DNA of 64,000 nucleotides. It comes from Pseudoflavonifractor sp. An44. GTDB lineage: Bacteria; Bacillota; Clostridia; Oscillospirales; Oscillospiraceae. Numbering within the stretch: position 1 is the first letter of the stretch; each line of letters starts with the position of its first letter. The notes under the pieces were generated by a model that was given only the letters and a program-made list of their open reading frames with translations, was not told the origin of the DNA and made no database searches. The stretch lies in contig NZ_NFIH01000005.1 of NCBI RefSeq assembly GCF_002161675.1, positions 62,001 through 126,000 on the forward strand, read 5' to 3'. The translations under genes and the position numbers were made by a program. This document shows, piece by piece, positions 1-64,000 of this stretch.

Positions 1-170
1 TTTACGCCGGGGTGTACAAAGCGGTGATGACCAGCAGTGCCGCTACCATCGTCATTCCGGTGACCTTCGGGGCGGTTTGGTATTGGGTGCTGGGGGTCTT
101 TGCCCTGGCAGGTGTCCTCATTGGTGTGTGCGGCTCTGGCTTGGCCATCCGCCGCTTCCTGCGTGTGTAA
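1..170 (+). CDS. ftsX: FtsX, C-terminal end (5' part outside window)
   Basis: The reading frame is open from the first bases and stops at TAA 168-170. The about 55 visible residues contain one hydrophobic segment (WYWVLGVFALAGVLIGVCGS) and end in IRRFLRV, very like the usual FtsX ending. FtsX is the membrane half of the FtsEX ABC complex, which activates peptidoglycan hydrolases during division or elongation. The next gene, 10 bases on, is a coiled-coil M23 hydrolase of the kind FtsEX controls, which supports the call. ftsE would lie just upstream, outside the window. Confidence 0.8.
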   Translation, partial: YAGVYKAVMTSSAATIVIPVTFGAVWYWVLGVFALAGVLIGVCGSGLAIRRFLRV

Positions 171-180
171 AAGGAGTGTC

Positions 181-1512
181 ATGATGAAAAAAACAGGAAT
201 CCGAGTCATGGTGTTGCTTCTGGCTGTGGTCATGCTGTTGTCCGTACTTATGCCCGCCATGACCACGTTGGCTGGCGCAGCTGTGACACAGCAAGACATT
301 GACAACTACAAGAGCAGCCTCCAAGATGTCCAGGGTCAGCGGTCTGAGCTGCAAAAGAAGCTGGATGCCCTTCAGGACGACAAGGAGGCCACGCAAGAGA
401 AGCTGGCTCTGCTCCAGGAGCAAATCCTCCTCACCGAGCAGCAGATCGGCGAGAGCCAGAAGCTGCTGGACAGCTATGACCAGCAGATCGAGGACAAAAA
501 GGCCGAGATCACCGAGCTGGAGGAGCAGGAGGACCAGCAGTACGACGAGTTCTACACCCAGACCCGCTGGATGGAAGAGAACGGCGGCGCCTCCTTTATC
601 TCTATCATTTTCCAGGCCTCCAGCTTTTCGGAGTTGCTGGACTACATGATGCTGGTCACCGACATCATGAACTACAACGATAAGATCATCACCCAGCTGG
701 AGCAGACCCAGGCAGATCTGGCCCAGGCCCGGGATGATCTGCAGAGCGCCCGGGATGAGCAGGCAGCTGCCCAGAGCCAGCTGGAGACCGCCAAGGCTGA
801 TTTGAACAGCCAGAAGAAAGAGGCGGACGAGTACTATCAGCAGCTGCTGGAGGATGAGAAGAGCTACGACAGCGAGGAAGCTCAACTGGAGGCTGAACAG
901 AAGCAGATCGAGGCAGATTTGGCTGAGGCTGAGGAGAAGTATAAGAAGCAGCTGGAAGAGGCCAAGAAGCCCAAGCCCACCCCCACGCCCGCTCCTCCCA
1001 GCAATGGTGGCAACACTGGTGGCGGTAGCAGTACTGGTGGTGGAGGTAACTCCGGTGGCGGCAGCAGCAACCCCGTGGTGGACCCCTCCGGTAACTGGTA
1101 TTGGCCTTTGCCTGGCTACTATTACATCTCCTCTGTGTTCGGCGGTCGTTATCATCCCATCACTGGTGTGTGGGAGACCCACACCGGCACTGATGTTCCC
1201 GCTCCCGGCGGTACCCCCATCCAGTGTGCCAAGGACGGTGTGGTGACCACTGTGGTGCCTGAGAGTGCCGGCAGCAGTTACGGTAACTACTGCATTGTGT
1301 ACCATGGAGATGGCTATGCCACTCTGTACGCTCATATGCAGAGCACACCCAGCGTCAGTGTGGGTGAGTCTGTGTCCGCCGGTCAGGTGATTGGTTACGT
1401 GGGCACCACTGGCAGCTCCACCGGTAACCACCTGCACTTTGAGCTGCGTATCAACGGCCAGCGCGCCAGCGCCCTGGATCTCTATCCCAACCTGAGCTTC
1501 AGTGGGCTGTAA
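181..1512 (+). CDS. Coiled-coil M23 peptidase (EnvC/PcsB-like murein hydrolase)
   Basis: Secreted 443-residue cell-wall hydrolase. It has a signal peptide (about residues 1-33), a long Gln/Glu/Lys-rich coiled coil (about 34-260), a Pro/Thr then Gly/Ser linker (about 263-305) and a C-terminal LytM/M23 domain. Zinc-site residues are visible as HTGTD (H334, D338) and HLH (H417, H419), so the endopeptidase should be active rather than a degenerate activator. I chose ATG 181, which follows AAAGGAG at 170-176; an ATG at 100 in the same frame lies inside ftsX and has no ribosome site. The coiled coil of such proteins docks on the FtsX extracellular loop, and the gene directly follows ftsX. Cutting of peptide cross-links at the septum is the inferred role. 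Confidence 0.9.
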   Translation: MMKKTGIRVMVLLLAVVMLLSVLMPAMTTLAGAAVTQQDIDNYKSSLQDVQGQRSELQKKLDALQDDKEATQEKLALLQEQILLTEQQIGESQKLLDSYDQQIEDKKAEITELEEQEDQQYDEFYTQTRWMEENGGASFISIIFQASSFSELLDYMMLVTDIMNYNDKIITQLEQTQADLAQARDDLQSARDEQAAAQSQLETAKADLNSQKKEADEYYQQLLEDEKSYDSEEAQLEAEQKQIEADLAEAEEKYKKQLEEAKKPKPTPTPAPPSNGGNTGGGSSTGGGGNSGGGSSNPVVDPSGNWYWPLPGYYYISSVFGGRYHPITGVWETHTGTDVPAPGGTPIQCAKDGVVTTVVPESAGSSYGNYCIVYHGDGYATLYAHMQSTPSVSVGESVSAGQVIGYVGTTGSSTGNHLHFELRINGQRASALDLYPNLSFSGL

Positions 1513-1617
1513 AGTATGATTTCTCTGAGGGGGTGCAGACTGGTTCTGCACCCCCTGGTTCTTTTTTGAAATGTGGGTGTATGGTCCCGCATAAGCATAG
1601 GCCAAGGAGGTTATCAC

Positions 1618-2769
1618 ATGGAGGAACAACAAAAAAAGCGCCGCCGGTTTCCCGGCTGGGCGAAGATCGTCATAGCGGTGGTACTGACTCTGGTGCTGAC
1701 ACTGGGAGCCGTGGCAGGCGCCGCTGTGGTGGTGTTTGGTAAGGATGGCATCGCCCTGATGCAGGGATATCTGCTGGCCAAGTTCTCCTTTGTGGAGACG
1801 GATGCAGACCTGTCCAAGGCGGTGGACAGTGCTCTGGACGGCATGGTGGAAGGGCTGGGAGACCGTTGGTCCTACTACCTGGACCCGGAGAGCTACCAGA
1901 ACACCTTGCAGAGCCGGGCCAACAACTATGTGGGCATCGGCGTCACTGTCAGCTATGACCGGGAGGATGGCCTGTTGGTGCAGGAGGTCACCGAAGAGGG
2001 CCCCGCCCAGCAGGCTGGGGTCAAGGCTGGGGATGTCATCACCCATGTGGACGGCACCTCGGTGGCCGGGGACGCCCGCTATGAGGCCACGGATATGATT
2101 GCGGGGGAAGAGGGCACCCAGGTGGAGCTGACCCTGTTGGGAGAGGACGGGACCACCCGCACGGTGACCTGTACCCGCCAGACCCTGAAAAGCGACTCGG
2201 TGAGCAGCAAGCTGCTGGATAACGGCGTGGGTTATGTGCGCCTGGATAACTTCTACTCCGGGGCGGCCTCTTCCCTGAGCCGAGAGGTGCAGAGCCTCAT
2301 GGACCAGGGAGCCACCAGCCTGGTGCTGGATGTACGCAGCAATCCCGGTGGCTATGTGGCCGAGCTCATTGCCGCTCTGGACTACCTGCTTCCGGAAGGC
2401 CCTGTCTTTACTGAGCGCCCCCGGTGGGGCAAGGAGACGGTGTATGAGTCCGACGCCTCCTGTGTGGACCTGCCCATGGTGGTGATGGTGGATGCCAACA
2501 GCTACTCTGCCGCCGAGCTGTTCGCCGCCCAGCTGCGGGAGAGCGTCCAGGCCCCCATTGTGGGCGAGGTGACCTCCGGTAAGGGCTACGCCCAGCTCAC
2601 CTTCCCCCTGGTCAACGGGGGCGGCTTGGGCCTGTCTGTGTCCGCCTACTGTACCGGCGGCGGTCACTCCCTCATCGGGGAGGGCATCCAGCCGGATGTG
2701 GAGCTGGCTCTGGACGACAGCGGCACCGACAACCAGTTGCAAGCTGCCATTGACTTGTTGCTGAAATAA
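1618..2769 (+). CDS. ctpA: S41 carboxyl-terminal processing peptidase
   Basis: 383-residue membrane-anchored serine protease of the CtpA/CtpB family. A basic N-terminus is followed by one transmembrane anchor (about residues 13-37), a PDZ domain (about 85-170, containing QQAGVKAGDVITHVDG) and the S41 catalytic domain. The Ser/Lys dyad is visible: Ser297 in NSYSAAE and Lys322 in TSGKGYAQ. The start is ATG 1618 behind CCAAGGAGG; an upstream GTG/ATG frame lacks a site. It follows the FtsX/M23 pair, an arrangement common in Firmicutes where the protease trims cell-wall enzymes or their regulators. The actual substrate is not evident. A strong terminator follows. Confidence 0.92.
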   Translation: MEEQQKKRRRFPGWAKIVIAVVLTLVLTLGAVAGAAVVVFGKDGIALMQGYLLAKFSFVETDADLSKAVDSALDGMVEGLGDRWSYYLDPESYQNTLQSRANNYVGIGVTVSYDREDGLLVQEVTEEGPAQQAGVKAGDVITHVDGTSVAGDARYEATDMIAGEEGTQVELTLLGEDGTTRTVTCTRQTLKSDSVSSKLLDNGVGYVRLDNFYSGAASSLSREVQSLMDQGATSLVLDVRSNPGGYVAELIAALDYLLPEGPVFTERPRWGKETVYESDASCVDLPMVVMVDANSYSAAELFAAQLRESVQAPIVGEVTSGKGYAQLTFPLVNGGGLGLSVSAYCTGGGHSLIGEGIQPDVELALDDSGTDNQLQAAIDLLLK

Positions 2770-2812
2770 AAAAGGACCATCCACGGAGTTGTCCGTGGAT
2801 GGTCCTTTTTTA
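2768..2812. terminator. Bidirectional terminator between ctpA and degV
   Basis: Near-perfect hairpin with arms at about 2770-2787 and 2792-2809, a four-base loop, an A-run before it and a T-run after it. It lies between convergent genes, so it can serve both. Confidence 0.9.
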
Positions 2813-2815
2813 TGC

Positions 2816-3658
2816 TTATTCGTTGCGCAGGAAGATGATGCCCAGGGTGTTGGGGCCACAGTGGCTGGAGATGGTGCATCCGGCGGTGGCCTCGTAGATG
2901 TCCTGGAAGCCGTAGCCCACCAGGGCGGCCCGGACCGACTCCACCACCCCCTGGTCACACCGGGTATGTACCAGGAAGATGCGGTCCCGATTGATGCCCG
3001 TGGGGTCGGACACCCGTTCTTTCACGTAGTCCAGCAGCACCTTGTCCCAGTTGCCCCGGTACTTCTTGGCCACGCCCATTTTGCCGTCCGAGACCTGGAT
3101 GCAGGGCTTGAGCTTGAGCAAGTTGGCGCCCAGCGCCGCCACGGCGGAGCAGCGGCCACCCTTGGCCAGGTAGTCCAGCTTGTCCACCACGAAGGTGGTG
3201 TCCACCCGAGCGGTGAGGCGCTCCAGATAGGGCAGAATGTCCTCCACCTTTTCTCCCCGGGCGGCGGCCAGAGCGGCCTCCAGTACCACAAAGCCGTGGC
3301 CACAGGAGAGGTTGCGGGAGTCCACCACAAACACGTTGTCAAACTCCCCAGCGGCCAGAACCGCATTCTGGTGGCAGGAGGAGAAGTCCTGGCTGATGTT
3401 GATGTGGATGACCGCGTCATACTGGGCGGACAGAGGGGCGAAGATCTCGGTGTAATCGGCGATGTTGATGGCGGCTGTGGTGGGCAGGTTGCCTCCGGCG
3501 GCCACGTGGTCGAAAATCTGCTCGGGGACGATGTCCACGCCGTCCCGATGCACCACCCCGTCCAGATTCACATAGAGGGGCACGATGGTGATCTGGTATT
3601 TCTCCAACAGGGCCTGAGGCAGATCGCAGGTGCTGTCAGCGGTGATTTTGATAGACAT
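2816..3658 (-). CDS. DegV family fatty-acid-binding protein
   Basis: 280 residues, the normal length of the DegV/FakB family. The N-terminus MSIKITADSTCDLP and the LPTTAAIN segment are typical. DegV proteins bind a fatty acid in a deep pocket; FakB members present it to the kinase FakA for phosphorylation and entry into phospholipid synthesis. No fakA is visible here, so membership of the FakAB system is inferred from the family only. The start is set by GGAGG about nine bases before ATG 3658; the open frame runs further upstream but without a ribosome site. It is transcribed alone, convergent with ctpA. Confidence 0.88.
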   Translation of the reverse strand: MSIKITADSTCDLPQALLEKYQITIVPLYVNLDGVVHRDGVDIVPEQIFDHVAAGGNLPTTAAINIADYTEIFAPLSAQYDAVIHINISQDFSSCHQNAVLAAGEFDNVFVVDSRNLSCGHGFVVLEAALAAARGEKVEDILPYLERLTARVDTTFVVDKLDYLAKGGRCSAVAALGANLLKLKPCIQVSDGKMGVAKKYRGNWDKVLLDYVKERVSDPTGINRDRIFLVHTRCDQGVVESVRAALVGYGFQDIYEATAGCTISSHCGPNTLGIIFLRNE

Positions 3659-3760
3659 AGAGAGTCCTCCATCGTCATAAGTATGGTTCTTGGAATACCC
3701 CTGTATTCTATCATCAATCCGGGGTGAAATCAATGGTGCAGTTCCGGGTTTTGGAAGTAG

Positions 3761-4486
3761 GTGGCGGATGTGGCAGCGGTGGGTCGGCTGATCTGGAGGG
3801 AAGAGAAGGGGCGGGGGAGTAGTGACCTGCACTATTATGGGACGCTGCCTGTGCTGACCGTGACGGTGTGCGCCCCACCTTCCATAGGGATGTGGCGGAA
3901 GAGGCGGCGGATGCGGCGGGCAGTGCGTGCCCTGTACCAGACGGGGGTGCGCCAGGTGATCTGGCCTCAGAACTGTCCCTGGAGCCTCCAGGAGGCGGGC
4001 TTTTCCGGAATTGAGGTGGAGGCCCTGTACCAGGCCCAAGCGGACCAGTTGGCCCTGGGGGCTCTGGCTGAGCTGGGCATTCCCCCAGGAGAGGGGCGGG
4101 TGGCCCTGGTGGCCCAGCGCCTCACCATCCCCTTGCAGCGCACCGCGCAGCGGCTGTGCCCACAGGTCAAGGGGCTGCTCATCCAGGTGCCAGGGGAAGG
4201 GGAGAACTACGCCCGGTGGCTCCACGGCCAGTACGGCCTCCCGGTGGCCCCAGCTGCGGCGGGGGCGGAGGTGACAGTGGCCTTTTCCCCCGGCGGTCCC
4301 CGGTGGGGGCGGTGCCTGGAGGTGTACGGGGATTGCCGCCTGGACTGCCTGCGTCTCACCGCCCCGGGGCTCAACCTGCCGGAGGACATCCAGGAGCCGC
4401 TGCTGGCGGTGCTGTGGGAGCGTGGGGAAATCCGGGGGGAGGATTTGGCGGTTACGAGCCTTGACACCCCAGAGGGGCCGTGGTAA
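3761..4486 (+). CDS. Hypothetical protein
   Basis: An open frame of up to 241 residues with codon use like its neighbours, no membrane segment and no motif I recognise. A basic patch (WRKRRRMRRAVRAL) is followed by alternating helices and strands, suggesting a small soluble alpha/beta protein. The start is unclear: GTG 3761 is the first possible start after a stop at 3758-3760, GTG codons follow at 3770 and 3779, and none has a strong ribosome site. It is divergent from degV. Its TAA stop (4484-4486) forms the first three bases of the -10 box of the promoter for the cysteine leader, so transcription units are packed without spacing. Probably real, function unknown. Confidence 0.6.
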   Translation: MADVAAVGRLIWREEKGRGSSDLHYYGTLPVLTVTVCAPPSIGMWRKRRRMRRAVRALYQTGVRQVIWPQNCPWSLQEAGFSGIEVEALYQAQADQLALGALAELGIPPGEGRVALVAQRLTIPLQRTAQRLCPQVKGLLIQVPGEGENYARWLHGQYGLPVAPAAAGAEVTVAFSPGGPRWGRCLEVYGDCRLDCLRLTAPGLNLPEDIQEPLLAVLWERGEIRGEDLAVTSLDTPEGPW

Positions 4487-4489
4487 TAT
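4461..4489 (+). promoter_or_regulatory. Consensus sigma-A promoter for the cysE-cysS leader
   Basis: TTGACA at 4461-4466 and TAATAT at 4484-4489, separated by 17 bases. It overlaps the 3' end of the preceding gene and precedes the T-box leader by a few bases. Confidence 0.85.
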
Positions 4490-4499
4490 ACTGAGGTAA

Positions 4500-4727
4500 G
4501 TAAATATCGCTGGGAACGCATTTGAGTAGCGTGTGTGAAATCCGTCAGAGAGGTCCTGTCAGCGGCTGAAAGCAGGGCTCGGGGGAAGCGTGCGTGAAGT
4601 GCAAGCGGGAGCGAGGGGGATGCAGATGCCCTCCGGCTGGGCCACGTCACGGCCTTTGAGTGACAAACGAGAGTGGAACCGCGAGACCATCGCCTCTCAT
4701 ACCCTGGTGGTATGAGAGGCGTTTTTG
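4500..4727 (+). promoter_or_regulatory. T-box leader, cysteine-specific
   Basis: Tandem landmarks of a T-box riboswitch are present. A Stem I contains GAGTA near 4525 and the distal-loop motif CAGAGAGG near 4543. A specifier-loop segment GTGAAGTGC holds the Cys codon TGC at 4600-4602. The T-box sequence AGAGTGGAACCGCGAG lies at about 4670-4685, and an intrinsic terminator follows. Uncharged tRNA-Cys would pair with the TGC and with the T-box bulge and favour the antiterminator. The downstream genes cysE and cysS fit a cysteine signal exactly. Specificity is read from the sequence; the boundaries of Stem I are approximate. Confidence 0.9.
4691..4727 (+). terminator. T-box regulated terminator
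   Basis: A perfect 13-bp hairpin (arms 4691-4703 and 4709-4721) followed by five T. It is the off-state of the cysteine T-box, and the antiterminator would use the T-box bases just upstream. Confidence 0.9.
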
Positions 4728-4760
4728 CTGTATGGCAACGGCATGAGAGGAGGAATCGTC

Positions 4761-5405
4761 TTGACCCGATTGGGAGAAACGTTACGTGCGTACCAAGCCA
4801 GAGACCCGGCGGCCCGCAGCCGCCTGGAGATTTTTTTGCTGTACCCCGGTGTCCATGCGGTGCTCTATCACCGCCTGGCCCATTTCCTCTATGTGCACCA
4901 CCTGAAATTCCTGGCCCGGTTGGTGTCCCAGTGGAGCCGGTTCTGGACGGGCATTGAGATCCACCCCGGGGCCAAGCTGGGCCGCCGCCTGGTCATCGAC
5001 CACGGCATGGGCATCGTCATCGGCGAGACCGCCGAGGTGGGAGACGACTGCCTGATCTACCACGGGGTCACTCTGGGCGGTACCGGCAAGGACTGCGGCA
5101 AACGCCACCCCACCATTGGCAACAATGTGATGATCTCCTGCGGGGCCAAGGTGTTGGGCCCCTTCCGCGTGGGAGACGGCTCCCGCATTGCCGCCAATGC
5201 AGTGGTCCTCACCGAGATTCCCGACCACGCCACCGCCGTGGGTGTCCCTGCCCAGGTGGTGCGGGTCCGCGGGGAAAAGGTCAACTATACCGATACGGTG
5301 GACCAGACCAGCGTGAAAAACCCCACTTTGGAAAAGTTGGGAACCCTGGCGGCTCGGGTTGAGCTGCTGGAAAAACAGGTAAACCAGATGAAAAAGGAGA
5401 AGTAA
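4761..5405 (+). CDS. cysE: Serine O-acetyltransferase
   Basis: 214-residue enzyme that acetylates L-serine with acetyl-CoA to O-acetylserine, the first step of cysteine synthesis. The N-terminal helical part is followed by the left-handed beta-helix hexapeptide repeats containing HGMGIVIGETAEVGDD and HGVTLGGTGK, which are diagnostic of CysE. I place the start at TTG 4761, seven bases after GAGGAGG; ATG 4743 lies upstream of that site and immediately after the terminator, so it cannot use it. A short coiled C-terminal helix (EKLGTLAARVELLEKQ) is present. It is in one unit with cysS, four bases apart, under the cysteine T-box. Confidence 0.93.
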   Translation: MTRLGETLRAYQARDPAARSRLEIFLLYPGVHAVLYHRLAHFLYVHHLKFLARLVSQWSRFWTGIEIHPGAKLGRRLVIDHGMGIVIGETAEVGDDCLIYHGVTLGGTGKDCGKRHPTIGNNVMISCGAKVLGPFRVGDGSRIAANAVVLTEIPDHATAVGVPAQVVRVRGEKVNYTDTVDQTSVKNPTLEKLGTLAARVELLEKQVNQMKKEK

Positions 5406-5408
5406 ACC

Positions 5409-6857
5409 ATGTATCTATACAATTCCGCCACCCGTAAGAAGGACGAATTTCAGACCCATACCCCTGGCCGTGTGGAGATGTATACCTGCGGCCCCACCGT
5501 GTACCACTTTGCCCACATCGGCAACCTGCGCTCCTACATCATGGAGGACGTGCTGGAGAAGTACCTGCGCTGGGAGGGGTACGACGTGAACCGGGTGATG
5601 AACATCACCGACGTGGGACACCTGGCCTCCGATGCGGACACCGGCGAGGACAAGATGCTCAAGGGCGCCAAGCGGGAGCACAAGACCGTCATGGAGATCG
5701 CCCAGTTCTACACCGACGCCTTCTTTGACGACTGCCGCAAGCTGAACATCAAGACCCCCGATGTGGTGCAGCCCGCCACCGGCCTCATTGACGAGTTCAT
5801 CCACATGGTGGAGACCCTCATGGAGAAGGGGTACGCCTACTTTGCCGGCGGCAACGTATACTTCGACACCTCCAAGCTGGACCACTACTATGTGTTCAAC
5901 GACCACGACGAGGAGGACCTGGCCGTGGGCGTCCGCGAGGGCGTGGAAGAGGACGTGAACAAGCGCAACAAAAACGACTTTGTGCTCTGGTTTACCAAGT
6001 CCAAGTTTGAGGATCAGGCCCTGAAGTGGGACTCCCCCTGGGGCGTGGGCTATCCCGGCTGGCACATTGAGTGCTCTGGCATCTCCGCCAAGTTCAACGG
6101 CGAGTACCTGGACCTGCACTGCGGCGGCGTGGACAACGCCTTCCCCCACCACACCAATGAGATTGCCCAGTCCGAGGCCTACTTCGGCCACCCCTGGTGC
6201 AAGCAGTGGTTCCACGTGGCCCACCTGAACACCAACTCCGGCAAGATGTCCAAGAGCAAGGGCGAGTTCCTTACCGTCTCCCTGCTGGAGGAGAAGGGCT
6301 ATGACCCCCTGGCCTACCGCTTCTTCTGCCTCCAGAGCCACTACCGCAAGGGCCTGGTGTTCACCTGGGAGAACCTGGACAACGCCGCCACCGCCTATCA
6401 GAAGCTGGTGAAGAAGATTGCCGCCCTCAAGCCCGAGGACGGCGAGGTGGACCAGGCTGTGGTGGAGGAGTACCGCACCAAGTTTAAGACTCAGGTGGGC
6501 AACGACCTGAACACCTCCATGGCCGTCACCTGCCTCTACGATGCCTTGAAGGCCAAGACCAATGACGCCACCCGTCTGGCTATTTTGAATGACTTTGACC
6601 AGGTGCTCTCCCTCTCCCTGCTGGACAAGGCCGCTGAGCTGCGCAAGAGCCAGCAGGCCCAGGCCCAGAAGGCCGCCTCTGGGGAGTTTACCATCCACGG
6701 CGAGGGAGACCCCGCCATTGACGCGCTGGTGAAGGCCCGTGCCGAGGCCAAGAAGGCCAAGAACTTTGCCGAGGCCGACCGCATCCGGGACGAGCTGAAG
6801 GCCCAGGGCATTGAGGTCACCGACATGCCCAACGGGGCCAGCTGGAGACGAATTTGA
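5409..6857 (+). CDS. cysS: Cysteinyl-tRNA synthetase
   Basis: 482-residue class I synthetase charging tRNA-Cys. Signature motifs are HIGN near residue 36, the zinc-site segment GWHIECSG, and KMSKSKG near residue 281. The C-terminal helical DALR-type region is followed by AEADRIRDELKAQGIEVTD, the usual CysS ending. The ATG is preceded by AAAAGGAG within the end of cysE. Pairing with cysE under one T-box means uncharged tRNA-Cys raises both synthesis and charging of cysteine. Confidence 0.97.
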   Translation: MYLYNSATRKKDEFQTHTPGRVEMYTCGPTVYHFAHIGNLRSYIMEDVLEKYLRWEGYDVNRVMNITDVGHLASDADTGEDKMLKGAKREHKTVMEIAQFYTDAFFDDCRKLNIKTPDVVQPATGLIDEFIHMVETLMEKGYAYFAGGNVYFDTSKLDHYYVFNDHDEEDLAVGVREGVEEDVNKRNKNDFVLWFTKSKFEDQALKWDSPWGVGYPGWHIECSGISAKFNGEYLDLHCGGVDNAFPHHTNEIAQSEAYFGHPWCKQWFHVAHLNTNSGKMSKSKGEFLTVSLLEEKGYDPLAYRFFCLQSHYRKGLVFTWENLDNAATAYQKLVKKIAALKPEDGEVDQAVVEEYRTKFKTQVGNDLNTSMAVTCLYDALKAKTNDATRLAILNDFDQVLSLSLLDKAAELRKSQQAQAQKAASGEFTIHGEGDPAIDALVKARAEAKKAKNFAEADRIRDELKAQGIEVTDMPNGASWRRI

Positions 6858-6877
6858 AGCAAGAGGAGGGGCGGGGC

Positions 6878-9097
6878 GTGAGCCAGACCCAACAAGAATC
6901 TCACAACCACCTGGAGGGCACCGTCACCGCCATCCTCTTCCGCAACGAGGAGAACGGCTACACGGTGCTGCGCCTGGACACCCCAAACCGGGGTGAGGTG
7001 ACGGTGGTGGGCTGTATGCCCGGCGTGGCTCCGGGGGAGACCCTGGAGCTGGAAGGCAGCTGGGGCCGCCATGCCAGCTACGGGGAACAGTTCAAGGCTG
7101 AGGCCATCTATCGGCGCATGCCGGTGGGGGAGAAGGCCATCTATGAATACCTGGCTTCCGGGGCGGTGAAGGGCATCCGCATGGGGCTGGCCCGTCAGAT
7201 TGTGGATAAGTTCGGGGCCCAGGCCCTGGAGATCATTGAGAATGCCCCGGAGGAGTTGGCCCAAATCCGAGGGGTGAGCCTCAAGCGGGCCCGCACCATC
7301 AGCGAGGGCTTCCGGGCCCAGATGGGCATGCGGAATCTGGCGGAGTTTCTCACCCAGCACCAGCTGCCCCTGGCCGCCGCCATGCCCCTCTACCAGCGGT
7401 TCGGGGACCTGGCGGTGGAGATGGTGCAGAATAACCCTTACCTTCTGGCCGACCGTGGCTTGGATATCCCTTTCTCCAAGGTGGACCAGCTGGCCATTGA
7501 GCTGGGCGTGGCGGGGGACGACCCCCAGCGGGTGGAGACCGCCCTCCTCTTTGAGCTGGAGCACAACGCCGACAACGGCCACGTGTTCCTCCCCCAGGAC
7601 AAGCTGCTGGCTGCCACAGGGGCCCTCATCGGCGTGGAGGGGGAGTGCCTGGACACCGGGCTGGAAGCCCTCATCCAGCGGGGCGAGGTGGTGCGGGAGG
7701 GCATCGCCGGGGTCACCGCCTGCTACCTGGCGGGGCTGTACGGGGCGGAGTGCTATGTGGCCATGCGCCTGAGCGAGATGTGTACCATGGAACTCACCCC
7801 GCCTCACAACCTGGACCAGCTGCTGGAGGACATTCAGCGCCGCCAGGGCATCACCTACGCCCAGCAGCAGCGGGACGCCGTAGAGCTGGCGGCAAGCCGC
7901 CAGGTGATGCTCCTCACCGGCGGTCCGGGTACTGGCAAGACCACTTCTCTGCGGGGGGTGCTGGCCCTCTTTGATCACCTGGGCCTGGAGACTGCCCTGG
8001 CCGCTCCGACGGGACGAGCCGCCAAGCGCATGAGCGAGACCTGCGGCCAGGAGGCCTACACCATCCACCGGCTATTGGAGACCAAGATGGACCCCTACAC
8101 CGGACAGCTGGCCTTTACCAAGAACCAGGACGACCCCCTGGGGGTGGACGCCGTCATTGTGGACGAGACTTCCATGGTGGACATGTCCCTGATGTCCGCC
8201 CTGCTGGCCGCCATGCGGGGGGACTGCCGCCTGGTGCTGGTGGGCGACCCGGACCAGCTGCCCTCCGTGGGGCCGGGCAACGTGCTGGACCACCTGCTGC
8301 GCAGCCATGTGGTGCCGGGGGTGGCCCTTACCGAGATTTTCCGCCAGGCTCAGGAGAGCGCCATTGTCATGAACGCCCACGGGGTCAACCAGGGGATCAT
8401 GCCAGACCTGACCAACCACAGCAAGGACTTCTTCTGCATGAAGCGGGGGGACGCGGTACGCACGGTGGACACCATTGTGGAGCTGTGCCAGCGGCGGCTG
8501 CCCCAGAACATGGGCATTCCCCCCAGCCAGATTCAGGTGCTGTCCCCCACGAGACGACGGGAGGCGGGTACGGCCGCCCTCAACCGTGCCCTCCAACAGG
8601 CCCTCAACCCCGCCCAGGAAGGGAAGGGGGAGCGGGCCTTCGGTCCCTATATTTTCCGAGAGGGGGACCGGGTGATGCAGGTGAAGAACAACTACGACCT
8701 GTTCTGGGAGAACCCGGAGACAGGGGAGAAGGACCTGGGAGTATTCAACGGGGACATCGGGGAGATCTTGCAGGTGGACGCCGGGGGCGTCACCGTCTCC
8801 TTTGATGGCCGCCTGGTGGCCTATCCCCCAGAGCTGCTGGGCGAGTTGGAGCCCGCCTATGCGGTGACGGTACATAAGTCCCAGGGCAGTGAGTACCGGG
8901 CAGTGATTCTGGCCCTCCAGGACGTGCCGTCCACGTTGCTGGCTCGTGGCGTGCTGTACACCGCCATCACCCGGGCCAAGGAGCTGTTCATTCTGGTGGG
9001 CAGCCCGGAGCTCTTGGAGAAGATGGTAAAAAACGACCGCCAGACCCGGCGGTATTCCGCTCTGCGTACCCGCCTCATTCAGGGAACACAAGAATAA
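6878..9097 (+). CDS. recD2: RecD2-type ATP-dependent DNA helicase
   Basis: About 739 residues, normal for RecD2 (RecD-like helicases in bacteria lacking RecBC). The N-terminal OB-like region (LEGTVTAILFRNEENGYTVL) is followed by helix-hairpin-helix repeats and a superfamily 1B motor. Motor motifs include LTGGPGTGKT (about 346-355), VDETSMVD, GDPDQLPSVGPG, EIFRQA, VHKSQGSEY and LYTAITRA. RecD2 proteins are 5'-3' helicases in DNA repair. The preferred start is GTG 6878 after AGAGGAGG; TTG 6854 overlapping the cysS stop is possible but unsupported. It may be read through from cysS, and a terminator closes the unit. Confidence 0.93.
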   Translation: MSQTQQESHNHLEGTVTAILFRNEENGYTVLRLDTPNRGEVTVVGCMPGVAPGETLELEGSWGRHASYGEQFKAEAIYRRMPVGEKAIYEYLASGAVKGIRMGLARQIVDKFGAQALEIIENAPEELAQIRGVSLKRARTISEGFRAQMGMRNLAEFLTQHQLPLAAAMPLYQRFGDLAVEMVQNNPYLLADRGLDIPFSKVDQLAIELGVAGDDPQRVETALLFELEHNADNGHVFLPQDKLLAATGALIGVEGECLDTGLEALIQRGEVVREGIAGVTACYLAGLYGAECYVAMRLSEMCTMELTPPHNLDQLLEDIQRRQGITYAQQQRDAVELAASRQVMLLTGGPGTGKTTSLRGVLALFDHLGLETALAAPTGRAAKRMSETCGQEAYTIHRLLETKMDPYTGQLAFTKNQDDPLGVDAVIVDETSMVDMSLMSALLAAMRGDCRLVLVGDPDQLPSVGPGNVLDHLLRSHVVPGVALTEIFRQAQESAIVMNAHGVNQGIMPDLTNHSKDFFCMKRGDAVRTVDTIVELCQRRLPQNMGIPPSQIQVLSPTRRREAGTAALNRALQQALNPAQEGKGERAFGPYIFREGDRVMQVKNNYDLFWENPETGEKDLGVFNGDIGEILQVDAGGVTVSFDGRLVAYPPELLGELEPAYAVTVHKSQGSEYRAVILALQDVPSTLLARGVLYTAITRAKELFILVGSPELLEKMVKNDRQTRRYSALRTRLIQGTQE

Positions 9098-9100
9098 CAC

Positions 9101-9130
9101 AAGGCCCCACGGCGCACGCCGTGGGGCCTT
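9101..9130. terminator. Terminator after recD2 (bidirectional)
   Basis: A perfect 14-bp GC-rich hairpin (9101-9114 with 9117-9130) between the convergent recD2 and DUF4097 genes. The T-run is short. Confidence 0.75.
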
Positions 9131-9136
9131 CATTTG

Positions 9137-10060
9137 TTATTGGATAGTGCAGGTGATGTCTCCGCTAATGGTGCTGATGTTGCACGAACCGCCGGAACTG
9201 TCCGAGGGGACCTCTACGTCTCCGCTGACGGTCTGGGTGGAGAAGGTCTTTCCGCTTCGCAGGGAGGCTTCCACGTCGCCACTGGTGGTGTCAATGGTCA
9301 ACTCCGGAGCATCGCAATCCTTCAGTTCCACATCTCCACTGATGCTGTCAATGGTACATGGGCCAGCGGTTACGACCTGAGAGAGGTGGATATCTCCGCT
9401 GGTGGTGTGAATCTTGAGAGCCTGAGGTGTGACGTCGTTCACGGAAATGTTGCCGCTCACGGACTCCAAAGAGAGGGCCTCGGAATTGTGGGCTGTGAAC
9501 TGGATTTCCCCACTGGTGGTGTGGACATCGGACTGGGTGAAGGAGAAGCTTTCGGGTACTGTCATAGTTCCACTGACGGTTTCCAGTTCCAGATGTTCGT
9601 ACTGCGTCTGGGGCAGATATAGATTGATCTCCATAGGCTGGAAGGACGCACTTATAAAGTTCGTCCAAATACGGTTATCCTCAAACACGATTTGCAGGGT
9701 ATCGTCATGTACGGACACCGAACAGGTCATCTCTGGATGGGTGGGATATTCCACCTGGCAGATATCCTCCTGGGATGGGATGAGGTGTACGTCGCAATTT
9801 TCGCTATCCACGGAGATGTTGGTAAAAGACTCTGCCACGGTCTGGGTGACGATTCCAATAGAATTATCGTTCTCGCCGTTGGAGGTTACGTCAGCGCTGG
9901 GGACGGACTCTCCCATGGGTGAAGTTACGTGGGGAGATGCCAGGGGGTCTATACGGGAAAGGTCAAACTTTGCGGCAGCCAGAGCACCCAAGGATAAAAG
10001 AAAGCCTGTGGCAGTGACACCTAAAGCGACCTGAACCACCAATTTTCGAGTGAATTTCAT
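9137..10060 (-). CDS. DUF4097 beta-strand-repeat protein, membrane-anchored
   Basis: 307 residues: a signal or anchor helix (about 6-30), a Ser/Asn-rich spacer, and a DUF4097 region built from short repeats of the form T(V/T)SG(D/N)(I/V), as in TTSGDIHL, SISGDVEL, TTSGDVEA and TVSGDVEV. Such repeats fold as a parallel beta structure outside the membrane. The family is commonly found with DUF1700 and PadR genes, as here; a role in envelope sensing is suggested for such sets but not proven. Its ATG overlaps the DUF1700 stop (ATGA), so translation is coupled. Confidence 0.85.
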   Translation of the reverse strand: MKFTRKLVVQVALGVTATGFLLSLGALAAAKFDLSRIDPLASPHVTSPMGESVPSADVTSNGENDNSIGIVTQTVAESFTNISVDSENCDVHLIPSQEDICQVEYPTHPEMTCSVSVHDDTLQIVFEDNRIWTNFISASFQPMEINLYLPQTQYEHLELETVSGTMTVPESFSFTQSDVHTTSGEIQFTAHNSEALSLESVSGNISVNDVTPQALKIHTTSGDIHLSQVVTAGPCTIDSISGDVELKDCDAPELTIDTTSGDVEASLRSGKTFSTQTVSGDVEVPSDSSGGSCNISTISGDITCTIQ

Positions 10061-10659
10061 AGAGTAGCCTCCTTTTGCACAAAACGGAACTTGACTGCAA
10101 GTAACGCTTTTTTACTCAGGCGGAGCAGCCATGTAGTTACCTTGCCAGAGACCAAAAATAACAGTACAGCAATGCCCGCGCTCATCAGTCCTGTACCGCC
10201 GAAAAAGATTTGGGACAGAACATGATTGGGGGGAAAGTAGAACAGAGCGGAGATGATCAGTGCAACCCCACCCAGCGCAGCAGTGAGGTCCACGGCGTAC
10301 AGAGTGATGATACAGGCCCAGAGGACCGCATAGCAGGCCAAAACCACAAGTGCTCCCGCAAAGAGAAGCGGAACCCAAAGCGGAGAGCCCAGGACCAACA
10401 ACACAATTTCCCATGCTTTGAGTGGCCGCTTGGGCTTTACTTTGGCATGGACCAACTTAGGAAGCGGTGTCTCAGAGAGAATTTGAGTTACGATATCATG
10501 TACACAACCCACATCCGCCACCGCCTCAGACTCTGTCATGCCCTCTTCCATCCGGTCATCGATGATTTCCGAGTAAAAGTCCAGCCAATGCTGCACGTCT
10601 GCCTCGGGCAATCCAGCTAAACCCGCACGAAGGGCGGCGAGAAATTCCTTCTTATTCAT
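10057..10659 (-). CDS. DUF1700 (HAAS-type) membrane protein
   Basis: 200 residues. The N-terminal helical domain (MNKKEFLAALRAGLAGLPEA, then DFYSEIIDDRMEEGMTESEAV) is the conserved HAAS/DUF1700 module that associates with PadR regulators; three to four hydrophobic segments follow. I chose ATG 10659, six bases after AGAGGGAG; an ATG two codons earlier abuts that site. It overlaps the padR stop by eight bases and the DUF4097 start by four, so the three genes form one translationally coupled operon. The module probably signals between the membrane complex and PadR. Confidence 0.85.
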   Translation of the reverse strand: MNKKEFLAALRAGLAGLPEADVQHWLDFYSEIIDDRMEEGMTESEAVADVGCVHDIVTQILSETPLPKLVHAKVKPKRPLKAWEIVLLVLGSPLWVPLLFAGALVVLACYAVLWACIITLYAVDLTAALGGVALIISALFYFPPNHVLSQIFFGGTGLMSAGIAVLLFLVSGKVTTWLLRLSKKALLAVKFRFVQKEATL

Positions 10660-10972
10660 GCGCATCTCCCTCTCTTGCAATAAATTTGTAGATGGATACG
10701 ATCTCATCCCACTCGGCTTTGAAATCCTCCAGACGCTGGAGCCCCTGGGGCGTAATGTGGTAGTACTTGCGCAGTCTGCCGTTGTGCTCGGCCTTTCGTA
10801 CCGTCAGCAGCTGAGCCCCTTCTAAACGTCGTAAAATGGGGTACAGGGTGGACTCGGAGATCTCCACATAGGGCTTCATGTCTTTGATGATCTGATAGCC
10901 GTAGGAATCCTCGTTTTTGATGGCCGCCAGCACACACACGTCCAGCAGCCCTCGCTTTAACTGAATATCCAT
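10652..10972 (-). CDS. PadR family transcriptional regulator
   Basis: 106 residues, the size of a minimal PadR-s2 protein: a winged helix (LKRGLLDVCVLAAIKNEDSYGYQIIKDM then STLYPILRRLE) plus a short C-terminal dimerisation helix. ATG 10972 follows GGGAGGT; an open frame upstream has no site and would cross the promoter. It is the first gene of the padR-DUF1700-DUF4097 operon. An inverted repeat lying in the promoter just upstream suggests it represses its own operon. Confidence 0.9.
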   Translation of the reverse strand: MDIQLKRGLLDVCVLAAIKNEDSYGYQIIKDMKPYVEISESTLYPILRRLEGAQLLTVRKAEHNGRLRKYYHITPQGLQRLEDFKAEWDEIVSIYKFIAREGDAHE

Positions 10973-10991
10973 GGAATACCTCCCTTCACGT

Positions 10992-11023
10992 AATACTATG
11001 CCACGTATAGTATTGTGTGTCAA
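10992..11023 (-). promoter_or_regulatory. padR operon promoter with inverted-repeat operator
   Basis: On the minus strand TTGACA lies at 11023-11018, with a weak -10 (CATAGT, 17-base spacing) just downstream. A perfect 8-bp inverted repeat, AATACTAT (10992-10999) and ATAGTATT (11007-11014), spans the spacer and -10. ATACT/AGTAT half-sites are typical of PadR-family operators, so autorepression is likely. Confidence 0.7.
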
Positions 11024-11062
11024 GGGGTATTTAGAAATTGTGCACTATACCGGGAATGATAC

Positions 11063-11091
11063 TTGAATATTAAAAATGATTGTGCTAAACT
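11063..11091 (+). promoter_or_regulatory. Likely promoter of the Lrp-like/CoA-ligase pair
   Basis: TTGAAT 11063-11068, 17 bases, TAAACT 11086-11091, each 4 of 6 to consensus. A 120-base leader follows before the gene at 11212. I see no clear riboswitch in it. Confidence 0.45.
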
Positions 11092-11211
11092 TACAAGAGA
11101 AGACAGGCAGAACATGACTCTCTCATCCTCGCAGCCCCCACAGAAGATGACCCAGCCATGGGCTGGTTGCCGTAGAAAACAGGTCAAAATTTCAACACGA
11201 GGAGGATCGGT

Positions 11212-12429
11212 ATGTCAAACAATCACTACACCCTTGGTTCCGACCAGCATCAGGCGTGGATGCGTGAGTATTGGTATGCGCCCAGAGGCATTGGGTTTAC
11301 AGAACCGGGGATTGTCAGCACAGACAGCGCAGAGTTTAGTGCCTACAACGTGGCCAAGTCCTTCTATCAGAACTATCCCGAGGTGTTCAATTTAAAGTAC
11401 ATTTCGGACAAAGTTGGAATTCCGGCTGCGGAAGTGGGGGAGAGAATCAAGCGGATGTATGACCAGCACGCCATCATGTTCGTGTACAATCCGGCGGTGG
11501 CGGTGTATGGCTGGGGCCTGTACTACTGGGTGGTGAAGCTCAAGGACGGCACCGACCCGGCGGTGAAGGCCAAGCTGTCCGAGTGGTTCCAGAACAAGGA
11601 CGACATCTGCACCGGATACGAGACCAACGGCGACTTCGACTACTTCAACGGAAACCACATGCGGGTGCTGGATAACCTGCTCAGCGACGTCATTGGACCC
11701 TGGCGGGACATGCCGGAGGTGGAGTACGTCCACCTGTGTCCCATCCGCCGGGACGTGCGGGAGTCCAACGTGAACATGTGGGACGCCCATGGGGACGGCT
11801 ACCGCAAGTTCATCTGGGGCCAGGAGCAGGTGGACAAGCTGCTGGAGGTCCAGGACGTCCTGGATAAGACGGACTTTGCCATTATCGACGCCATCAACAA
11901 CACCGCTTCCGTGGGGGACATGTTCGACTATGACGTGCTGGAGCGGCTCAGCGGCCTGGACGGGGCCCAGATGAAGGCGGACTTTGTGGAGATCTGCGAC
12001 AAGCGCCGTATCGCTGTGCCCATGATCTACATCAACCACATGCGCTTGGGCCTGTCCATGAAGATGTACCTGGTGCGCATGTTCCAGAATGTGCCCAGCT
12101 ACCGGAAAGCCCAGCTGGTGGACGAGCTCAGCGACATGCCCGAGTTCAACAACATCTGGGAGTTCTCCGACTCCTTCTATGACGTGATGCTCAGCTCCTT
12201 CAACCAGCTTACCGACCCCGAGGCCCTGCGGGCCAAGCTGGAGAGCTATGGAGAAATTGAGGAGGTGAAGGTGGCGGACTCGCCCCGGCAGTTCCGCCGC
12301 TGGGTGGCCCGCTTGGACGACCAGAACGGCTATTGGGAGGAGTGCGTCTTCACCGACGACTTTCTCCAGGACCGCACCGCTCAAAGCTGCGTCAAGTGCC
12401 AGTTTTCCAATCATGAGGAGGTGAAATGA
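11212..12429 (+). CDS. Tandem Lrp/AsnC-like regulator (two wHTH-RAM units)
   Basis: 405 residues. The first half holds a helix-turn-helix segment (LKYISDKVGIPAAEVGERIKRM) followed by a RAM-like alpha/beta domain; the second half repeats this plan (VLDKTDFAIIDAINN and onward). The fold call comes from pattern, not from a search, and it could act as an enzyme-linked sensor rather than a DNA binder. A C-x2-C pair (CVKC) sits near the C-terminus. The ribosome site is GAGGAGG before ATG 11212. It ends one base before the start of the acyl-CoA ligase gene, so the two are one unit, and it may sense an acid or acyl-CoA handled by the ligase. Confidence 0.65.
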   Translation: MSNNHYTLGSDQHQAWMREYWYAPRGIGFTEPGIVSTDSAEFSAYNVAKSFYQNYPEVFNLKYISDKVGIPAAEVGERIKRMYDQHAIMFVYNPAVAVYGWGLYYWVVKLKDGTDPAVKAKLSEWFQNKDDICTGYETNGDFDYFNGNHMRVLDNLLSDVIGPWRDMPEVEYVHLCPIRRDVRESNVNMWDAHGDGYRKFIWGQEQVDKLLEVQDVLDKTDFAIIDAINNTASVGDMFDYDVLERLSGLDGAQMKADFVEICDKRRIAVPMIYINHMRLGLSMKMYLVRMFQNVPSYRKAQLVDELSDMPEFNNIWEFSDSFYDVMLSSFNQLTDPEALRAKLESYGEIEEVKVADSPRQFRRWVARLDDQNGYWEECVFTDDFLQDRTAQSCVKCQFSNHEEVK

Positions 12430-12430
12430 C

Positions 12431-13843
12431 ATGAAGGTAGAGCGCGCCAGAGAATATGTCATTGAGAACCTGCAATATGCCCTGAATCCCCGGTCCATCG
12501 CCGTAGTGGGCGCCAGCCGGTACCCCACCAAGGTGGGCTATAAGGTCATTGAGGAGCTGCGCCGCTGGGGCTACAAAGGAGAACTGTACCCCGTCAACCC
12601 CAGAAGCAACGTGGTGCATGGCCTGCCTGCCTACCCCACTGTCAAAGACATTCCCTATGATGTGGATTTGGTGTTCGTGGCCGTACCCGCCCACATTGTC
12701 AAATCCGTGTTGGAGGACTGCGTGGCCAAAAAGGTGAAGATCGTGGTCATCGCCACCAGCGCCTTTAAGGAGATTGGCCGGGGCGAGCTGCAAAATCAGC
12801 TCACCCAGTACTGCCGGGACAACCAGCTGCCCCTCATCGGCCCCAATCTGGTGGGCATGGGCAGCCCCTACCTGAACTTCAACTGCGGCTTCATCCCCTA
12901 TTTGCCCATCAAGGGCCCTGTGGCTATGATCTCCCAGTCGGGGGCCAATCTGCTGGCCGCCCTGGGCACCTCTCAGAAGGACCACTTCGGCATGAGCTTC
13001 TTTGTGGGCCTGGGCAACAAGGCAGACGTGGACTTCTGCGAGTTCGTGGCCTATGCCGGACGGGACCCCAACACCAAGTGTCTGGCCATCTACATCGAGG
13101 GCCTGGACAGCCCCGAGGCCTTTGTGGACGCCTGCCAACATGTGGATAAGCCCATTGTCACCATCAAGGTGGGCGGCTCCAAGATCGGCGAGAAGGCGGC
13201 TTTTGCCCACACCGCCAGCGAGAACGCCGGGACCACCGATGCCTTCTATGACGAGATCTTTGAGCGGGCGGGGGCCATCCGGGCTACCACCTGGCAGGAG
13301 TTCCTGGACGTGTCCCTGGCTCTGGGCATGCAGCCCACCCCCAAGGGAGACCATCTGGTGATGATCACCAACGGCGGCGGCTCCGGCCTGCTCAGCTGTG
13401 ACCACTTCGAGCGCTGCGGCCTGCCCCTCCATGAGCTGTCTGAGATCTCCCCGGGTCTGGCCGGACGCATCCGGGCCTATATGCCCATGTTTGGCTCGCC
13501 CCTGAACCCCGTGGACATCTCGGGCACTGCCTCCCCCATCCAGTACAAGGGCGCCTTTACCCAGGCCATCCGGGACCCCAACGTGCACGGCATTCTGGGC
13601 TCCATCTGTCCCACTGCCGTCACCGATGTGCCTGCGGTCACCGATGTGGTCATCCAGATCCACGAGACCTACAAGCACCTGGGCAAGCCCTTCATCATGG
13701 AGTGTCAGGGCGGCGAGGAGTGCCAAGAGGCCATCATGAAGCTGCGGGACCACGGCATCCCCGCCTATCCCACGGCAGAGCAGGCAGTCAACGCCATGAT
13801 TGCGCTGTATAAATACGGCCAAATCAAGAAAAACAAGGCATAA
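12431..13843 (+). CDS. ADP-forming acyl-CoA ligase, alpha subunit-like
   Basis: 470 residues covering the CoA-binding Rossmann domain (NPRSIAVVGASRYPTKVGYKV), the flavodoxin-like succinyl-CoA-synthetase domains (MISQSGANLLAAL; ITNGGGSGLLS) and the phosphohistidine loop (AAFAHTAS, keeping the His). These enzymes (NDP-forming acetyl-CoA synthetase type) make ATP from acyl-CoA, ADP and phosphate. The ATP-grasp beta part normally fused or adjacent is absent here and not in the neighbouring genes, so the partner must be elsewhere or the protein has another role. It starts right after the Lrp-like gene (GAGGAGG upstream). Confidence 0.82.
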   Translation: MKVERAREYVIENLQYALNPRSIAVVGASRYPTKVGYKVIEELRRWGYKGELYPVNPRSNVVHGLPAYPTVKDIPYDVDLVFVAVPAHIVKSVLEDCVAKKVKIVVIATSAFKEIGRGELQNQLTQYCRDNQLPLIGPNLVGMGSPYLNFNCGFIPYLPIKGPVAMISQSGANLLAALGTSQKDHFGMSFFVGLGNKADVDFCEFVAYAGRDPNTKCLAIYIEGLDSPEAFVDACQHVDKPIVTIKVGGSKIGEKAAFAHTASENAGTTDAFYDEIFERAGAIRATTWQEFLDVSLALGMQPTPKGDHLVMITNGGGSGLLSCDHFERCGLPLHELSEISPGLAGRIRAYMPMFGSPLNPVDISGTASPIQYKGAFTQAIRDPNVHGILGSICPTAVTDVPAVTDVVIQIHETYKHLGKPFIMECQGGEECQEAIMKLRDHGIPAYPTAEQAVNAMIALYKYGQIKKNKA

Positions 13844-13850
13844 TCCCAAG

Positions 13851-13882
13851 GGTGTGGGGCGGGAAGATTCCCGCCCCACACC
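13851..13882. repeat. Left flanking palindrome (reverse complement of 15408-15439)
   Basis: A 32-bp near-perfect palindrome with two 15-bp arms around a central GA. It directly follows the CoA-ligase gene and stops two bases before the insertion-sequence end. It resembles a terminator stem but has no T-run. Confidence 0.9.
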
Positions 13883-13954
13883 GGCAGACTGTCGAAAAAC
13901 TTCCAAAACATCCCCGCATCTGGTAAAATGGTATCAGATGTGGGGGTGTGCTTT

Positions 13955-15382
13955 ATGGAGCAATGGAGAAAAGATTCACGAAAAGAGGCCGTGGTGACAG
14001 ATTTGGAAGCATTGGTGCCCCAAGATCACTTGCTTCGGAAAGTGGAAAAGGTCATGGACTATGAGTGGTTGTATGAGAAACTGGATCCATACTATTGCCA
14101 TGACAACGGGAGACCAGGTATAGACCCCGTCGTGTTAATTAAAATGGCTCTGATTCAGCATTTGTTTGGAATTGCATCGTTGCGCCAGACATACCGGGAC
14201 ATTACCGTAAATCTGGCCTATCGCTGGTTTCTGGGGTATGGACTACTGGAGGAAATTCCCCACTTTTCAACAGTGAGTTATGCCTTTTGCCATAGATTTC
14301 CTGAAGACTTAACCATGGAGATTTTTGAGCACATCCTGAATAAAGCTCTTAACAACCGCATGGTAGACCCACGAACTGTGTTTATTGATGGGACTCACAT
14401 AAAAGCCAGTGCAAATAAGAAGAAATACCAAAAAGAGCAAGTATCCAAGGCTGCCAAGGTATATGCTGAGCAGCTTCGGGAGGAAGTAAATGCCGAACGT
14501 GAGAAGTTGGGGAAAAAGCCTATCAACGACGATGACGATCACGATGATGAGGGCACCTCTGGTGGAGGGATGGTTGAAAAGACAGTTTCCACAACCGACC
14601 CCGATGCGGGAATGTTCATCAAAGGAGAGCATGAACGGCAGTTTGCATACGAAGCACACACAGCTTGTGATAGGCGAGGGTTTATTCTTGGAGTAGAAGT
14701 AACCGCAGGAAATATTCATGACAGCGTAGCTTGGGATGCACTTTACGATGAAATAACAGCTAAATTTGAACATGCGAAGTATGTGGCAATGGACGCAGCA
14801 TATAAAACCCCTTGGATTGCAAAGAAGATTCTGGAGGATGGGAGAATCCCCATCATGCCCTATACCAGGTATAAAGGAGATAAAGAACGGTACAAGCCTT
14901 GGGAGTATGAGTATGATCCTGTAACTGACAGTTTCATTTGCCCTCAAGGTGGTGTGCTGCGACACACCACCACGGACAAGGAAGGAAAACGTACTTACCG
15001 TACGACTCCGTCCAAGTGCAAATCTTGCCCATGTAAATTTAAATGCGGAGCCAATGAAAAGGGGCAAAAGGCAATGACCACACATATCTGGCAGGAGTAT
15101 CTGGATATTGTGGAGGCCATCCGCAAAACCGAAAAGGGCAAGAAAATCTATGCCCAACGAAAAGAAACCATTGAGCGTGTGTTTGCTGATGCAAAGGAGA
15201 AGCACGCTATGCGTTATACGCACCACAGAGGTCTAGCCGCCGTTACCAGGTGGGTTAGGCTTAAATATGCTGCCATGAATTTGAAAAAGCTAGCAAAATG
15301 GAGTTGGGAGAACTCCATTTTGCGCATCATATTTGCTCTTGTTCCCCAAAATACGACTAGAACCCCTGTTTTCGCTTCATGA
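13955..15382 (+). CDS. IS1182 family transposase
   Basis: About 475 residues. The N-terminal segment (LVPQDHLLRKVEKVMDYEWL and PGIDPVVLIKMALIQ) is typical of IS1182/IS5-type enzymes. The DDE core appears as FIDGTHIKASANK, YVAMDAAYKTP and the C-terminal IERVFADAKEKHAMRYTHHRG. A Cys-rich insertion (CKSCPCKFKCG) is usual for the group. ATG 13955 is favoured, but ATG 13928 in the same frame is possible; neither has a strong ribosome site. The coding part appears intact. Codon use is more AT-rich than in neighbouring genes, as expected for an acquired element. Confidence 0.92.
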   Translation: MEQWRKDSRKEAVVTDLEALVPQDHLLRKVEKVMDYEWLYEKLDPYYCHDNGRPGIDPVVLIKMALIQHLFGIASLRQTYRDITVNLAYRWFLGYGLLEEIPHFSTVSYAFCHRFPEDLTMEIFEHILNKALNNRMVDPRTVFIDGTHIKASANKKKYQKEQVSKAAKVYAEQLREEVNAEREKLGKKPINDDDDHDDEGTSGGGMVEKTVSTTDPDAGMFIKGEHERQFAYEAHTACDRRGFILGVEVTAGNIHDSVAWDALYDEITAKFEHAKYVAMDAAYKTPWIAKKILEDGRIPIMPYTRYKGDKERYKPWEYEYDPVTDSFICPQGGVLRHTTTDKEGKRTYRTTPSKCKSCPCKFKCGANEKGQKAMTTHIWQEYLDIVEAIRKTEKGKKIYAQRKETIERVFADAKEKHAMRYTHHRGLAAVTRWVRLKYAAMNLKKLAKWSWENSILRIIFALVPQNTTRTPVFAS

Positions 15383-15393
15383 AAACAGGGGTT
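15361..15393. terminator. Hairpin at the right end of the insertion sequence
   Basis: Perfect 13-bp arms (15361-15373 and 15381-15393) with a seven-base loop, overlapping the transposase stop codon and merging into the terminal repeat. There is no T-run. Confidence 0.6.
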
Positions 15394-15407
15394 CTTCGAC
15401 AGTCTGG

Positions 15408-15439
15408 GGTGTGGGGCGGGAATCTTCCCGCCCCACACC
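15408..15439. repeat. Right flanking palindrome (reverse complement of 13851-13882)
   Basis: The same 32-bp palindrome with central TC instead of GA, making it the exact reverse complement of the left copy. It begins one base after the insertion-sequence end and precedes the uraA promoter. Confidence 0.9.
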
Positions 15440-15462
15440 GGGCGGATGGAAATTATTTTGTA

Positions 15463-15491
15463 TTGCCATTTTCCCTCCAATCTGCTATGAT
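15463..15491 (+). promoter_or_regulatory. uraA promoter
   Basis: TTGCCA 15463-15468, 17 bases, TATGAT 15486-15491. It lies between the right-hand palindrome and the leader open frame. Confidence 0.65.
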
Positions 15492-15516
15492 ACAAAGTCG
15501 AGACAGAAGGGAGGGA

Positions 15517-15582
15517 ATGGACATGCTGGTACAGATGAAGGCGAATGAGTGTTTGGTGTGGCCGTTCCATCGTCCTATATGA
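15517..15582 (+). CDS. 21-residue leader peptide before uraA
   Basis: ATG 15517 follows GGGAGGG and encodes MDMLVQMKANECLVWPFHRP plus Ile, then TGA 15580-15582. The stop codon abuts the 5' arm of an intrinsic terminator (15583), so a ribosome ending translation would cover that arm. This is the layout of translation-coupled attenuators such as that of pyrBI. There is no repeated codon that would name an amino acid signal. It could be chance, but the ribosome site and position favour a real leader. Confidence 0.5.
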   Translation: MDMLVQMKANECLVWPFHRPI

Positions 15583-15616
15583 GACAATTACCTTTTTTGG
15601 GTGATTGTCTTTTTTT
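15583..15616 (+). terminator. Attenuator-type terminator upstream of uraA
   Basis: Arms 15583-15592 and 15600-15609 pair over 10 bp with one G-T pair, followed by seven T (15610-15616). It sits between promoter and gene, so it must be conditional for uraA to be expressed from this promoter. Confidence 0.75.
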
Positions 15617-15649
15617 CTGTGAGAACATGAGAGAAAAGGAGAGAATAAC

Positions 15650-17023
15650 GTGAACAACCATCAAGCGCCCATTCAGGACGCCCGTGTCCTGGGCTGGCCC
15701 AAGATGCTGATTTTGGGCTTGCAGCACATGTTCGCCATGTTCGGGGCCACCGTGCTGGTGCCCATGCTGGTGAGCAACTCCTACGGCCTGCCCCTGTCCA
15801 TTCAGACCACCCTGTTTTTTGCCGGTATCGGCACCCTGTTTTTCCACCTATGTACCAAGCTGAAGGTGCCCGCCTTCCTGGGCTCCTCCTTCGCCTTCCT
15901 GGGCGGCTTCCAGGCCGTCAGTGAGCTGACCGCTGGCAAGTACGCCGACATGGCCGCCGCCGAAAAGCTCCAGTACGCCCTGGGCGGTATTGTGGTGGCC
16001 GGCCTGCTGTATGTGGTTCTGGCCGGTATCATCAAGCTGGTGGGTGTGCAGAAGGTCATGCGCTTCCTGCCCCCCGTGGTCACCGGCCCCATCATCATCC
16101 TCATTGGCCTGAACCTGGCCCCCTCTGCGGTGTCCAACGCCTCCACCTGCTGGTGGCTGGCCATTGTGGCCATGGCCATCATCGTGGTGGCCAACATCTG
16201 GGGCAAGGGCATGATTAAGATCATCCCCATCCTCCTGGGTGTGGTGGGCTCCTATATTGTGGCTGTGATCGCCAACTCCTTTGGCGCTACCGCCGTGGAC
16301 GCCGCCGGCAACGTGGTGCCCCTCATCGACTACTCCGGTGTGGCCTCCTCCCAGCTGGTGGGTCTCCAGCCCTTTGTCATCGCCAAGTTTGATCTGACTT
16401 CCATCTTCGTCATGGCCCCCATCGCCATTGCCGCCATGATGGAGCACATCGGCGACATGTCCGCCATCTCTGCCACCGTGGGCAAGAACTTCCTGTCCGA
16501 CCCCGGCCTGCACCGTACCCTCATCGGTGACGGTATCGCCACCTCTCTGTCCGGCCTGTTTGGCGGCCCCGCCAACACCACCTACGGTGAGAACACCGGC
16601 GTGCTGGTGCTCTCCCGGGTCCACGACCCCCGGGTGGTGCGTCTGGCTGCCATTTACGCCGTGGTGCTGTCCTTCAGCCCCGCCTTTGCCGCTGTGGTCA
16701 ACTCCATCCCCACCGCCATCATCGGCGGCGTGTCCTTCATCCTCTACGGTATGATCTCCGCCATCGGCGTGCGTAACGTGGTGGAGAACCGAGTGGACTT
16801 CACCAACTCCCGCAACCTCATCATCGCCGCCGTCATTCTGGTGTGCGGTCTGGGCTTCACCAATGGCATCACCTTCGCCATCGGCGAGGTGCACATCACC
16901 CTCACCAACCTGGCGCTGGCCGCCGTTGCGGGCATCGCCCTCAACGCCATCCTCCCCGGCAAGGACTACACCTTCGGTGCCGACGTCACCGAGGGCCGCG
17001 CTGGCGACTTTGGCCGTTACTAA
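15650..17023 (+). CDS. uraA: Uracil permease (NCS2 family)
   Basis: 457-residue nucleobase:cation symporter with about 12-14 hydrophobic segments. The NCS2 features are clear: GLQHMFAMFGATVLVP at the N-terminus, MMEHIGD and PANTTYGENTGV with the substrate-binding Glu residues. The ENTGV form is that of uracil rather than purine permeases. GTG 15650 follows AAAAGGAGAG. It takes up uracil for salvage. The leader peptide and attenuator upstream suggest control by transcription attenuation, possibly by pyrimidine supply; I see no clear PyrR site. Confidence 0.92.
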   Translation: MNNHQAPIQDARVLGWPKMLILGLQHMFAMFGATVLVPMLVSNSYGLPLSIQTTLFFAGIGTLFFHLCTKLKVPAFLGSSFAFLGGFQAVSELTAGKYADMAAAEKLQYALGGIVVAGLLYVVLAGIIKLVGVQKVMRFLPPVVTGPIIILIGLNLAPSAVSNASTCWWLAIVAMAIIVVANIWGKGMIKIIPILLGVVGSYIVAVIANSFGATAVDAAGNVVPLIDYSGVASSQLVGLQPFVIAKFDLTSIFVMAPIAIAAMMEHIGDMSAISATVGKNFLSDPGLHRTLIGDGIATSLSGLFGGPANTTYGENTGVLVLSRVHDPRVVRLAAIYAVVLSFSPAFAAVVNSIPTAIIGGVSFILYGMISAIGVRNVVENRVDFTNSRNLIIAAVILVCGLGFTNGITFAIGEVHITLTNLALAAVAGIALNAILPGKDYTFGADVTEGRAGDFGRY

Positions 17024-17045
17024 GCAGCGTTCCAATCAATTACCC

Positions 17046-17076
17046 GCGGCGTCCGGCTCACCTGGCCGGACGCCGC
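17046..17076 (+). terminator. uraA terminator
   Basis: An 11-bp perfect GC-rich hairpin (17046-17056 with 17066-17076) followed by TGTATTTT. Confidence 0.75.
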
Positions 17077-17110
17077 TGTATTTTGCAGCAAAAATTTTTC
17101 GGGGAAGTCT

Positions 17111-17139
17111 TGTAAGATTTCCCCCACTCCCCAGTCTTA
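17111..17139 (+). promoter_or_regulatory. Candidate ECF-sigma autoregulated promoter
   Basis: TGTAAG at 17111-17116 and GTCTTA at 17134-17139, 17 bases apart, immediately before the sigma gene. This TGTAAx / GTCxxA form resembles some ECF promoters, and no sigma-A promoter is obvious. An imperfect inverted repeat (17101-17124) overlaps the -35 region. Confidence 0.35.
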
Positions 17140-17160
17140 TGGGTGGAAGGAGGTGGTGGC

Positions 17161-17658
17161 GTGACCGAGTTTGAAGAGATCTACCGGACCTACTTTAATG
17201 ACGTTTACCGGTATCTGCTGCGCCTGTCCGGGGACCAACATGTGGCGGAGGAGCTCACCAGCCAGACCTTTTTTAAGGCTATGCAGGGCATCCAAACCTT
17301 CCGGGGCGACTGCGAGGTGCGGGTGTGGCTGTGTCAGATCGGGAAAAACTGCTACCTGACCTATGTGAAAGGGCAAACCCGTACCCAACCGCTGGACGAG
17401 GCCCAGCTGTTGGAACTGCCGGAGGAGGGAGACTCCCCGGAACAGCTGTGTGAGCGGCGGGACCAGGCCATGCGTATCCGCAAGGTACTCCACCAGCTGC
17501 CGGAGCCCTACAAAGAGGTGTTTCTGTGGCGGGTGTTTGCCGAGTTGAGCTTCAAGGAGATTGGCCAGATGTTCGGAAAGACCCACAATTGGGCCTGTGT
17601 CACCTATCACCGGGCCAAAGCCATGGTCAGACAACGATTGGAGGAGAACGAGACATGA
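17161..17658 (+). CDS. ECF-type RNA polymerase sigma factor
   Basis: 165 residues with sigma region 2 (FEEIYRTYFNDVYRYLLRLSG and EELTSQTFFKAMQ) and region 4 (LHQLPEPYKEVFLWRVFAELSFKEIGQMFGKT, then VTYHRAKAMVRQRL). Region 3 is absent, as in ECF factors. The start is GTG 17161 after GGAAGGAGG. It overlaps the next gene by four bases (ATGA), and that gene encodes a zinc-finger anti-sigma protein, so the pair forms a membrane-signal switch. The signal is unknown. Confidence 0.9.
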   Translation: MTEFEEIYRTYFNDVYRYLLRLSGDQHVAEELTSQTFFKAMQGIQTFRGDCEVRVWLCQIGKNCYLTYVKGQTRTQPLDEAQLLELPEEGDSPEQLCERRDQAMRIRKVLHQLPEPYKEVFLWRVFAELSFKEIGQMFGKTHNWACVTYHRAKAMVRQRLEENET

Positions 17659-18566
17659 AACAGGAATGCAGCATTGTCCGAGACCTGCTTCCCCTGTATG
17701 TGGAGGATATGGTCAGCCCAGAGACGGCGGAGTTTGTGGGGGAGCATTTGAAAAGCTGCGAGACGTGCCAGGCGGAGGTCCAGAGCCTGCGCCAGCCCCC
17801 GGACGTAACCCCGCCCGCCCAGGAAGAGCACCCAGAGGCCCCGCTGCGGCGACTCCAACGGAAACTGCTGCTCAAGCGGATACAGTCTGCCCTGTTGGCG
17901 GGTGGATTTGTGCTGGTGGTACTCTTGTCCGCCTTTGCCATCCTCTCTGCGCCTCGCTATTTCCCCTACACGGCCCAGTTGTTGGAGGTGACAGAGCAGG
18001 CAGACGGCAGCCTCACCATCACCTTTGACCAGGCGGTGACCCAGTGTCAGGTGGAGAACCTGGGCACCCAGGAGCCGGACAACCAGAGCGAGAGCTATTC
18101 TGTTCAGGCGTGGACTTCTCCCTGGGACCAGTGGTTTTCCCGTTCCGGGAGCCGCACCCTTACCATTGCCCCCCACACCGACCGCCCGGTGTTGGTGTAC
18201 TACGCCCAGAACAACGGCCAGGGGGATGTATTGGTGTATGGGGAACACCCGGCTGGAGGGATGGAGACCCTGCCCCGGCTGGTGCTGGGCTACTATCTGG
18301 TCCTGGCGGCGGGGGTGTTTGTGGTGCTCCTGGTGGTGTGGTGCGCAGCGAAGAAGAAGCCCAAGGTCCGGCAATGGGTGGGGCGGGCCCTGCTGTTGCC
18401 TCCCGCCTATGGGGTGGGACATCTCATTGTGCTGGGCTTTAGAACAGTGTCCTATTGCGCCACCCGGGACTTCATCCTCATTGTAGCCATCGGGGCGCTG
18501 GTGTACTGCCTGGTCCTGCTGGCGGCCAGCCTCTACCGCCTGTGGAGGGAGTTGAGACCAAATTGA
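17655..18566 (+). CDS. Zinc-finger membrane anti-sigma factor
   Basis: 303 residues. The N-terminus (CSIVRDLLPLYVEDMVSPETAEFVGEHLKSCETCQ) contains the H-x3-C-x2-C zinc anti-sigma motif. A transmembrane helix (about 80-105), an extracellular domain of about 120 residues, and three C-terminal membrane segments follow. It should hold the preceding sigma factor at the membrane until an envelope signal releases it. The multi-pass C-terminus is longer than in classical RsiW proteins. Translation is coupled to the sigma gene. Confidence 0.85.
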   Translation: MKQECSIVRDLLPLYVEDMVSPETAEFVGEHLKSCETCQAEVQSLRQPPDVTPPAQEEHPEAPLRRLQRKLLLKRIQSALLAGGFVLVVLLSAFAILSAPRYFPYTAQLLEVTEQADGSLTITFDQAVTQCQVENLGTQEPDNQSESYSVQAWTSPWDQWFSRSGSRTLTIAPHTDRPVLVYYAQNNGQGDVLVYGEHPAGGMETLPRLVLGYYLVLAAGVFVVLLVVWCAAKKKPKVRQWVGRALLLPPAYGVGHLIVLGFRTVSYCATRDFILIVAIGALVYCLVLLAASLYRLWRELRPN

Positions 18567-18590
18567 GGGGAAGTGGGGAATTTCTCATGG

Positions 18591-18619
18591 TTGACAAAAT
18601 TCTATCCTTTTAGTATGAT
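18591..18619 (+). promoter_or_regulatory. Promoter of the lysA-like gene
   Basis: TTGACA 18591-18596, 17 bases, TATGAT 18614-18619. The leader of about 60 bases is too short for a lysine riboswitch. Confidence 0.85.
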
Positions 18620-18684
18620 AAAGCGTGATATATCTGCGGTCTCGTTCAAAGGGGAGCGTCAGCCGCATCAAAGGAGAGAAAACC

Positions 18685-19941
18685 ATGAAGAAACCGTTCC
18701 TCACCCTGGCTCAGGCCAAGGAGATTCGTGAGACCTATCCCACCCCGTTCCACATCTACGACCAGGCGGGGATTGAAGACAATGCCAAGAAGCTGTACCA
18801 GGCTTTCTCCTGGAATCCCGGCTTTAAGGAATATTTCGCCGTGAAAGCCACCCCCACCCCCGGCATTTTGAAGCTGCTCCACGCCCAGGGCTGTGGCGTG
18901 GACTGCTCCTCCCTCACCGAGCTGATGATGGCAGAGCGCTGTGGATTTACCGGCCATGAGATCATGTTCTCCTCCAACGAGACCCCCGCCGAGGAGTTCC
19001 GCTACGCCCACAAGCTGGGGGCCATCATCAACCTGGACGACCTGACCCACGTGGACTTCCTCTATGACACCCTGGGCTGTGTCCCTGAGACCATCTCCTG
19101 CCGCTACAATCCCGGCGGCACCTTCACCTTGGGGGAGAGCAAGGAGGGCTTCCAGGTCATGGACAAGCCGGGGGACGCCAAGTACGGCATGACCAAGGAG
19201 CAGATGAAGCAGGCGTTCACCCGCCTGAAGGAGCTGGGAGCCAAGAACTTCGGCATCCACGCTTTCCTGGCCTCCAACACCCTGTCCAACGACTACTATC
19301 CCGCTCTGGCCCGGGTGCTCTTCGAGCTGGCCGTGGAGCTGCAGCGGGACACCGGGTGCCACATCACCTTCCTCAACCTGTCCGGCGGCGTAGGCGTGCC
19401 CTATCGCCCGGAGCAGCCCGCCAACGACATCGCCATCATCGGCGAGGGGGTACGGAAAGCCTACGAGGAGATCTTGGTGGCTGCTGGTATGGGGGATATC
19501 TCCCTTTGCACCGAGCTGGGCCGCTTCATGCTGGCCCCCTATGGACACCTGGTCACCACCGCCGTCCACGAAAAGCACATCTACAAGGAGTACATCGGGG
19601 TAGACGCCTGCGCTGCCAACCTGATGCGCCCTGCCATCTACGGTGCCTACCATCACATCACCGTGCTGGGCAAGGAGGACGCCCCCTGTGACCACGTCTA
19701 CGACGTGGTGGGCTCCCTGTGTGAAAACAGCGATAAGTTTGCCATTGACCGCGCTCTGCCCCAGATCGACAAGGGTGACATTCTGGTCATCCACGACACC
19801 GGGGCCCACGGCTTTGCCATGGGCTACCAGTACAACGGCAAGCTGCGCTCGGCGGAGCTGCTTTTGAAGCGGGACGGCTCGGTGGAGCTGATGCGCCGGG
19901 CGGAGACCCCCGACGACTACTTTGCAACTCTCGTTTGGTAA
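18685..19941 (+). CDS. lysA: Diaminopimelate decarboxylase-like PLP enzyme
   Basis: 418-residue fold-type III PLP decarboxylase of the alanine-racemase-fold/LysA group. The PLP lysine lies in EYFAVKATPTP (about residue 54), the phosphate-binding glycines in LNLSGGVGVPY, and the active-site Cys region reads GSLCENSDKF, where many LysA proteins have CESGD. Decarboxylation of meso-diaminopimelate to lysine is the likely reaction; an ornithine or related substrate cannot be excluded because of this variant motif. ATG 18685 follows AAAGGAGAG. It is transcribed alone from a strong promoter and closed by a terminator. Confidence 0.85.
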   Translation: MKKPFLTLAQAKEIRETYPTPFHIYDQAGIEDNAKKLYQAFSWNPGFKEYFAVKATPTPGILKLLHAQGCGVDCSSLTELMMAERCGFTGHEIMFSSNETPAEEFRYAHKLGAIINLDDLTHVDFLYDTLGCVPETISCRYNPGGTFTLGESKEGFQVMDKPGDAKYGMTKEQMKQAFTRLKELGAKNFGIHAFLASNTLSNDYYPALARVLFELAVELQRDTGCHITFLNLSGGVGVPYRPEQPANDIAIIGEGVRKAYEEILVAAGMGDISLCTELGRFMLAPYGHLVTTAVHEKHIYKEYIGVDACAANLMRPAIYGAYHHITVLGKEDAPCDHVYDVVGSLCENSDKFAIDRALPQIDKGDILVIHDTGAHGFAMGYQYNGKLRSAELLLKRDGSVELMRRAETPDDYFATLVW

Positions 19942-19945
19942 CAAG

Positions 19946-19984
19946 AAAACTTCCCGTCCGGCACCGCCGGGCGGGAAGTTTTTA
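19946..19984. terminator. Bidirectional terminator between lysA and TVP38 gene
   Basis: Arms 19946-19956 and 19972-19982 pair perfectly (11 bp), with an inner 5-bp GC extension, an A-run before and a T-run after. It lies between convergent genes. Confidence 0.85.
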
Positions 19985-20665
19985 GTCTTTGTTCATGCGC
20001 TGTAAAATGGCTTGTTCCACCTTGTCCCCGTATCGCATGGCCACGAGAAACACCGCCAGCCCCACCAGACCAATGAGGACCATGGCCCAGGGTGGAATGG
20101 AGAGGGCGGAGCCACCCACGCCGCAGGCCACCAGCAGGCCCCAGGGCCGGGCCACCAGGCAGAGGATGAGAAAGCGTTTCAGGCTCAGGTCGGTGAACCC
20201 CGCCAGAATGCACAGCAGGTCGTCGGGGAAGAAGGGAAAGAGGAAGGCCAGAAAGAGGAAGACATCTCGCTTGCGCTGGATGACATCCAAATACTTGTCC
20301 GACACCTTCTCACTGACAAACTGGTGGACAAACTTGTGGCCCAGCACCCGGGCCAGGAGAAAGACGATGACAGAGCCCAGCACCACCGCCCCCCAGGTGA
20401 GGAGAAAGGCGGGCCAGAATCCAAACATCACAGCCCCCACCAGGGCGGTGATGTTGCTGGGGATGGGGGCGACGATCACCGAAATGAGCTGAATGAGAAA
20501 GTACATCAGGTGGGACCAGGGAGAGAACTGGGCGATATAGGCCTCCATGGCCGACCTGGAGTGGAGGGTCTGGAAAAAGCCAGTGGCGTACAGGGCGTAG
20601 ACGCAGCCGCCCAGCAAGGCTATGGTGACAAGCCACAACAGGGCCTGTTTGATACGTGGGTTCAC
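19982..20665 (-). CDS. TVP38/TMEM64 (VTT domain) membrane protein
   Basis: 227 residues with about six hydrophobic segments. The VTT/SNARE-associated signature is seen in IVAPIPSNITALVGAVMFGFWPAF, and the FPFFPDDLLCILAG segment is typical of TVP38 proteins. The family is related to DedA flippases and may move lipids; the substrate here is unknown. The start is GTG 20665, eight bases after AGGAGGT. It lies downstream of copA but is separated from it by a hairpin, so it is probably expressed separately. Confidence 0.85.
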   Translation of the reverse strand: MNPRIKQALLWLVTIALLGGCVYALYATGFFQTLHSRSAMEAYIAQFSPWSHLMYFLIQLISVIVAPIPSNITALVGAVMFGFWPAFLLTWGAVVLGSVIVFLLARVLGHKFVHQFVSEKVSDKYLDVIQRKRDVFLFLAFLFPFFPDDLLCILAGFTDLSLKRFLILCLVARPWGLLVACGVGGSALSIPPWAMVLIGLVGLAVFLVAMRYGDKVEQAILQRMNKD

Positions 20666-20768
20666 AACTTCCCACCTCCTGGGAAAAGATAGGAATATTG
20701 TAGCAGATTGTGTCGGAAATAAAAAGGTGTCAAACCGTTAGGATTTTATCAAGAAAGAGTTAAGATAG

Positions 20769-20802
20769 GAGAAGAGCCGCCCACACAGGGGCGGCTCTTC
20801 TC
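20769..20802 (-). terminator. Terminator-like hairpin after copA
   Basis: A 13-14 bp GC-rich hairpin (20769-20782 with 20789-20802) just after the copA stop. The T-run on the minus strand is poor (TCCTATCTTAACTCTTT). Confidence 0.55.
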
Positions 20803-20814
20803 GGTGTTGTGAGG

Positions 20815-21015
20815 TCAGTCGATGGCGGTGACCTGATATCCGGCCCCCTCCACGGCGGCCTTGAGGGTGTCAGCGGACACGTCTCCGGTGACGGTGGCGG
20901 TGCCGCTGGCCAGATCCACCTGGGCGGACACGCCGGGGATGGCGTTTAGAGCCTGGGTGACGTGGTTGACGCAGTGGGGGCACATCATGCCCTGGATGTG
21001 GATGGTTTGAGTCAT
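20815..21015 (-). CDS. copZ: CopZ-like metallochaperone from an internal copA start (candidate)
   Basis: Within copA and in the same frame, ATG 21015 is preceded by AAAGGAG about 11 bases upstream. It would give a 66-residue protein with the GMMCPHC metal site and the length of a free CopZ. The copA frame is continuous through it, so both a fused domain and a free chaperone could be made. In E. coli a free CopZ-like protein comes from copA by frameshifting; here an internal start is proposed. Evidence is sequence only, and the ribosome site spacing is on the long side. Confidence 0.45.
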   Translation of the reverse strand: MTQTIHIQGMMCPHCVNHVTQALNAIPGVSAQVDLASGTATVTGDVSADTLKAAVEGAGYQVTAID

Positions 21016-23325
21016 GGTAGGTTCTTCTCCTTTCAATTCACAGCAGGTGTTCTTGCACACCGCTGGGGTATTCGATTTGGTGGGGCGGAAGCGGCGCAGC
21101 CGCAGGGCGTTGGTGACCACGCACACCGAGCTCAGGCTCATGGCGGCAGAGGCCAGCATGGGGGAGAGCTGGAGGTGGAACAGGGGATAGAATACCCCGG
21201 CGGCCACAGGGATGCAGATGGCGTTGTAGCAGAAGGCCCAGAACAGGTTTTCCTTGATGTTGCGCAGGGTGGCCCGGGACAGCCGCACGGCGGTGACGGC
21301 GTCCAGCAGGTCGCTCTTCATCAGTACCAGGTCGGCGGAGTCCAGGGCAATGTCTGAGCCTGCCCCAATGGCAATGCCCACCTCTGCCCGGGCCAGAGCG
21401 GGGGCGTCGTTGATGCCGTCTCCCACCATGGCTACCTGATGGCCATGGGCTTGCAGCTGGGCGATGTGGCCCTCTTTTTCTGTGGGCAGTACCTGGGCGA
21501 TGACCTGAGACACGCCCACCTCCTGGGCGATGGCCTGAGCGGTGGCAGGGTGGTCTCCGGTGAGCATCACAACCTCCAGTCCCAGCTTGTGCAGTTCCGC
21601 CACGGCCTGGGCGCTGGTGGGCTTCACGGTGTCTGCCACCCCAATGACACCTACCAGGGTGGTGCCCTGGGCGAAGTACAGGGGAGTGTGGCCCTTTTCT
21701 GTGAGGGCCTGGGTGCGCTGGGCCACGGAAGACAGGTCTACCCCTGCCTCTTCCATCATGGCCTGGTTGCCTGCCAGGAAGGGGAGCCCCTGAAGGGTTC
21801 CGGTCACGCCCTTGCCGTGGACGGCCTGGAAGTCCGCCACCTCCTGGAGAGGCAGATTTTGAGCCTGGGTGTGGGCCACAATGGCCTGGCCCAGAGGGTG
21901 CTGGGAGGGGTGCTCCAGGCTGGCGGCGATGGTGAGCAACTGCTGTTGGGACAGTTGGCCCACCGGGTACACATCCGTCACCTGGGGCTTGCCCTGGGTG
22001 ATGGTGCCCGTCTTGTCCAGTACGATGCAGGACACCTTGCCCAGCTGCTCCAGGGCCTGGGCGGACTTGATGAGAATGCCGTTCTGAGCCCCCACTCCGG
22101 TGCCCACCATAATGGCCACAGGGGTGGCCAGCCCCAGGGCACAGGGACAGGAGATGACCAGCACCGCCACGGCAGAGGTGAGGGCCTGGGCTACGGTGTG
22201 GCCACTCACCAGCCAAACCAGGGCGGTGACCAGGGCAATGCCCATGACCACGGGGACGAAGATACCCGCCACCCGGTCGGCCAGCCGGGAGATGGGGGCC
22301 TTGGAGGAGGCGGCCTCCTCCACCAGGGCGATCATCTGGGACAGGGTGGTGTCCTGGCCCACCTGGGTGGCCCGGACGGTGAGCACGCCGGCGCCGTTGA
22401 GACAGCCTGACATGACCCGGTCTCCCTCTCCTTTGTCTACTGGGATGGACTCTCCGGTGAGGGGGGACTCGTCTACGCTGGACACCCCAGACACCACCAC
22501 CCCGTCCACGGGGAGGGAGGAGCCGGGGCGGATGAGGAGCAGGTCCCCCACCTGTACCTCCTGGGTGGGGATGGTCACCTCTTGGCCGTCCCGCAGTACG
22601 GTGGCGGTCTTGGGGCTCAAGTCCATGAGTCGGGCGATGGCCTGGCCCGTCTTGCCCTTGGAGCGGGCCTCCAGGAACTTGCCCAGGGTGATGAGGGTGA
22701 CAATCATGGCCGCCGACTCAAAGTACAAGTCCATGGCGTACCGCTCCACCAGGGCGGTGTCCCCGTGGCCCAGCCCCCAGCCGATGGCGTACAGGGCCAC
22801 AATGCCGTAGAGCATAGCGGCGGAAGAGCCCACGGCGATGAGGGAGTCCATATTGGGGGCCCGATGCCAGAGGGAGCGGAAGCCATTTATAAAATAGGCC
22901 CGGTTGATGATCAGCGGGGGCAGGGTGAGCAAGAAGAGGGTGAGGGCGTATACCATGGCGTTTTGGGTGCCGTGGAAGAAGTGGGGAATGGGCCAGCCCA
23001 TCATGTGGCCCATGGACAGGTAGAACAGGGGGAGGAGGAAGACCAGGGAGGAGACAAAGCGCACCTTCAAGGACTTCTGGGCATCGGACACGGGAGCGGG
23101 AGTGGGGGCGGCTGTTTCCCCCATCACCGTGGCCCCGTACCCGGCCTTGGCCACCGCCTCGCAAATCTGCTGGGAGGTCAGGGGCTCATTGTAAGTTACC
23201 GACATGGAGTTGCCCAGCAGGTTCACCTGCACCTCCTGGACGCCTGCCAGACCCTTCACTGCCTTTTCTACATGGGCGGAACAGGCGGCGCAGGTCATGC
23301 CGGTGACGAAAAACTTCTGTTTCAT
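20815..23325 (-). CDS. copA: Copper-exporting P1B-type ATPase with C-terminal CopZ-like domain
   Basis: 836 residues. The N-terminal metal-binding domain (GMTCAACS) is followed by the membrane domain with the CPC motif (ISCPCALGLATP, about residue 391), the phosphorylated Asp in DKTGTITQG (about 435) and the hinge GDGINDAPALA. Two last helices follow. A second heavy-metal domain (MTQTIHIQGMMCPHCVNHV) is then fused at the C-terminus through a Cys-containing linker, an unusual position. It exports Cu(I). ATG 23325 follows AAAGGAGG. It is the second gene of the csoR-copA operon and so is probably induced by copper. Confidence 0.95.
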   Translation of the reverse strand: MKQKFFVTGMTCAACSAHVEKAVKGLAGVQEVQVNLLGNSMSVTYNEPLTSQQICEAVAKAGYGATVMGETAAPTPAPVSDAQKSLKVRFVSSLVFLLPLFYLSMGHMMGWPIPHFFHGTQNAMVYALTLFLLTLPPLIINRAYFINGFRSLWHRAPNMDSLIAVGSSAAMLYGIVALYAIGWGLGHGDTALVERYAMDLYFESAAMIVTLITLGKFLEARSKGKTGQAIARLMDLSPKTATVLRDGQEVTIPTQEVQVGDLLLIRPGSSLPVDGVVVSGVSSVDESPLTGESIPVDKGEGDRVMSGCLNGAGVLTVRATQVGQDTTLSQMIALVEEAASSKAPISRLADRVAGIFVPVVMGIALVTALVWLVSGHTVAQALTSAVAVLVISCPCALGLATPVAIMVGTGVGAQNGILIKSAQALEQLGKVSCIVLDKTGTITQGKPQVTDVYPVGQLSQQQLLTIAASLEHPSQHPLGQAIVAHTQAQNLPLQEVADFQAVHGKGVTGTLQGLPFLAGNQAMMEEAGVDLSSVAQRTQALTEKGHTPLYFAQGTTLVGVIGVADTVKPTSAQAVAELHKLGLEVVMLTGDHPATAQAIAQEVGVSQVIAQVLPTEKEGHIAQLQAHGHQVAMVGDGINDAPALARAEVGIAIGAGSDIALDSADLVLMKSDLLDAVTAVRLSRATLRNIKENLFWAFCYNAICIPVAAGVFYPLFHLQLSPMLASAAMSLSSVCVVTNALRLRRFRPTKSNTPAVCKNTCCELKGEEPTMTQTIHIQGMMCPHCVNHVTQALNAIPGVSAQVDLASGTATVTGDVSADTLKAAVEGAGYQVTAID

Positions 23326-23338
23326 GGCGGGGCCTCCT

Positions 23339-23599
23339 TTACAGCAGCTTGCCCAGGGCGGCCACCAGCTCGTCCACCTTTTGGGCTCGCTCCTGGGGGG
23401 TGTCCGCCTGCTCCACACAGTGTTTCAGGTGGGCGGTGAGCACCTCCTTGTTGGCCCGGCGCACCAGGGCATCCACCGCCAACAGCTGTTGGGAGATGTC
23501 CATGCAGTAGCGGTCCTCTTCAATCATGGTTAAAATTCCGTCCAATTGTCCTCGGGCGGTTTTCAATAGGCGAGTCACGGTTTTGGCATCGGCCATCAT
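23339..23599 (-). CDS. csoR: Copper-sensing repressor CsoR
   Basis: 86 residues, all-helical CsoR/RcnR family. Cu(I) ligands are visible: Cys in DRYCMDI and His/Cys in HLKHC (H-x3-C). With copper bound, CsoR leaves its operator. ATG 23599 follows AAGGAGG by seven bases. It heads the operon with copA 13 bases downstream, and a classic CsoR operator lies in its own promoter, so the circuit is self-contained. Confidence 0.95.
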   Translation of the reverse strand: MMADAKTVTRLLKTARGQLDGILTMIEEDRYCMDISQQLLAVDALVRRANKEVLTAHLKHCVEQADTPQERAQKVDELVAALGKLL

Positions 23600-23627
23600 G
23601 ACGCATCCCTCCTTGTGTTGGAATAAC

Positions 23628-23677
23628 ACCCCCCTGGGGGGTAGAGTTATCCTAGCACAAAAGTAGGAGAAAGTCAA
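23628..23677 (-). promoter_or_regulatory. csoR promoter and CsoR operator
   Basis: On the minus strand TTGACT (23677-23672), 17 bases, TAGGAT (23654-23649). Just downstream lies the pseudopalindrome ACCCCCC-T-GGGGGGT (23628-23642), the form of known CsoR operators, placed at the transcription start. Confidence 0.9.
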
Positions 23678-23678
23678 G

Positions 23679-23718
23679 AAAAAACGGCGCCGCATAAGGG
23701 GGGACCTTTGCGGCGCCG
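23679..23718 (-). terminator. Terminator of the thioesterase gene
   Basis: A perfect 10-bp GC hairpin (23685-23694 with 23709-23718) followed on the minus strand by six T. It ends just before the csoR promoter. Confidence 0.85.
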
Positions 23719-23725
23719 CGTGGGG

Positions 23726-24118
23726 TTAGCCTTCCAACTTGCTCTGGGTCTTGGCCATAAACTTCTCTGCGTGGATGATGAAGCGCTCGTGGACGCCGGA
23801 GCCGATCTCGCCCCGCTCATCGTAGGCGTGGACCTCGAAGGTGACCTTGCGGCCCTCCACAGCGGTGACCACGCTCTCCGCCCACACCTTCATACCCACG
23901 GGGGTGGCGGAGGAGTGGGCGATGTTCAGGTGGGTGCCCACGGAGCTCTCACCGGGAGCCAGGCAGGGGATGAGGGAGTCCGAGGCGGCGTTTTCCATCA
24001 TGGCCACCATATAGGGGGTGGCAAAGACGGGCACCAGACCGGAGCCCACCGCAGTGGCGGTTTTCTCCGGGGTGACCACGGACTCAAAACGGCCCTTGAG
24101 GCCGACTTCAATGGACAT
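23726..24118 (-). CDS. Hot-dog fold thioesterase (FlK-like)
   Basis: 130 residues, the size of single-domain thioesterases related to fluoroacetyl-CoA thioesterase. Segments VFATPYMVAMMENAASDSL, GTHLNIAHSSATPVGMKVWAE and HERFIIHAEKF match that group's conserved positions. It hydrolyses an acyl-CoA; the natural substrate is unknown. ATG 24118 follows AAAGGAGG. It is a single-gene unit with its own promoter and terminator, upstream of the copper operon. Confidence 0.8.
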   Translation of the reverse strand: MSIEVGLKGRFESVVTPEKTATAVGSGLVPVFATPYMVAMMENAASDSLIPCLAPGESSVGTHLNIAHSSATPVGMKVWAESVVTAVEGRKVTFEVHAYDERGEIGSGVHERFIIHAEKFMAKTQSKLEG

Positions 24119-24148
24119 GGGGATTCCTCCTTTGTGTTGTCTGGACAC

Positions 24149-24177
24149 AGTGTACCCGAAATTTACTCTCTTGACAA
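24149..24177 (-). promoter_or_regulatory. Thioesterase promoter
   Basis: Minus strand TTGTCA (24177-24172), 17 bases, TACACT (24154-24149). Confidence 0.65.
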
Positions 24178-24227
24178 GAGAAAAGAGCGGCGCCAACGGA
24201 CGCCGCCCAAATCAAGAGCACTTTGCT

Positions 24228-24412
24228 TGGCTCGGGGCCTCGCAGAGTTCCGTCACCCGCAGGTGACGGAAAAATCTAAATTGCGTCATTTCCACGGACA
24301 TGTGCCGGGGAAATGACACTTCTCATGTGGGGTGGAATGACTTTTTCGTCAGACATCGAGTTCCACCCCACATGCAAGCCTCCTCCCATAGAAGTCCATG
24401 GACTTCTATGGG
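24228..24412 (-). repeat. Hairpin-array element, copy 1 (candidate structured RNA or palindromic repeat)
   Basis: Directly after potD on its strand lie four perfect stems in series. They are a 28-base palindrome (24412-24385), a 14-bp stem with a 23-base loop (24374-24324), a 9-bp stem with CATGTCC in its loop (24317-24285) and a 10-bp stem (24271-24248). Between them are GAGAAGTG (24324-24317), AGATTTT (24277-24271) and AACTCTGCGAGG (24249-24238). The same motifs, in the same order, occur at 58778-58982 with different but still paired stems. No coding frame is convincing. It fills most of the 298-base gap between potD and the thioesterase gene. Confidence 0.6.
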
Positions 24413-24416
24413 AAGC

Positions 24417-25538
24417 TTAAAGGCCCAGCTGAATCCAAAGATCGTTGTACAGATCGCGGGTCTCCTGGGGGAGCACCACGTAGTTCTCGCACTTTTTCAG
24501 CACGTCGGCAGAGGGGGCCATGATCTCGTAGAGCTCCGGGTCCAGCTCCTCACCGTAGGTCTCTTTGTAGTACTTGGGGTACTTCTCCAGTGCCTCGGTG
24601 TTGGGAGAGGCGTACCAGATATAGTCCATGTTGGACAGAGAGGCGTTGGTGGAGGCCATAAAGTTGATCCACTCCTCCGCTTCAGACACATGCTGAGCAT
24701 TTTTCAGAATGCACCAGGCGTCCACAAACCAGTTGGCCCCCTCCTCGGGGATGACGTAGGCCAGGTCGGAGTTGTTCTCATACATGGACAGGTAGTCGCC
24801 GGCGTAGTAGGTGGCGATGGCGGCGTTGCCCTGCTCCATCTTGTTGAACACCTCGTCCATCACCTTGCCCTGGAAGACGCCCCGGCGGGTGGCATCGGCG
24901 ATGAGGTCGTACGCCTGACGAATCTCGTCCTCGTTGGTGGTGTTCACCGAGTAGCCCAGGTAGATGAGGGCGTTGCCAAAGGCGTCCCGGGAGTTGTTGA
25001 TGAGAAGCACGTTGCCACGATTGGCGTCATCGTACAGGGAGGACCAGCTGGTGATCTCGCCGTCCACCATGGTCTTGTTGTAGATGATGCCCAGGGTGCC
25101 CCAGGTGTAGGGGACGGTGTACTCGTTGTTGGGGTCAAAGGCCAGGTTCTTGAACTGGTCCCCAATATAGGAATAGTTGGGGATGTTGTCGTAGTTCAGG
25201 GGCTGGAGCATGTCCTCCTCAATGAGCTGGGAGATCATATAGTCGGAGGGGCAGATGACGTCGTAGTTGGCGCCGCCGTTTTTCAGCAGGGAATATAGGG
25301 ACTCGTTGCTCTCAGCGGTCTGGTAGTTGACGGTGATCCCCGTCTCCTCCTGGAACTGGGCGATGAGGTCCTCGTCGATATATTCGCCCCAGTTGCACAC
25401 GTTGAGCACCCGCTTGCCGGTGTTGGTGGCGGCGGTGTTGTTGTCGGCCTCGGGGTCAATGCGCTCAATGGTACAGGCGGAGAAGCAGAAGCCGCCCACC
25501 AGCACACAGGCCAGAGCCGCAATGGCTAGCTTTTTCAA
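24417..25538 (-). CDS. potD: Spermidine/putrescine-binding lipoprotein
   Basis: 373-residue substrate-binding protein. A lipoprotein signal ends at Cys22 (FCFSAC). The mature part has the PotD/PotF features LNVCNWGEYIDEDLIAQFQEETG and YDVICPSDYMI. It captures polyamine outside the membrane and delivers it to PotBC. It is the last gene of potABCD, with 24 bases between potC and its start. A 28-base palindrome follows its stop codon. Confidence 0.93.
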   Translation of the reverse strand: MKKLAIAALACVLVGGFCFSACTIERIDPEADNNTAATNTGKRVLNVCNWGEYIDEDLIAQFQEETGITVNYQTAESNESLYSLLKNGGANYDVICPSDYMISQLIEEDMLQPLNYDNIPNYSYIGDQFKNLAFDPNNEYTVPYTWGTLGIIYNKTMVDGEITSWSSLYDDANRGNVLLINNSRDAFGNALIYLGYSVNTTNEDEIRQAYDLIADATRRGVFQGKVMDEVFNKMEQGNAAIATYYAGDYLSMYENNSDLAYVIPEEGANWFVDAWCILKNAQHVSEAEEWINFMASTNASLSNMDYIWYASPNTEALEKYPKYYKETYGEELDPELYEIMAPSADVLKKCENYVVLPQETRDLYNDLWIQLGL

Positions 25539-25562
25539 AGGTTCATTCCTCCTCGATGAAAA

Positions 25563-26450
25563 TCAATAGACCCGCTTGGCGGCGGCCTTCTCCGCTCGAA
25601 TTTCCCGGACGTTGACGATGATCAGCAGCACCAGCACCACCCCGAAGAGAATGGTGGACACGGCGTTGATCTCCGGGGTAACGCCCTTTTTGGTCATGGA
25701 GTAGATCTGCATGGCCAGGGTGGAGGTGGAGGAGCCGGCGGTGAAGTAGGAGATGACGAAGTCGTCCACACTCATGGTGAAGGCGATGAGGGCGCCGGAG
25801 ACAATACCCGGCATGATCTCCGGCAAAATCACCTTAAAGAAGGCCTGGGGCCAGGTGCAGCCCAGGTCCTGGGCGGCATCCACCAGGTTTTTGTCCATCT
25901 GCCGCAGCTTGGGGGCCACGGAGAGAATGACATAGGGGATGTTAAAGGTGATATGGGCGATGAGCAGGGTACCAAAGCCCAGGGATAGCTGGTGGAAGGT
26001 GACCCGGTACTGAGTGCCGAAGAGGTCGATGATGAGTCGATAGTGGGAGGCCAGGTAGTTCCAGCCGCTGAGGGCGGCCACAAAGAACAGGCACATGGCC
26101 ACGCCGGTGACGATGTCGGCGTTCATCATGGGGATGTTGTTGATGGTGAGCAGGGGCTCCCGGAACTTCCGGCGCATGGAGTACAGGCCAATGGCGCTGA
26201 GGGTGCCCACCACCGTGGCAATGAGGGTGGCCAGCACCGACACCAGCAGGGTGTTGTACACGCTCTTGATAATCAGCTGATTTTGGAACAGCTTGGCATA
26301 CCACCGCAGGGAGAAGCCCTTCCAGACCACGCTGGAGTCTGCGGCGTTGAAGGAGTAGAAAATGAGCAGCAAAATGGGGGCATAGAGGAAGAAGAATACC
26401 ACACCGATGAGGATGCGGTTGCCCAGGCTGTTTTTTTTGTTCAGACTCAT
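25563..26450 (-). CDS. potC: Spermidine/putrescine ABC transporter permease PotC
   Basis: 295 residues with six membrane segments. The permease-to-ATPase coupling loop is LVDAAQDLGCTWPQAFFKVILPEIMPGI (EAA motif). It forms the channel together with PotB. The start overlaps the potB stop by four bases, so translation is coupled. Confidence 0.93.
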   Translation of the reverse strand: MSLNKKNSLGNRILIGVVFFFLYAPILLLIFYSFNAADSSVVWKGFSLRWYAKLFQNQLIIKSVYNTLLVSVLATLIATVVGTLSAIGLYSMRRKFREPLLTINNIPMMNADIVTGVAMCLFFVAALSGWNYLASHYRLIIDLFGTQYRVTFHQLSLGFGTLLIAHITFNIPYVILSVAPKLRQMDKNLVDAAQDLGCTWPQAFFKVILPEIMPGIVSGALIAFTMSVDDFVISYFTAGSSTSTLAMQIYSMTKKGVTPEINAVSTILFGVVLVLLIIVNVREIRAEKAAAKRVY

Positions 26451-27301
26451 AGCATCACCGCCTGTTCTTCGCCCTCACCGAAGCGATTCATTATCCACAT
26501 GCAGGCCACCACAATGACCATCATCACCAGGGCGATGGCCGAGCCCAGGTGTGGGTTGTAGGCGCCGCCCAAGAACTGCTGTTCGATGAGGTCGCCCAGC
26601 AGCATCTGAATGCCGCCGCCCAACAGCCGGGAGATGGCGAAGGTGGACACAGAGGGGACAAACACCATGGTCACGCCGGAGAGAATGCCGGGCAGGGACA
26701 GGGGCAGGATGACCTTGCGGAACACCGTGGCGGTGTCGGCCCCCAGGTCCTGGGCGGCCTCCAGCAGGGTGTTGTCCATTTTGATGAGGGTGGAATAGAT
26801 GGGCAGCACCATAAAGGGCAGATAGTTGTACACCATACCCACCACCACAGCGCCCTGGGTGCCAATCATCTTAAAATAGTGAATGTCTGTGCCAAAGAGG
26901 TTGTTGATGAGATCAAACAGGCCAATGGCAGCAAAAAACTGGTTGATGAGACCGTTGTTTTCCATGATGGACATCATGGAGTAGGTGCGCAGCAGGAAGT
27001 TGACCCACATGGGCAGCATGATGAGGAGCATGGCCACCCGCTGGAAGCTCTTGCCCTCTTTGGCCATGGCATAGGACAGGGGATAGCCAATGAGCAGACA
27101 CACCAAGGTGGCGATGATGGCCAGCTTGAAGGAGCGGGTGAAAATCACCGTAAAGGTGCCCATGCGGGTGAAGTTCTCCCCGGTAAAGGAGAAGTCGGCG
27201 GTGGTGAAGGCGTAAATCACCACCATGATGATGGGGGCCACCACAAAGAAGGCCATCCATCCCACATAGGGGATGGCCAGGAGGGAACGCTTATTCTTCA
27301 T
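26447..27301 (-). CDS. potB: Spermidine/putrescine ABC transporter permease PotB
   Basis: 284 residues, six membrane segments, EAA loop [29 protein letters not shown] chose ATG 27301, which follows GAGGAGGAG inside the end of potA and overlaps the potA stop; the frame is open further upstream, but only within potA. It is the PotC partner. Confidence 0.93.
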
Positions 27302-28481
27302 GCCCGTTCTCCTCCTCCTCGGGCTCATAGTCCGCATCGCCGATCTCTTCGTATTCCTCGGAATAGGAGGAGTAGTCTCCGAACATGCCGGAGTACTCGC
27401 TCTTTTTCATCACGTGGATGCAGTCGGGGTCCAGGTGGATGCCGATGACAGAGCCCACGGGGTGGTATTCAGTGGTCTGAATGAGCCACTTAAAGCCATA
27501 GAAGTCCACGATGGTGTCGTAGTGGACGCCCTTAAAGGTCACAGAGGTGACGGTGCCTTTGAGCTGGCCCTGGTTCTCCGCCACAATGTCCACGTCCTCG
27601 GGGCGGATGACCACGTCCACCGGCTCGTCCTTGTCAAAGCCCTTGTCCAGGCAGCGGAACTTCCGGTTGAAGATCTCCACCACCTCGTCGGCCCGCATGA
27701 TGCCGTCGATGATGTTGGACTCCCCGATGAAGTCGGCCACAAAGGCGTTTTTGGGCTCGTTGTAGATGTCCTCGGGGGTGCCGATCTGCTGGATGCGGCC
27801 GCCGTCCATGACCACCACGGTGTCGCTCATGGCCAGAGCTTCCTCCTGGTCGTGGGTGACGTAGATGAAGGTGATGCCCATCTCCTGCTGGATACGCTTG
27901 AGCTCGTTTTGCATGTCCTTGCGCAGGCGCATGTCCAAAGCGCCCAGAGGCTCGTCCAACAGCAGCACCTTGGGCTGGTTGACCAGGGCTCGGGCGATGG
28001 CTACCCGCTGCTGCTGACCGCCGGAGAGGGCGGAGATGGAGCGCTTTTCAAAGCCCTTGAGGTTGACGATTTCCAGCATTTCCATCACCCGCTGGTGAAT
28101 CTCCTTTTCGGGAATCTTCACCTTCTTGGCGGTGGACTTGCCGTTTACCACATTGGTGACGGTTTTGCCCAAGCGCAGGCCAAAGGCCACGTTTTCATAC
28201 ACATTCAGGTGGGGGAACAGGGCGTATTTCTGGAATACGGTATTCACCTCCCGCTTGTGGGGCGGGACATGATTAATCCTCACGCCGTCAAATAAAACAT
28301 CCCCAGAGGTAGGCGTAAGAAACCCGCCGATGATACGAAGCGTGGTTGTCTTGCCGCACCCACTGGGACCCAGCAGCGTGAGGAACTCTTTATCATTGAT
28401 ATACAGGTTGATGTGGTCCAATACCACGCCATCGTCGTAGGCCATGACGCAGTCTTTCAGGCGGATCAGCTCCTTGGACAT
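27291..28481 (-). CDS. potA: Spermidine/putrescine ABC transporter ATPase
   Basis: 396 residues. The nucleotide-binding domain has Walker [10 protein letters not shown], signature LSGGQQQR, Walker [13 protein letters not shown] and the H-loop [18 protein letters not shown]-type C-terminal domain follows, and the last about 35 residues are rich in Glu, Asp and Tyr, an acidic tail beyond the usual end. ATG 28481 follows GGGAGGAC. It is the first gene of the operon, behind a strong promoter and a leader of about 115 bases. Confidence 0.95.
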
Positions 28482-28562
28482 GTGTCCTCCCTCATTTCTA
28501 TGGTTGTTTCTAAAATGTCAGCTCCCTCGATATTTGTCCCGGCCAGTGCCCTCCAGCGGACA

Positions 28563-28575
28563 GCCCAATTTGGGC
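28563..28575. promoter_or_regulatory. Palindrome in the pot operon leader (possible operator)
   Basis: A 13-base palindrome GCCCAATTTGGGC about 20-30 bases downstream of the expected transcription start. It may be an operator or the start of a leader hairpin; no regulator is assigned. Confidence 0.3.
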
Positions 28576-28601
28576 CCGGGGTTTCACGGATAGCGAGTTA
28601 C

Positions 28602-28630
28602 ACTATATTATGTCGATGGAGAAATGTCAA
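28602..28630 (-). promoter_or_regulatory. potABCD promoter
   Basis: Minus strand TTGACA (28630-28625), 17 bases, TATAGT (28607-28602). Confidence 0.85.
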
Positions 28631-28664
28631 TCATGTTTTTGAAAAAAACAGCCCCATTTCCGGT

Positions 28665-28695
28665 CAAAAAACAGGCCGCCCAAGGGGCGGCCTGT
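28665..28695 (-). terminator. Terminator of the pseudouridine synthase gene
   Basis: An 11-bp perfect GC-rich hairpin (28671-28681 with 28685-28695) followed on the minus strand by a T-run. Confidence 0.85.
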
Positions 28696-28721
28696 GGGGG
28701 TGAATGGCGGAATGTGGAAAC

Positions 28722-29708
28722 TCAATCCTGGGACGACCACTGGGCGGCAAATTTGGGAAAATACTGGGGGACAAAGTCAATGTCCCGCACTGTCCACTCC
28801 ATGCCGTTGAGATGGGAAAGGCATCCTCCGTCAGTGGTAAACTCAAAGCGCAGCTTGTAGGAGTACAGGGCCTGATAGCTGCGGCCAAACTGGCGGTTGT
28901 CCCGCTCCCGGCCATACTTGCCGTCCCCCAGCAGGGGATGACCGGCGGCGGCGAACTGGGCGCGAATCTGGTGGGTGCGCCCGGTGATGAGATCGCATTC
29001 CACCAGGGACAGCCCGCCTTCGGTTGCCAGGGTATTATATAAGGTAAGGGCGGTCTTGCCCCCGGGGACCGGGTGGTCGTACACCTTCACCTGGGCCTTG
29101 TTCTCATCTTTGAGGATAAAGCCCTTCAGTTCCCCCTTCCGGGGGCGCATCTCTCCCCGGATGACACACAGGTACAGTTTGGTGAGCTCCCGGTCCTTGA
29201 TCTTCTGGTTCATGATGCGCAGCGCCTCGGCGGTCTTGGCGGCAATGACGATGCCCCCGGTGTTGCGGTCAATGCGGTTGCACAGGGCCGGAGCAAAGGA
29301 GTTCTCCCAGTAGGGGGACCACTCCTTCTTCTGATAGAGGTAGGCCTGGATGTGGGTCAGCAGGGTATTCACCCGCTCCTGGTCGTCGGGGTGCACCACC
29401 ATACCCGGGCGCTTGTTTAAAAGGAGAATGTGCTCGTCCTCATAGACAATGTCCAACTGGGGCTTGAACACGGAGAGGAACGCATTTTCCCGATTTGGGG
29501 TTTGAAAAAACTCGTCGTTGATGTATAATTGTAATACGTCCCCCACTTCCAGGCGCACATCCCGCTTGGAGCCCTTGCCGTTGCGCTTGACCCGCTTGAG
29601 GCGGATGTACTTCTGGGCCAACGGGGCGGGGAGGAGGGGCACGGTCTTGGCCAGCCAGCGGTCCAACCGCTGCCCGGCGTCATTTTTTCCAATGGTAAAT
29701 TCCTTCAA
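28722..29708 (-). CDS. RluA-family 23S rRNA pseudouridine synthase
   Basis: 328 residues: an N-terminal S4 RNA-binding domain (about 1-75) and the RluA catalytic domain with NRIDRNTGG (catalytic Asp, in the position of the HRLDxxTSG motif) and LITGRTHQIRAQFAAAGHPLLGD. It isomerises uridines in rRNA; whether it is of the RluC, RluD or another subtype cannot be told. The start is TTG 29708 with AGGAG nine bases upstream and a stop codon immediately before it in frame. It is a single-gene unit, divergent from the DUF177 gene. Confidence 0.88.
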   Translation of the reverse strand: MKEFTIGKNDAGQRLDRWLAKTVPLLPAPLAQKYIRLKRVKRNGKGSKRDVRLEVGDVLQLYINDEFFQTPNRENAFLSVFKPQLDIVYEDEHILLLNKRPGMVVHPDDQERVNTLLTHIQAYLYQKKEWSPYWENSFAPALCNRIDRNTGGIVIAAKTAEALRIMNQKIKDRELTKLYLCVIRGEMRPRKGELKGFILKDENKAQVKVYDHPVPGGKTALTLYNTLATEGGLSLVECDLITGRTHQIRAQFAAAGHPLLGDGKYGRERDNRQFGRSYQALYSYKLRFEFTTDGGCLSHLNGMEWTVRDIDFVPQYFPKFAAQWSSQD

Positions 29709-29796
29709 TCACCATCACTCCTGGACTGTCAAGATACTGCCACCAGTGTACCATGATTTTTGGTGAAAAAAAAGAGAGAAAAAATCAAGAAACCAT

Positions 29797-29825
29797 TTGA
29801 CAAGTGGGAGACTCTTGAGTATAAT
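29797..29825 (+). promoter_or_regulatory. Perfect consensus promoter for DUF177-rpmF
   Basis: TTGACA 29797-29802, 17 bases, TATAAT 29820-29825. All twelve positions match the sigma-A consensus, fitting a ribosomal-protein operon. Confidence 0.95.
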
Positions 29826-29855
29826 ACCATTTGTGTCGTTATGCGAGGTGTGCCG

Positions 29856-30359
29856 ATGAAACTGGATTTGAAGCAAATTGCCCGTCAGCCGGGCGCCACC
29901 CTTCCGTTTTCCTTCCAGATGGACCTAACTCAGCTGGAGTGGAACGGAGACCACCCTGTATCCCAACCTGTCACTGTGGAAGGCAGAGTGCGGAATATGG
30001 CGGGGGTGCTGTTGCTCCAGGCCAGCATGGCAACCACCCTGTCCCTCATTTGCGACCGCTGCGCCCAACCCTTTTCCAAGGAGAAGACGGTGGACTTTGA
30101 GTCCATGCTGGCTACCGAATTGGAAGACGAGGAAAATGATGATATCATTTTGCTGGATGGGGAGATGCAGCTGGATCTGGAGGAGTTGCTGGGTGACGTG
30201 TTCCTCCTGAATATGGACACGAAGAATCTCTGCTCTCCAGACTGCAAGGGGCTGTGTCCGGGCTGCGGTGCAGACCTGAACCATGAGCCTTGCCGTTGCA
30301 AGAAGGAGATTGATCCTCGTCTGTCCAAGCTGGCCCAGCTGTTGGGTCAGGACGGATGA
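29856..30359 (+). CDS. DUF177 (YceD-like) rRNA-processing protein
   Basis: 167 residues with the DUF177 pattern: CDRCAQPF near residue 67, an acidic stretch, and the Cys-rich LCSPDCKGLCPGCGADLN at the C-terminal third. The family is linked to 23S rRNA accumulation and almost always lies directly before rpmF, as here. ATG 29856 (MKLDLKQIA) follows a modest GAGGTG site; the open frame upstream runs through the promoter and is not used. Confidence 0.9.
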   Translation: MKLDLKQIARQPGATLPFSFQMDLTQLEWNGDHPVSQPVTVEGRVRNMAGVLLLQASMATTLSLICDRCAQPFSKEKTVDFESMLATELEDEENDDIILLDGEMQLDLEELLGDVFLLNMDTKNLCSPDCKGLCPGCGADLNHEPCRCKKEIDPRLSKLAQLLGQDG

Positions 30360-30406
30360 TTTGTAATGTTATGTCTGCGGACATTGACCGATAAGGAGGT
30401 GTCAAA

Positions 30407-30586
30407 ATGGCCGTCCCTAAGAGTAAAGTATCCAAGCAGCGCAGAAACAAGCGTCGCAGCTCCGTGTGGAAGCTGGAGACTCCCGGTGTCAACACCTGCC
30501 CCAAGTGCGGTGCTGTCCGCCTGCCTCACCGCGTCTGCAAGAACTGCATGACCTACAATGGTCGTGAGGTTACTGTGAGCGAGTGA
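30407..30586 (+). CDS. rpmF: 50S ribosomal protein L32
   Basis: 59 residues beginning [18 protein letters not shown], with the zinc-binding pairs CPKC and CKNC. It has normal length for L32, with a strong AAGGAGG site before ATG 30407. It is co-transcribed with the DUF177 gene and followed by a terminator. Confidence 0.97.
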
Positions 30587-30598
30587 TCGCCTGTGATG

Positions 30599-30642
30599 AA
30601 AAAGAGGCTGTTGCAAAGTGCGCTTTGCGACAGCCTCTTTTA
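30599..30642 (+). terminator. rpmF terminator
   Basis: A long hairpin (about 30599-30618 pairing with 30623-30641, one mismatch) ending in TTTT, with the A-rich side giving some activity in the other direction. Confidence 0.85.
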
Positions 30643-30711
30643 CGTACTTTTCTGGTGAAAGGGCTGAAAAGCCTGGTTTTGTCAAAATTTGCTTTTCATA
30701 GTCTGTAAAGT

Positions 30712-30739
30712 TTGATATACTGACTGTTAACAATATAAA
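30712..30739 (+). promoter_or_regulatory. Likely der promoter
   Basis: TTGATA 30712-30717, 16 bases, TATAAA 30734-30739, in an AT-rich stretch before der. Confidence 0.5.
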
Positions 30740-30773
30740 ATAATCTGATCTTTTCGAGTAAGGAGGGATTTTC

Positions 30774-32102
30774 ATGGCGAGACCATTGGTGGCCATTGTG
30801 GGCCGCCCCAACGTGGGTAAGTCCATGCTGTTTAATAAGCTGACGGGAAAGCGCCTGTCCATCGTGGAAGACACTCCCGGCGTCACCCGCGACCGCCTCT
30901 ACGCCCAGGCCGAGTGGCTGGGCCGCACCTTCGATCTGGTGGATACCGGCGGCATTGAGCCCGGCACCGACAACGAGATTCTGTCCTTTATGCGTCTCCA
31001 GGCGGAGATTGCCATTGAGTCGGCCACGGTGATCATCTTTGTCTGCGACATCCGCACCGGCATGACCGCCGCCGACCAGGAGGTGGCTGGTATGCTCCAG
31101 CGCTCCAAGAAGCCGGTAATTCTGGCGGTGAACAAGATGGACTCCACCGGACCTACCAACCCGGACATCTACGAGTTCTATAACTTAGGGCTAGGTGACC
31201 CCTATCCCATTTCCGCCGTCCACGGCCATGGCACCGGCGACCTGCTGGATGCCTGCCTGTCCTACTTCCCCCCCGAGGAGGACGAAGAGGAGGACGACGA
31301 TGTGGTGAAGGTGGCCATCATCGGCAAGCCCAACGTGGGCAAGTCCTCCCTCACCAACCGGATTCTGGGCCAGGAGCGGGTCATCGTCTCCAACGTGGCG
31401 GGCACCACCCGGGATGCCGTGGACAGCTACTTTGAAAATGAGACGGGCAAGTACCTCATCATCGACACCGCCGGTATGCGCAAGAAGTCCAAGGTGGACG
31501 ACCGCATCGAGAAGTTCTCGGTGCTCCGGGCCACCATGGCCATTGAGCGCAGCGATGTGTGCCTCATTATGATCGACGCCCAGGAGGGTGTCACCGAGCA
31601 GGACACCAAGGTGGCAGGCCTGGCTCACGAGGCGGGCAAGGCCTGTATCATCGTGGTCAACAAGTGGGACGCCATCGAGAAGGACGACAAGACCATGAAG
31701 CGCATGGAGGAAGAAGTGCGCCGGGATCTGTCCTATATGACCTACGCTCCCATCCTGTTTATCTCCGCCATGACGGGCCAGCGGGTGGACCGCCTGTTCC
31801 AGGTCATCCAGAACGTGGTCAACCAGGCCACCATGCGCATCCCCACCGGTGTGCTCAACTCGGTGCTGGCCGATGCCCAGACCCGGGTGCAGCCCCCCAC
31901 GGACAAGGGCCGCCGCCTGAAGATCTACTATATGACCCAGGTGGGCGTCAAGCCTCCCCACTTCGTCATTTTCTGCAACGATGCCAAGCTGTTCCACTTT
32001 TCCTATCAGCGTTATATCGAGAACCAAATTCGTGCCACCTTCGGACTGGTGGGCACTCCGGTGCGCATCACCATCCGGCAAAAGGGTGATAAGGAGGAGT
32101 AA
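30774..32102 (+). CDS. der: Ribosome assembly GTPase Der (EngA)
   Basis: 442 residues with two G domains in tandem, G1 motifs GRPNVGKS and GKPNVGKS, G3 DTGG and DTAG, G4 NKMD and NKWD, and a C-terminal KH-like domain. Der helps assemble the 50S subunit. ATG 30774 follows AAGGAGGG. It is the first gene of a der-plsY-gpsA unit, a grouping seen in other Firmicutes. Confidence 0.97.
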   Translation: MARPLVAIVGRPNVGKSMLFNKLTGKRLSIVEDTPGVTRDRLYAQAEWLGRTFDLVDTGGIEPGTDNEILSFMRLQAEIAIESATVIIFVCDIRTGMTAADQEVAGMLQRSKKPVILAVNKMDSTGPTNPDIYEFYNLGLGDPYPISAVHGHGTGDLLDACLSYFPPEEDEEEDDDVVKVAIIGKPNVGKSSLTNRILGQERVIVSNVAGTTRDAVDSYFENETGKYLIIDTAGMRKKSKVDDRIEKFSVLRATMAIERSDVCLIMIDAQEGVTEQDTKVAGLAHEAGKACIIVVNKWDAIEKDDKTMKRMEEEVRRDLSYMTYAPILFISAMTGQRVDRLFQVIQNVVNQATMRIPTGVLNSVLADAQTRVQPPTDKGRRLKIYYMTQVGVKPPHFVIFCNDAKLFHFSYQRYIENQIRATFGLVGTPVRITIRQKGDKEE

Positions 32103-32105
32103 GTC

Positions 32106-32996
32106 GTGCTGAACTATGTGTTGGACTCTGCCCATGTGTCCGGGGGCTGGCTGGCCCTGGCGGCGGTGGGCATTGCAGTGCTGGCCTACTTTTTGGGCTG
32201 CTTCAACGGGGCCGTGGTGGTGTCCCGGTACATCCTCCGGGACGACGTGCGCAACCACGGCAGCGGAAACGCAGGTCTGACCAACTTCTACCGCACCTTC
32301 GGCGGCCCCTTGACCCTGGTGGTCATCCTCTCGGACGCCGTGAAGGCCGTGGTGGCGGTGCTGTTTGCCATGTGGATTGCGGGCTCCATCTCCCCCGAGC
32401 TCATCACCCTGAGCAAGTACTGGGCGGGCCTCTTTTGCCTGCTGGGCCACATGTTCCCGGTGACCTTCCAGTTCCGGGGCGGTAAGGGCATTCTGTCCGG
32501 CGGTACCATCGCCCTGATGATGGACTGGCGGGTGGCCCTGGTGGTGTGGGGCGGCTTCCTCATCCTGGCCATTGCCACCCGATACGTGTCCCTGGGCTCC
32601 TGCTGGGCCGGACTGTCTTTCCCCTTTGTCACCTGGTTTGTCTACCAGGATGAGCTCATCGCCGTGCTGGCGGTCATCATCGGCGGCCTGATTTTGTGGA
32701 AACACCGGGGCAATATGGTGCGCATCGTCCAGGGCACCGAGTCCAAGTTCGCCCTGCACAAGAAAAAGGAAGCGGAGGCGGAAGCGCCTGACCCCTCGGA
32801 AGAGATAGGGGAGACGGTGGAGGAGCAGGATGAGCCTGAGACTTCCGCCGATCAGGAGCCTGCCGAGGAAGAACATGCCGACCAGGTGGAAGAGGAGAAC
32901 TCCGAGCAGGAGGAGGAATCTTCCACACAGGAGGAATCGGCTGAGGAAGTGTCCGACGACCAAGAAGAAAAGAAGCTTCAGGAGGGTGAGGCATGA
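32106..32996 (+). CDS. plsY: Glycerol-3-phosphate acyltransferase PlsY with acidic tail
   Basis: 296 residues, about 80-90 longer than typical PlsY. The membrane part keeps the family motifs GSGNAGLTNFYRTFG, GHMFPVTFQFRGGKG and the last KHRGNMVRI segment (about residues 198-206). PlsY transfers acyl groups from acyl-phosphate to glycerol-3-phosphate in phospholipid synthesis. From about residue 222 the protein is a low-complexity tail of Glu, Asp, Gln and Ser to the end. GTG 32106 starts three bases after der, and the stop overlaps gpsA (ATGA), so supply of glycerol-3-phosphate and its acylation are coupled. Confidence 0.92.
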   Translation: MLNYVLDSAHVSGGWLALAAVGIAVLAYFLGCFNGAVVVSRYILRDDVRNHGSGNAGLTNFYRTFGGPLTLVVILSDAVKAVVAVLFAMWIAGSISPELITLSKYWAGLFCLLGHMFPVTFQFRGGKGILSGGTIALMMDWRVALVVWGGFLILAIATRYVSLGSCWAGLSFPFVTWFVYQDELIAVLAVIIGGLILWKHRGNMVRIVQGTESKFALHKKKEAEAEAPDPSEEIGETVEEQDEPETSADQEPAEEEHADQVEEENSEQEEESSTQEESAEEVSDDQEEKKLQEGEA

Positions 32997-34000
32997 ACAT
33001 CACCGTGGTAGGCAGCGGCGGCTGGGGAACGGCCCTGGCTCTGGTGCTGCTGGAAAATGGACACCAGGTGTCCATGTGGTGCCGCCGAGCGGAGAAATGC
33101 CAAGAGATGCAGGAGAGCCGGGAGAATCCCGTGCTCCCTGGGGTGAAGTTGCCCCAGGAGCTGGAGCTGACCTGTGACCTGAACGTCCTGACCCAAAGCC
33201 AGGTGGTGGTCCTGGCCACCCCCTCCTTTGCCGTGCGGGCCACTTCCAAGCAGATTGCCCCCTATCTCCAGGCGGGCACCGTGCTGGTGAGCGTGGCCAA
33301 GGGCATTGAAAAAGACAGCTGTCTGCTGCTCCACCAGGTCATTGAGGAGGAAATCCCCAACTGCCCTGTGGTGGTGCTCTCCGGTCCCTCCCATGCCGAA
33401 GAGGTGGCCCGTGGGCTGCCCACCGGTGTGGTGGTGGCCTCGGAGAACAAGGAGGCAGCGCTTCTGGCCCAGGACATCTTCATGAACCGCAACATGCGCC
33501 TGTACACCTCCCCGGACATTCTGGGGGTGGAGATCGGGGCGGCCCTGAAAAACGTGGTGGCCCTGTGCACCGGCTGCTGTGTGGGCATGGGCTACGGAGA
33601 CAACACCAAGGCTCTCATCATGACCCGGGCCCTCACCGAGATGGCTCGCCTGGGTGTGGCCATGGGGGCCAACAAGGAGACCTTCGCCGGGCTGTCCGGC
33701 CTGGGCGACCTCATTGTCACCTGTACCTCCATGCACTCCCGCAACTGCCGGGCGGGCATTGCCATCGGCAAGGGGACTCCCGTGGCCGAGGCCGTGGGTG
33801 GCAAAGACGGCACGGTGGTGGAGGGCTATTATGCCGCCGCCTCCGCCCGCCAACTGGCCCATAAGATGGGCGTGGAAATGCCCATCGCCGAGGGCGCCTA
33901 TCAGGTGCTCTATGAGGGAAAGGACCCCCATGTAATTCTGGGCCAGCTCATGGTGCGGGAGCGCCGCTCCGAACTGGAGCTGGAAGAGATCTGGCTGTAA
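32993..34000 (+). CDS. gpsA: NAD(P)-dependent glycerol-3-phosphate dehydrogenase
   Basis: 335 residues. The N-terminal dinucleotide fold has GSGGWGTALA, the conserved SGPSHAEEVARGLPT loop is present, and the catalytic Lys lies in EIGAALKNVVALCTGCCVGMGYGDNTKA. It reduces dihydroxyacetone phosphate to sn-glycerol-3-phosphate for PlsY. Its start lies within the last codons of plsY. A long terminator follows. Confidence 0.96.
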   Translation: MNITVVGSGGWGTALALVLLENGHQVSMWCRRAEKCQEMQESRENPVLPGVKLPQELELTCDLNVLTQSQVVVLATPSFAVRATSKQIAPYLQAGTVLVSVAKGIEKDSCLLLHQVIEEEIPNCPVVVLSGPSHAEEVARGLPTGVVVASENKEAALLAQDIFMNRNMRLYTSPDILGVEIGAALKNVVALCTGCCVGMGYGDNTKALIMTRALTEMARLGVAMGANKETFAGLSGLGDLIVTCTSMHSRNCRAGIAIGKGTPVAEAVGGKDGTVVEGYYAAASARQLAHKMGVEMPIAEGAYQVLYEGKDPHVILGQLMVRERRSELELEEIWL

Positions 34001-34019
34001 CGTTTTTGATGCGAGAATG

Positions 34020-34065
34020 AAACAGAGCCCGGAGAGATGAAACCATCTCTCCGGGCTCTGTTTTG
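34020..34065 (+). terminator. gpsA terminator
   Basis: A perfect 20-bp hairpin (34020-34039 with 34044-34063) and T-run. Confidence 0.95.
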
Positions 34066-34106
34066 TATCCTCAAAACTTCCTGGATGTGCAGGAGAGGGC
34101 AGCTGG

Positions 34107-34295
34107 GTGGACTTTATGTCCCCGGTGTTTTGCTATGATCACATCGAGAATGTCCCGGTGGTATATACGGGAGACTGGGAGTCTGGCGTGACCTACACCC
34201 AGGGCCGGGACAACGAATTCTTTGGAACCTCTCCCGAAGTCGTGGAAGCCTGGGAGCAGCTCAAAGCGGAGATGCTCCAGAGATATCCCCGCTGA
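34107..34295 (+). CDS. Small hypothetical protein
   Basis: 62 residues from GTG 34107, with AGGAGAG nine bases upstream; ATG 34116 is an alternative. The acidic sequence VVYTGDWESGVTYTQGRDNE and a C-terminal helix (PEVVEAWEQLKAEMLQRYP) look like protein rather than chance, with no membrane segment or known motif. It stands alone between two terminators, and I see no clear promoter. Real gene or a remnant of a larger one; function unknown. Confidence 0.45.
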   Translation: MDFMSPVFCYDHIENVPVVYTGDWESGVTYTQGRDNEFFGTSPEVVEAWEQLKAEMLQRYPR

Positions 34296-34316
34296 CAAAC
34301 TCCCCATACAACGACG

Positions 34317-34346
34317 AAAGCCCTGTACCATGCGGTACAGGGCTTT
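34317..34346. terminator. Bidirectional terminator between small gene and rpmB
   Basis: A perfect 13-bp hairpin (34317-34329 with 34334-34346), AAAG/CTTT-closed, between convergent genes. Confidence 0.8.
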
Positions 34347-34365
34347 GAGTCATGAGTGTATGGAA

Positions 34366-34554
34366 TTACACAGCACGGGTGACCTTGCCGGAACGGAGGC
34401 AGCGGGTGCACACATAGACGTGCTTGGGGGTGCCGTCCACCACAGCCTTGACGCGCTTGACGTTGGGCTTCCAGGGACGGTTGGAGCGGCGGTGGGAGTG
34501 AGAAACCTGGATGCCGAAGTTCACGCCCTTACCACAAAACTCACATTTGGCCAT
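34366..34554 (-). CDS. rpmB: 50S ribosomal protein L28
   Basis: 62 residues beginning MAKCEFCGKGVNFGIQVSHSH, with zinc-type Cys pairs CEFC and CTRC. Normal length. ATG 34554 follows GAGGAGG. It is a single-gene unit with its own promoter. Confidence 0.97.
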   Translation of the reverse strand: MAKCEFCGKGVNFGIQVSHSHRRSNRPWKPNVKRVKAVVDGTPKHVYVCTRCLRSGKVTRAV

Positions 34555-34605
34555 ATCTACAAACCTCCTCGCTGGTTGGAATTACATTCATACGATAACT
34601 ACGAT

Positions 34606-34634
34606 ATCTTACCAGAAACTTAAGAGAAAATCAA
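34606..34634 (-). promoter_or_regulatory. rpmB promoter
   Basis: Minus strand TTGATT (34634-34629), 17 bases, TAAGAT (34611-34606). Confidence 0.7.
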
Positions 34635-34720
34635 GGGGCATTTTTCAAAAAGAAGTATTTTTTTCGTTGGGGCTTTGTGGTAAAATAAAGGAACAAAACG
34701 CGAGGAAAGGGCGTGAAATC

Positions 34721-35668
34721 ATGGGAAAAGGGCCTACCATTCGTTTGGGCACCATCATTGACCAGTTTCATCTTGAGGTGCTGTACGGCCCGGAGGGCTA
34801 CCGGGACCGCCAAATCTCCATCCAGGACGTGAACCGTCCCGGCCTCCAGATGACGGGTTATTTCGACTACTTTGACCGGGAGCGTATGCAGCTGCTGGGC
34901 CTGGTGGAGTGGTCTTACTTGCAGGAGCGCACGGCAGAGGAGCGCATGGAGCGCTTTGACCAGCTGTTTTCCTATCACACCCCGGCGGTGATTATCGCCC
35001 GGGGCCTGGAGCCGTACCCGGAGTGCATGGGGTCGGCCAAGAAGTACGACCAGGTTCTGCTGCGCACCAAGGAGAATACGGCGGATTTCATGAGCACCCT
35101 CATCGCCTACCTGCGGGTGGCGCTGTCTCCCACCATCACCCGCCACGGCGTGCTGGTGGAGGTGTACGGCGAGGGCGTGCTGCTCATGGGCGAGTCCGGC
35201 GTGGGCAAGAGCGAGACCGCCATTGAGCTCATCAAGCGGGGCCACCGCCTCATTGCCGACGATGCGGTGGAAATTCGCCGGGGCTTCAACAACCGCCTGG
35301 TGGGCACCGCCCCCGAGCTCATTCGCCACTATATGGAGCTGCGAGGCATTGGCGTGGTGGATGTCCGCCGCCTGTTCGGTATGTCCGCCGTCAAGTTCGA
35401 GACCAACATCGACATGCTGGTGAAGCTGGAGAACTGGCAGGACGGGGCCATGTATGACCGCCTGGGTGCCGACGAGTTTTTCACAGAGCTGATGGGCGTG
35501 CAGCTGCCCACCCTCACCATTCCTGTTAAGCCGGGACGGAATCTGGCGGTCATCTTGGAGGTGGCGGCCATGAATAACCGTAACAAGAAGATGGGCCACA
35601 ATGCGGCGCTGGAGTTTACCCAGCGCATTGATGCCCACATTGATGGTCAGCTCTCTTCGGACCGATGA
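34721..35668 (+). CDS. hprK: HPr kinase/phosphorylase
   Basis: 315 residues. The N-terminal domain is followed by the kinase domain with Walker A GESGVGKSETAIEL (about residue 156) and the HprK signature MELRGIGVVDVRRLFG. It phosphorylates HPr on Ser46 and so governs carbon catabolite control in Firmicutes. ATG 34721 follows CGAGGAAAGG; the frame is open further upstream but crosses the divergent rpmB promoter. It is divergent from rpmB and followed by glmS. Confidence 0.95.
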   Translation: MGKGPTIRLGTIIDQFHLEVLYGPEGYRDRQISIQDVNRPGLQMTGYFDYFDRERMQLLGLVEWSYLQERTAEERMERFDQLFSYHTPAVIIARGLEPYPECMGSAKKYDQVLLRTKENTADFMSTLIAYLRVALSPTITRHGVLVEVYGEGVLLMGESGVGKSETAIELIKRGHRLIADDAVEIRRGFNNRLVGTAPELIRHYMELRGIGVVDVRRLFGMSAVKFETNIDMLVKLENWQDGAMYDRLGADEFFTELMGVQLPTLTIPVKPGRNLAVILEVAAMNNRNKKMGHNAALEFTQRIDAHIDGQLSSDR

Positions 35669-35677
35669 GGACACCTG

Positions 35678-35709
35678 GACACAACGCCTTTCCGGGCGTT
35701 GTGTCTGCT
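35678..35709 (+). terminator. Terminator-like hairpin after hprK
   Basis: An 11-bp hairpin (35678-35688 with 35695-35705) followed by TGCTTTT. The T-run is moderate, so some readthrough into glmS is possible. No glmS ribozyme fits in the 71-base gap. Confidence 0.65.
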
Positions 35710-35739
35710 TTTCAGGAATTTATATAAGGAGGAAGCGAT

Positions 35740-37569
35740 ATGTGTGGAATTGTAGGATATGTGGGGAGGGAGCAGGCGGCGCCCATTTTGTTGGACGGCC
35801 TGTCCCGCCTGGAATACCGAGGGTATGACTCCGCCGGAGTGGCGGTATACCATGACGGACAGGTGCGGGTGGCCAAGTCCAAGGGACGTTTGCAGGTACT
35901 CTCGGACATGATCCAGGGCGGACGTGCCATTCCGGGCACCATCGGCATCGGTCACACCCGTTGGGCCACCCACGGGGCGCCCTCGGACACCAACTCCCAC
36001 CCCCATGTCAGCCACAGCGGCAAGATTGCGGTGGTGCACAACGGCATCATCGAAAACTATGCCCAGCTCAAAAGCTTCCTCCAGGCCAAGGGGGTGCCCT
36101 TTGTCTCCGAGACGGACAGCGAGGTGGTGGCCCAGCTGGTGGAATACTTCTATGAGGGGGATCTGCTGGCGGCGGTGGGCCGGGTGCTCCACCGCATTGA
36201 GGGCGCCTATGCCCTGGGCATCCTGTGCTGCGACCAGCCCGACCAGCTCATCGCCGTGCGCAAGGACAGCCCCCTGATTTTGGGGCTGGGGGAGGAGTCC
36301 AACTTCCTGGCCTCTGACGTCACCGCCATTCTCCGCCACACCCGGGACGTCATCTATATGGAGGACGGGGAGGTGGCGGTGCTCACCGCCCAGGGCATCC
36401 AGTGCTACAACAGCCTGCTCCAGCCCATCACCAAGGAGGTCGCCCGGGTGGACTGGGAGGTGGACGCCGCCGAAAAGGGCGGCTACGAGCACTTCATGGC
36501 CAAGGAGATCATGGAGCAGCCCGAGGCGCTGCGCCGCACCATCTTCCCCCGCATTCAGGACGGGGAGGTGTACCTGGAGGACTTCGCCCTCACCGATGAG
36601 GAGATCCGAGACCTCCAAAAGCTGTACATTGTGGCCTGCGGCTCCTCCTACCATGTGGGCATGGTGGGCAAGTACCACCTGGAGCGGCTGCTGCGCAAGC
36701 CCGTGGAGGTGGCCCTGGCCTCCGAGTTCCGATACATGGAGCCCATTGTGGATGAGCACACCCTGGTGGTGGTCATCAGCCAGTCCGGCGAGACCCTGGA
36801 CACCATGGCCGCTCTGCGGGAGGCCAAACGTCTGGGGGCCAAGGTGCTGGCCATCGTCAATGTGGTGGGCTCCTCCATCGCCCGGGAGTCTGATGTGGTG
36901 CTGTACACCTGGGCCGGGCCGGAGATCGCCGTGGCCACCACCAAGGCGTATAGTACCCAGCTGGCGGTGCTCAACCTGTTGGGGCTGTACTTTGCCCGGC
37001 GACTGGGCACCATTGAGACGGAGGAGTACCGGGACATTTTGGGCCAGATGCTCCTGCTCCCCGCCCAGATGGAGGAGGTGCTGGCCCAGAAAAGCCAGAT
37101 CCAGTATCTGGCCTCCCAGTACTTCAACCACGAGTCCATCTTCTTCATGGGGCGCAACGTGGACTATGCCCTGGGCCTGGAGGGGTCGCTGAAGCTCAAG
37201 GAGATCTCCTACATCCACTCCGAGGCCTACGCCGCCGGAGAGCTGAAGCACGGCACCATCTCCCTGATTGAGGACGGCACCCTGGTGGTGGCGGTGGGCA
37301 CCTACGGGGCCCTCTTTGACAAAGCGTTGAGCAATGTGGTGGAGGTGAAGAGCCGTGGAGCGGACGTGCTGGCCCTCACCACCGCCAGCCATGCCCAGCG
37401 GATGGAGGAAGTGGCCAACGGCATGATGCTCATCCCCGACACCCACCCCATGCTGCTGCCCTCCCTGGGCGTGGTGCCCCTCCAGCTGTTTGCCTACTAT
37501 GTGGCCCTGCATCGGGGCTGTGATATCGACAAACCCAGAAATCTGGCCAAGTCGGTTACCGTGGAATAA
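35740..37569 (+). CDS. glmS: Glutamine-fructose-6-phosphate aminotransferase
   Basis: 609 residues, normal for GlmS. The N-terminal nucleophile is Cys2 (MCGIVGYVG), followed by the glutaminase domain with GHTRWATHG, and two SIS sugar-isomerase domains (CGSSYHVG; SQSGETLDT; YIHSEAYAAGELKHG), ending in DKPRNLAKSVTVE. It makes glucosamine-6-phosphate, the entry to peptidoglycan amino sugars. ATG 35740 follows AAGGAGG. A hairpin follows the stop. Confidence 0.98.
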   Translation: MCGIVGYVGREQAAPILLDGLSRLEYRGYDSAGVAVYHDGQVRVAKSKGRLQVLSDMIQGGRAIPGTIGIGHTRWATHGAPSDTNSHPHVSHSGKIAVVHNGIIENYAQLKSFLQAKGVPFVSETDSEVVAQLVEYFYEGDLLAAVGRVLHRIEGAYALGILCCDQPDQLIAVRKDSPLILGLGEESNFLASDVTAILRHTRDVIYMEDGEVAVLTAQGIQCYNSLLQPITKEVARVDWEVDAAEKGGYEHFMAKEIMEQPEALRRTIFPRIQDGEVYLEDFALTDEEIRDLQKLYIVACGSSYHVGMVGKYHLERLLRKPVEVALASEFRYMEPIVDEHTLVVVISQSGETLDTMAALREAKRLGAKVLAIVNVVGSSIARESDVVLYTWAGPEIAVATTKAYSTQLAVLNLLGLYFARRLGTIETEEYRDILGQMLLLPAQMEEVLAQKSQIQYLASQYFNHESIFFMGRNVDYALGLEGSLKLKEISYIHSEAYAAGELKHGTISLIEDGTLVVAVGTYGALFDKALSNVVEVKSRGADVLALTTASHAQRMEEVANGMMLIPDTHPMLLPSLGVVPLQLFAYYVALHRGCDIDKPRNLAKSVTVE

Positions 37570-37578
37570 AACTCCGTT

Positions 37579-37604
37579 CACCCTCGGCCTTATGGCCGGG
37601 GGTG
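37579..37604 (+). terminator. Hairpin after glmS
   Basis: An 11-bp GC-rich stem with one G-T pair (37579-37589 with 37594-37604), followed by AAAATTTGTCTT rather than a clean T-run. Confidence 0.6.
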
Positions 37605-37614
37605 AAAATTTGTC

Positions 37615-37643
37615 TTGCAATTTTCGGGGCAGAGGAGTACACT
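37615..37643 (+). promoter_or_regulatory. Likely promoter of the folC-folT leader
   Basis: TTGCAA 37615-37620, 17 bases, TACACT 37638-37643, just before the riboswitch. Confidence 0.5.
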
Positions 37644-37655
37644 GACAGACAAACA

Positions 37656-37792
37656 GGCAGAGTAGGTGCGCACGTGTTATGCTTCCCTTGATGGGGGAGA
37701 CAGTGCCGGCGGGACGGGGAGTTGTCCGCCGGACGAATAGCACGAGGGGAGATCCCCCCAGGCTTGCAGTGTGCCCACCGCATCCCGCTGCC
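37656..37792 (+). promoter_or_regulatory. THF riboswitch (folT type)
   Basis: The outer helix P1 GGCAG (37656-37660) pairs with CTGCC (37788-37792). Conserved THF-aptamer segments are present: AGAGTAGGTGC just after P1, and GTGCCCACCGCATCCCGCT near the 3' end, matching the form of the folT-leader aptamer. A 10-bp inner stem (GCCGGCGGGAC region with GTCCGCCGG) is also seen. The genes that follow, folC and folT, are folate genes. Identification is by recognition of conserved segments; a covariance search was not run. Confidence 0.85.
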
Positions 37793-37811
37793 GCATAGCG
37801 GAGCCATTGTC

Positions 37812-37859
37812 CCTCCTTTGTGCGGCGTTCCCGTTTCCGGGCTGCCCGTGCAAAGGAGG
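37812..37859 (+). promoter_or_regulatory. Ribosome-site sequestering hairpin of the THF riboswitch
   Basis: CCTCCTTTG (37812-37820) is the exact complement of CAAAGGAGG (37851-37859), the folC ribosome site. This shows translational control: the aptamer probably decides whether the site is hidden. Confidence 0.75.
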
Positions 37860-37866
37860 TATTTTT

Positions 37867-39165
37867 ATGGACAAACACCCGCCCCTGACCACAGGGGCAC
37901 AGGCAGTGGAGTATATCCACTCCTTTTCCTGGCTGGGCAGCCGCCCCGGCCTTTCTCGCACCCGGCAGCTGCTGGCTGCCATGGGCAACCCGGAGCAGAA
38001 GCTCCAGTTCATTCACGTTGTGGGCACCAACGGCAAGGGCTCCACGGCGGCCATGCTGGCCTCGGTGCTCACCGCCGCTGGCTATACCACGGGCCTGTAC
38101 ACTTCCCCCTACATCCACCACTTTGAAGAGCGGATGACGGTGAACGGGGAGGAGATCACCGGAGACGAGCTGGCCGCCATCACGTCCTGGGTGGGAGGGC
38201 TGGCCGACCAGATGGAGGAGCACCCCACGGAGTTTGAGCTGGTGACCTGTGTGGCCCTGGAGTTCTTCCGCCGTCGGGGCTGTGACATCGTGGTGCTGGA
38301 GGCTGGCATGGGTGGCCGCCTGGACTCCACCAACGCCATCCCCGCTCCCCAGGCGGTGGTCATCACCAACATCGGCCTGGACCACACCGCCCAGCTGGGC
38401 AATACCGTGGAGGCCATTGCCACTGAGAAGGCGGCAGTCATCAAAGACGGCTGTCCTGTCGTCCTCTATGAGCAGAAAGAGAGCGTTACCCAGGTGGTGC
38501 GTGAGACCTGTCAGGCCCATGGGGCCTCCCTCACCATTGCCCGCGCCCAGGATGTGGTCCTGAACCGGGAGAGCCCGGAGGGGCAGTGGTGGAGCTGGAA
38601 GGGGCAGTCCCTCTTTGTCCCTCTGCTGGGGGACAACCAGCGCCACAACGGCGCTGTGGTGCTCGCCACCCTGGAGGCCATTTCCGCCAAGTATCCCGTC
38701 TCGGCCCAGGCTTTGGCCCAGGGGCTGGAGCGGGTGCGCTGGCCCGGCCGATTTGAAGTCCTGTCCCGTAACCCCTGGTTTGTGGTGGATGGGGGGCACA
38801 ACCCCCAGTGCGCCGCCACCGTGGCGGACAACCTCACCCGCTATTTCCCGGGAAAAGCCCCGGTGCTCCTCATGGGAGTGCTGGAGGACAAGGACCGGGC
38901 GAGGCTGTGCGAGCTGGTGGCCCCGTTGGCCCAGGCCTTTGTCACCATCACGCCCCCCAGCCCTCGGGCGCTGGACGCTGAAACTCTGGCCCACGAACTG
39001 ACGGCCTACGGAAAGCCGGCCTATGCTGCCGCCTCCATCTCCCAGGGGGTGGAGCAAGCCATGGAGCTGGCGGTCGCGGACGGGCTGGTGTGCGCCCTGG
39101 GCTCTCTGTACTCTGTGGGAGAGATTCGCACCTGTGTATTGTCGAAAAAGGGAGATTTGTCATGA
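37867..39165 (+). CDS. folC: Folylpolyglutamate/dihydrofolate synthase
   Basis: 432-residue Mur-ligase-family enzyme. The ATP loop is GTNGKGSTAAML (about residue 56), followed by YTSPYIHHFEERM, EAGMGGRLDSTNAI and the C-terminal VDGGHNPQCAA. It adds glutamates to folates so they are kept in the cell. ATG 37867 follows the AAAGGAGG that the upstream stem can hide. It overlaps folT by four bases, so salvage and retention of folate are translated together. Confidence 0.95.
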   Translation: MDKHPPLTTGAQAVEYIHSFSWLGSRPGLSRTRQLLAAMGNPEQKLQFIHVVGTNGKGSTAAMLASVLTAAGYTTGLYTSPYIHHFEERMTVNGEEITGDELAAITSWVGGLADQMEEHPTEFELVTCVALEFFRRRGCDIVVLEAGMGGRLDSTNAIPAPQAVVITNIGLDHTAQLGNTVEAIATEKAAVIKDGCPVVLYEQKESVTQVVRETCQAHGASLTIARAQDVVLNRESPEGQWWSWKGQSLFVPLLGDNQRHNGAVVLATLEAISAKYPVSAQALAQGLERVRWPGRFEVLSRNPWFVVDGGHNPQCAATVADNLTRYFPGKAPVLLMGVLEDKDRARLCELVAPLAQAFVTITPPSPRALDAETLAHELTAYGKPAYAAASISQGVEQAMELAVADGLVCALGSLYSVGEIRTCVLSKKGDLS

Positions 39166-39686
39166 ATAAAAAGTTTTCGGTTCTGATCTTGGCCCAAGTG
39201 GCCGTTTTGCTGGCCATGGAGGTGGTGCTGTCCCGCTTCTTCTCCATCGCCACCCCCATCACCAAGTTTAGCTTTGCCTTTGTGCCCCTGGCGGTTTGCG
39301 GCGCCCTGTTTGGTCCGGTCTGGGGCGGCGTCATGGGAGCCTTGGCGGACCTGCTGGGCGCCATCCTCTTTCCCATCGGCCCCTATTTCCCCGGCTACAC
39401 CTTAAACAATGCCCTCCACGGGGTGGCTCTGGGCATGGCCCTGAAAGAGGGGCGGAGAAAGTGGTGGCAGCTGGCCCTGGCGCTGGTGTTCAACCACGTG
39501 GTCATTGGAATCTTCCTGGCGGCCCTGTGGGGACACATGCTCACGGATAACCCCTATTGGGCCGTGGCGGGCGCCCGTGTGGTGCAGGCTGCGGTGATGG
39601 CTCCGGTACAGTTTATCATCATCCGGCTCATGCAGCGCCCGGTGGAGCGGTACGCCGACCTGTCCCACAGACGTGGCGTGGCGTAA
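39162..39686 (+). CDS. folT: Folate ECF transporter S component
   Basis: 174 residues, five to six hydrophobic segments. FSFAFVPLAVCGALFGPVWGGVMGALADLLG is typical of the FolT-type substrate-binding subunit. It binds folate and needs the shared EcfA/A'/T module, which is not in this window. ATG 39162 overlaps the folC stop (ATGA). It is controlled by the THF riboswitch through folC. Confidence 0.92.
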   Translation: MNKKFSVLILAQVAVLLAMEVVLSRFFSIATPITKFSFAFVPLAVCGALFGPVWGGVMGALADLLGAILFPIGPYFPGYTLNNALHGVALGMALKEGRRKWWQLALALVFNHVVIGIFLAALWGHMLTDNPYWAVAGARVVQAAVMAPVQFIIIRLMQRPVERYADLSHRRGVA

Positions 39687-39746
39687 CCTCAAATTTCATA
39701 ATGGATACCATGTCCGCATACCTTCTTGGATAGGAGGTGTGTGGAC

Positions 39747-41111
39747 ATGGCTTTTTTATCCCAAATCAGCGGCGTGCTCTGGGGCGGTCCGCTGTTGGTG
39801 GGCTTTCTGGCGGTGGGGCTGTACTACTCCCTGCGCACAGGGTTCTTCCAGATCTTCGGTCTGCCAGTGTGGTGGAAGCACACGGTGGTGGCACTGTTTC
39901 AACGGCAAAAGGCGGAGCAGGGGGGCGTCACCCAGCTGCAAGCTCTGTCCACGGCCTTGGCGGCCACCATCGGCACCGGCTCGGTGGCGGGGGTGGCGGC
40001 GGCCATCTTCTTCGGCGGTCCGGGGACAGTGTTCTGGATGTGGATGTCCGCCCTGCTGGGGATGATGACCGGGTGCGCAGAGAAAATCCTGGCCATTCAA
40101 TACCGGGAAAAGGACGAGAAGGGCCAGTGGCGGGGTGGACCCATGACTTACATCCAACTGGGACTGAAACTGCGGTGGCTGGGCTGTGTGTACGCTCTGC
40201 TGTGCGTGGCGGAGACTCTGGTGGGGGGCAACCTGGCCCAGGCCAATTCCATCGCCACCGCGCTGGAGCGGTCCGTGGGGCTTTCCCCGAAAGTGGTGGG
40301 AGTGGTGCTGGCAGTGGTGGTGTCGGTGGTGCTCATGGGGGGCATCCGCCGGGTGTCCCGGCTCAGCCAGCTACTGGTGCCGGTGATGGCGGTGATCTTC
40401 ATCGGCGGCGGGGTAGGGGTGATTGCCGTCAACGCCCAGAAGCTCCCCCAGGTGATGGAGCAGATTGTCACCTATGCCTTTGCCCCCAAGGCAGTGGTGG
40501 GGGGCTACTCCATAGGCCTTGCCCTGCGCTACGGATTGGCCCGGGGGGTGTTCAGCAACGAGGCGGGGGTGGGCATGTCCGCCATGGCCCACGCCTGCGC
40601 CCAGGTGGAGCACCCAGGCAAGCAGGGGATGTGGGGCATCTTCGAGGTGTTCTTTGCCACCCTGGTCATTTGCACGGTGACATCCCTGGTCATCCTTACG
40701 TCTGGGGTGTATGACCCGCTGGCGGCCCAGGAGATGATAGCCGCCGGGGAGATTCCCCGGGAAATGCTGGGCAGCAACCTGGCCGCCTCCGCCTTTGCCT
40801 CTCTGTGGGGAAAGGCAGGGGAGTGGATGGTGACGGTGAGCCTGACCCTCTTTGCCTTTACCTCCCTGGTGGGGGCGGGCTACTACGGGCATCGGGGGGT
40901 GGAGACCCTCACCAAGTCGCCCCTGGTGTTGGGGGTGTACCATGTGGTGTTTCCCCTGTGCGTGGTGGCGGGGGCTGTGGGAGACTTGGCGGCGGTGTGG
41001 GAGTTGGTGGACCTGTGTAACGGCCTGTTGGCCATACCCAATCTGGCCACCCTGTTGCTGCTGTCTCCAGTGGTGCTGCGCACCCTAAACGAGTGGCTGA
41101 AGAAAAAATAA
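39747..41111 (+). CDS. Alanine/glycine:cation symporter (AGCS family)
   Basis: 454 residues with about 10-11 membrane segments. Family features are TALAATIGTGSVAGVAAAIFFGGPGTVFWMW, REKDEKGQWRGGPMTYI and GLARGVFSNEAGVGMSAMAHA. It takes up small neutral amino acids with sodium. ATG 39747 follows TAGGAGGT by eight bases; upstream in-frame TTG has no site. It is 60 bases after folT and may be partly co-transcribed. Confidence 0.92.
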   Translation: MAFLSQISGVLWGGPLLVGFLAVGLYYSLRTGFFQIFGLPVWWKHTVVALFQRQKAEQGGVTQLQALSTALAATIGTGSVAGVAAAIFFGGPGTVFWMWMSALLGMMTGCAEKILAIQYREKDEKGQWRGGPMTYIQLGLKLRWLGCVYALLCVAETLVGGNLAQANSIATALERSVGLSPKVVGVVLAVVVSVVLMGGIRRVSRLSQLLVPVMAVIFIGGGVGVIAVNAQKLPQVMEQIVTYAFAPKAVVGGYSIGLALRYGLARGVFSNEAGVGMSAMAHACAQVEHPGKQGMWGIFEVFFATLVICTVTSLVILTSGVYDPLAAQEMIAAGEIPREMLGSNLAASAFASLWGKAGEWMVTVSLTLFAFTSLVGAGYYGHRGVETLTKSPLVLGVYHVVFPLCVVAGAVGDLAAVWELVDLCNGLLAIPNLATLLLLSPVVLRTLNEWLKKK

Positions 41112-41131
41112 AAAGAATTTGAAAAAAGGTG

Positions 41132-41159
41132 TTGACATTGGCGGAGAATCTGGTATAAT
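41132..41159 (+). promoter_or_regulatory. tRNA-Ser promoter
   Basis: TTGACA 41132-41137, 16 bases, TATAAT 41154-41159, about 30 bases before the tRNA. Confidence 0.85.
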
Positions 41160-41188
41160 GACCTTCGTTGACCCGACAGAGGCCACAC

Positions 41189-41280
41189 GGAGTGGTATCG
41201 AAGAGGTCATAACGAGCACGATTGGAAATCGTGTGACGGCCAAAAACCGTCCGAGGGTTCGAATCCCTCCCACTCCGCCA
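41189..41280 (+). tRNA. tRNA-Ser (anticodon GGA)
   Basis: A 92-base cloverleaf: acceptor GGAGTGG pairs with CCACTCC, the anticodon stem CACGA/TCGTG encloses TTGGAAA, and the long variable arm (GACGG/CCGTC) is typical of serine tRNA. The T loop is TTCGAAT, and CCA is encoded at 41278-41280. Confidence 0.95.
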
Positions 41281-41317
41281 AAACCCCGAACGTTTTGCGT
41301 TCGGGGTTTTCCTTTTT
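41281..41317 (+). terminator. tRNA-Ser terminator
   Basis: A perfect 12-bp hairpin (41281-41292 with 41298-41309) then TTTTCC and a further T-run. Confidence 0.9.
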
Positions 41318-41369
41318 TCCGACACGGACTACCTCAAAGGTCACTGGGATGGAACGGAACGATGCCCCT

Positions 41370-41402
41370 GGTGGAAGCAGTCTTTTCTTGGCTGCTTCCA
41401 CC
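41370..41402. other. Isolated hairpin between tRNA-Ser and the SleB-like gene
   Basis: A perfect 11-bp hairpin (41370-41380 with 41392-41402), T-rich on both sides of the loop and followed by GTTTCTTTTTG. It may be a second terminator. The rest of 41318-41577 shows no gene that I can support. Confidence 0.5.
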
Positions 41403-41577
41403 GTTTCTTTTTGTGGCTCAGAGACCAGCCTGGAGCGGGTCCTGACCCGGAAAATCGTTCTCTATATTTTTGTGTGCAAAACGCACAAAAACGGGAAAAT
41501 ATGGTCAAAATTTAGATGATATGTGTGTATGTTGCCTGAAATGGGCGAGATGTTTAGTCAAAATGACGGAGCAAAAG

Positions 41578-41621
41578 GGTTGCAAAGCGGTTTAAAATGG
41601 GTTACAATACGGTTACAATTT
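41578..41621 (+). promoter_or_regulatory. Four 11-bp phased repeats overlapping the SleB-like gene promoter
   Basis: Four consecutive 11-base units, each starting GGTT and with AA at positions 7-8 (starts 41578, 41589, 41600, 41611); the last two are GGTTACAAT-type. A promoter (TTGCAA 41580-41585, 17 bases, TACAAT 41603-41608) lies within them. One-turn spacing suggests a protein-binding array. Confidence 0.5.
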
Positions 41622-41650
41622 GACAACAAATTGAAACAAGGAGCGATTGA

Positions 41651-42598
41651 ATGAATGTGAAGGTGACCAGCGCAATGCTGGCGACACTCATGGCATGCAC
41701 ATTGATCCAGCCCAGTAAAGCAGTTCAGCCTCAGGTTTCTGAGCCCGCTGTCGTCGAGCAGTTGGGCAGCGCAGATGAACTGATGGCCGTGGTTTCTGCC
41801 GAGGCGATCGTGGCCCGGCAGGCCGCAGAGAACATCCAGCACCCCCAGGGCATTGGCCTGTATCTTGACTCCGTCGCACTGTTGAACGTGGGGCGTGAGA
41901 TGATCGGGGGAGAGTGTTACGTAACCGTGAAATCTTTCCTGGCCGCCGCCCAGCCCCAGGCTGTGGTGGAGCAGGTGGACGGCGGTGTGTCCGTGTCCGC
42001 CACCGACCCGGCGACCCAGGAGACTCTGCAGATGTCGGTGTACGACGGCGCCTGTTACGTGGTGGCCAACGACCGCTATCTCTATCTGGACCAGGGTGTG
42101 GTGAACCTGAACGGGGATCTGGCGATTCCCGTGGATACCCTGGCTGAGATTCTGAACCTGAAGCTGGTTCGGGACGATGCCACCGGGTACATCCGCCTGT
42201 ACACCCAGGAGGGCCAGGGCTATATCACCCCTGGCAGTTCCTATTACAACAGCAATGATCTCTATTGGCTCTCCCACATCATCTATTCGGAGAGCGGCAA
42301 TCAACCTATGGCGGGGAAGATCGCAGTGGGCAACGTGGTGATGAACCGCGTGGCCAGCTACAAGTTCCCCAACACGGTGGAGGGCGTGATTTTCCAGAAG
42401 AATCAGTTTAGCCCTGCCTCCAGCGGCTCCATTCACCGCGATCCCAACTGGGAGAGCGTGGTGGCAGCCAAGCTGGTGCTGGACGGAGCGGTGGTGCTGG
42501 ATAACGCTCTGTTCTTCAACCGGGCAGGCCTGGACTGCTACGCCTCCCGGAACCGTGCCTATGTGGCCACCATTGGCGGCCACTCCTTCTATGCCTAA
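41651..42598 (+). CDS. SleB-like cell wall hydrolase
   Basis: 315 residues. A signal peptide (about 1-24) is followed by a copper-amine-oxidase-like N-terminal domain (about 60-195) and a hydrolase_2 (SleB/CwlJ) domain at the C-terminus. There, LSHIIYSESGNQPMAGKIAVGNVVMNR carries the probable catalytic Glu and FPNTVEGVIFQKNQFSPA the conserved second segment. Such enzymes are lytic transglycosylases; SleB degrades spore cortex, but this domain pairing also occurs in vegetative hydrolases. ATG 41651 follows AAGGAG. Single-gene unit. Confidence 0.88.
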   Translation: MNVKVTSAMLATLMACTLIQPSKAVQPQVSEPAVVEQLGSADELMAVVSAEAIVARQAAENIQHPQGIGLYLDSVALLNVGREMIGGECYVTVKSFLAAAQPQAVVEQVDGGVSVSATDPATQETLQMSVYDGACYVVANDRYLYLDQGVVNLNGDLAIPVDTLAEILNLKLVRDDATGYIRLYTQEGQGYITPGSSYYNSNDLYWLSHIIYSESGNQPMAGKIAVGNVVMNRVASYKFPNTVEGVIFQKNQFSPASSGSIHRDPNWESVVAAKLVLDGAVVLDNALFFNRAGLDCYASRNRAYVATIGGHSFYA

Positions 42599-42608
42599 CG
42601 AGTGTCCT

Positions 42609-42642
42609 GTGCCCCCCAATTTGGGGGGCACAAAATTTTTTC
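42609..42642 (+). terminator. Terminator of the SleB-like gene
   Basis: A perfect 24-base palindrome (42609-42632) closing to a GC-rich hairpin, followed by AAATTTTTTC. Confidence 0.85.
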
Positions 42643-42662
42643 AAAAAATCGAAAAAAGGGGG

Positions 42663-42690
42663 TTGACATTTTTCGTATACGTGCTATACT
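42663..42690 (+). promoter_or_regulatory. tRNA-Gln promoter
   Basis: TTGACA 42663-42668, 16 bases, TATACT 42685-42690. Confidence 0.8.
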
Positions 42691-42745
42691 AAGCAAGGCT
42701 CAAGCGAGCGGCGCAAAACAAAGCGCAAGACAAACGAACAAACAT

Positions 42746-42819
42746 AGCGGATTAGTGTAATGGTAGCACACCAGACTCTGACTCTGTTCGTGAGGGTTCG
42801 AATCCTTCATCCGCTGCCA
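42746..42819 (+). tRNA. tRNA-Gln (anticodon CUG)
   Basis: 74 bases: acceptor AGCGGAT with ATCCGCT, anticodon loop CTCTGAC as in glutamine tRNAs, T arm GAGGG-TTCGAAT-CCTTC, and encoded CCA at 42817-42819. The outermost anticodon-stem pair appears mismatched. A UUG-reading tRNA-Gln is not in the window. Confidence 0.9.
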
Positions 42820-42857
42820 AACGGACATGACCTTGGTCATGTCCGTTTTTCTTTTTC
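42820..42857 (+). terminator. tRNA-Gln terminator
   Basis: A perfect 13-bp hairpin (42820-42832 with 42835-42847) followed by TTT-C-TTTTT. Confidence 0.9.
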
Positions 42858-42874
42858 TCAGAAAAACCCACCTC

Positions 42875-42903
42875 TTGCCTGAAACGGGGCAAAGTGATAT
42901 AAT
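42875..42903 (+). promoter_or_regulatory. ddl-murF promoter
   Basis: TTGCCT 42875-42880, 17 bases, perfect TATAAT 42898-42903. A leader of about 120 bases follows with no structure I recognise. Confidence 0.75.
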
Positions 42904-43029
42904 AATTTGCTAATGTGGGTATCCCCGGGATAAACGAGGCCTGGGAGTCATACCTATGAAGAGAAGAGTGAATGCTTTGTAGGGACCGAATGTTCCATGG
43001 AGTGATTCCACCGATAAAGGAGAATGGTC

Positions 43030-44076
43030 ATGAAGATTGTGGTATTGGCGGGCGGACTGAGCCCGGAGCGGAATGTCTCGCTGTCCAGCGGCTGCAAGGT
43101 GTGCACCGCCCTGCGCCAGCGGGGGCACCAGGTGGCCTTTGTGGATATGTTCCTGGGCACCCACGCCCCGGTGGAGACCCTGTTTGACGCACCTCTGGAC
43201 GAGGAGCTGACCCGGGTGGGCCGGGTGGCCCCCGACCTGGAGCAGGTGAAGGCCTCTCGCACTGACGGGGGCGCCAGCCAGTTCGGCCCCGGAGTGCTGG
43301 AGCTGTGTGCTCAGGCGGACGTGGTGTTCCTGGCCCTCCACGGAGCCTGCGGCGAGGACGGCCGGGTGCAGGCCGCCCTGGACCTCATGGGCATCCCCTA
43401 CACCGGGGCCAACTACCTGGGCTCCGCCATCGCCATGGATAAGGACCTGACCAAGCGCATCGTAGCCCCTCTGGGGGTGCAGACCCCCAGCTGGGAGCTG
43501 GTGGACTACACCGCAGCGGACATCCCCGGCCTGGTGGAGCGTCTGGAAGTGCCCTGCGTGGTCAAGCCCGTGGACTACGGCTCTTCCATCGGCGTGTCCA
43601 TCCCCCGCACCAAGGAGGAGCTGCAGGCAGCTCTGGAAGAGGGCCTGGAGCTGGGCGGCCGCTGTGTGGTAGAGCAGTATGTGTCCGGCCGGGAAATCCA
43701 GGTGGGCATCCTGGAGGGAAAGGCGCTGCCCTCCATTGAGATCATCCCCAAAGAGGGATTCTATGACTATGAGAACAAGTACCAGCCTGGGGCGGCGGAC
43801 GAGATTTGTCCTGCCCAGATTCCCCAGCTGTGGGAGCAGCGGCTGGCTGAGGCCGCTTTGAAGGTGTTCCACGGGGTGGGCCTGGCGGTGTACTCCCGGG
43901 CGGACTTCATTGTCACCGAGGACGGCACCCCCTGGTTCTTGGAGATCAACACCCTGCCCGGCATGACTCCCACCAGTCTGCTGCCCCAGGAGGCGGCGGT
44001 GGTGGGCATCGACTACGGCACCTTGTGCGAGCGCATCATTGAGGCATCCTTGCAGGCCCGCAAGGCGGGACACTGA
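43030..44076 (+). CDS. ddl: D-alanine-D-alanine ligase
   Basis: 348-residue ATP-grasp enzyme. Features are VVLAGGLSPERNVSL, LHGACGEDGRVQAALDLMGIPYTGAN, KPVDYGSSIGVS and the metal-site LEINTLPGMTPTSLLP. It joins two D-Ala for the peptidoglycan precursor. The start is ATG 43030, seven bases after AAAGGAG; ATG 43024 is too close to that site. It is 23 bases ahead of murF, which uses its product. Confidence 0.94.
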   Translation: MKIVVLAGGLSPERNVSLSSGCKVCTALRQRGHQVAFVDMFLGTHAPVETLFDAPLDEELTRVGRVAPDLEQVKASRTDGGASQFGPGVLELCAQADVVFLALHGACGEDGRVQAALDLMGIPYTGANYLGSAIAMDKDLTKRIVAPLGVQTPSWELVDYTAADIPGLVERLEVPCVVKPVDYGSSIGVSIPRTKEELQAALEEGLELGGRCVVEQYVSGREIQVGILEGKALPSIEIIPKEGFYDYENKYQPGAADEICPAQIPQLWEQRLAEAALKVFHGVGLAVYSRADFIVTEDGTPWFLEINTLPGMTPTSLLPQEAAVVGIDYGTLCERIIEASLQARKAGH

Positions 44077-44099
44077 GGAGCAGTAAAGGAGAAGAAAAG

Positions 44100-45494
44100 A
44101 TGGAAGCTTTGACATTGGCGCAGCTACTCCAGGCAGTGGGCGGCACCCTCATCGGAGGGGAGGCCGACCTGAATCAGACGGTCACCGAGGTGTGCACCGA
44201 CAGCCGCAGTGTCCCCCAGGGCTGCCTGTTCCTTCCCCTGGAGGGGGAGCGGTTTGACGGCCACTCCTTCATCAACAGCGCCCTGGAGCAGGGGGCGGTG
44301 GGCTGCATCACCGCCCGGGAGCGGGAGAGCTACCTGCCGGGGAAGTTCTACATCAAGGTGCGATCCACCCAGCGGGCCCTGCGGGACCTGGCCCGGTACT
44401 ATAAGGAGATGTTCCACATCCCCTTTGTGGCGGTGACCGGCTCGGTGGGCAAGACCACCACCAAGGACATGGTGGCGGCGGTGCTGGGGGCCAAGTACAA
44501 GGTGCTGAAAACCGAGGGCAACTTCAACAATGACATCGGACTGCCCCTCACCCTGCTGCGCCTGGATCACACCCACCAGATCTGTGTGCTGGAGATGGGC
44601 ATGGACCACGCCGGGGAGATCGACTACCTCAGTGAGCTGGTGGAGCCAGATGTGGCCCTCATCACCAATGTAGGGGACTCCCACATTGAGAACCTGGGCA
44701 GCCGGGAGGCCATCTTTGCCGCCAAGTGTGAAATCTTCAACCATCTCAAGGCGGATGGCACCGCCATTCTCAACGGGGACGATCCCATGCTTTCCACCCT
44801 CAAGGGCAAGCTGCCCCAGACCACCTACATGGTGGGTAGCGGGGAGGGGCTGGACTACACCGCTTTTGACATTGACAGCGACGGGGCCAGCCACATCTCC
44901 TGCCAGGTGAAGACCCCCCACAGCAAGTTCCAGGCGGATATCCCCGCCCTGGGCACACACATGATCTACCCCACCCTCATGGCCACCGCGGTGGGCGAGC
45001 TGTTCGGCATGGAGGCCGACGAGATCACCCGGGGCATCCGGGCGTTCCTCCCCACCAAGATGCGGATGAATGTGGTCAACTGCCCTGGGGACGTGGTGAT
45101 TTTGAACGACGCCTACAACGCCAATCCCCAGTCCATGCGGGCAGCTGCCGCCGTGCTGGGCGACGCCAAGGACCGCCGCCGTGTGGCCGTGGTGGGGGAC
45201 ATGAAGGAGCTGGGCGCCAATAGCGCCATGTTCCACCAGGCGGTGGGCGGCTACTTCGCCCAGGCCGGAGTGGAGCGACTCATCGCCATTGGTGATCTGG
45301 CCAAGCACATGGCCCAGGGAGCCGTCCAGGCGGGCATGAGCCAGGAGCAGGTCTCCTATTTCCATGACCTGGAGGAGGCCAAGGAGGCGCTGAGCCGGGA
45401 AATCCGGGCGGGGGTGACCATCTTGGTCAAGGCCTCCCGGTCCATGGCTTTTGAGAAGATTGTAGACTATCTGACGGCCCAGACCCAGAAATAA
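44100..45494 (+). CDS. murF: UDP-MurNAc-tripeptide:D-Ala-D-Ala ligase
   Basis: 464-residue Mur ligase. The ATP loop is VTGSVGKTTTKDMVAAVL (about residue 112), followed by TEGNFNNDIGLPLTLL, LEMGMDHAGEIDYLS and NDAYNANPQSMRAA. It adds D-Ala-D-Ala to the UDP-muramyl tripeptide. ATG 44100 follows AAAGGAGAAG. It is paired with ddl. Confidence 0.96.
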   Translation: MEALTLAQLLQAVGGTLIGGEADLNQTVTEVCTDSRSVPQGCLFLPLEGERFDGHSFINSALEQGAVGCITARERESYLPGKFYIKVRSTQRALRDLARYYKEMFHIPFVAVTGSVGKTTTKDMVAAVLGAKYKVLKTEGNFNNDIGLPLTLLRLDHTHQICVLEMGMDHAGEIDYLSELVEPDVALITNVGDSHIENLGSREAIFAAKCEIFNHLKADGTAILNGDDPMLSTLKGKLPQTTYMVGSGEGLDYTAFDIDSDGASHISCQVKTPHSKFQADIPALGTHMIYPTLMATAVGELFGMEADEITRGIRAFLPTKMRMNVVNCPGDVVILNDAYNANPQSMRAAAAVLGDAKDRRRVAVVGDMKELGANSAMFHQAVGGYFAQAGVERLIAIGDLAKHMAQGAVQAGMSQEQVSYFHDLEEAKEALSREIRAGVTILVKASRSMAFEKIVDYLTAQTQK

Positions 45495-45530
45495 CAACCG
45501 GGTTAGAGGCCGGTGGACGAGGAGAACGGA

Positions 45531-47438
45531 ATGATTGATATACAGTTGACCGGCCTGGTCAAAGAATTTGAAGTGGGCAGAAAAATCCTGGACGGGTTCT
45601 CCCTCCAGGTGGATACCGGGGAGCGGGTGGGCCTGCTGGGCCGCAACGGCGCCGGCAAGACCACCATCTTCCGCATCATCACCGGCGAGGTGGAGGCGGA
45701 CGAGGGCACCGTCACCATCGCCCCCGGTAAGCGGGTGGGCCTCATCTCCCAGATTCCCGTCTACCCCGAGGGGTACACGGTGGAGGACGTGCTGGACACC
45801 GCCTTTGAACGCCTGCACAACATCGAGCGGGAGCTGGCCGAGCTGGGGATGAAGATGGGGGACCACCCCACCCAGAGCGTCATGGAGCGCTACGACAAGC
45901 TCACCGCCGCCTTTGAGGCGGGGGGAGGCTACCACACCAAGACCCAGCTCAACAAGGTGTGCAACGGCCTGGCCATTGACCAGGATATGAGAGGACGGCT
46001 TTTTTCCGCCCTGTCCGGTGGCGAGAAGACCCGCATCAATTTGGCCCGTCTCATCTTGGAGGATACGGATATCCTCCTGTTGGACGAGCCCACCAACCAC
46101 TTGGACCTCAACGCCACCGAGTGGCTGGAGGAGTATCTGGAGCATTTCCCCGGCACCGTCCTGGCCATCTCCCACGACCGATGGTTCCTGGACAAGGTGG
46201 TGCGCCGGGTGGTGGAGCTTCAGGACGGCAAAGCGGAGTTGTACTCCGGCAACTACACCTTCTACGTGGAGGAGAAGGAGCGGCGGTACCAGGAGCGGCT
46301 GCGCCAGTATGAGAAGGAGCAGGCCAAGATCGCCCAGTTGGAGCAGGCCGCACAGCAGATGCGCCTGTGGGCCTTCCAGGGCAACGACAAGCAGTACAAG
46401 CGGGCCATCAACATGGAGCGGCGCATTGAGCGCATGAACACCACCGCCAAGCCCACCCGGGAGAAGAAGATGACCACCCGGTTTGGGGAGCGGGAGTTCC
46501 ACGGAGACGAGGCCATGGTGGTCACCGGGCTGTCCAAGCACTTCGGAGATCGCACCCTCTTCTCAGATTTGAATCTGGAAGTGGCGGGGGGCGAGCGCAT
46601 TGCCCTGTTGGGAGACAACGGCACCGGAAAGTCCACCTTCCTGAAAATTCTCATGGAGGAGGAGGCCCCGGACCAGGGCAGTATCTACCTGGGCCCCTCC
46701 ATCCGGGTGGGGTATCTGCCCCAGATCATCCACTTCGATCACCCGGAGCGCAACCTGGTGGACACCATGCTCTACGCCCAGAACTGCACCACCCAGGAGG
46801 CCCGGGACCGTCTGGCCTCCTTCCGGTTCCGGGGGGATGACGTGTTTAAGTCCGTGTCCACCCTGTCCGGCGGCGAGCAGTCCCGGCTGCGGCTGTGCAT
46901 GCTCATGGACAGCAAAATCAACCTCCTGGTGCTGGACGAGCCCACCAACCACCTGGATATCGACTCCCGGGAGTGGATGGAGGAGGCGGTGGCGGAGTAC
47001 GGGGGCAACCTGCTCTTTGTCTCCCACGACCGCTATTTTATCGAGAAGTTTGCCACCCGTGTGTGGATGCTGGAAGACGGCAAAATTCAGGACTTCCGGG
47101 GCACCTACGGGGAGTTCCGGGCCTGGCGGGAGCGGCAGGCCCAGCTGAAAAATGCCGCCAAGGCCCAAGTACAGCCGGAAAAGCCCAAGGCGGAGGAGAA
47201 GCCCCGCCGTTCCGGCGGCACCAAGGAGCTGGAAAAGCAGGTGCGGGCTGCCGAGCGGGCAGTGGAAAAGGCGGAAATCCGCCTGGACGAGCTCACGGGC
47301 GAGCTGGAGGCCGCCGCCAGCGACTACCTCAAGGCCCAGGAGCTCTATGAGGAGCGCAGCCGCCTGGAGGATGAGCTAGCCCACCTGTATACCCAGTGGG
47401 AGAACCTGGCTGCCCAGCTGGAAGAGGCCAAGGGGTGA
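45531..47438 (+). CDS. ABC-F family ATPase
   Basis: 635 residues with two ABC domains and no membrane part. Walker A motifs are GRNGAGKTT and GDNGTGKST, each with an LSGGE signature and LDEPTNHLD. The linker between the domains is a basic coiled coil (YQERLRQYEKEQAKIAQLEQ), and a C-terminal coiled coil follows after an Ala/Lys/Pro stretch. ABC-F proteins act on the ribosome in translation factor or antibiotic-protection roles; the subtype is not clear. ATG 45531 follows ACGAGGAG; GTG 45513 is possible. It lies five bases before prfA. Confidence 0.9.
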   Translation: MIDIQLTGLVKEFEVGRKILDGFSLQVDTGERVGLLGRNGAGKTTIFRIITGEVEADEGTVTIAPGKRVGLISQIPVYPEGYTVEDVLDTAFERLHNIERELAELGMKMGDHPTQSVMERYDKLTAAFEAGGGYHTKTQLNKVCNGLAIDQDMRGRLFSALSGGEKTRINLARLILEDTDILLLDEPTNHLDLNATEWLEEYLEHFPGTVLAISHDRWFLDKVVRRVVELQDGKAELYSGNYTFYVEEKERRYQERLRQYEKEQAKIAQLEQAAQQMRLWAFQGNDKQYKRAINMERRIERMNTTAKPTREKKMTTRFGEREFHGDEAMVVTGLSKHFGDRTLFSDLNLEVAGGERIALLGDNGTGKSTFLKILMEEEAPDQGSIYLGPSIRVGYLPQIIHFDHPERNLVDTMLYAQNCTTQEARDRLASFRFRGDDVFKSVSTLSGGEQSRLRLCMLMDSKINLLVLDEPTNHLDIDSREWMEEAVAEYGGNLLFVSHDRYFIEKFATRVWMLEDGKIQDFRGTYGEFRAWRERQAQLKNAAKAQVQPEKPKAEEKPRRSGGTKELEKQVRAAERAVEKAEIRLDELTGELEAAASDYLKAQELYEERSRLEDELAHLYTQWENLAAQLEEAKG

Positions 47439-47442
47439 GAAC

Positions 47443-48504
47443 ATGACGGACAAACTCAGAGGCATTGAGCAGCGGTACGGGGAGATTGAGGCCCGTCTGG
47501 CTGCCAACGAGACCTATGAAGACCCGGACCTGGTGTCCCGGCTCAACAAGGAGCAGCGGGAGCTGGAGCCCCTGGTCACCGCCTACCGCAGCTGGTGCAA
47601 GGCAGGGGAGGACCTGGCGGGAGCGGAGGAACTGCTCTCCGACCCGGACTTTAAGGACCTGGCCCAGGAGGAAATGGCAAAGGCCCGTGAGGAACTGGAG
47701 CGCCTGGAGCAGCTCATCCGAGAACTGTTGTTGCCCCGGGACCCCAACGACGACAAAAATGTCATTGTGGAGATTCGTGCCGGAGTGGGCGGGGAAGAGT
47801 CCGCCCTCTTTGCCCACTCTCTTACCCGCATGTACACCATGTACGCGGAAAAGCGGGGCTGGAAGGTGGAGGTCAACAGCGTCAGCGAGACCGAGCTGGG
47901 TGGCGTGAAAGATATCTCCCTGACCATCTCCGGGGACGGGGCCTACTCCCGGCTGAAATTTGAGAGTGGGGTGCACCGGGTGCAGCGGGTGCCGGAGACG
48001 GAATCCGGCGGCCGAGTGCACACCTCCACCGCCACCGTGGCGGTGCTGCCGGAAATGGAGCAGGTGGACGTGCAGCTCAATCCCGCCGATGTGGAAATGC
48101 AGGTCTACCGGGCCTCTGGTGCCGGTGGCCAGCACGTGAACAAGACCTCTTCGGCGGTGCGCCTCATCCACAAGCCCACGGGCACGGTGGTGGAGTGCCA
48201 GCAGGAGCGCAGCCAGTTCCAGAACCGGGAGAAGGCCATGCGCATTTTGGCCTCCATGCTCTACGACCAGGAGCAGCAGCGCATTTCGGAGGAATACGGA
48301 GACCAGCGGCGCAGCCAGGTGGGCTCGGGTATGCGCAATGAGCGCATCCGCACCTACAACTTCCCCCAGGGGCGGCTCACCGAGCACCGCATCGGGCTGA
48401 CCATATACAAATTGGACGCTGTCATGGACGGAGATCTGGACGAGATCATCGACGGGCTCATCACCGCCGACCGGGCCCAGCGGCTGAAACAAGGAGAGGG
48501 CTAG
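47443..48504 (+). CDS. prfA: Peptide chain release factor 1
   Basis: 353 residues, normal RF1 length. The GGQ motif lies in YRASGAGGQHVNKTSSAVRL (about residue 228). The stop-codon-recognition domain contains HRVQRVPETESGGRVHTSTATVAVLP, characteristic of class I release factors. Assignment to RF1 rather than RF2 rests on overall likeness and on neighbours: prfA, TsaC and coaE commonly cluster in Firmicutes. Confidence 0.92.
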   Translation: MTDKLRGIEQRYGEIEARLAANETYEDPDLVSRLNKEQRELEPLVTAYRSWCKAGEDLAGAEELLSDPDFKDLAQEEMAKAREELERLEQLIRELLLPRDPNDDKNVIVEIRAGVGGEESALFAHSLTRMYTMYAEKRGWKVEVNSVSETELGGVKDISLTISGDGAYSRLKFESGVHRVQRVPETESGGRVHTSTATVAVLPEMEQVDVQLNPADVEMQVYRASGAGGQHVNKTSSAVRLIHKPTGTVVECQQERSQFQNREKAMRILASMLYDQEQQRISEEYGDQRRSQVGSGMRNERIRTYNFPQGRLTEHRIGLTIYKLDAVMDGDLDEIIDGLITADRAQRLKQGEG

Positions 48505-48508
48505 AGAA

Positions 48509-49786
48509 ATGTATACCCATGTGATTTTTGACTTAGACGGAACCCTCCTCAACACCATTGACGACCTGGCCAACGCCGGAAACTGGGTGTGCACCCAGCG
48601 GGGCTGGCCCACCCACACGGTGGAGGCCTACAAGACTAAGGTGGGCAACGGCATCCCCAAGCTGGTGGAGCGGTTTGCCCCCCAAGGCACGTCCCAGCAG
48701 GAGCTGGAGGAGGCTCTGGCCCAGTTTATGGACTACTACGGGGCCCACAAAGAGGACCTCACTGCCCCCTACTGGGGGATGGCCCAGGTGCTGGACGCCT
48801 TAAAGCAGGCGGGGGTGGGCATCGGCGTGCTCACCAACAAAGCTCACTCTCTGGCTGGAGCGGTGATGGAGCGGTACTACCCCGGGGTGTTCACCCACAT
48901 CCAGGGGGCACTGCCCGACCAGCCCACCAAGCCCGACCCCACCTTGCTCTATGCCCTCATGGAGCAGATGGGAGCTAAGCCGGACACCACCCTCTTTGTG
49001 GGGGACAGCAATGTGGACATCCAGACCGGGAAAAACGGCTCGCTGGACACCTGTGGGGTGCTGTGGGGCTTCCGCAGCCGCTCCGAGCTGGAGCAGGAGG
49101 GGGCCCACCACTTGGTGGAGCGGCCCGGACAGCTCCTCTCCCTGGTGCTGGGCCGTCCTGAGACCCAGACCCTGGCCCCCCATGAGGTGGAGGCGGCGGC
49201 AAAGCTGCTCGCCCAGGGCCAACTGGTGGCGGTGCCCACCGAGACGGTGTACGGACTGGCCTCGGACGCCTACATCGAGGAATCGGTGCGGGCCAACTAC
49301 GAGGCCAAGGGCCGCCCGGAGGAGAAGCCCCTGAACGTGCTGGTGGACGGCATGGACATGGTGGAAGGGGTGTGCCGGGACATTCCCACTGAGGCCTATA
49401 TCTTGGCCAAAGCTTTCTGGCCGGGTCCTCTGACCATGATTTTGTGGGGCAAGGGCACCCTGCCCTCCATCGTTCCCGCCGGAGGTGCAACCCAGGGGGT
49501 GCGCTGCCCCGACCACCCGGACACCCTGGGGGTTATCCGGGCTCTGGGCCATCCTCTGGCCTGTCCTTCCGCCAACATCTCCGGCCACCCCAGCCCCAAG
49601 AACGCTCAGCAGGTGCTGGAGCAGCTGGACGGCCGCATTGGGGCGGTGCTGGACGGTGGCCCCTGCTCGGTGGGGGTGGAGTCCACCATTGTGAACCTGA
49701 CCGTAAAACCCTTCCGCATCCTCCGCCAGGGCGGCCTGAGCCGCGAGGCCATTGAGCAGGCCCTGGGATGTGAGGTGGAGGGATGA
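48509..49786 (+). CDS. HAD phosphatase fused to TsaC-type threonylcarbamoyl-AMP synthase
   Basis: 425 residues with two enzymes in one chain. Residues 1 to about 215 are a HAD hydrolase of the phosphoglycolate phosphatase type: DLDGTLLNT, VLTNKAHSL, KPDP and GDSNVDIQ. Residues about 222-425 are a YrdC/TsaC domain: VAVPTETVYGLASDA, the KxR-type KGRPEEKPLNVLV, PGPLTMIL and CPSANISGHPSP. TsaC makes threonylcarbamoyl-AMP for the t6A37 modification of tRNA; the extra Sua5 domain is lacking. The frame is continuous with no sign of an internal start. It lies between prfA and coaE. Confidence 0.9.
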   Translation: MYTHVIFDLDGTLLNTIDDLANAGNWVCTQRGWPTHTVEAYKTKVGNGIPKLVERFAPQGTSQQELEEALAQFMDYYGAHKEDLTAPYWGMAQVLDALKQAGVGIGVLTNKAHSLAGAVMERYYPGVFTHIQGALPDQPTKPDPTLLYALMEQMGAKPDTTLFVGDSNVDIQTGKNGSLDTCGVLWGFRSRSELEQEGAHHLVERPGQLLSLVLGRPETQTLAPHEVEAAAKLLAQGQLVAVPTETVYGLASDAYIEESVRANYEAKGRPEEKPLNVLVDGMDMVEGVCRDIPTEAYILAKAFWPGPLTMILWGKGTLPSIVPAGGATQGVRCPDHPDTLGVIRALGHPLACPSANISGHPSPKNAQQVLEQLDGRIGAVLDGGPCSVGVESTIVNLTVKPFRILRQGGLSREAIEQALGCEVEG

Positions 49787-50388
49787 GCTTCACCATCATT
49801 GGCCTCACCGGGCCCACAGGAGCGGGAAAGACCACCGTGCTCCACGTGCTGGAGGGCATGGGGGCGGCGGTGCTGGACGCCGACGCCATCTACCATGACC
49901 TCACCGTGTCCAGTCAGCTCATGCGCCAGGAATTGCAAGAGCGGTTCGGCCCGGACATCTACGATGACCAGGGGGTGCTGCTGCGCAAGCAGTTGGGGGC
50001 CAGGGTGTTTGGAAATTCCCAGGCTCTGGAAGATTTGAATGCCATCACCCACCGGTATATCCAACTGGAAATCCAGCGCCGTTTGGACCAGGCCCAGGCG
50101 GAGGGAAAGCAGGTGGCGGTGGTGGACGCCATAGCCCTCATTGAGAGCGGAGTGGCGGACATCTGCCACATCACCGTGGCGGTGGTGGCCAAGGCGGAGA
50201 CCCGCATTGGGCGCATCATGGCCCGGGACGGCATCGACGAGGCCTATGCCCGCAAGCGGGTGGAGGCTCAGAAGCCAGCGGAGTTTTTTGAGACCCACTG
50301 TCAATACACCTTACACAACGACGGAGACGACCCGGGGCAGCTGGAACAGCAGGCCACGGCGTTGTTTGCCCATATATTGCACAGATAA
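49783..50388 (+). CDS. coaE: Dephospho-CoA kinase
   Basis: 201 residues, P-loop GLTGPTGAGKTT followed by AVLDADAIYHDL, with a lid and VDAIALIESG where family members have a similar VPLL-type segment. It performs the last step of coenzyme A synthesis. The start overlaps the stop of the HAD-TsaC gene (ATGA), so translation is coupled. Confidence 0.93.
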   Translation: MSFTIIGLTGPTGAGKTTVLHVLEGMGAAVLDADAIYHDLTVSSQLMRQELQERFGPDIYDDQGVLLRKQLGARVFGNSQALEDLNAITHRYIQLEIQRRLDQAQAEGKQVAVVDAIALIESGVADICHITVAVVAKAETRIGRIMARDGIDEAYARKRVEAQKPAEFFETHCQYTLHNDGDDPGQLEQQATALFAHILHR

Positions 50389-50408
50389 ACATATAGGAGG
50401 TTATACCC

Positions 50409-51812
50409 ATGGAAGAGAACAACAAGGGAAAGCTGCTCCGGGAGCAGCTGCTCAACCAGAAGAAGAACGGCTGGGACAAGGTGGACGAGGCCACCGAGCA
50501 CGCCATTTTTGATTACTGCGAGGGCTACAAGGTCTACCTGGATAAGGGCAAGACCGAGCGCACCTGTGTGGACTACACCGTGGAGCTCATTGAAGCTGCC
50601 GGTTTTGTGCCCCTGGAGCGGGGCATGGAGCTGGTTCCCGGCATGAAGGTCTACCGGGTCAACCGGGGCCGCGGCATCAACCTGGCTGTCATCGGCTCTG
50701 CCCCCCTGGACCAGGGCGTGTCCATCGTGGCTGCCCACATCGACGCCCCTCGTCTGGACCTGAAGCCCACCCCCCTCTATGAGGACAGCGAGATCGCCTT
50801 CCTCAAGACCCACTACTATGGCGGCATCCGCAAGTACCAGTGGGTGACCATTCCCCTGGAGTTGCGGGGCGTGGTGGTGCTCAAGGACGGCTCTGTGGTG
50901 AATGTGTCCGTGGGCGGCAATCCCGGCGATCCCCAGTTCACCATCAACGATCTGCTGCCCCACCTGGGCGCGGACCAGTCCAAGAAGCCCCTGGGCGAGG
51001 CCATTCCCGCCGAGAGCCTGAACCTGGTGGTGGGCAGCCGCCCCCTGAAGGACGACGAGGGCGACGGCCGGGTGAAGCTGGCGGTGATGCAGATTCTCAA
51101 CGAGAAGTACGGCATCACCGAGGCCGACTTCATCTCCGCCGAGATCGAGGCGGTCCCCGCCTTCAATGCCACCGACATCGGCTTTGACCGCACCCTGCTG
51201 GGCGCTTACGGCCACGACGACCGGGTGTGCGCCTACGCTGGCCTGAAGGCCATGCTGGACCTGGAGGGCACTCCCTGCCGTACCGCCGTGTGCGTGCTGG
51301 CTGACAAGGAGGAGATCGGCTCCGAGGGCGTGTCCGGCATGCAGTCCGCCTTCTTCGACACCTTCATGGAGGACCTGTGCGACAGCCAGAACGTGCCTCT
51401 GCGGGCCTGCTATGAGAAGTCCTTCTGCCTGTCCTCCGACGTCACCGCCGCCTTCGACCCCAACTTTGCTGAGGTCTATGAGCGCAACAACTCCGCCTTC
51501 GTCAACTATGGCGTGGGCCTGAGCAAGTACACCGGTGCCCGCGGCAAGGGCGGCTGCTCCGATGCTGGTGCCGAGGCTGTGGGCTATATCCGCCGTCTGC
51601 TGGACGACCGCGGGGTTCTGTGGCAGATGGCCGAGCTGGGCAAGACCGACCAGGGCGGCGGCGGCACCGTGGCCTGCTATATGGCCAACCGCAACATCGA
51701 CACCCTGGACGCCGGTGTGCCCGTGCTGTCCATGCACTCTCCCTTTGAGACCGTGTCCAAGCTGGACTGCTACATGACCTACGCAGCCTGCCGGGCTCTG
51801 TACGAGGGCTAA
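50409..51812 (+). CDS. M18 family aminopeptidase
   Basis: 467 residues. The M18 metal-site segments are visible: VAAHIDAPRLDLKPTPLYED, LADKEEIGSEGVSGMQSAF and a C-terminal VPVLSMHSPFE. The long insertion between them gives the tetrahedral aminopeptidase fold. It is cytosolic and removes N-terminal residues from peptides. ATG 50409 follows TAGGAGG. It is 20 bases after coaE, probably in the same transcript. Confidence 0.92.
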   Translation: MEENNKGKLLREQLLNQKKNGWDKVDEATEHAIFDYCEGYKVYLDKGKTERTCVDYTVELIEAAGFVPLERGMELVPGMKVYRVNRGRGINLAVIGSAPLDQGVSIVAAHIDAPRLDLKPTPLYEDSEIAFLKTHYYGGIRKYQWVTIPLELRGVVVLKDGSVVNVSVGGNPGDPQFTINDLLPHLGADQSKKPLGEAIPAESLNLVVGSRPLKDDEGDGRVKLAVMQILNEKYGITEADFISAEIEAVPAFNATDIGFDRTLLGAYGHDDRVCAYAGLKAMLDLEGTPCRTAVCVLADKEEIGSEGVSGMQSAFFDTFMEDLCDSQNVPLRACYEKSFCLSSDVTAAFDPNFAEVYERNNSAFVNYGVGLSKYTGARGKGGCSDAGAEAVGYIRRLLDDRGVLWQMAELGKTDQGGGGTVACYMANRNIDTLDAGVPVLSMHSPFETVSKLDCYMTYAACRALYEG

Positions 51813-51944
51813 GAGTTCCGTTCAAAGGGAAAACGGATTCTGATGTTTCGCATCTGCGGGTGCGAACGCTGCGAGGCTTTTTGCCGTTTGCAGGATAAAG
51901 CGCCCCATTCCTGGAAATACTATCCGGGAAGGGGGTGCTTTTGC

Positions 51945-52640
51945 ATGAAAAAAGAGGATAACAGCGGGGGAACACAGCCTGCGGAGGAGCAACAGCAGCA
52001 ACTCACCGAGCTGGGGGCCTCCACGGTGAAGACCGGGTGCGGGACCATTCAGACCCTCACCATCATCGGCCAGATCGAGGGCCATCAAGAGGCCCCGGAA
52101 GGGGCCAAGACCACCAAGTATGAGCACGTGCTGCCCCTGCTCACGGCGGTGGAGGAGAGCGACGAGGTGGACGGACTGCTGATCCTGCTCAACACCATGG
52201 GGGGTGACATCGAGGCGGGGCTGGCCATAGCCGAGATGATTGCCGGGATGTCTAAGCCCACGGTGTCTCTGGTGCTGGGGGGCGGCCACTCCATCGGGGT
52301 GCCTTTGGCGGTGTCCGCCAAGGAGTCCTTCATTGTGCCCTCCGGGGCCATGACCATCCACCCGGTGCGGCTCAACGGTATGGTCATCGGAGTCAGCCAG
52401 ACCTTCCACTACTTCCAGCGGGTGCAGGAGCGGATTTTGGACTTTGTCACCCACAACAGCTCCATCACCCGGGAGCGACTGGAGAAGTTGATGCTCAACA
52501 CCCAGGAGATGGCCGCCGACATGGGCAGCATCGTCTACGGCCAGCAGGCGGTGGAGCTGGGGCTCATTGACCACCTGGGCGGGCTGTCCGATGCTATGGC
52601 CTGCCTGCGCAAGCGCATGAAGAAATATCGTAAGAAGTGA
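51945..52640 (+). CDS. ClpP-like serine protease (TepA type)
   Basis: 231 residues of the ClpP/crotonase fold. An acidic, Gln-rich N-terminus is followed by the Ser-containing GGGHSIGVPLAVSA and the His-containing PSGAMTIHPVRLNG, the usual order of the S14 catalytic residues. Similar proteins (TepA, translocation-enhancing) occur in Firmicutes near ftsK/spoIIIE, and ftsK lies 7 kb on here. There is no signal peptide. ATG 51945 follows GAAGGGGG; the open frame upstream lacks a site. It is in line with the aminopeptidase gene. Confidence 0.85.
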   Translation: MKKEDNSGGTQPAEEQQQQLTELGASTVKTGCGTIQTLTIIGQIEGHQEAPEGAKTTKYEHVLPLLTAVEESDEVDGLLILLNTMGGDIEAGLAIAEMIAGMSKPTVSLVLGGGHSIGVPLAVSAKESFIVPSGAMTIHPVRLNGMVIGVSQTFHYFQRVQERILDFVTHNSSITRERLEKLMLNTQEMAADMGSIVYGQQAVELGLIDHLGGLSDAMACLRKRMKKYRKK

Positions 52641-52674
52641 ACATCCCGCTCTGGTTATCCAGAGCGGGATGTTC
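52639..52674. terminator. Hairpin between tepA-like and DUF3592 genes
   Basis: A perfect 16-bp hairpin (52639-52654 with 52659-52674) starting within the stop codon region of the first gene and ending three bases before the convergent gene. There is no T-run. Confidence 0.75.
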
Positions 52675-52676
52675 AT

Positions 52677-53165
52677 TTAGCGCAGGGGAAGACGGCGAAC
52701 GGGGCCGCCCTGCTTTTTCTTTTGGTAGAGAGAGGGGCCGTAGAGGAAGATCACTGCCAACACGGCGGATATGCTGGCCTGAATGATAAAGGCCATGTCC
52801 ACGGCCAGATTGGCCGTGGAGGCATCGGGACTGTCGGGATTGTATTTGATGGTCAGGGAGTCCCCGGCCTTGAGATCGTCGCTGGAGCGCTGAGCGGTGC
52901 CGGTGTAGGTGGTGTCTCCTGCCTCATATTGGTACTCCACCTCATACACCGTGGTACCATTCACCTGGGAGTCGGTGACCTCCACCACCTGGGCAGTGGC
53001 AACCGTCCACTCGGTCTGGTCCCACTGGGTCTGGAAGTTGGAATAGCCGGAGATGAAGATGCCAACGGCGCTGACGGCAAATACGAAGCCCAGAAACAGG
53101 ATGAAGTTGAAGAGAAAGCCTGAAGACTTCGCCTGCGGCTGGTTGTGTGTTTTCTTTTGTTTCAT
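52677..53165 (-). CDS. DUF3592 membrane protein
   Basis: 162 residues with two membrane helices (about 17-40 and 125-145) flanking an extracellular beta domain (EWTVATAQVVEVTDSQVNGTTVYEVEYQYEAGDTTYTGT) of the DUF3592 type. Function unknown. ATG 53165 follows GGGGTGA. It is a single-gene unit convergent with the protease gene. Confidence 0.8.
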   Translation of the reverse strand: MKQKKTHNQPQAKSSGFLFNFILFLGFVFAVSAVGIFISGYSNFQTQWDQTEWTVATAQVVEVTDSQVNGTTVYEVEYQYEAGDTTYTGTAQRSSDDLKAGDSLTIKYNPDSPDASTANLAVDMAFIIQASISAVLAVIFLYGPSLYQKKKQGGPVRRLPLR

Positions 53166-53326
53166 GTTGATTCACCCCAAAAAGTATCAGGGACAGGGGA
53201 GACGCACCGTCCCATGTCCTTTCCTGTAATGATACCCGACCTGGGGGCCTGTGTCAATGAAATCCGAAGTTGTATGTATGTGGATGAAAAATCCACCGCA
53301 AAATGACAGAGAACGAAAAGAAAACC

Positions 53327-53354
53327 TTGCGTTTATTGTAAAATGTGCTAAACT
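53327..53354 (+). promoter_or_regulatory. Likely promoter of the GH20 surface protein
   Basis: TTGCGT 53327-53332, 16 bases, TAAACT 53349-53354. The 233-base gap 53166-53398 otherwise shows no gene. Confidence 0.4.
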
Positions 53355-53398
53355 AAAACAGACAAGTGGAAGCGAAATTTGACAAGGGAGGAAAGGAA

Positions 53399-56300
53399 AT
53401 GAAGGTAATGAAGAAAAAACAGGTGCTCAGCCTGGCGCTGTCCGCCCTCTTCCTGGCCAGCAGTCTGCCCCTGCAGGCCATTGCGGCAGACACAGGTGGA
53501 GATACCAAGGCGGCGGCCCGTGCCGTAGAGGGTACCGCCATGATTACCCCGGACAGTCCGGTGTTCGTGTCCTCGGGGGCGTCCACTGCCCACTATGCCG
53601 TGGATGGCATCACCCAGGAGACCTATCAGTGGGCCTCGGACGACATGAAGACCAGCGGAGCGACCCCCACCGATGCCCAGACCCCCCAGTGGCTCACCGT
53701 AGACCTGGGGGAGAGCGTGACCCAGCCCGTGGAGGTGGCGGGGGTTCAGCTGTGGTACAACATGAAGGTGTGGCCCATGGTGTACGAGATTCAGACCTCT
53801 TCGGACAACGGGACAGAGGACGCCTGGACCACCTTGGTGCGGGTGGAGCGCTCCCCCTTTGACGGAGCGGTGAAAAACGGCAGCGGCCAGAACATCGCCG
53901 ACGAGACGGGGAACACCACCCCCGCCTCCGCTGCCAACACCGACACCATCACCTCGGACACCACCCCCGCCCTGGCAGAGGGTGCTTCGGTGGAGCGGTA
54001 TGTGCGCTTCTATGTGGAAAAGGTGAACACCGCCGCTCCCGGCAACAACGTGTGCCTGCGGGAGATTCAGGTGTATGCCAAAGAGGCGGAAGAACCCACC
54101 GAGGAGCCCTGGAACCTGGCCCTCAACCGCCCGGTGACGGCCAGCGGGGCCGTGGAGGGGACCTCCGCATCCAATGCGGTGGACGGCTCCAAGACCACCC
54201 AGTGGAACTCCCCGGACCTGAAGGACTTCAAGGTCACGGACAACTCCAAGGACCAGGAGCTCCAGACCCCTCAGTGGCTCCAGATGGACCTGGGAGCCAC
54301 CGGCTCGAAGCTTCAGACCGTGAAGATCACCTATGCCAGCAACAAGGTGTGGGCCATGGAATATGAGCTCCAGACCACCGACACCCCGGAGGATGCCGAT
54401 TCCTGGCAGCGGGTGGCCTATGTCAGCCGAGCTTCGGCTAATTCCACTCTGGTCAACGGAGAGGGGCAGAACATCGCAGACCCTGCCAGCTATACCGACA
54501 CCATCACCACCACGTCCCAGCCCGCTCTGGGTCAGACCCAGCTGGGCCGGTATGTGCGGCTGTACATCCACAAGACCAACGCCCAGGCCCCCGGCGGCAA
54601 CAATGTGAACATTGCCGAGGTTGCGCTCATGGGCACCAATCCCGACGTTCACCCCCCTGTGGACGTGGATGGAGAACTGAATAAAGTCACTGTGTCCAAT
54701 CCCAGCCTGGGAGATACCCAGATCACTTTGCCCACCATCTCCGGGGCGGACCTGGTGGTGCGGGGCAGCGAACTGGAGAACGTGGTGGCCAATGACGGCA
54801 CCATCAGCTCGTGGAACATTGGCGCTCGGGACGTGACGCTGCTGCTGCGCCTTACCGACCGGGGAGACGAGACCAGCTATGCCCAGAAGAATGTCACCGT
54901 CACCGTGCCCGACCACTCCTCCAACTATCCCGCTGAGTGGTTCCCCACGGTGACCGACCCCAACCCCAAGCCAGAGGTCATTCCCACCGTCCAGGAGTGG
55001 TACGGCTATGAGGGCAGCTTTACCCTCACCGCCGACTCCAAGGTCATCCTCAATGACAAGGCCAATGTGGGCCTGGACAAGGTGGCCCAGAACCTGGTGA
55101 CCGATGTGGAGGAGATCTCCGGCCTCACCCTGACGGTGGAGACGGGCACCGCCCCCACCGGGCCCCACGACATCTATTTGGAGTCCCTCACCGACCCCGC
55201 CGCCTATGACCTGGGGGAGGAGGGCTACCTGATGGTGACCAATGAGCAGGGGCTGCACATCTATGCCCCCACCTATACTGGTTGCCTGTATGGCACCATT
55301 ACCGCCGAGCAGATTCTGTGGCAGGCCCAGGACCATGTGTCCATTCCCCAGGGCATCATGCGGGACTATCCCGCCTATGAGGTGCGGGGCATCATGCTGG
55401 ACGTGGCCCGTACCCCCTACCGCTATGAGCTGCTCCAGGACTACGCCAAGATCATGCTGTGGTACAAGATGAACGAGTTCCACCTGCATGTCAATGACAA
55501 CGACAACGCCAACATCAGCTCCTCCTCCTTTGAGACCCACTCCGGCTTCCACCGCCTGGAGAGCGAGGAGTTCCCCAGCCTTACCTCGGAGACCAAGCAT
55601 GCAGGCATTCCTGCCGATCTCATCAACTCCGACTACTACAACAACAACGAGGACTATCAGGGCAACCCCACCTACACCAAGGACCAGTGGCGGGCGCTGA
55701 CCCAGATGTGCGAGGACATGGGCATGTATGTGCTCACCGAGCTGGACATGCCCGGTCACTCCCTGCTGTACAACAAGTACGCCGCTGAGAACCCGGACAA
55801 CATTGAGTGGCTGGCCGGGGGCACCATGCTGGCCCCCAGCACCACCAGCCTGGGCCAGCAGCTGGAGCTGCTGGACTTGACCGGCCCCAACAGCCAACGG
55901 GCCCTGCGCTTTGCCTCCACCCTGTGGGACGAGTACACCCGTGGGGAGGACCCGGTGGTGAACGCGGACGTGGTGCACATCGGCGCCGATGAGTACTGGG
56001 TGCACAACCAGGCCACCAACGATGCCTTTGCCAAGTTTGCCGACACCATGCGCCAGACCATCCAGAACAACCTGGGTGAGGACACCAAAATCCGCATGTG
56101 GGGCGCCAGCACCGGCAGCTTTGCCACCGCTCAGACCGCCCTGGGCAAGACCGCCCAGGAGCTGGCGGAGGACTACCAGCTGGACATCTGGAGCACCGCC
56201 TATGACCAGGCCGCCCAGCGTGTGGCCGAAGGGTATCAGGTCATCAACTGCCGGGACGCCTTCCTGTACGCCAACCCCGGCCGTACCAACCGAGACGTGC

Positions 56301-58726
56301 CCAACGCCGAGTACCTGTTCTACGACTGGAACCCCACCATGTTCGGCGGCAACAATCCCCTGGTGGGTGAGCCCAACCTGGTGGGCGCCAAGGGCGTGGT
56401 CTGGGGCGACCAGAGCCAGGAGGGCATGACCGAGCAGGACATCCACCAGCGGGTGCTGCGCACCGTGTCCATCCTCAGCGAAAAGACCTGGGGTGGCACC
56501 GACCAGGAGGATACCTTCCCTGAGTACGAGCTGCGTGCCGCCCGTCTGGCCGAGGGCCCCGGAACCCAGATCGCCATGGAGGTGGACAGCGCCAGCTCCC
56601 TGGTGCTGGACTATGACTTTGCTAACACCGATCAGGATGGAACCCGAGTGTACGACGCCAGCGGCAACGGCTATGACGCCACTCTCACCGGCGGCGCTGT
56701 GGAGGACGGCTGGCTCACCTTCGACGGCTCCACCCTCCTGGAGACCCCGTTGAAGACTCTGTCCTATCCCTACACCGTCTCCTTTGATTTGAAGCTCTCT
56801 GTCCAAGATGGTGAGGCCAACACGGCCGAATCCTCCCTGTTCTCCGGCTATGACGGCCGCATCCAGGTGGCGGGACACAATGGCAACCTCAGTGCGGATG
56901 TGAACTACTTCACCCGTGACTTTGGCTACCAGGTGCCCACCGACGGCACCGCCGTGAACATCACCATCGTGGGCACCTTCCAGGCCACCCGGCTCTATGT
57001 CAACGGCCAGCTGGTGACCTTCCTGTCCCAGAAGCAGGACCAGGACGGTGTGACCCCCAATGCGGTGTCCACCCTCTACTCCTCGGTGCTGCTGCCCCTG
57101 GAGAAGATCGGTCAGGACTTCCACGGCCAGATGGCCAACCTGAAGGTGTACAACAAGGCCCTGTCTGCCCAGGAGGTGGCGGGGACCGATGACGGCCTGG
57201 TGAACGTGGCCCAGAACGCCTACGCCGGCGGCGACTCCTACCAGAGCAGCGACGCCTCCGGCCAGGACAACGGAGTGCAGCGCACCCGCATCGCCATGAA
57301 GGCGGTGGACGGCGAGACCTTCACCAGCGACGACGATGCCTCTTCGGAGATCTACTCCTACTGGCAGGGCGACCACGGGGACAGCTCCCTCACCGTGGAC
57401 CTGGGCCAGGTGCGCACCATCTCCCAGGTGGACCTCCAGTGGAGAGCCGACGGCGTGGGCCGTGACATCAAGATTATGACCTCTCTGGACGGGGAGACCT
57501 GGACCGAGGCCAAGGTGGTCTCCGGCAACACTGCCGCCCGCCAGACCGTGAAGCTGGACCAGGCGATGGAGGCCCGCTTTGTGAAGATGCAGGGCAACCA
57601 GTCCAGCGGCGTGTACAAGCTCCAGGAGATGCTGGTCTATGAGCAGGTGGACAAAGCAGAGCTCCAGAAGCTGTTGGCCCAGGCCGAGGAGATCGTGGCT
57701 GAAAAGGGCCTGACCTTTACTTCTCAGGACACTCAGGAGGAACGGGCACTGTTTGAGGCCGTGGTGCTGGCCCGTGCCCTCCAAGGCAGCCCCTTGGCTA
57801 CCCGCAGCGAGGTGGAGAACAGCGCCGCAGCCCTCACCGAGGCCATGGAGAATCTGCCTGTGGAGCCTACACCTACTCCCACTCCCGAGCCTACGCCGGA
57901 GCCCACCCCCGAACCCAGCCAGGTAGACAAGACCCTGCTGCAAAAGACCTATGACTACGCCATGACGCTCTCCACCGAGGGTGTCACCGACACTGCCAAG
58001 GCTGCTTTTGAACAGGCACTGGCCAATGCCAAGGTAGTTCTGGCGGATGAAAACGCCTCTCAGGAGGATGTCGACGCCGCTTGGGACGCCCTGCTGGAGG
58101 GTATCTGGGGCCTGGGCCTCACCCAGGGCGACAAGGCCATGCTGGAGCAGCTGATCGCCAAGGCGGAGGACATGACTGCCAACGCTGACCAGTATGTGGC
58201 CGAGCACTGGAAGGAGTTGGTGGACGCCCTGGCGGCTGCCAAGGACGTGATGGCCGACGGCGACGCCATGGAGGAGGACGTGCAGCCCGCCGCTCAGGTG
58301 TTGCTCAATGCCATCCTGGCCCAGCGTTTCAAGGCTAACAAGTCCATCCTGGAAGACCTCATCGGCAAGGCTGAGAGCTTGGACCTGTCCGGCTACACCG
58401 CCGAGAGCGTGGCCGCCTTCCGCACCGCTCTGGCCAACGCTCAGACCGTGATGGCGGACAACAGCCTCACCGAGGACGACCAGAAGACGGTGGACGCCGC
58501 TGTGGCTCAGTTGGACACCGCCATCCGTGGTCTGACCACCGAGAGCGGTGAGACCCCCAACGCCACCGACAAGCCCGAAACCACGGACAAGCCGGATGCC
58601 ACCCAGAAGCCGGAGAGTGTGCCTCAGACCGGAGATGGGAACTGGGTGATGGTGCCCGTTCTGACCCTCTTGGTCTGTGCTGCTTGCCTGGCTGTGGTTG
58701 CGGCGGCCCGCAAGCGAGTCCGCTGA
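53399..58726 (+). CDS. Cell-wall-anchored GH20 hexosaminidase with carbohydrate-binding and FIVAR domains
   Basis: 1,775 residues. In order: signal peptide (1-30), two discoidin/F5-8-type modules (about 50-230 and 237-415), a short beta domain, a GH20b domain (about 520-660), the GH20 barrel (about 660-1060) with HLHVNDNDN, TELDMPGHS and the catalytic pair Asp864-Glu865 in HIGADEYW, a LamG-type domain (about 1065-1250), a third discoidin-type module (about 1265-1420), a Pro/Thr linker near 1488, three FIVAR-like helical repeats, and a sortase-type end VPQTGD-hydrophobic helix-RKRVR (from about 1739). GH20 enzymes with this plan include lacto-N-biosidases and hexosaminidases acting on mucin or milk-type glycans; the substrate is inferred. 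ATG 53399 follows GGGAGGAAAGG. Confidence 0.92.
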   Translation: MKVMKKKQVLSLALSALFLASSLPLQAIAADTGGDTKAAARAVEGTAMITPDSPVFVSSGASTAHYAVDGITQETYQWASDDMKTSGATPTDAQTPQWLTVDLGESVTQPVEVAGVQLWYNMKVWPMVYEIQTSSDNGTEDAWTTLVRVERSPFDGAVKNGSGQNIADETGNTTPASAANTDTITSDTTPALAEGASVERYVRFYVEKVNTAAPGNNVCLREIQVYAKEAEEPTEEPWNLALNRPVTASGAVEGTSASNAVDGSKTTQWNSPDLKDFKVTDNSKDQELQTPQWLQMDLGATGSKLQTVKITYASNKVWAMEYELQTTDTPEDADSWQRVAYVSRASANSTLVNGEGQNIADPASYTDTITTTSQPALGQTQLGRYVRLYIHKTNAQAPGGNNVNIAEVALMGTNPDVHPPVDVDGELNKVTVSNPSLGDTQITLPTISGADLVVRGSELENVVANDGTISSWNIGARDVTLLLRLTDRGDETSYAQKNVTVTVPDHSSNYPAEWFPTVTDPNPKPEVIPTVQEWYGYEGSFTLTADSKVILNDKANVGLDKVAQNLVTDVEEISGLTLTVETGTAPTGPHDIYLESLTDPAAYDLGEEGYLMVTNEQGLHIYAPTYTGCLYGTITAEQILWQAQDHVSIPQGIMRDYPAYEVRGIMLDVARTPYRYELLQDYAKIMLWYKMNEFHLHVNDNDNANISSSSFETHSGFHRLESEEFPSLTSETKHAGIPADLINSDYYNNNEDYQGNPTYTKDQWRALTQMCEDMGMYVLTELDMPGHSLLYNKYAAENPDNIEWLAGGTMLAPSTTSLGQQLELLDLTGPNSQRALRFASTLWDEYTRGEDPVVNADVVHIGADEYWVHNQATNDAFAKFADTMRQTIQNNLGEDTKIRMWGASTGSFATAQTALGKTAQELAEDYQLDIWSTAYDQAAQRVAEGYQVINCRDAFLYANPGRTNRDVPNAEYLFYDWNPTMFGGNNPLVGEPNLVGAKGVVWGDQSQEGMTEQDIHQRVLRTVSILSEKTWGGTDQEDTFPEYELRAARLAEGPGTQIAMEVDSASSLVLDYDFANTDQDGTRVYDASGNGYDATLTGGAVEDGWLTFDGSTLLETPLKTLSYPYTVSFDLKLSVQDGEANTAESSLFSGYDGRIQVAGHNGNLSADVNYFTRDFGYQVPTDGTAVNITIVGTFQATRLYVNGQLVTFLSQKQDQDGVTPNAVSTLYSSVLLPLEKIGQDFHGQMANLKVYNKALSAQEVAGTDDGLVNVAQNAYAGGDSYQSSDASGQDNGVQRTRIAMKAVDGETFTSDDDASSEIYSYWQGDHGDSSLTVDLGQVRTISQVDLQWRADGVGRDIKIMTSLDGETWTEAKVVSGNTAARQTVKLDQAMEARFVKMQGNQSSGVYKLQEMLVYEQVDKAELQKLLAQAEEIVAEKGLTFTSQDTQEERALFEAVVLARALQGSPLATRSEVENSAAALTEAMENLPVEPTPTPTPEPTPEPTPEPSQVDKTLLQKTYDYAMTLSTEGVTDTAKAAFEQALANAKVVLADENASQEDVDAAWDALLEGIWGLGLTQGDKAMLEQLIAKAEDMTANADQYVAEHWKELVDALAAAKDVMADGDAMEEDVQPAAQVLLNAILAQRFKANKSILEDLIGKAESLDLSGYTAESVAAFRTALANAQTVMADNSLTEDDQKTVDAAVAQLDTAIRGLTTESGETPNATDKPETTDKPDATQKPESVPQTGDGNWVMVPVLTLLVCAACLAVVAAARKRVR

Positions 58727-58738
58727 TCTCTTTGCACC

Positions 58739-58776
58739 AAATACCCCGGACCGGGTTCTCCCGGTCCGGGGTATTT
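58739..58776 (+). terminator. Terminator of the GH20 gene
   Basis: A perfect 17-bp hairpin (58739-58755 with 58760-58776), A-tract before and TATTT within its end. Confidence 0.85.
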
Positions 58777-58777
58777 C

Positions 58778-58982
58778 GCGTGTCGAACCAGTTCGACACG
58801 CTTCTCAAAAATGCCAGCATTTTTGAGAGAAATTGCAGCCCGCTGCATGCAGAATCGGGTCAAAGGGCGATCCGATTCCACACTGGCGGGCTGAGAAGTG
58901 TTTTTCCCGATGCGCATGTCCCCAGGAAAAACAGATTTTGATTTATTTTCCCGCCCTTAGGCGGGAAAACTCTGCCGAGGGC
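58778..58982 (+). repeat. Hairpin-array element, copy 2 (candidate structured RNA or palindromic repeat)
   Basis: Five stems follow one another: 11 bp (58778-58788 with 58791-58801), 10 bp (58804-58813 with 58818-58827), an 8-bp stem (58836-58843 with 58886-58893) enclosing a 7-bp inner stem (58852-58858 with 58872-58878), 9 bp with CATGTCC in the loop (58899-58907 with 58925-58933), and 10 bp (58946-58955 with 58960-58969). Linkers include TTGCA, GAGAAGTG (58893-58900), AGATTTT (58933-58939) and AACTCTGCCGAGG. Motifs and order match the element at 24228-24412, while the stem sequences differ. It lies between the GH20 terminator and uppP; 58983-59071 shows nothing else that I can name. Confidence 0.6.
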
Positions 58983-59071
58983 TTTTTGACGATGCAATAT
59001 CATCTGGCCTTTTGCATGGATATGAGGTATTTTGACGAGATTTCCGATGGTAGGGAGAAAAACGCTGGAAT

Positions 59072-59099
59072 TTGACTATGGGATGTGGTAATATACTAT
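59072..59099 (+). promoter_or_regulatory. Possible uppP promoter
   Basis: TTGACT 59072-59077, 16 bases, TACTAT 59094-59099; the -10 is weak, though TAATATACTAT gives alternatives. Confidence 0.4.
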
Positions 59100-59149
59100 G
59101 ATGCACCGGATTTCAGTCCTGGGCAATCAAGAAAAATGAGGTGATAATC

Positions 59150-59983
59150 TTGTCCTTGCTCATGTCAGTGTTTATGGGCTTTGTTCAGGGCGTGGCGGAA
59201 TTTCTGCCCATCTCCAGTTCCGGGCATTTGACCCTGTTGCAGCACTTCTTTGGGATGAAAGAGGTGGATAACCTCTTTAACATCCTGCTGCATTTTGCCA
59301 CGCTTCTCGCTGTGTGCGTGGTATACTGGAAGGACATTGTGGAGATGGTGGTGGAGTTCTTCCGCGGCTTCGCCTCTCTGTTTTCCGGCCACGGCAGCCG
59401 GGAGTCCCGGCCCCCCACGGCCCGCCGCCTGGTGTTGATGGTCATCGTGGGCACTCTGCCTCTGTTTGTGGTCCTGCCCTTGGAGGGGGTGGTGGAGCAG
59501 CTGGGTAACTATCCCGCTGCGGTGTCGGTGATGCTCATTCTCACCGGCTTTATTCTGTTTTTCTCGGACCGCATGGGCGGCGGACGTAAGAACGCCCGCA
59601 CCGCCACCGTGAAGGACGCTCTGCTAGTGGGCATTGCCCAGGGGGTGGCTACCATCCCCGGCATCTCTCGTTCCGGCAGCACCATTTCCGCCGGTATGCT
59701 TCTGGGCTTTGACCGGAAGTTTGCCGTGCGCTATTCCTTCCTGCTGTCCCTGCCTGCGGTGCTGGGCGCTACCTTGCTCAAGGTGGTCAAAGCCGTGGGC
59801 GAAGGTGTGGACACCAGTTTGCTGCCCAACTATCTGGCGGGCATGGTGGTGGCCGGCGTGGTGGGGTATTTCTCCATCCAGCTGGTGCGCCTGCTGGCCA
59901 GCAAGGGCAAGTTCGGCAATTTTGCATACTACTGCTGGATCGTGGGCGTAGTTTCCCTGGTTGCCGGTTTTATCGTACTCTAA
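59150..59983 (+). CDS. uppP: Undecaprenyl-diphosphate phosphatase
   Basis: 277 residues, eight membrane segments. The family motifs FVQGVAEFLPISSSGHLTLLQ and VATIPGISRSGSTISAGM are both present. It recycles the lipid carrier of peptidoglycan synthesis and gives bacitracin tolerance. TTG 59150 is preferred, seven bases after GAGGTG; GTG 59141 lies on that site. It is 15 bases ahead of ftsK. Confidence 0.94.
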   Translation: MSLLMSVFMGFVQGVAEFLPISSSGHLTLLQHFFGMKEVDNLFNILLHFATLLAVCVVYWKDIVEMVVEFFRGFASLFSGHGSRESRPPTARRLVLMVIVGTLPLFVVLPLEGVVEQLGNYPAAVSVMLILTGFILFFSDRMGGGRKNARTATVKDALLVGIAQGVATIPGISRSGSTISAGMLLGFDRKFAVRYSFLLSLPAVLGATLLKVVKAVGEGVDTSLLPNYLAGMVVAGVVGYFSIQLVRLLASKGKFGNFAYYCWIVGVVSLVAGFIVL

Positions 59984-59998
59984 TGTGAGGAGGAAGCT

Positions 59999-62620
59999 AT
60001 GGCTTCAACGCAAAAGAAAACCACCAAAAGCGGCGGGAAACGCACCCAGAGCAAGTCTGCCGCTCCCAAAAGTACCAAAAAGAAGACGACCTCCACCGCC
60101 AAGCCCAGAAAGAAGGCGGCCCCTGCCGCTCCTTCCTACCACCGAGAGATCGGCGGCGTGGTATGCCTGGTGTTGGCCTTCTTTGGCTCTTTTGGCTACT
60201 TTGGTGTCAAGGCCGCATTCATCGACCTGTTTTGCGACTTGCTCCGGGGCCTGTGTGGCTACGGCTACTACCTGGCGCCGCCTGTTTTGGTGCTGTGCGC
60301 CTACATCTTGATCTTTCACCGCCGCCGCCCGGTGCGGCTGCGCCTGACCTGTGCGCTGCTGCTGCCGGTGCTGGCCGGTGCCATTCTACACCTCATGCTC
60401 AGCGGCAACCGCTTTACATGGGGGATGAATCTCATGGGCCAGCTGTGGATGGCTGGTCTGCGCAGCAACTCCGGCGGTGTGCTGGGCGGCATCCTGGCCA
60501 TCTCCTTCCGCTACGCTTTCAGTACGGTGGGGGCTATGGTGGTGCTTCTGGTGGTGACCCTGCTCACCTTGCTCTTTGCCTTCAACCGCACCCCGGTGGA
60601 GTTCTATCAGGATATGCGGGGCTGGATGGAGGAGCGGGAAGAGGCCCGTCAAGCCCGGTGGGAAGAGGAGGAAGAGCCTCAGACCTACGAGGCACCTCAG
60701 CCGCCCGCCCCTCGGAGACGGGAGCGAAAGCCCGCCATTGATATCCCGGTAGACGACACCCCCGCCCCTCAGCCTGCCCCCCGAAAGAAGAAACTGTTCG
60801 ACCTGTGGGGGAAGGAAGCTGAGCCTACGCCGCCCGCCGCAGTTTCAGAGGAGCCCACAGGCGAGGTGGCGGTGGAGGAGGAACTGCCCGAGATTTTCCC
60901 CGCACCCCAGGTGGAGCCGGAGCCTGAGCCGGCTGTGGCTCAGCCCGTCCCCGCACCGGCCCAGCCCCCGGTGGAGAAGGTTACCCGCCAGGAGGCTCAA
61001 CAGGCCCACGCCCAGGTGGCCCAGGAGATCGAGGCGGGCATGGAACAGAGCAACACCGGGGTGTACCGCTATCCCCCTGTGTCCCTGCTGGCGGAAGGCA
61101 GCGGCATGGCCGCCGCTGCCGCTGGAGAGCTCCAGACCAACCAGCAGCGACTCCAGGACGCCCTCATCTCCTTCGGCGTGGATGCCCACATCGTCAACGT
61201 CACTCGAGGTCCCTCGGTGACCCGGTACGAGCTGGAGCTGGAGCAGGGCGTGAAGCTGAACAAGATCACCAACCTCTCCGACGATATCGCCCTGGCTCTG
61301 GGCGCCTCCGCGGTGCGTGTGGCCCCCATCCCCGATAAGATTTCCACTGTGGGCATTGAGGTGCCCAACCGCCAGGTGAGCCCTGTGGCCATTCGGGACG
61401 TCATCAGCGACCGGGCCTTTACCGACAGCCCCTCCAAGGTATCCTTTGCCGTGGGCAAGGACATCGGGGGCAACTGTGTGGTGGGCAACATCGCCAAGCT
61501 GCCCCATATGCTCATTGCCGGTACCACCGGTTCCGGTAAGTCGGTGTGCACCAACTCCCTCATCATCTCTCTGCTGTACAAGGCCACCCCCGACGAGGTG
61601 CGCCTCATCATGGTGGACCCCAAGATGGTGGAGTTGGGGGTGTACAACGGCATCCCTCATCTGCTCATCCCCGTGGTCACCGACCCCAAGAAGGCCGCCG
61701 GCGCCCTGCAATGGGCGGTGTGTGAGATGATGAAGCGGTACAAGGCTTTCTCTGAGGTGGGAGCCAAGGATCTTGCCTCCTACAACAACCACGCCCGCAA
61801 GAGCGGGCGGGACACCATGCCCCAGATCGTGGTGGTCATCGACGAGCTGGCCGACCTGATGCTGGTGGCTGCCAAAGAGGTGGAAGAGTCCATCTGCCGG
61901 GTGGCCCAGATGGGCCGTGCCTCGGGCATGCACCTGGTCATTGCCACCCAGCGTCCCTCTGCCGATGTCATCACGGGCCTGATGAAGGCCAACATCCCCA
62001 GCCGCATTGCCTTTGCCGTGGCCTCCAGCTTGGAGTCCCGCATCATTCTGGACACCACCGGTGCCGAGAAGCTGGTGGGCAAGGGTGACATGCTCTATGC
62101 CCCTCTGGGCCAGGGCAAGCCCCAGCGTGTCCAGGGCTGCTTTATCTCTGAGGAGGAGGTGGCCCAGGTGGTGGACTTCATCAAGCAGAGCGGCACCGCC
62201 CAGTACGACGAGTCGGTGATGCATGAAATCGAAAAGCACGCCGAGGAGAAGGAGAAAGGCGCCAAGGGTGTGGGCGGGTCCGATCCCAACCAGGGCGGGG
62301 ACTATGACGAGCTGCTCCCCGCTGCCATCGACGTGGTGCTGGAGGTAGGACAGGCCTCGGTGTCCATGCTCCAACGCCGCCTGAAGCTGGGCTACGGCCG
62401 AGCCGCCCGCCTGGTGGACCAGATGGAGGAGAAGGGCGTGGTGGGCCCCTTTGAGGGCTCCAAGCCCCGCCAGCTGCTCATCACCAAGGAGCAGTGGCAG
62501 GAGATGCAGTACCGCCAGAACATGGTGGACACTGCCCCGGAGCCCTCGGAGCCGGTACCAGAGGAGTTCCCCTTTGAGGGAGATGCCGTGGAGCAGAGCC
62601 GAGATTTACCGCCATTTTAA
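59999..62620 (+). CDS. ftsK: FtsK/SpoIIIE DNA translocase
   Basis: 873 residues. A Lys/Ser/Thr-rich N-terminus (1-48) is followed by four membrane helices (about 50-195), a Pro/Glu-rich linker (about 215-345), and the motor with Walker A GTTGSGKSVCTNSL (about 509-518) and VVVIDELADLM. A C-terminal winged-helix gamma domain (YDELLPAAIDVVLEVGQASVSMLQRRLKLGYGRAARLVDQME) follows. It pumps chromosomes through the closing septum. ATG 59999 follows GAGGAGG. Placed with uppP, closed by a terminator. Confidence 0.97.
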   Translation: MASTQKKTTKSGGKRTQSKSAAPKSTKKKTTSTAKPRKKAAPAAPSYHREIGGVVCLVLAFFGSFGYFGVKAAFIDLFCDLLRGLCGYGYYLAPPVLVLCAYILIFHRRRPVRLRLTCALLLPVLAGAILHLMLSGNRFTWGMNLMGQLWMAGLRSNSGGVLGGILAISFRYAFSTVGAMVVLLVVTLLTLLFAFNRTPVEFYQDMRGWMEEREEARQARWEEEEEPQTYEAPQPPAPRRRERKPAIDIPVDDTPAPQPAPRKKKLFDLWGKEAEPTPPAAVSEEPTGEVAVEEELPEIFPAPQVEPEPEPAVAQPVPAPAQPPVEKVTRQEAQQAHAQVAQEIEAGMEQSNTGVYRYPPVSLLAEGSGMAAAAAGELQTNQQRLQDALISFGVDAHIVNVTRGPSVTRYELELEQGVKLNKITNLSDDIALALGASAVRVAPIPDKISTVGIEVPNRQVSPVAIRDVISDRAFTDSPSKVSFAVGKDIGGNCVVGNIAKLPHMLIAGTTGSGKSVCTNSLIISLLYKATPDEVRLIMVDPKMVELGVYNGIPHLLIPVVTDPKKAAGALQWAVCEMMKRYKAFSEVGAKDLASYNNHARKSGRDTMPQIVVVIDELADLMLVAAKEVEESICRVAQMGRASGMHLVIATQRPSADVITGLMKANIPSRIAFAVASSLESRIILDTTGAEKLVGKGDMLYAPLGQGKPQRVQGCFISEEEVAQVVDFIKQSGTAQYDESVMHEIEKHAEEKEKGAKGVGGSDPNQGGDYDELLPAAIDVVLEVGQASVSMLQRRLKLGYGRAARLVDQMEEKGVVGPFEGSKPRQLLITKEQWQEMQYRQNMVDTAPEPSEPVPEEFPFEGDAVEQSRDLPPF

Positions 62621-62626
62621 GACGAA

Positions 62627-62663
62627 AAGAGCTGGACAGAACTTGGGTTCTGTCCAGCTCTTC
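62627..62663. terminator. Bidirectional terminator between ftsK and the SLH gene
   Basis: A perfect 16-bp hairpin (62627-62642 with 62647-62662) between convergent genes. Confidence 0.85.
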
Positions 62664-62666
62664 TAC

Positions 62667-63626
62667 TTATTGAAACCAGCTGGTCTCCCGGCTGTCCACC
62701 ACATCCAGGGCGGCGGAGAGCTTCTGGGCGGCTTCCCCCCGGGTGAGGGTGTCCGAGAGAGTGGCCCCAGGGGCCACCACGTCCAGCGCCTCCAGGTTGG
62801 CCACCGACTGGCTGGCCCAGGCGGGAATCTCTTGGCTCACCGAGGTGGTGTGGATGGGGATGTCGGTGGTGCACAGAAGCTCTTCCAGCATCACCGCGGC
62901 CTCCAGCTGGGTGATGGAGTCCGAGGGGGAGAACACCACTTGGCCGTCCTCGTTTTGTTCTCCCAGCCCAGCCCCCTGCATCACAGCGGCGGAGACATAT
63001 CCTTTGGCCCAGGCGGAGATGTCTCCATCGTCATAAAAGCCGGTGGTGGAAACCCCGTCCAGGGGCTGGGTCTGAGTCACGTCCATGGCCAGCACCAGAA
63101 ATTCCTCCCGGGTGAGGGGCTGATGGGGGTCAAAGTAGGCCACCCCTGCCATTTGACGGCCCACGTAGATGCCCTCCTCGGCCAGGCGCAGGGCGGCATA
63201 GTGGTAGGGACTGCCGTCCAGATCGGCATAGGTCACGCCACAGGTGGGCACGGTGATGGAGATCTCCACGGTGGCGGGCTCGGAGACGTTGCCCATGCTG
63301 TCAATGGCCACATAGGAGAACACGTCGGAGCCTTTCTTGTTCTCGTAGGGGGTGTACCAGAAGGTGGAGGTGTCCTTCTCATCCAGAGTCACCTGGCCCC
63401 GGGCGGGGCTGTCCACCACCTGGTAGGTGATGAGATCTCCCTCGGGGTCCACGGCGGAGAAGGTGCTGGTGATGGCAATGTCCTGATAGGTGGTCAGGGT
63501 AAGATTTTTCGCCACCGGCGGGGTGTTCTCCCCGCCAGTGCTGACGGTGGTGACCACGGCGGCGGACACCGGCATGGTCAGGGCCCCCGCCAGCAGCAGG
63601 CAGAATAGGGGAAGACGGTATTTCAC
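62667..63626 (-). CDS. Secreted protein with Ig-like domain and S-layer-homology repeats
   Basis: 319 residues. A signal peptide (1-22) is followed by a cadherin/Big-type beta domain (about 35-127, AVDPEGDLITYQVVDSPARGQVTLDEK) and three SLH-like repeats (about 133-310): ALRLAEEGIYVGRQMAGVAYFDPHQPLTREEF; WAKGYVSAAVMQGAGLGEQ; ASQSVANLEALDVV. SLH repeats bind pyruvylated wall polymers, so the protein sits on the wall; no enzyme domain is seen. The start is GTG 63626 after AAGGAGG. Confidence 0.85.
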   Translation of the reverse strand: MKYRLPLFCLLLAGALTMPVSAAVVTTVSTGGENTPPVAKNLTLTTYQDIAITSTFSAVDPEGDLITYQVVDSPARGQVTLDEKDTSTFWYTPYENKKGSDVFSYVAIDSMGNVSEPATVEISITVPTCGVTYADLDGSPYHYAALRLAEEGIYVGRQMAGVAYFDPHQPLTREEFLVLAMDVTQTQPLDGVSTTGFYDDGDISAWAKGYVSAAVMQGAGLGEQNEDGQVVFSPSDSITQLEAAVMLEELLCTTDIPIHTTSVSQEIPAWASQSVANLEALDVVAPGATLSDTLTRGEAAQKLSAALDVVDSRETSWFQ

Positions 63627-63692
63627 AAGAGGGTGCCTCCTTGCTCTGAGTTGATACCTCTAGCATGGCACATGGTGGTGAAAAATATTCGA

Positions 63693-64000
63693 TCAAGTTC
63701 GGTCTTTGAGCCAGCTGGGCAGGGGCCTCATTTTGATGCCCGACACCATGCCCATGGCCACAAAGAGGGTGAGGGTGGAGGAGCCGCCGTAGCTGAAGAA
63801 GGGAAGAGTCAGACCAATGACCGGGGCCACGTACAGGCACATGCCCACGTTGAGCATGGTCTGAATCATGAGCATGGCGGCGATGCCCATGGCGATGTAG
63901 GCGGACATGCGGCTCTTGGCCTGCCGGGACACCCACACACAGCGCAGGATGATGGCGAAGAGGAGCAGCAGCACCACGCAGCACCCCAACAGCCCCAACT
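63693..64000 (-). CDS. FtsW/RodA/SpoVE family protein, C-terminal part (5' end outside window)
   Basis: About 102 residues of the C-terminus, with the conserved LNVGMCLYVAPVIGLTLPFFSYGGSS of SEDS glycosyltransferases, which polymerise lipid II. The frame remains open to the window edge, so the gene begins beyond it. Whether it belongs to division (FtsW), elongation (RodA) or sporulation (SpoVE) cannot be decided from this part. Confidence 0.85.
   Translation of the reverse strand, partial: LGLLGCCVVLLLLFAIILRCVWVSRQAKSRMSAYIAMGIAAMLMIQTMLNVGMCLYVAPVIGLTLPFFSYGGSSTLTLFVAMGMVSGIKMRPLPSWLKDRT

Follow-up and report, generated by a model that had tools for sequence, protein, structure and literature searches.

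A MITE-like repeat family of Oscillospirales with IS1182-type ends and an unusual whole-hairpin target duplication

Correia, BOX, and RUP are short non-autonomous stem-loop elements that borrow a transposase, and REPs are tied to RAYT Y1 transposases. Correia, BOX, and RUP differ from the family described here in their hosts, ends, and IS families, and we set them apart by description. REP/BIME sequences are described, in the cited part of PMC3733652, as palindromic and of high copy number, with proposed roles in termination and mRNA stability and with REPs of 20 to 40 bp, versus 200 to 270 bp and DDE transposase ends in the present family. The bcr1 to bcr18 repeats of the Bacillus cereus group are interspersed, some of them MITE-like and some with conserved folds; according to the cited part of that source, about half of the bcr copies are found in transcripts, and bcr3 correlates with mRNA decay (PMC3446304). 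Compared with that account, by description only, the present family occupies another host group and is marked by IS1182-type ends and hairpin duplication.

IS1272/TnSha1, staphylococcal members of the IS1182 family, use inverted-repeat targets, several of them confirmed terminators, for which the cited sections give no sequence consensus (PMC4923244, PMC5678879). As these sections have it, IS1272 deletes, trims, or replaces the stem-loop and makes no target duplication (PMC4923244, PMC5678879). A possible pathway b, drawn in Fig. 13 of PMC5678879, has the transposon 3' ends joining the 5' feet of an extruded cruciform, which duplicates the stem-loop. To the extent that these sections describe IS1272, the family reported here resembles it in its IS1182-type ends and in its inverted-repeat, terminator-like targets (45 of 52 palindromic; an outer tract in 38 of 44). 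Unlike IS1272 as described there, it carries the whole hairpin on both sides, in the element and in the related insertion sequence (IS) alike. The duplications of both match the pattern of pathway b as outlined in that figure and may have arisen by its strand chemistry. They would provide natural cases of structure-directed transposition by a hairpin-duplicating branch, which the cited section raises only as a possibility for IS1272 (PMC5678879).

We analyzed a stretch of 64,000 nucleotides from Pseudoflavonifractor sp. An44, referred to here as the window. An earlier note had described a series of hairpins behind a GH20 gene, repeated on the minus strand behind a "potD" gene, with conserved linkers, compensated stems, and no named RNA family to fit. 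Both copies are indeed found at 58778-58982 and, on the minus strand, at 24412-24228; they share the hairpin order and linkers, and the start of GAGAAGTG precedes the start of CATGTCC by 22 bases in each. The covariation and the absence of a named family hold, but the note missed the mobility of the element, its IS1182-type ends, and the duplicated terminators. The pattern GAGAAGTG-N{10,30}-CATGTCC matches exactly twice in the window, versus 0.01 matches expected. The plus copy folds at -90.9 kcal/mol (z -6.27) and the minus copy at -104.2 kcal/mol (z -9.95), and in neither case were any of 200 shuffles as good. The upstream gene calls agree with ours, with a Glyco_hydro_20 domain in the open reading frame (ORF) at 53366-58726 and, as far as the "potD" call goes, an extracellular solute-binding protein in the ORF at 24417-25538.

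Several details of the copies need revision (Table 1). The plus copy extends further than the note had it, with a decayed right end near 59042, for a length of about 265 bp; two intact relatives of the same type, L089 and L091, measure 268 bp between duplications. The linker given as AGATTTT differs in register, reading CAGATTTTGATTTA in the plus copy and GCAATTTAGATTTTTCC in the minus copy. CATGTCC was assigned to the loop of hairpin C, but that loop is C-N-CATGT and the final CC belongs to the stem. Relatives carry AGCGTGTCGAAAAAGTTCGACACGCT at the left end, adjoining an intact duplication, and the left-end palindrome of the plus copy is presumably derived from an IS1182-type terminal repeat. 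No second, right-hand copy of the hairpin behind the GH20 gene survives, no duplication was found for the plus copy, and this hairpin goes uncalled in the consensus terminator scan. The minus copy lies upstream of an intact terminator, also without a duplication, and a counterpart of that terminator stands close behind the stop codon in two element-free congeners.

Table 1. Coordinates of the two window copies, the window IS, and their flanking hairpins
Feature	Position	Strand	Basis
Autonomous IS1182-family insertion sequence, 1522 bp, same terminal repeats	13885..15406	+	Profile match, end motif
IS1182-family DDE transposase ORF, 484 aa	13928..15382	+	NF033551 E 3.5e-115 (over cut-off); DDE_Tnp_1_6, DDE_Tnp_1, DUF772
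Left hairpin flanking the window IS	13852..13881	+	Flank comparison
Right hairpin flanking the window IS; exact reverse complement of the left, loop flipped	15409..15438	+	Flank comparison
Hairpin AATACCCCGGACCGGG...CCCGGTCCGGGGTATT behind the GH20 gene, presumed target (left copy)	58740..58775	+	Sequence, gene
Left-end palindrome GCGTGTCGAACC/AGTTCGACACGC	58778..58801	+	Sequence, fold
Plus copy, hairpin A, 12 bp	58802..58829	+	Fold
Plus copy, hairpin B, outer and inner stem, type I form	58836..58893	+	Fold; subtype by eye
Conserved linker GAGAAGTG; its final G opens hairpin C	58893..58900	+	Pattern, column conservation
Plus copy, hairpin C, loop CGCATGT	58900..58932	+	Fold, covariation
Plus copy, hairpin D, 10 bp	58946..58969	+	Fold, covariation
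Plus copy, conserved tail CTCTGCCGAGG	58970..58980	+	Aligned relatives, column conservation
Plus copy, decayed right terminal repeat, GGTATTTTGACGAGATT versus GGTTTTTTGACAGTCTG in intact relatives	59026..59042	+	By eye
Minus copy, hairpin A, one base past the solute-binding protein stop codon (gene at 24417-25538)	24382..24415	-	Sequence, fold
Minus copy, hairpin B, type II form	24325..24373	-	Sequence, fold
Minus copy, hairpin C, loop CACATGT	24285..24317	-	Fold, covariation
Minus copy, hairpin D	24248..24271	-	Fold, covariation
Minus copy, conserved tail CTCTGCGAGG	24238..24247	-	Sequence, aligned relatives
Retained host terminator, downstream of the minus copy	24185..24208	-	Terminator scan, congener comparison

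Far from being confined to these two loci, an outcome that the earlier note had raised against itself, the repeat is widespread. R1, a covariance model built on 31 sequences of hairpins C and D, identified 48 strong copies in the 2.75-Mb genome itself (E below 1e-11), and the core is present in 167 of 300 genomes of the same family, a search that scored no more than 14 candidates in each genome, so that its per-genome copy numbers are lower bounds. A draw from the order yielded the core in 41 of 295 genomes, of which 19 belong to the same family and 22 lie outside it, several of the latter with weak matches only. The draw from the class gave a single positive among 291 genomes, namely, the genome under study. 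Two congeners have 33 and 38 matches, and three others have none. These figures indicate that the repeat is abundant but patchy and, in the draws made, present within the order only. Rfam yielded no gathering match at either window location in gathering-level and relaxed scans, and membership in an Rfam family was rejected; the plus copy drew only unrelated sub-threshold matches up to E 10, and the minus copy drew none up to E 1. We recognized no described family of this kind in our searches of the open-licence literature, and the element family has apparently not been described before.

Searching with the linker pattern turned up three matches in the genome under study and at least 113 stretches in named genomes. 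Inspection left 75 true copies among the matches listed, 71 from named genomes and 4 from the genome under study, and the remaining matches were read as chance; 10 of 18 score-1 rows re-read by eye were kept. Since these copies were retrieved through GAGAAGTG and CATGTCC, the sample is biased toward containing both motifs. The copy-bearing records are titled Flavonifractor, Pseudoflavonifractor, Sporobacter, Galloscillospira, Enterenecus, and Pseudobutyricicoccus, or carry only labels such as unnamed Oscillospiraceae, Ruminococcaceae, or Clostridia. Three genome pairs share coordinates and are probably the same genomes (G002/G276, G003/G138, and G004/G224), and three copies listed under two names (L056/L255, L089/L284, and L091/L246) are counted twice in the gene-context and orientation counts. 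The locus set from this genome and its congeners comprises 100 of 108 loci, leaving out L221 (whose copy lies in L198), L255, L286, and L299 to L303.

At least three subtypes can be distinguished by eye, with order and linkers in common and hairpins A and B different. The plus window copy is type I and the minus window copy is type II, which is why the two look so different, and comparing them therefore says little about compensation per unit time. In Vescimonas fastidiosa (L314, NZ_AP023416.1; annotated, 861 kb), ten places match the plus copy, the best of them shortly behind tuf with no annotated feature beneath. A phage origin was considered and rejected: six pattern matches in viral contigs lack the conserved tail and were read as chance, and two weak partial matches occur in unannotated phage records from faeces. 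A weak match at 51808-51879 of the window (E 0.0088) lies in coding-like sequence and was likewise read as chance.

The ends of complete copies read CAGNCTGTCGAAAAA...TTTTTCGACAGNCTG, or nearly so, as do those of some transposons of the IS1182 family. Dispersed in multiple copies of about 210 to 270 bp, the element has no room for a transposase gene. Three IS1182 copies, the one in the window and those at L123 and L125, are bordered by this end motif and also by duplicated hairpins. The hairpin core is absent from the window IS. The end motif was not found in the fetched stretches of four other over-cut-off IS1182 loci (L126 to L129; L134, also over cut-off, was left out of this check), which restricts these ends to a part of the IS1182 family. 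Comparison of sequences establishes a MITE-like family with IS1182-type ends and an unusual target duplication. The two hairpins flanking the window IS are mutually inverted, whereas the duplications scored in the element family are direct; this perhaps reflects inversion through the palindromic arms or strand transfer in the other sense to the extruded hairpin.

Presence of the core and of IS1182 showed no significant association across the 300 family genomes (p 0.23; 67 with both, 100 with the core only, 44 with the IS only, and 89 with neither), which are draft assemblies, and drafts lose repeats. Two congeners have both the core and IS1182, and G207, G252, and G290 have no core and no genome-level IS1182 match. 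A contig end behind dnaJ in G252 nevertheless contains the start of an IS1182-like frame, indicating that the genome-level scan misses fragments. Flavonifractor sp. An10 (G001) carries at least six minimal palindromes that consist of two terminal repeats back to back with 1 to 3 bases between them (e.g., C1:410577-410608), which may be solo ends whose interior has been lost.

The target of insertion is evident from the flanks. The 75 true copies, including the 4 from the genome under study, entered the flank test, and 10 too near a contig end were skipped; a flanking direct duplication (score of 17 or more; shuffle maximum, 11) is present in 32 of 65 copies, all of them among the 61 copies from named genomes. 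Between the duplications, 21 of these 32 copies measure 209 to 217 bp, and two measure 268 bp. At L014, for example, AGGCGCCCGCGTTTGCGGGCGCCT stands on both sides, with a T-tract on the right only. Duplications with a score of 12 or more, again above a shuffle maximum of 11, flank 7 of the 48 copies in the genome under study, leaving 41 without one, and 15 of 59 congener copies. When pooled, 54 of 169 copies have a duplication with a score of 15 or more, 52 of which are distinct.

Palindromes make up 45 of the 52 distinct duplications, versus 20% of 818 random segments; one of the 45 is a 235-nt artefact, the other 44 are hairpins of 22 to 39 nt, and 7 of the 52 are not palindromic. Duplication length follows hairpin span (Spearman 0.64, artefact included). 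Among the 44 hairpin duplications, an A-tract precedes the left copy in 32 and a T-tract follows the right copy in 26, so that one or the other lies on the outer side in 38, as in terminators. Inner-side tracts are rare (5 and 3 among the 44). These positions are what would be expected if whole terminator stem-loops, minus their tracts, were duplicated. L209, from the genome under study, and its ortholog L259 in G071 are flanked by a non-hairpin duplication of 26 to 28 bp, which by eye is the 3' end of a neighboring reading frame.

A terminator behind dnaJ, a gene identified through Pfam, has been a target of both the element and the IS. In G150 the element sits there between two identical terminators; in G071 the terminator is followed by an IS1182 end, 107 bp of which are 92% identical to the window IS; and in G252 it is followed by the end motif and then by a fragment that matches IS1182 weakly (E 8.6e-4). 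G000, G207, and G290 have the plain terminator. Judging from these junctions, one dnaJ terminator was struck separately by the element and by IS1182, which supports movement of the element by that transposase. Empty sites exist for both window copies: G071 and G150 lack the minus copy at the corresponding position, and G071 also has no plus copy upstream of its BacA gene.

We consider it probable that the repeat is a non-autonomous, MITE-like element of Oscillospirales that is moved in trans by IS1182-family DDE transposases, duplicates its target hairpin, and decays to a resident core. The transposase would recognize the terminal repeats of ~15 bp, and the element ends would be joined at the feet of an extruded target hairpin, usually a Rho-independent terminator. 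Repair would copy the whole hairpin onto both sides; the outer T- or A-tract would stay with the hairpin on that side, and neither copy would have a tract facing the element. Because the tract is kept on the outer copy, termination could survive, and the inserted core may join the 3' untranslated region. With age, the terminal repeats and the duplicated hairpin would decay, leaving the core (hairpins A to D and their linkers), which would often begin within ~20 nt of the stop codon.

The claim that the stems vary yet stay paired between conserved linkers is borne out in a larger sample of 31 cores. Of 675 cells, 96.4% are paired, and in 16 of 22 pairs both partners change, a count reached by none of 500 shuffles (mean, 9.6; sd, 1.0). 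Covariation is 0.446 versus 0.146, and sliding the partner columns by one to three destroys the signal. Across 202 aligned rows, conservation is highest at positions that include GAGAAGTG, GC-N-CATGTCC, the TT...AA at the foot of hairpin D, and CTCTGC. The unpaired and loop motifs GAGAAGTG, CATGTCC, and AACTCTG are 82 to 100% conserved per column in these rows, the model behind which was built on sequences found via two of those motifs. Selection on RNA or DNA structure, for which the note argued, may lie behind the covariation, and some of it could instead be due to copies exchanging sequence or to templated repair of imperfect palindromes.

We also compared orthologous copies in 18 groups of loci from three species, mostly 80 to 96% identical and with at least one flank in common. 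Counted over 18 pairs of copies, which are not all independent and include triplets more than once, these comparisons contain 922 unchanged base pairs and 82 single changes. They also contain 18 doubly changed Watson-Crick pairs and 4 doubly changed broken ones, versus 3.9 doubles of any kind expected if the two sides are independent. Leaving out L205/L263, which has only the right flank in common, reduces the 18 to 15. Pair-breaking single changes are also common, including 37 mismatches other than A.C and G.U. At L208/L264/L283, hairpin A and the inner stem of hairpin B are changed and compensated, and at L298/L300, hairpin A is wholly rewritten with pairing kept; about three loci carry the case for in-place compensation. 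At L211/L250 and L237/L244/L278, the subtype differs, with the right part (hairpin D) and the flank in common, a pattern suggestive of exchange between copies. Similarity is higher within the element than in the 60 nt behind it in 16 of the 18 comparisons, the same in one, and lower in one.

Gene context was counted with codon-scored gene calls trained on this window only; longest-ORF calls, which gave about equal strands, were dropped as unreliable in GC-rich DNA. A gene 3' end lies on the left in 125 of 162 copies, and 3 of the 162 lie between divergent genes, with orthologous copies counted separately. Within the genus, the distance from the stop codon to GAGAAGTG clusters at ~80 to 105 and ~140 to 170 nt. 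Hairpin A starts ~91 nt before GAGAAGTG in both window copies, so in the first group it would start practically at the stop codon; the examples read from that group lack the left end. Sense copies outnumber antisense copies in the genus by 29 to 8 among those without a duplication and number 2 to 4 among those with one. When one copy per orthologous group is counted, copies without a duplication are sense in 36 versus 18 cases between codirectional genes (p 0.02), compared with 6 versus 9 for copies with one, a weak contrast (Fisher p 0.077).

By analogy with what has been proposed for REP and bcr repeats, the core may act as a structured RNA at the 3' ends of mRNAs, influencing their termination or stability, a reading to which we give slightly less than an even chance. 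A fuller version, which we find rather doubtful, holds that the repeat is a transposable 3'-UTR module: insertion at terminators by hairpin duplication would leave termination intact and deliver a structured RNA domain to mRNA ends across the genome, and immobile sense copies with compensated stems, by then situated at the stop codon, would be kept as a shared regulatory or stabilizing 3' end for dozens of genes. The family could instead be purely selfish DNA, its stems kept by templated repair, copy exchange, or a role in single-stranded transposition, and its core having no role as RNA; we take this seriously but lean against it. Wobble intermediates are rare, with 5 G-U cells among the 675 of the 31 cores, and the exchange-like subtype switches at L211/L250 and L237/L244/L278, together with the wholesale rewriting of hairpin A in L298/L300, are also what such processes would leave behind. 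Selfish persistence accounts less well for the conservation of the unpaired and loop motifs, even in rows that are partly motif-selected, or for copies that have lost their ends or duplication yet keep the core, within the genus mainly in sense orientation and many of them close behind stop codons.

The choice of strand bears on both readings. On the premise that in a functional RNA on the written strand G-U should outnumber A-C, we counted A.C versus G.U on that strand and obtained 42 to 14 by row and 22 to 9 by stem haplotype, and orthologous pairs show no bias (24 to 21). The excess of A.C over G.U tells against the sense strand, so that a sense RNA is backed by position and orientation, not by wobble pairs, a result that also suits selfish DNA. 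A strand test on automatically detected hairpins (A.C 145, G.U 31; 29 to 23 in distinct contexts) was left unused, as a conserved A.C mismatch in hairpin C dominates its counts, and host terminators as its positive control returned nothing. The same excess amounts to G.U over A.C on the other strand, which also folds slightly better (-87.3 versus -83.6 kcal/mol over 107 related copies), as would suit an independent small RNA read from the opposite strand, ending at hairpin A as a terminator shared with the upstream gene, and captured between IS1182 ends. Several type II hairpins A are, by eye, an A-tract, a GC stem, and a T-tract in both directions, and on the reverse strand of the plus copy a single weak site, at 58847-58834 within hairpin B, resembles a terminator. 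We nevertheless judge a reverse small RNA improbable, in view of a bias no stronger than 22 to 9 at the haplotype level, no sigma-70-like promoter inside either window copy, and a terminator scan that calls hairpin A on neither strand of either copy. Copies do adjoin terminators and gene 3' ends, as a chance series of ordinary terminators behind two genes would, but conserved linkers and order in 48 copies of one genome and 167 of 300 family genomes, along with the covarying stems, refute that reading and leave it a negligible chance.

A mobile element, probably dependent on IS1182, remains our preferred reading. A very common repeat of gut Oscillospirales has been missing from Rfam, and an IS1182-type transposon is its likely source. 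If the core acts on RNA, the transposon would supply genes with 3' ends already made. Many unlabeled intergenic hairpins could be annotated with the help of a model of the family, and terminator prediction near copies would need care. Elsewhere in the window, a short ORF-like leader and a hairpin with a T-run precede the next gene to the right of the IS, at ~15480-15620, and by eye this arrangement looks like an attenuator. A tetrahydrofolate riboswitch (RF01831, 65.3 bits) lies on the plus strand at 37656-37792.
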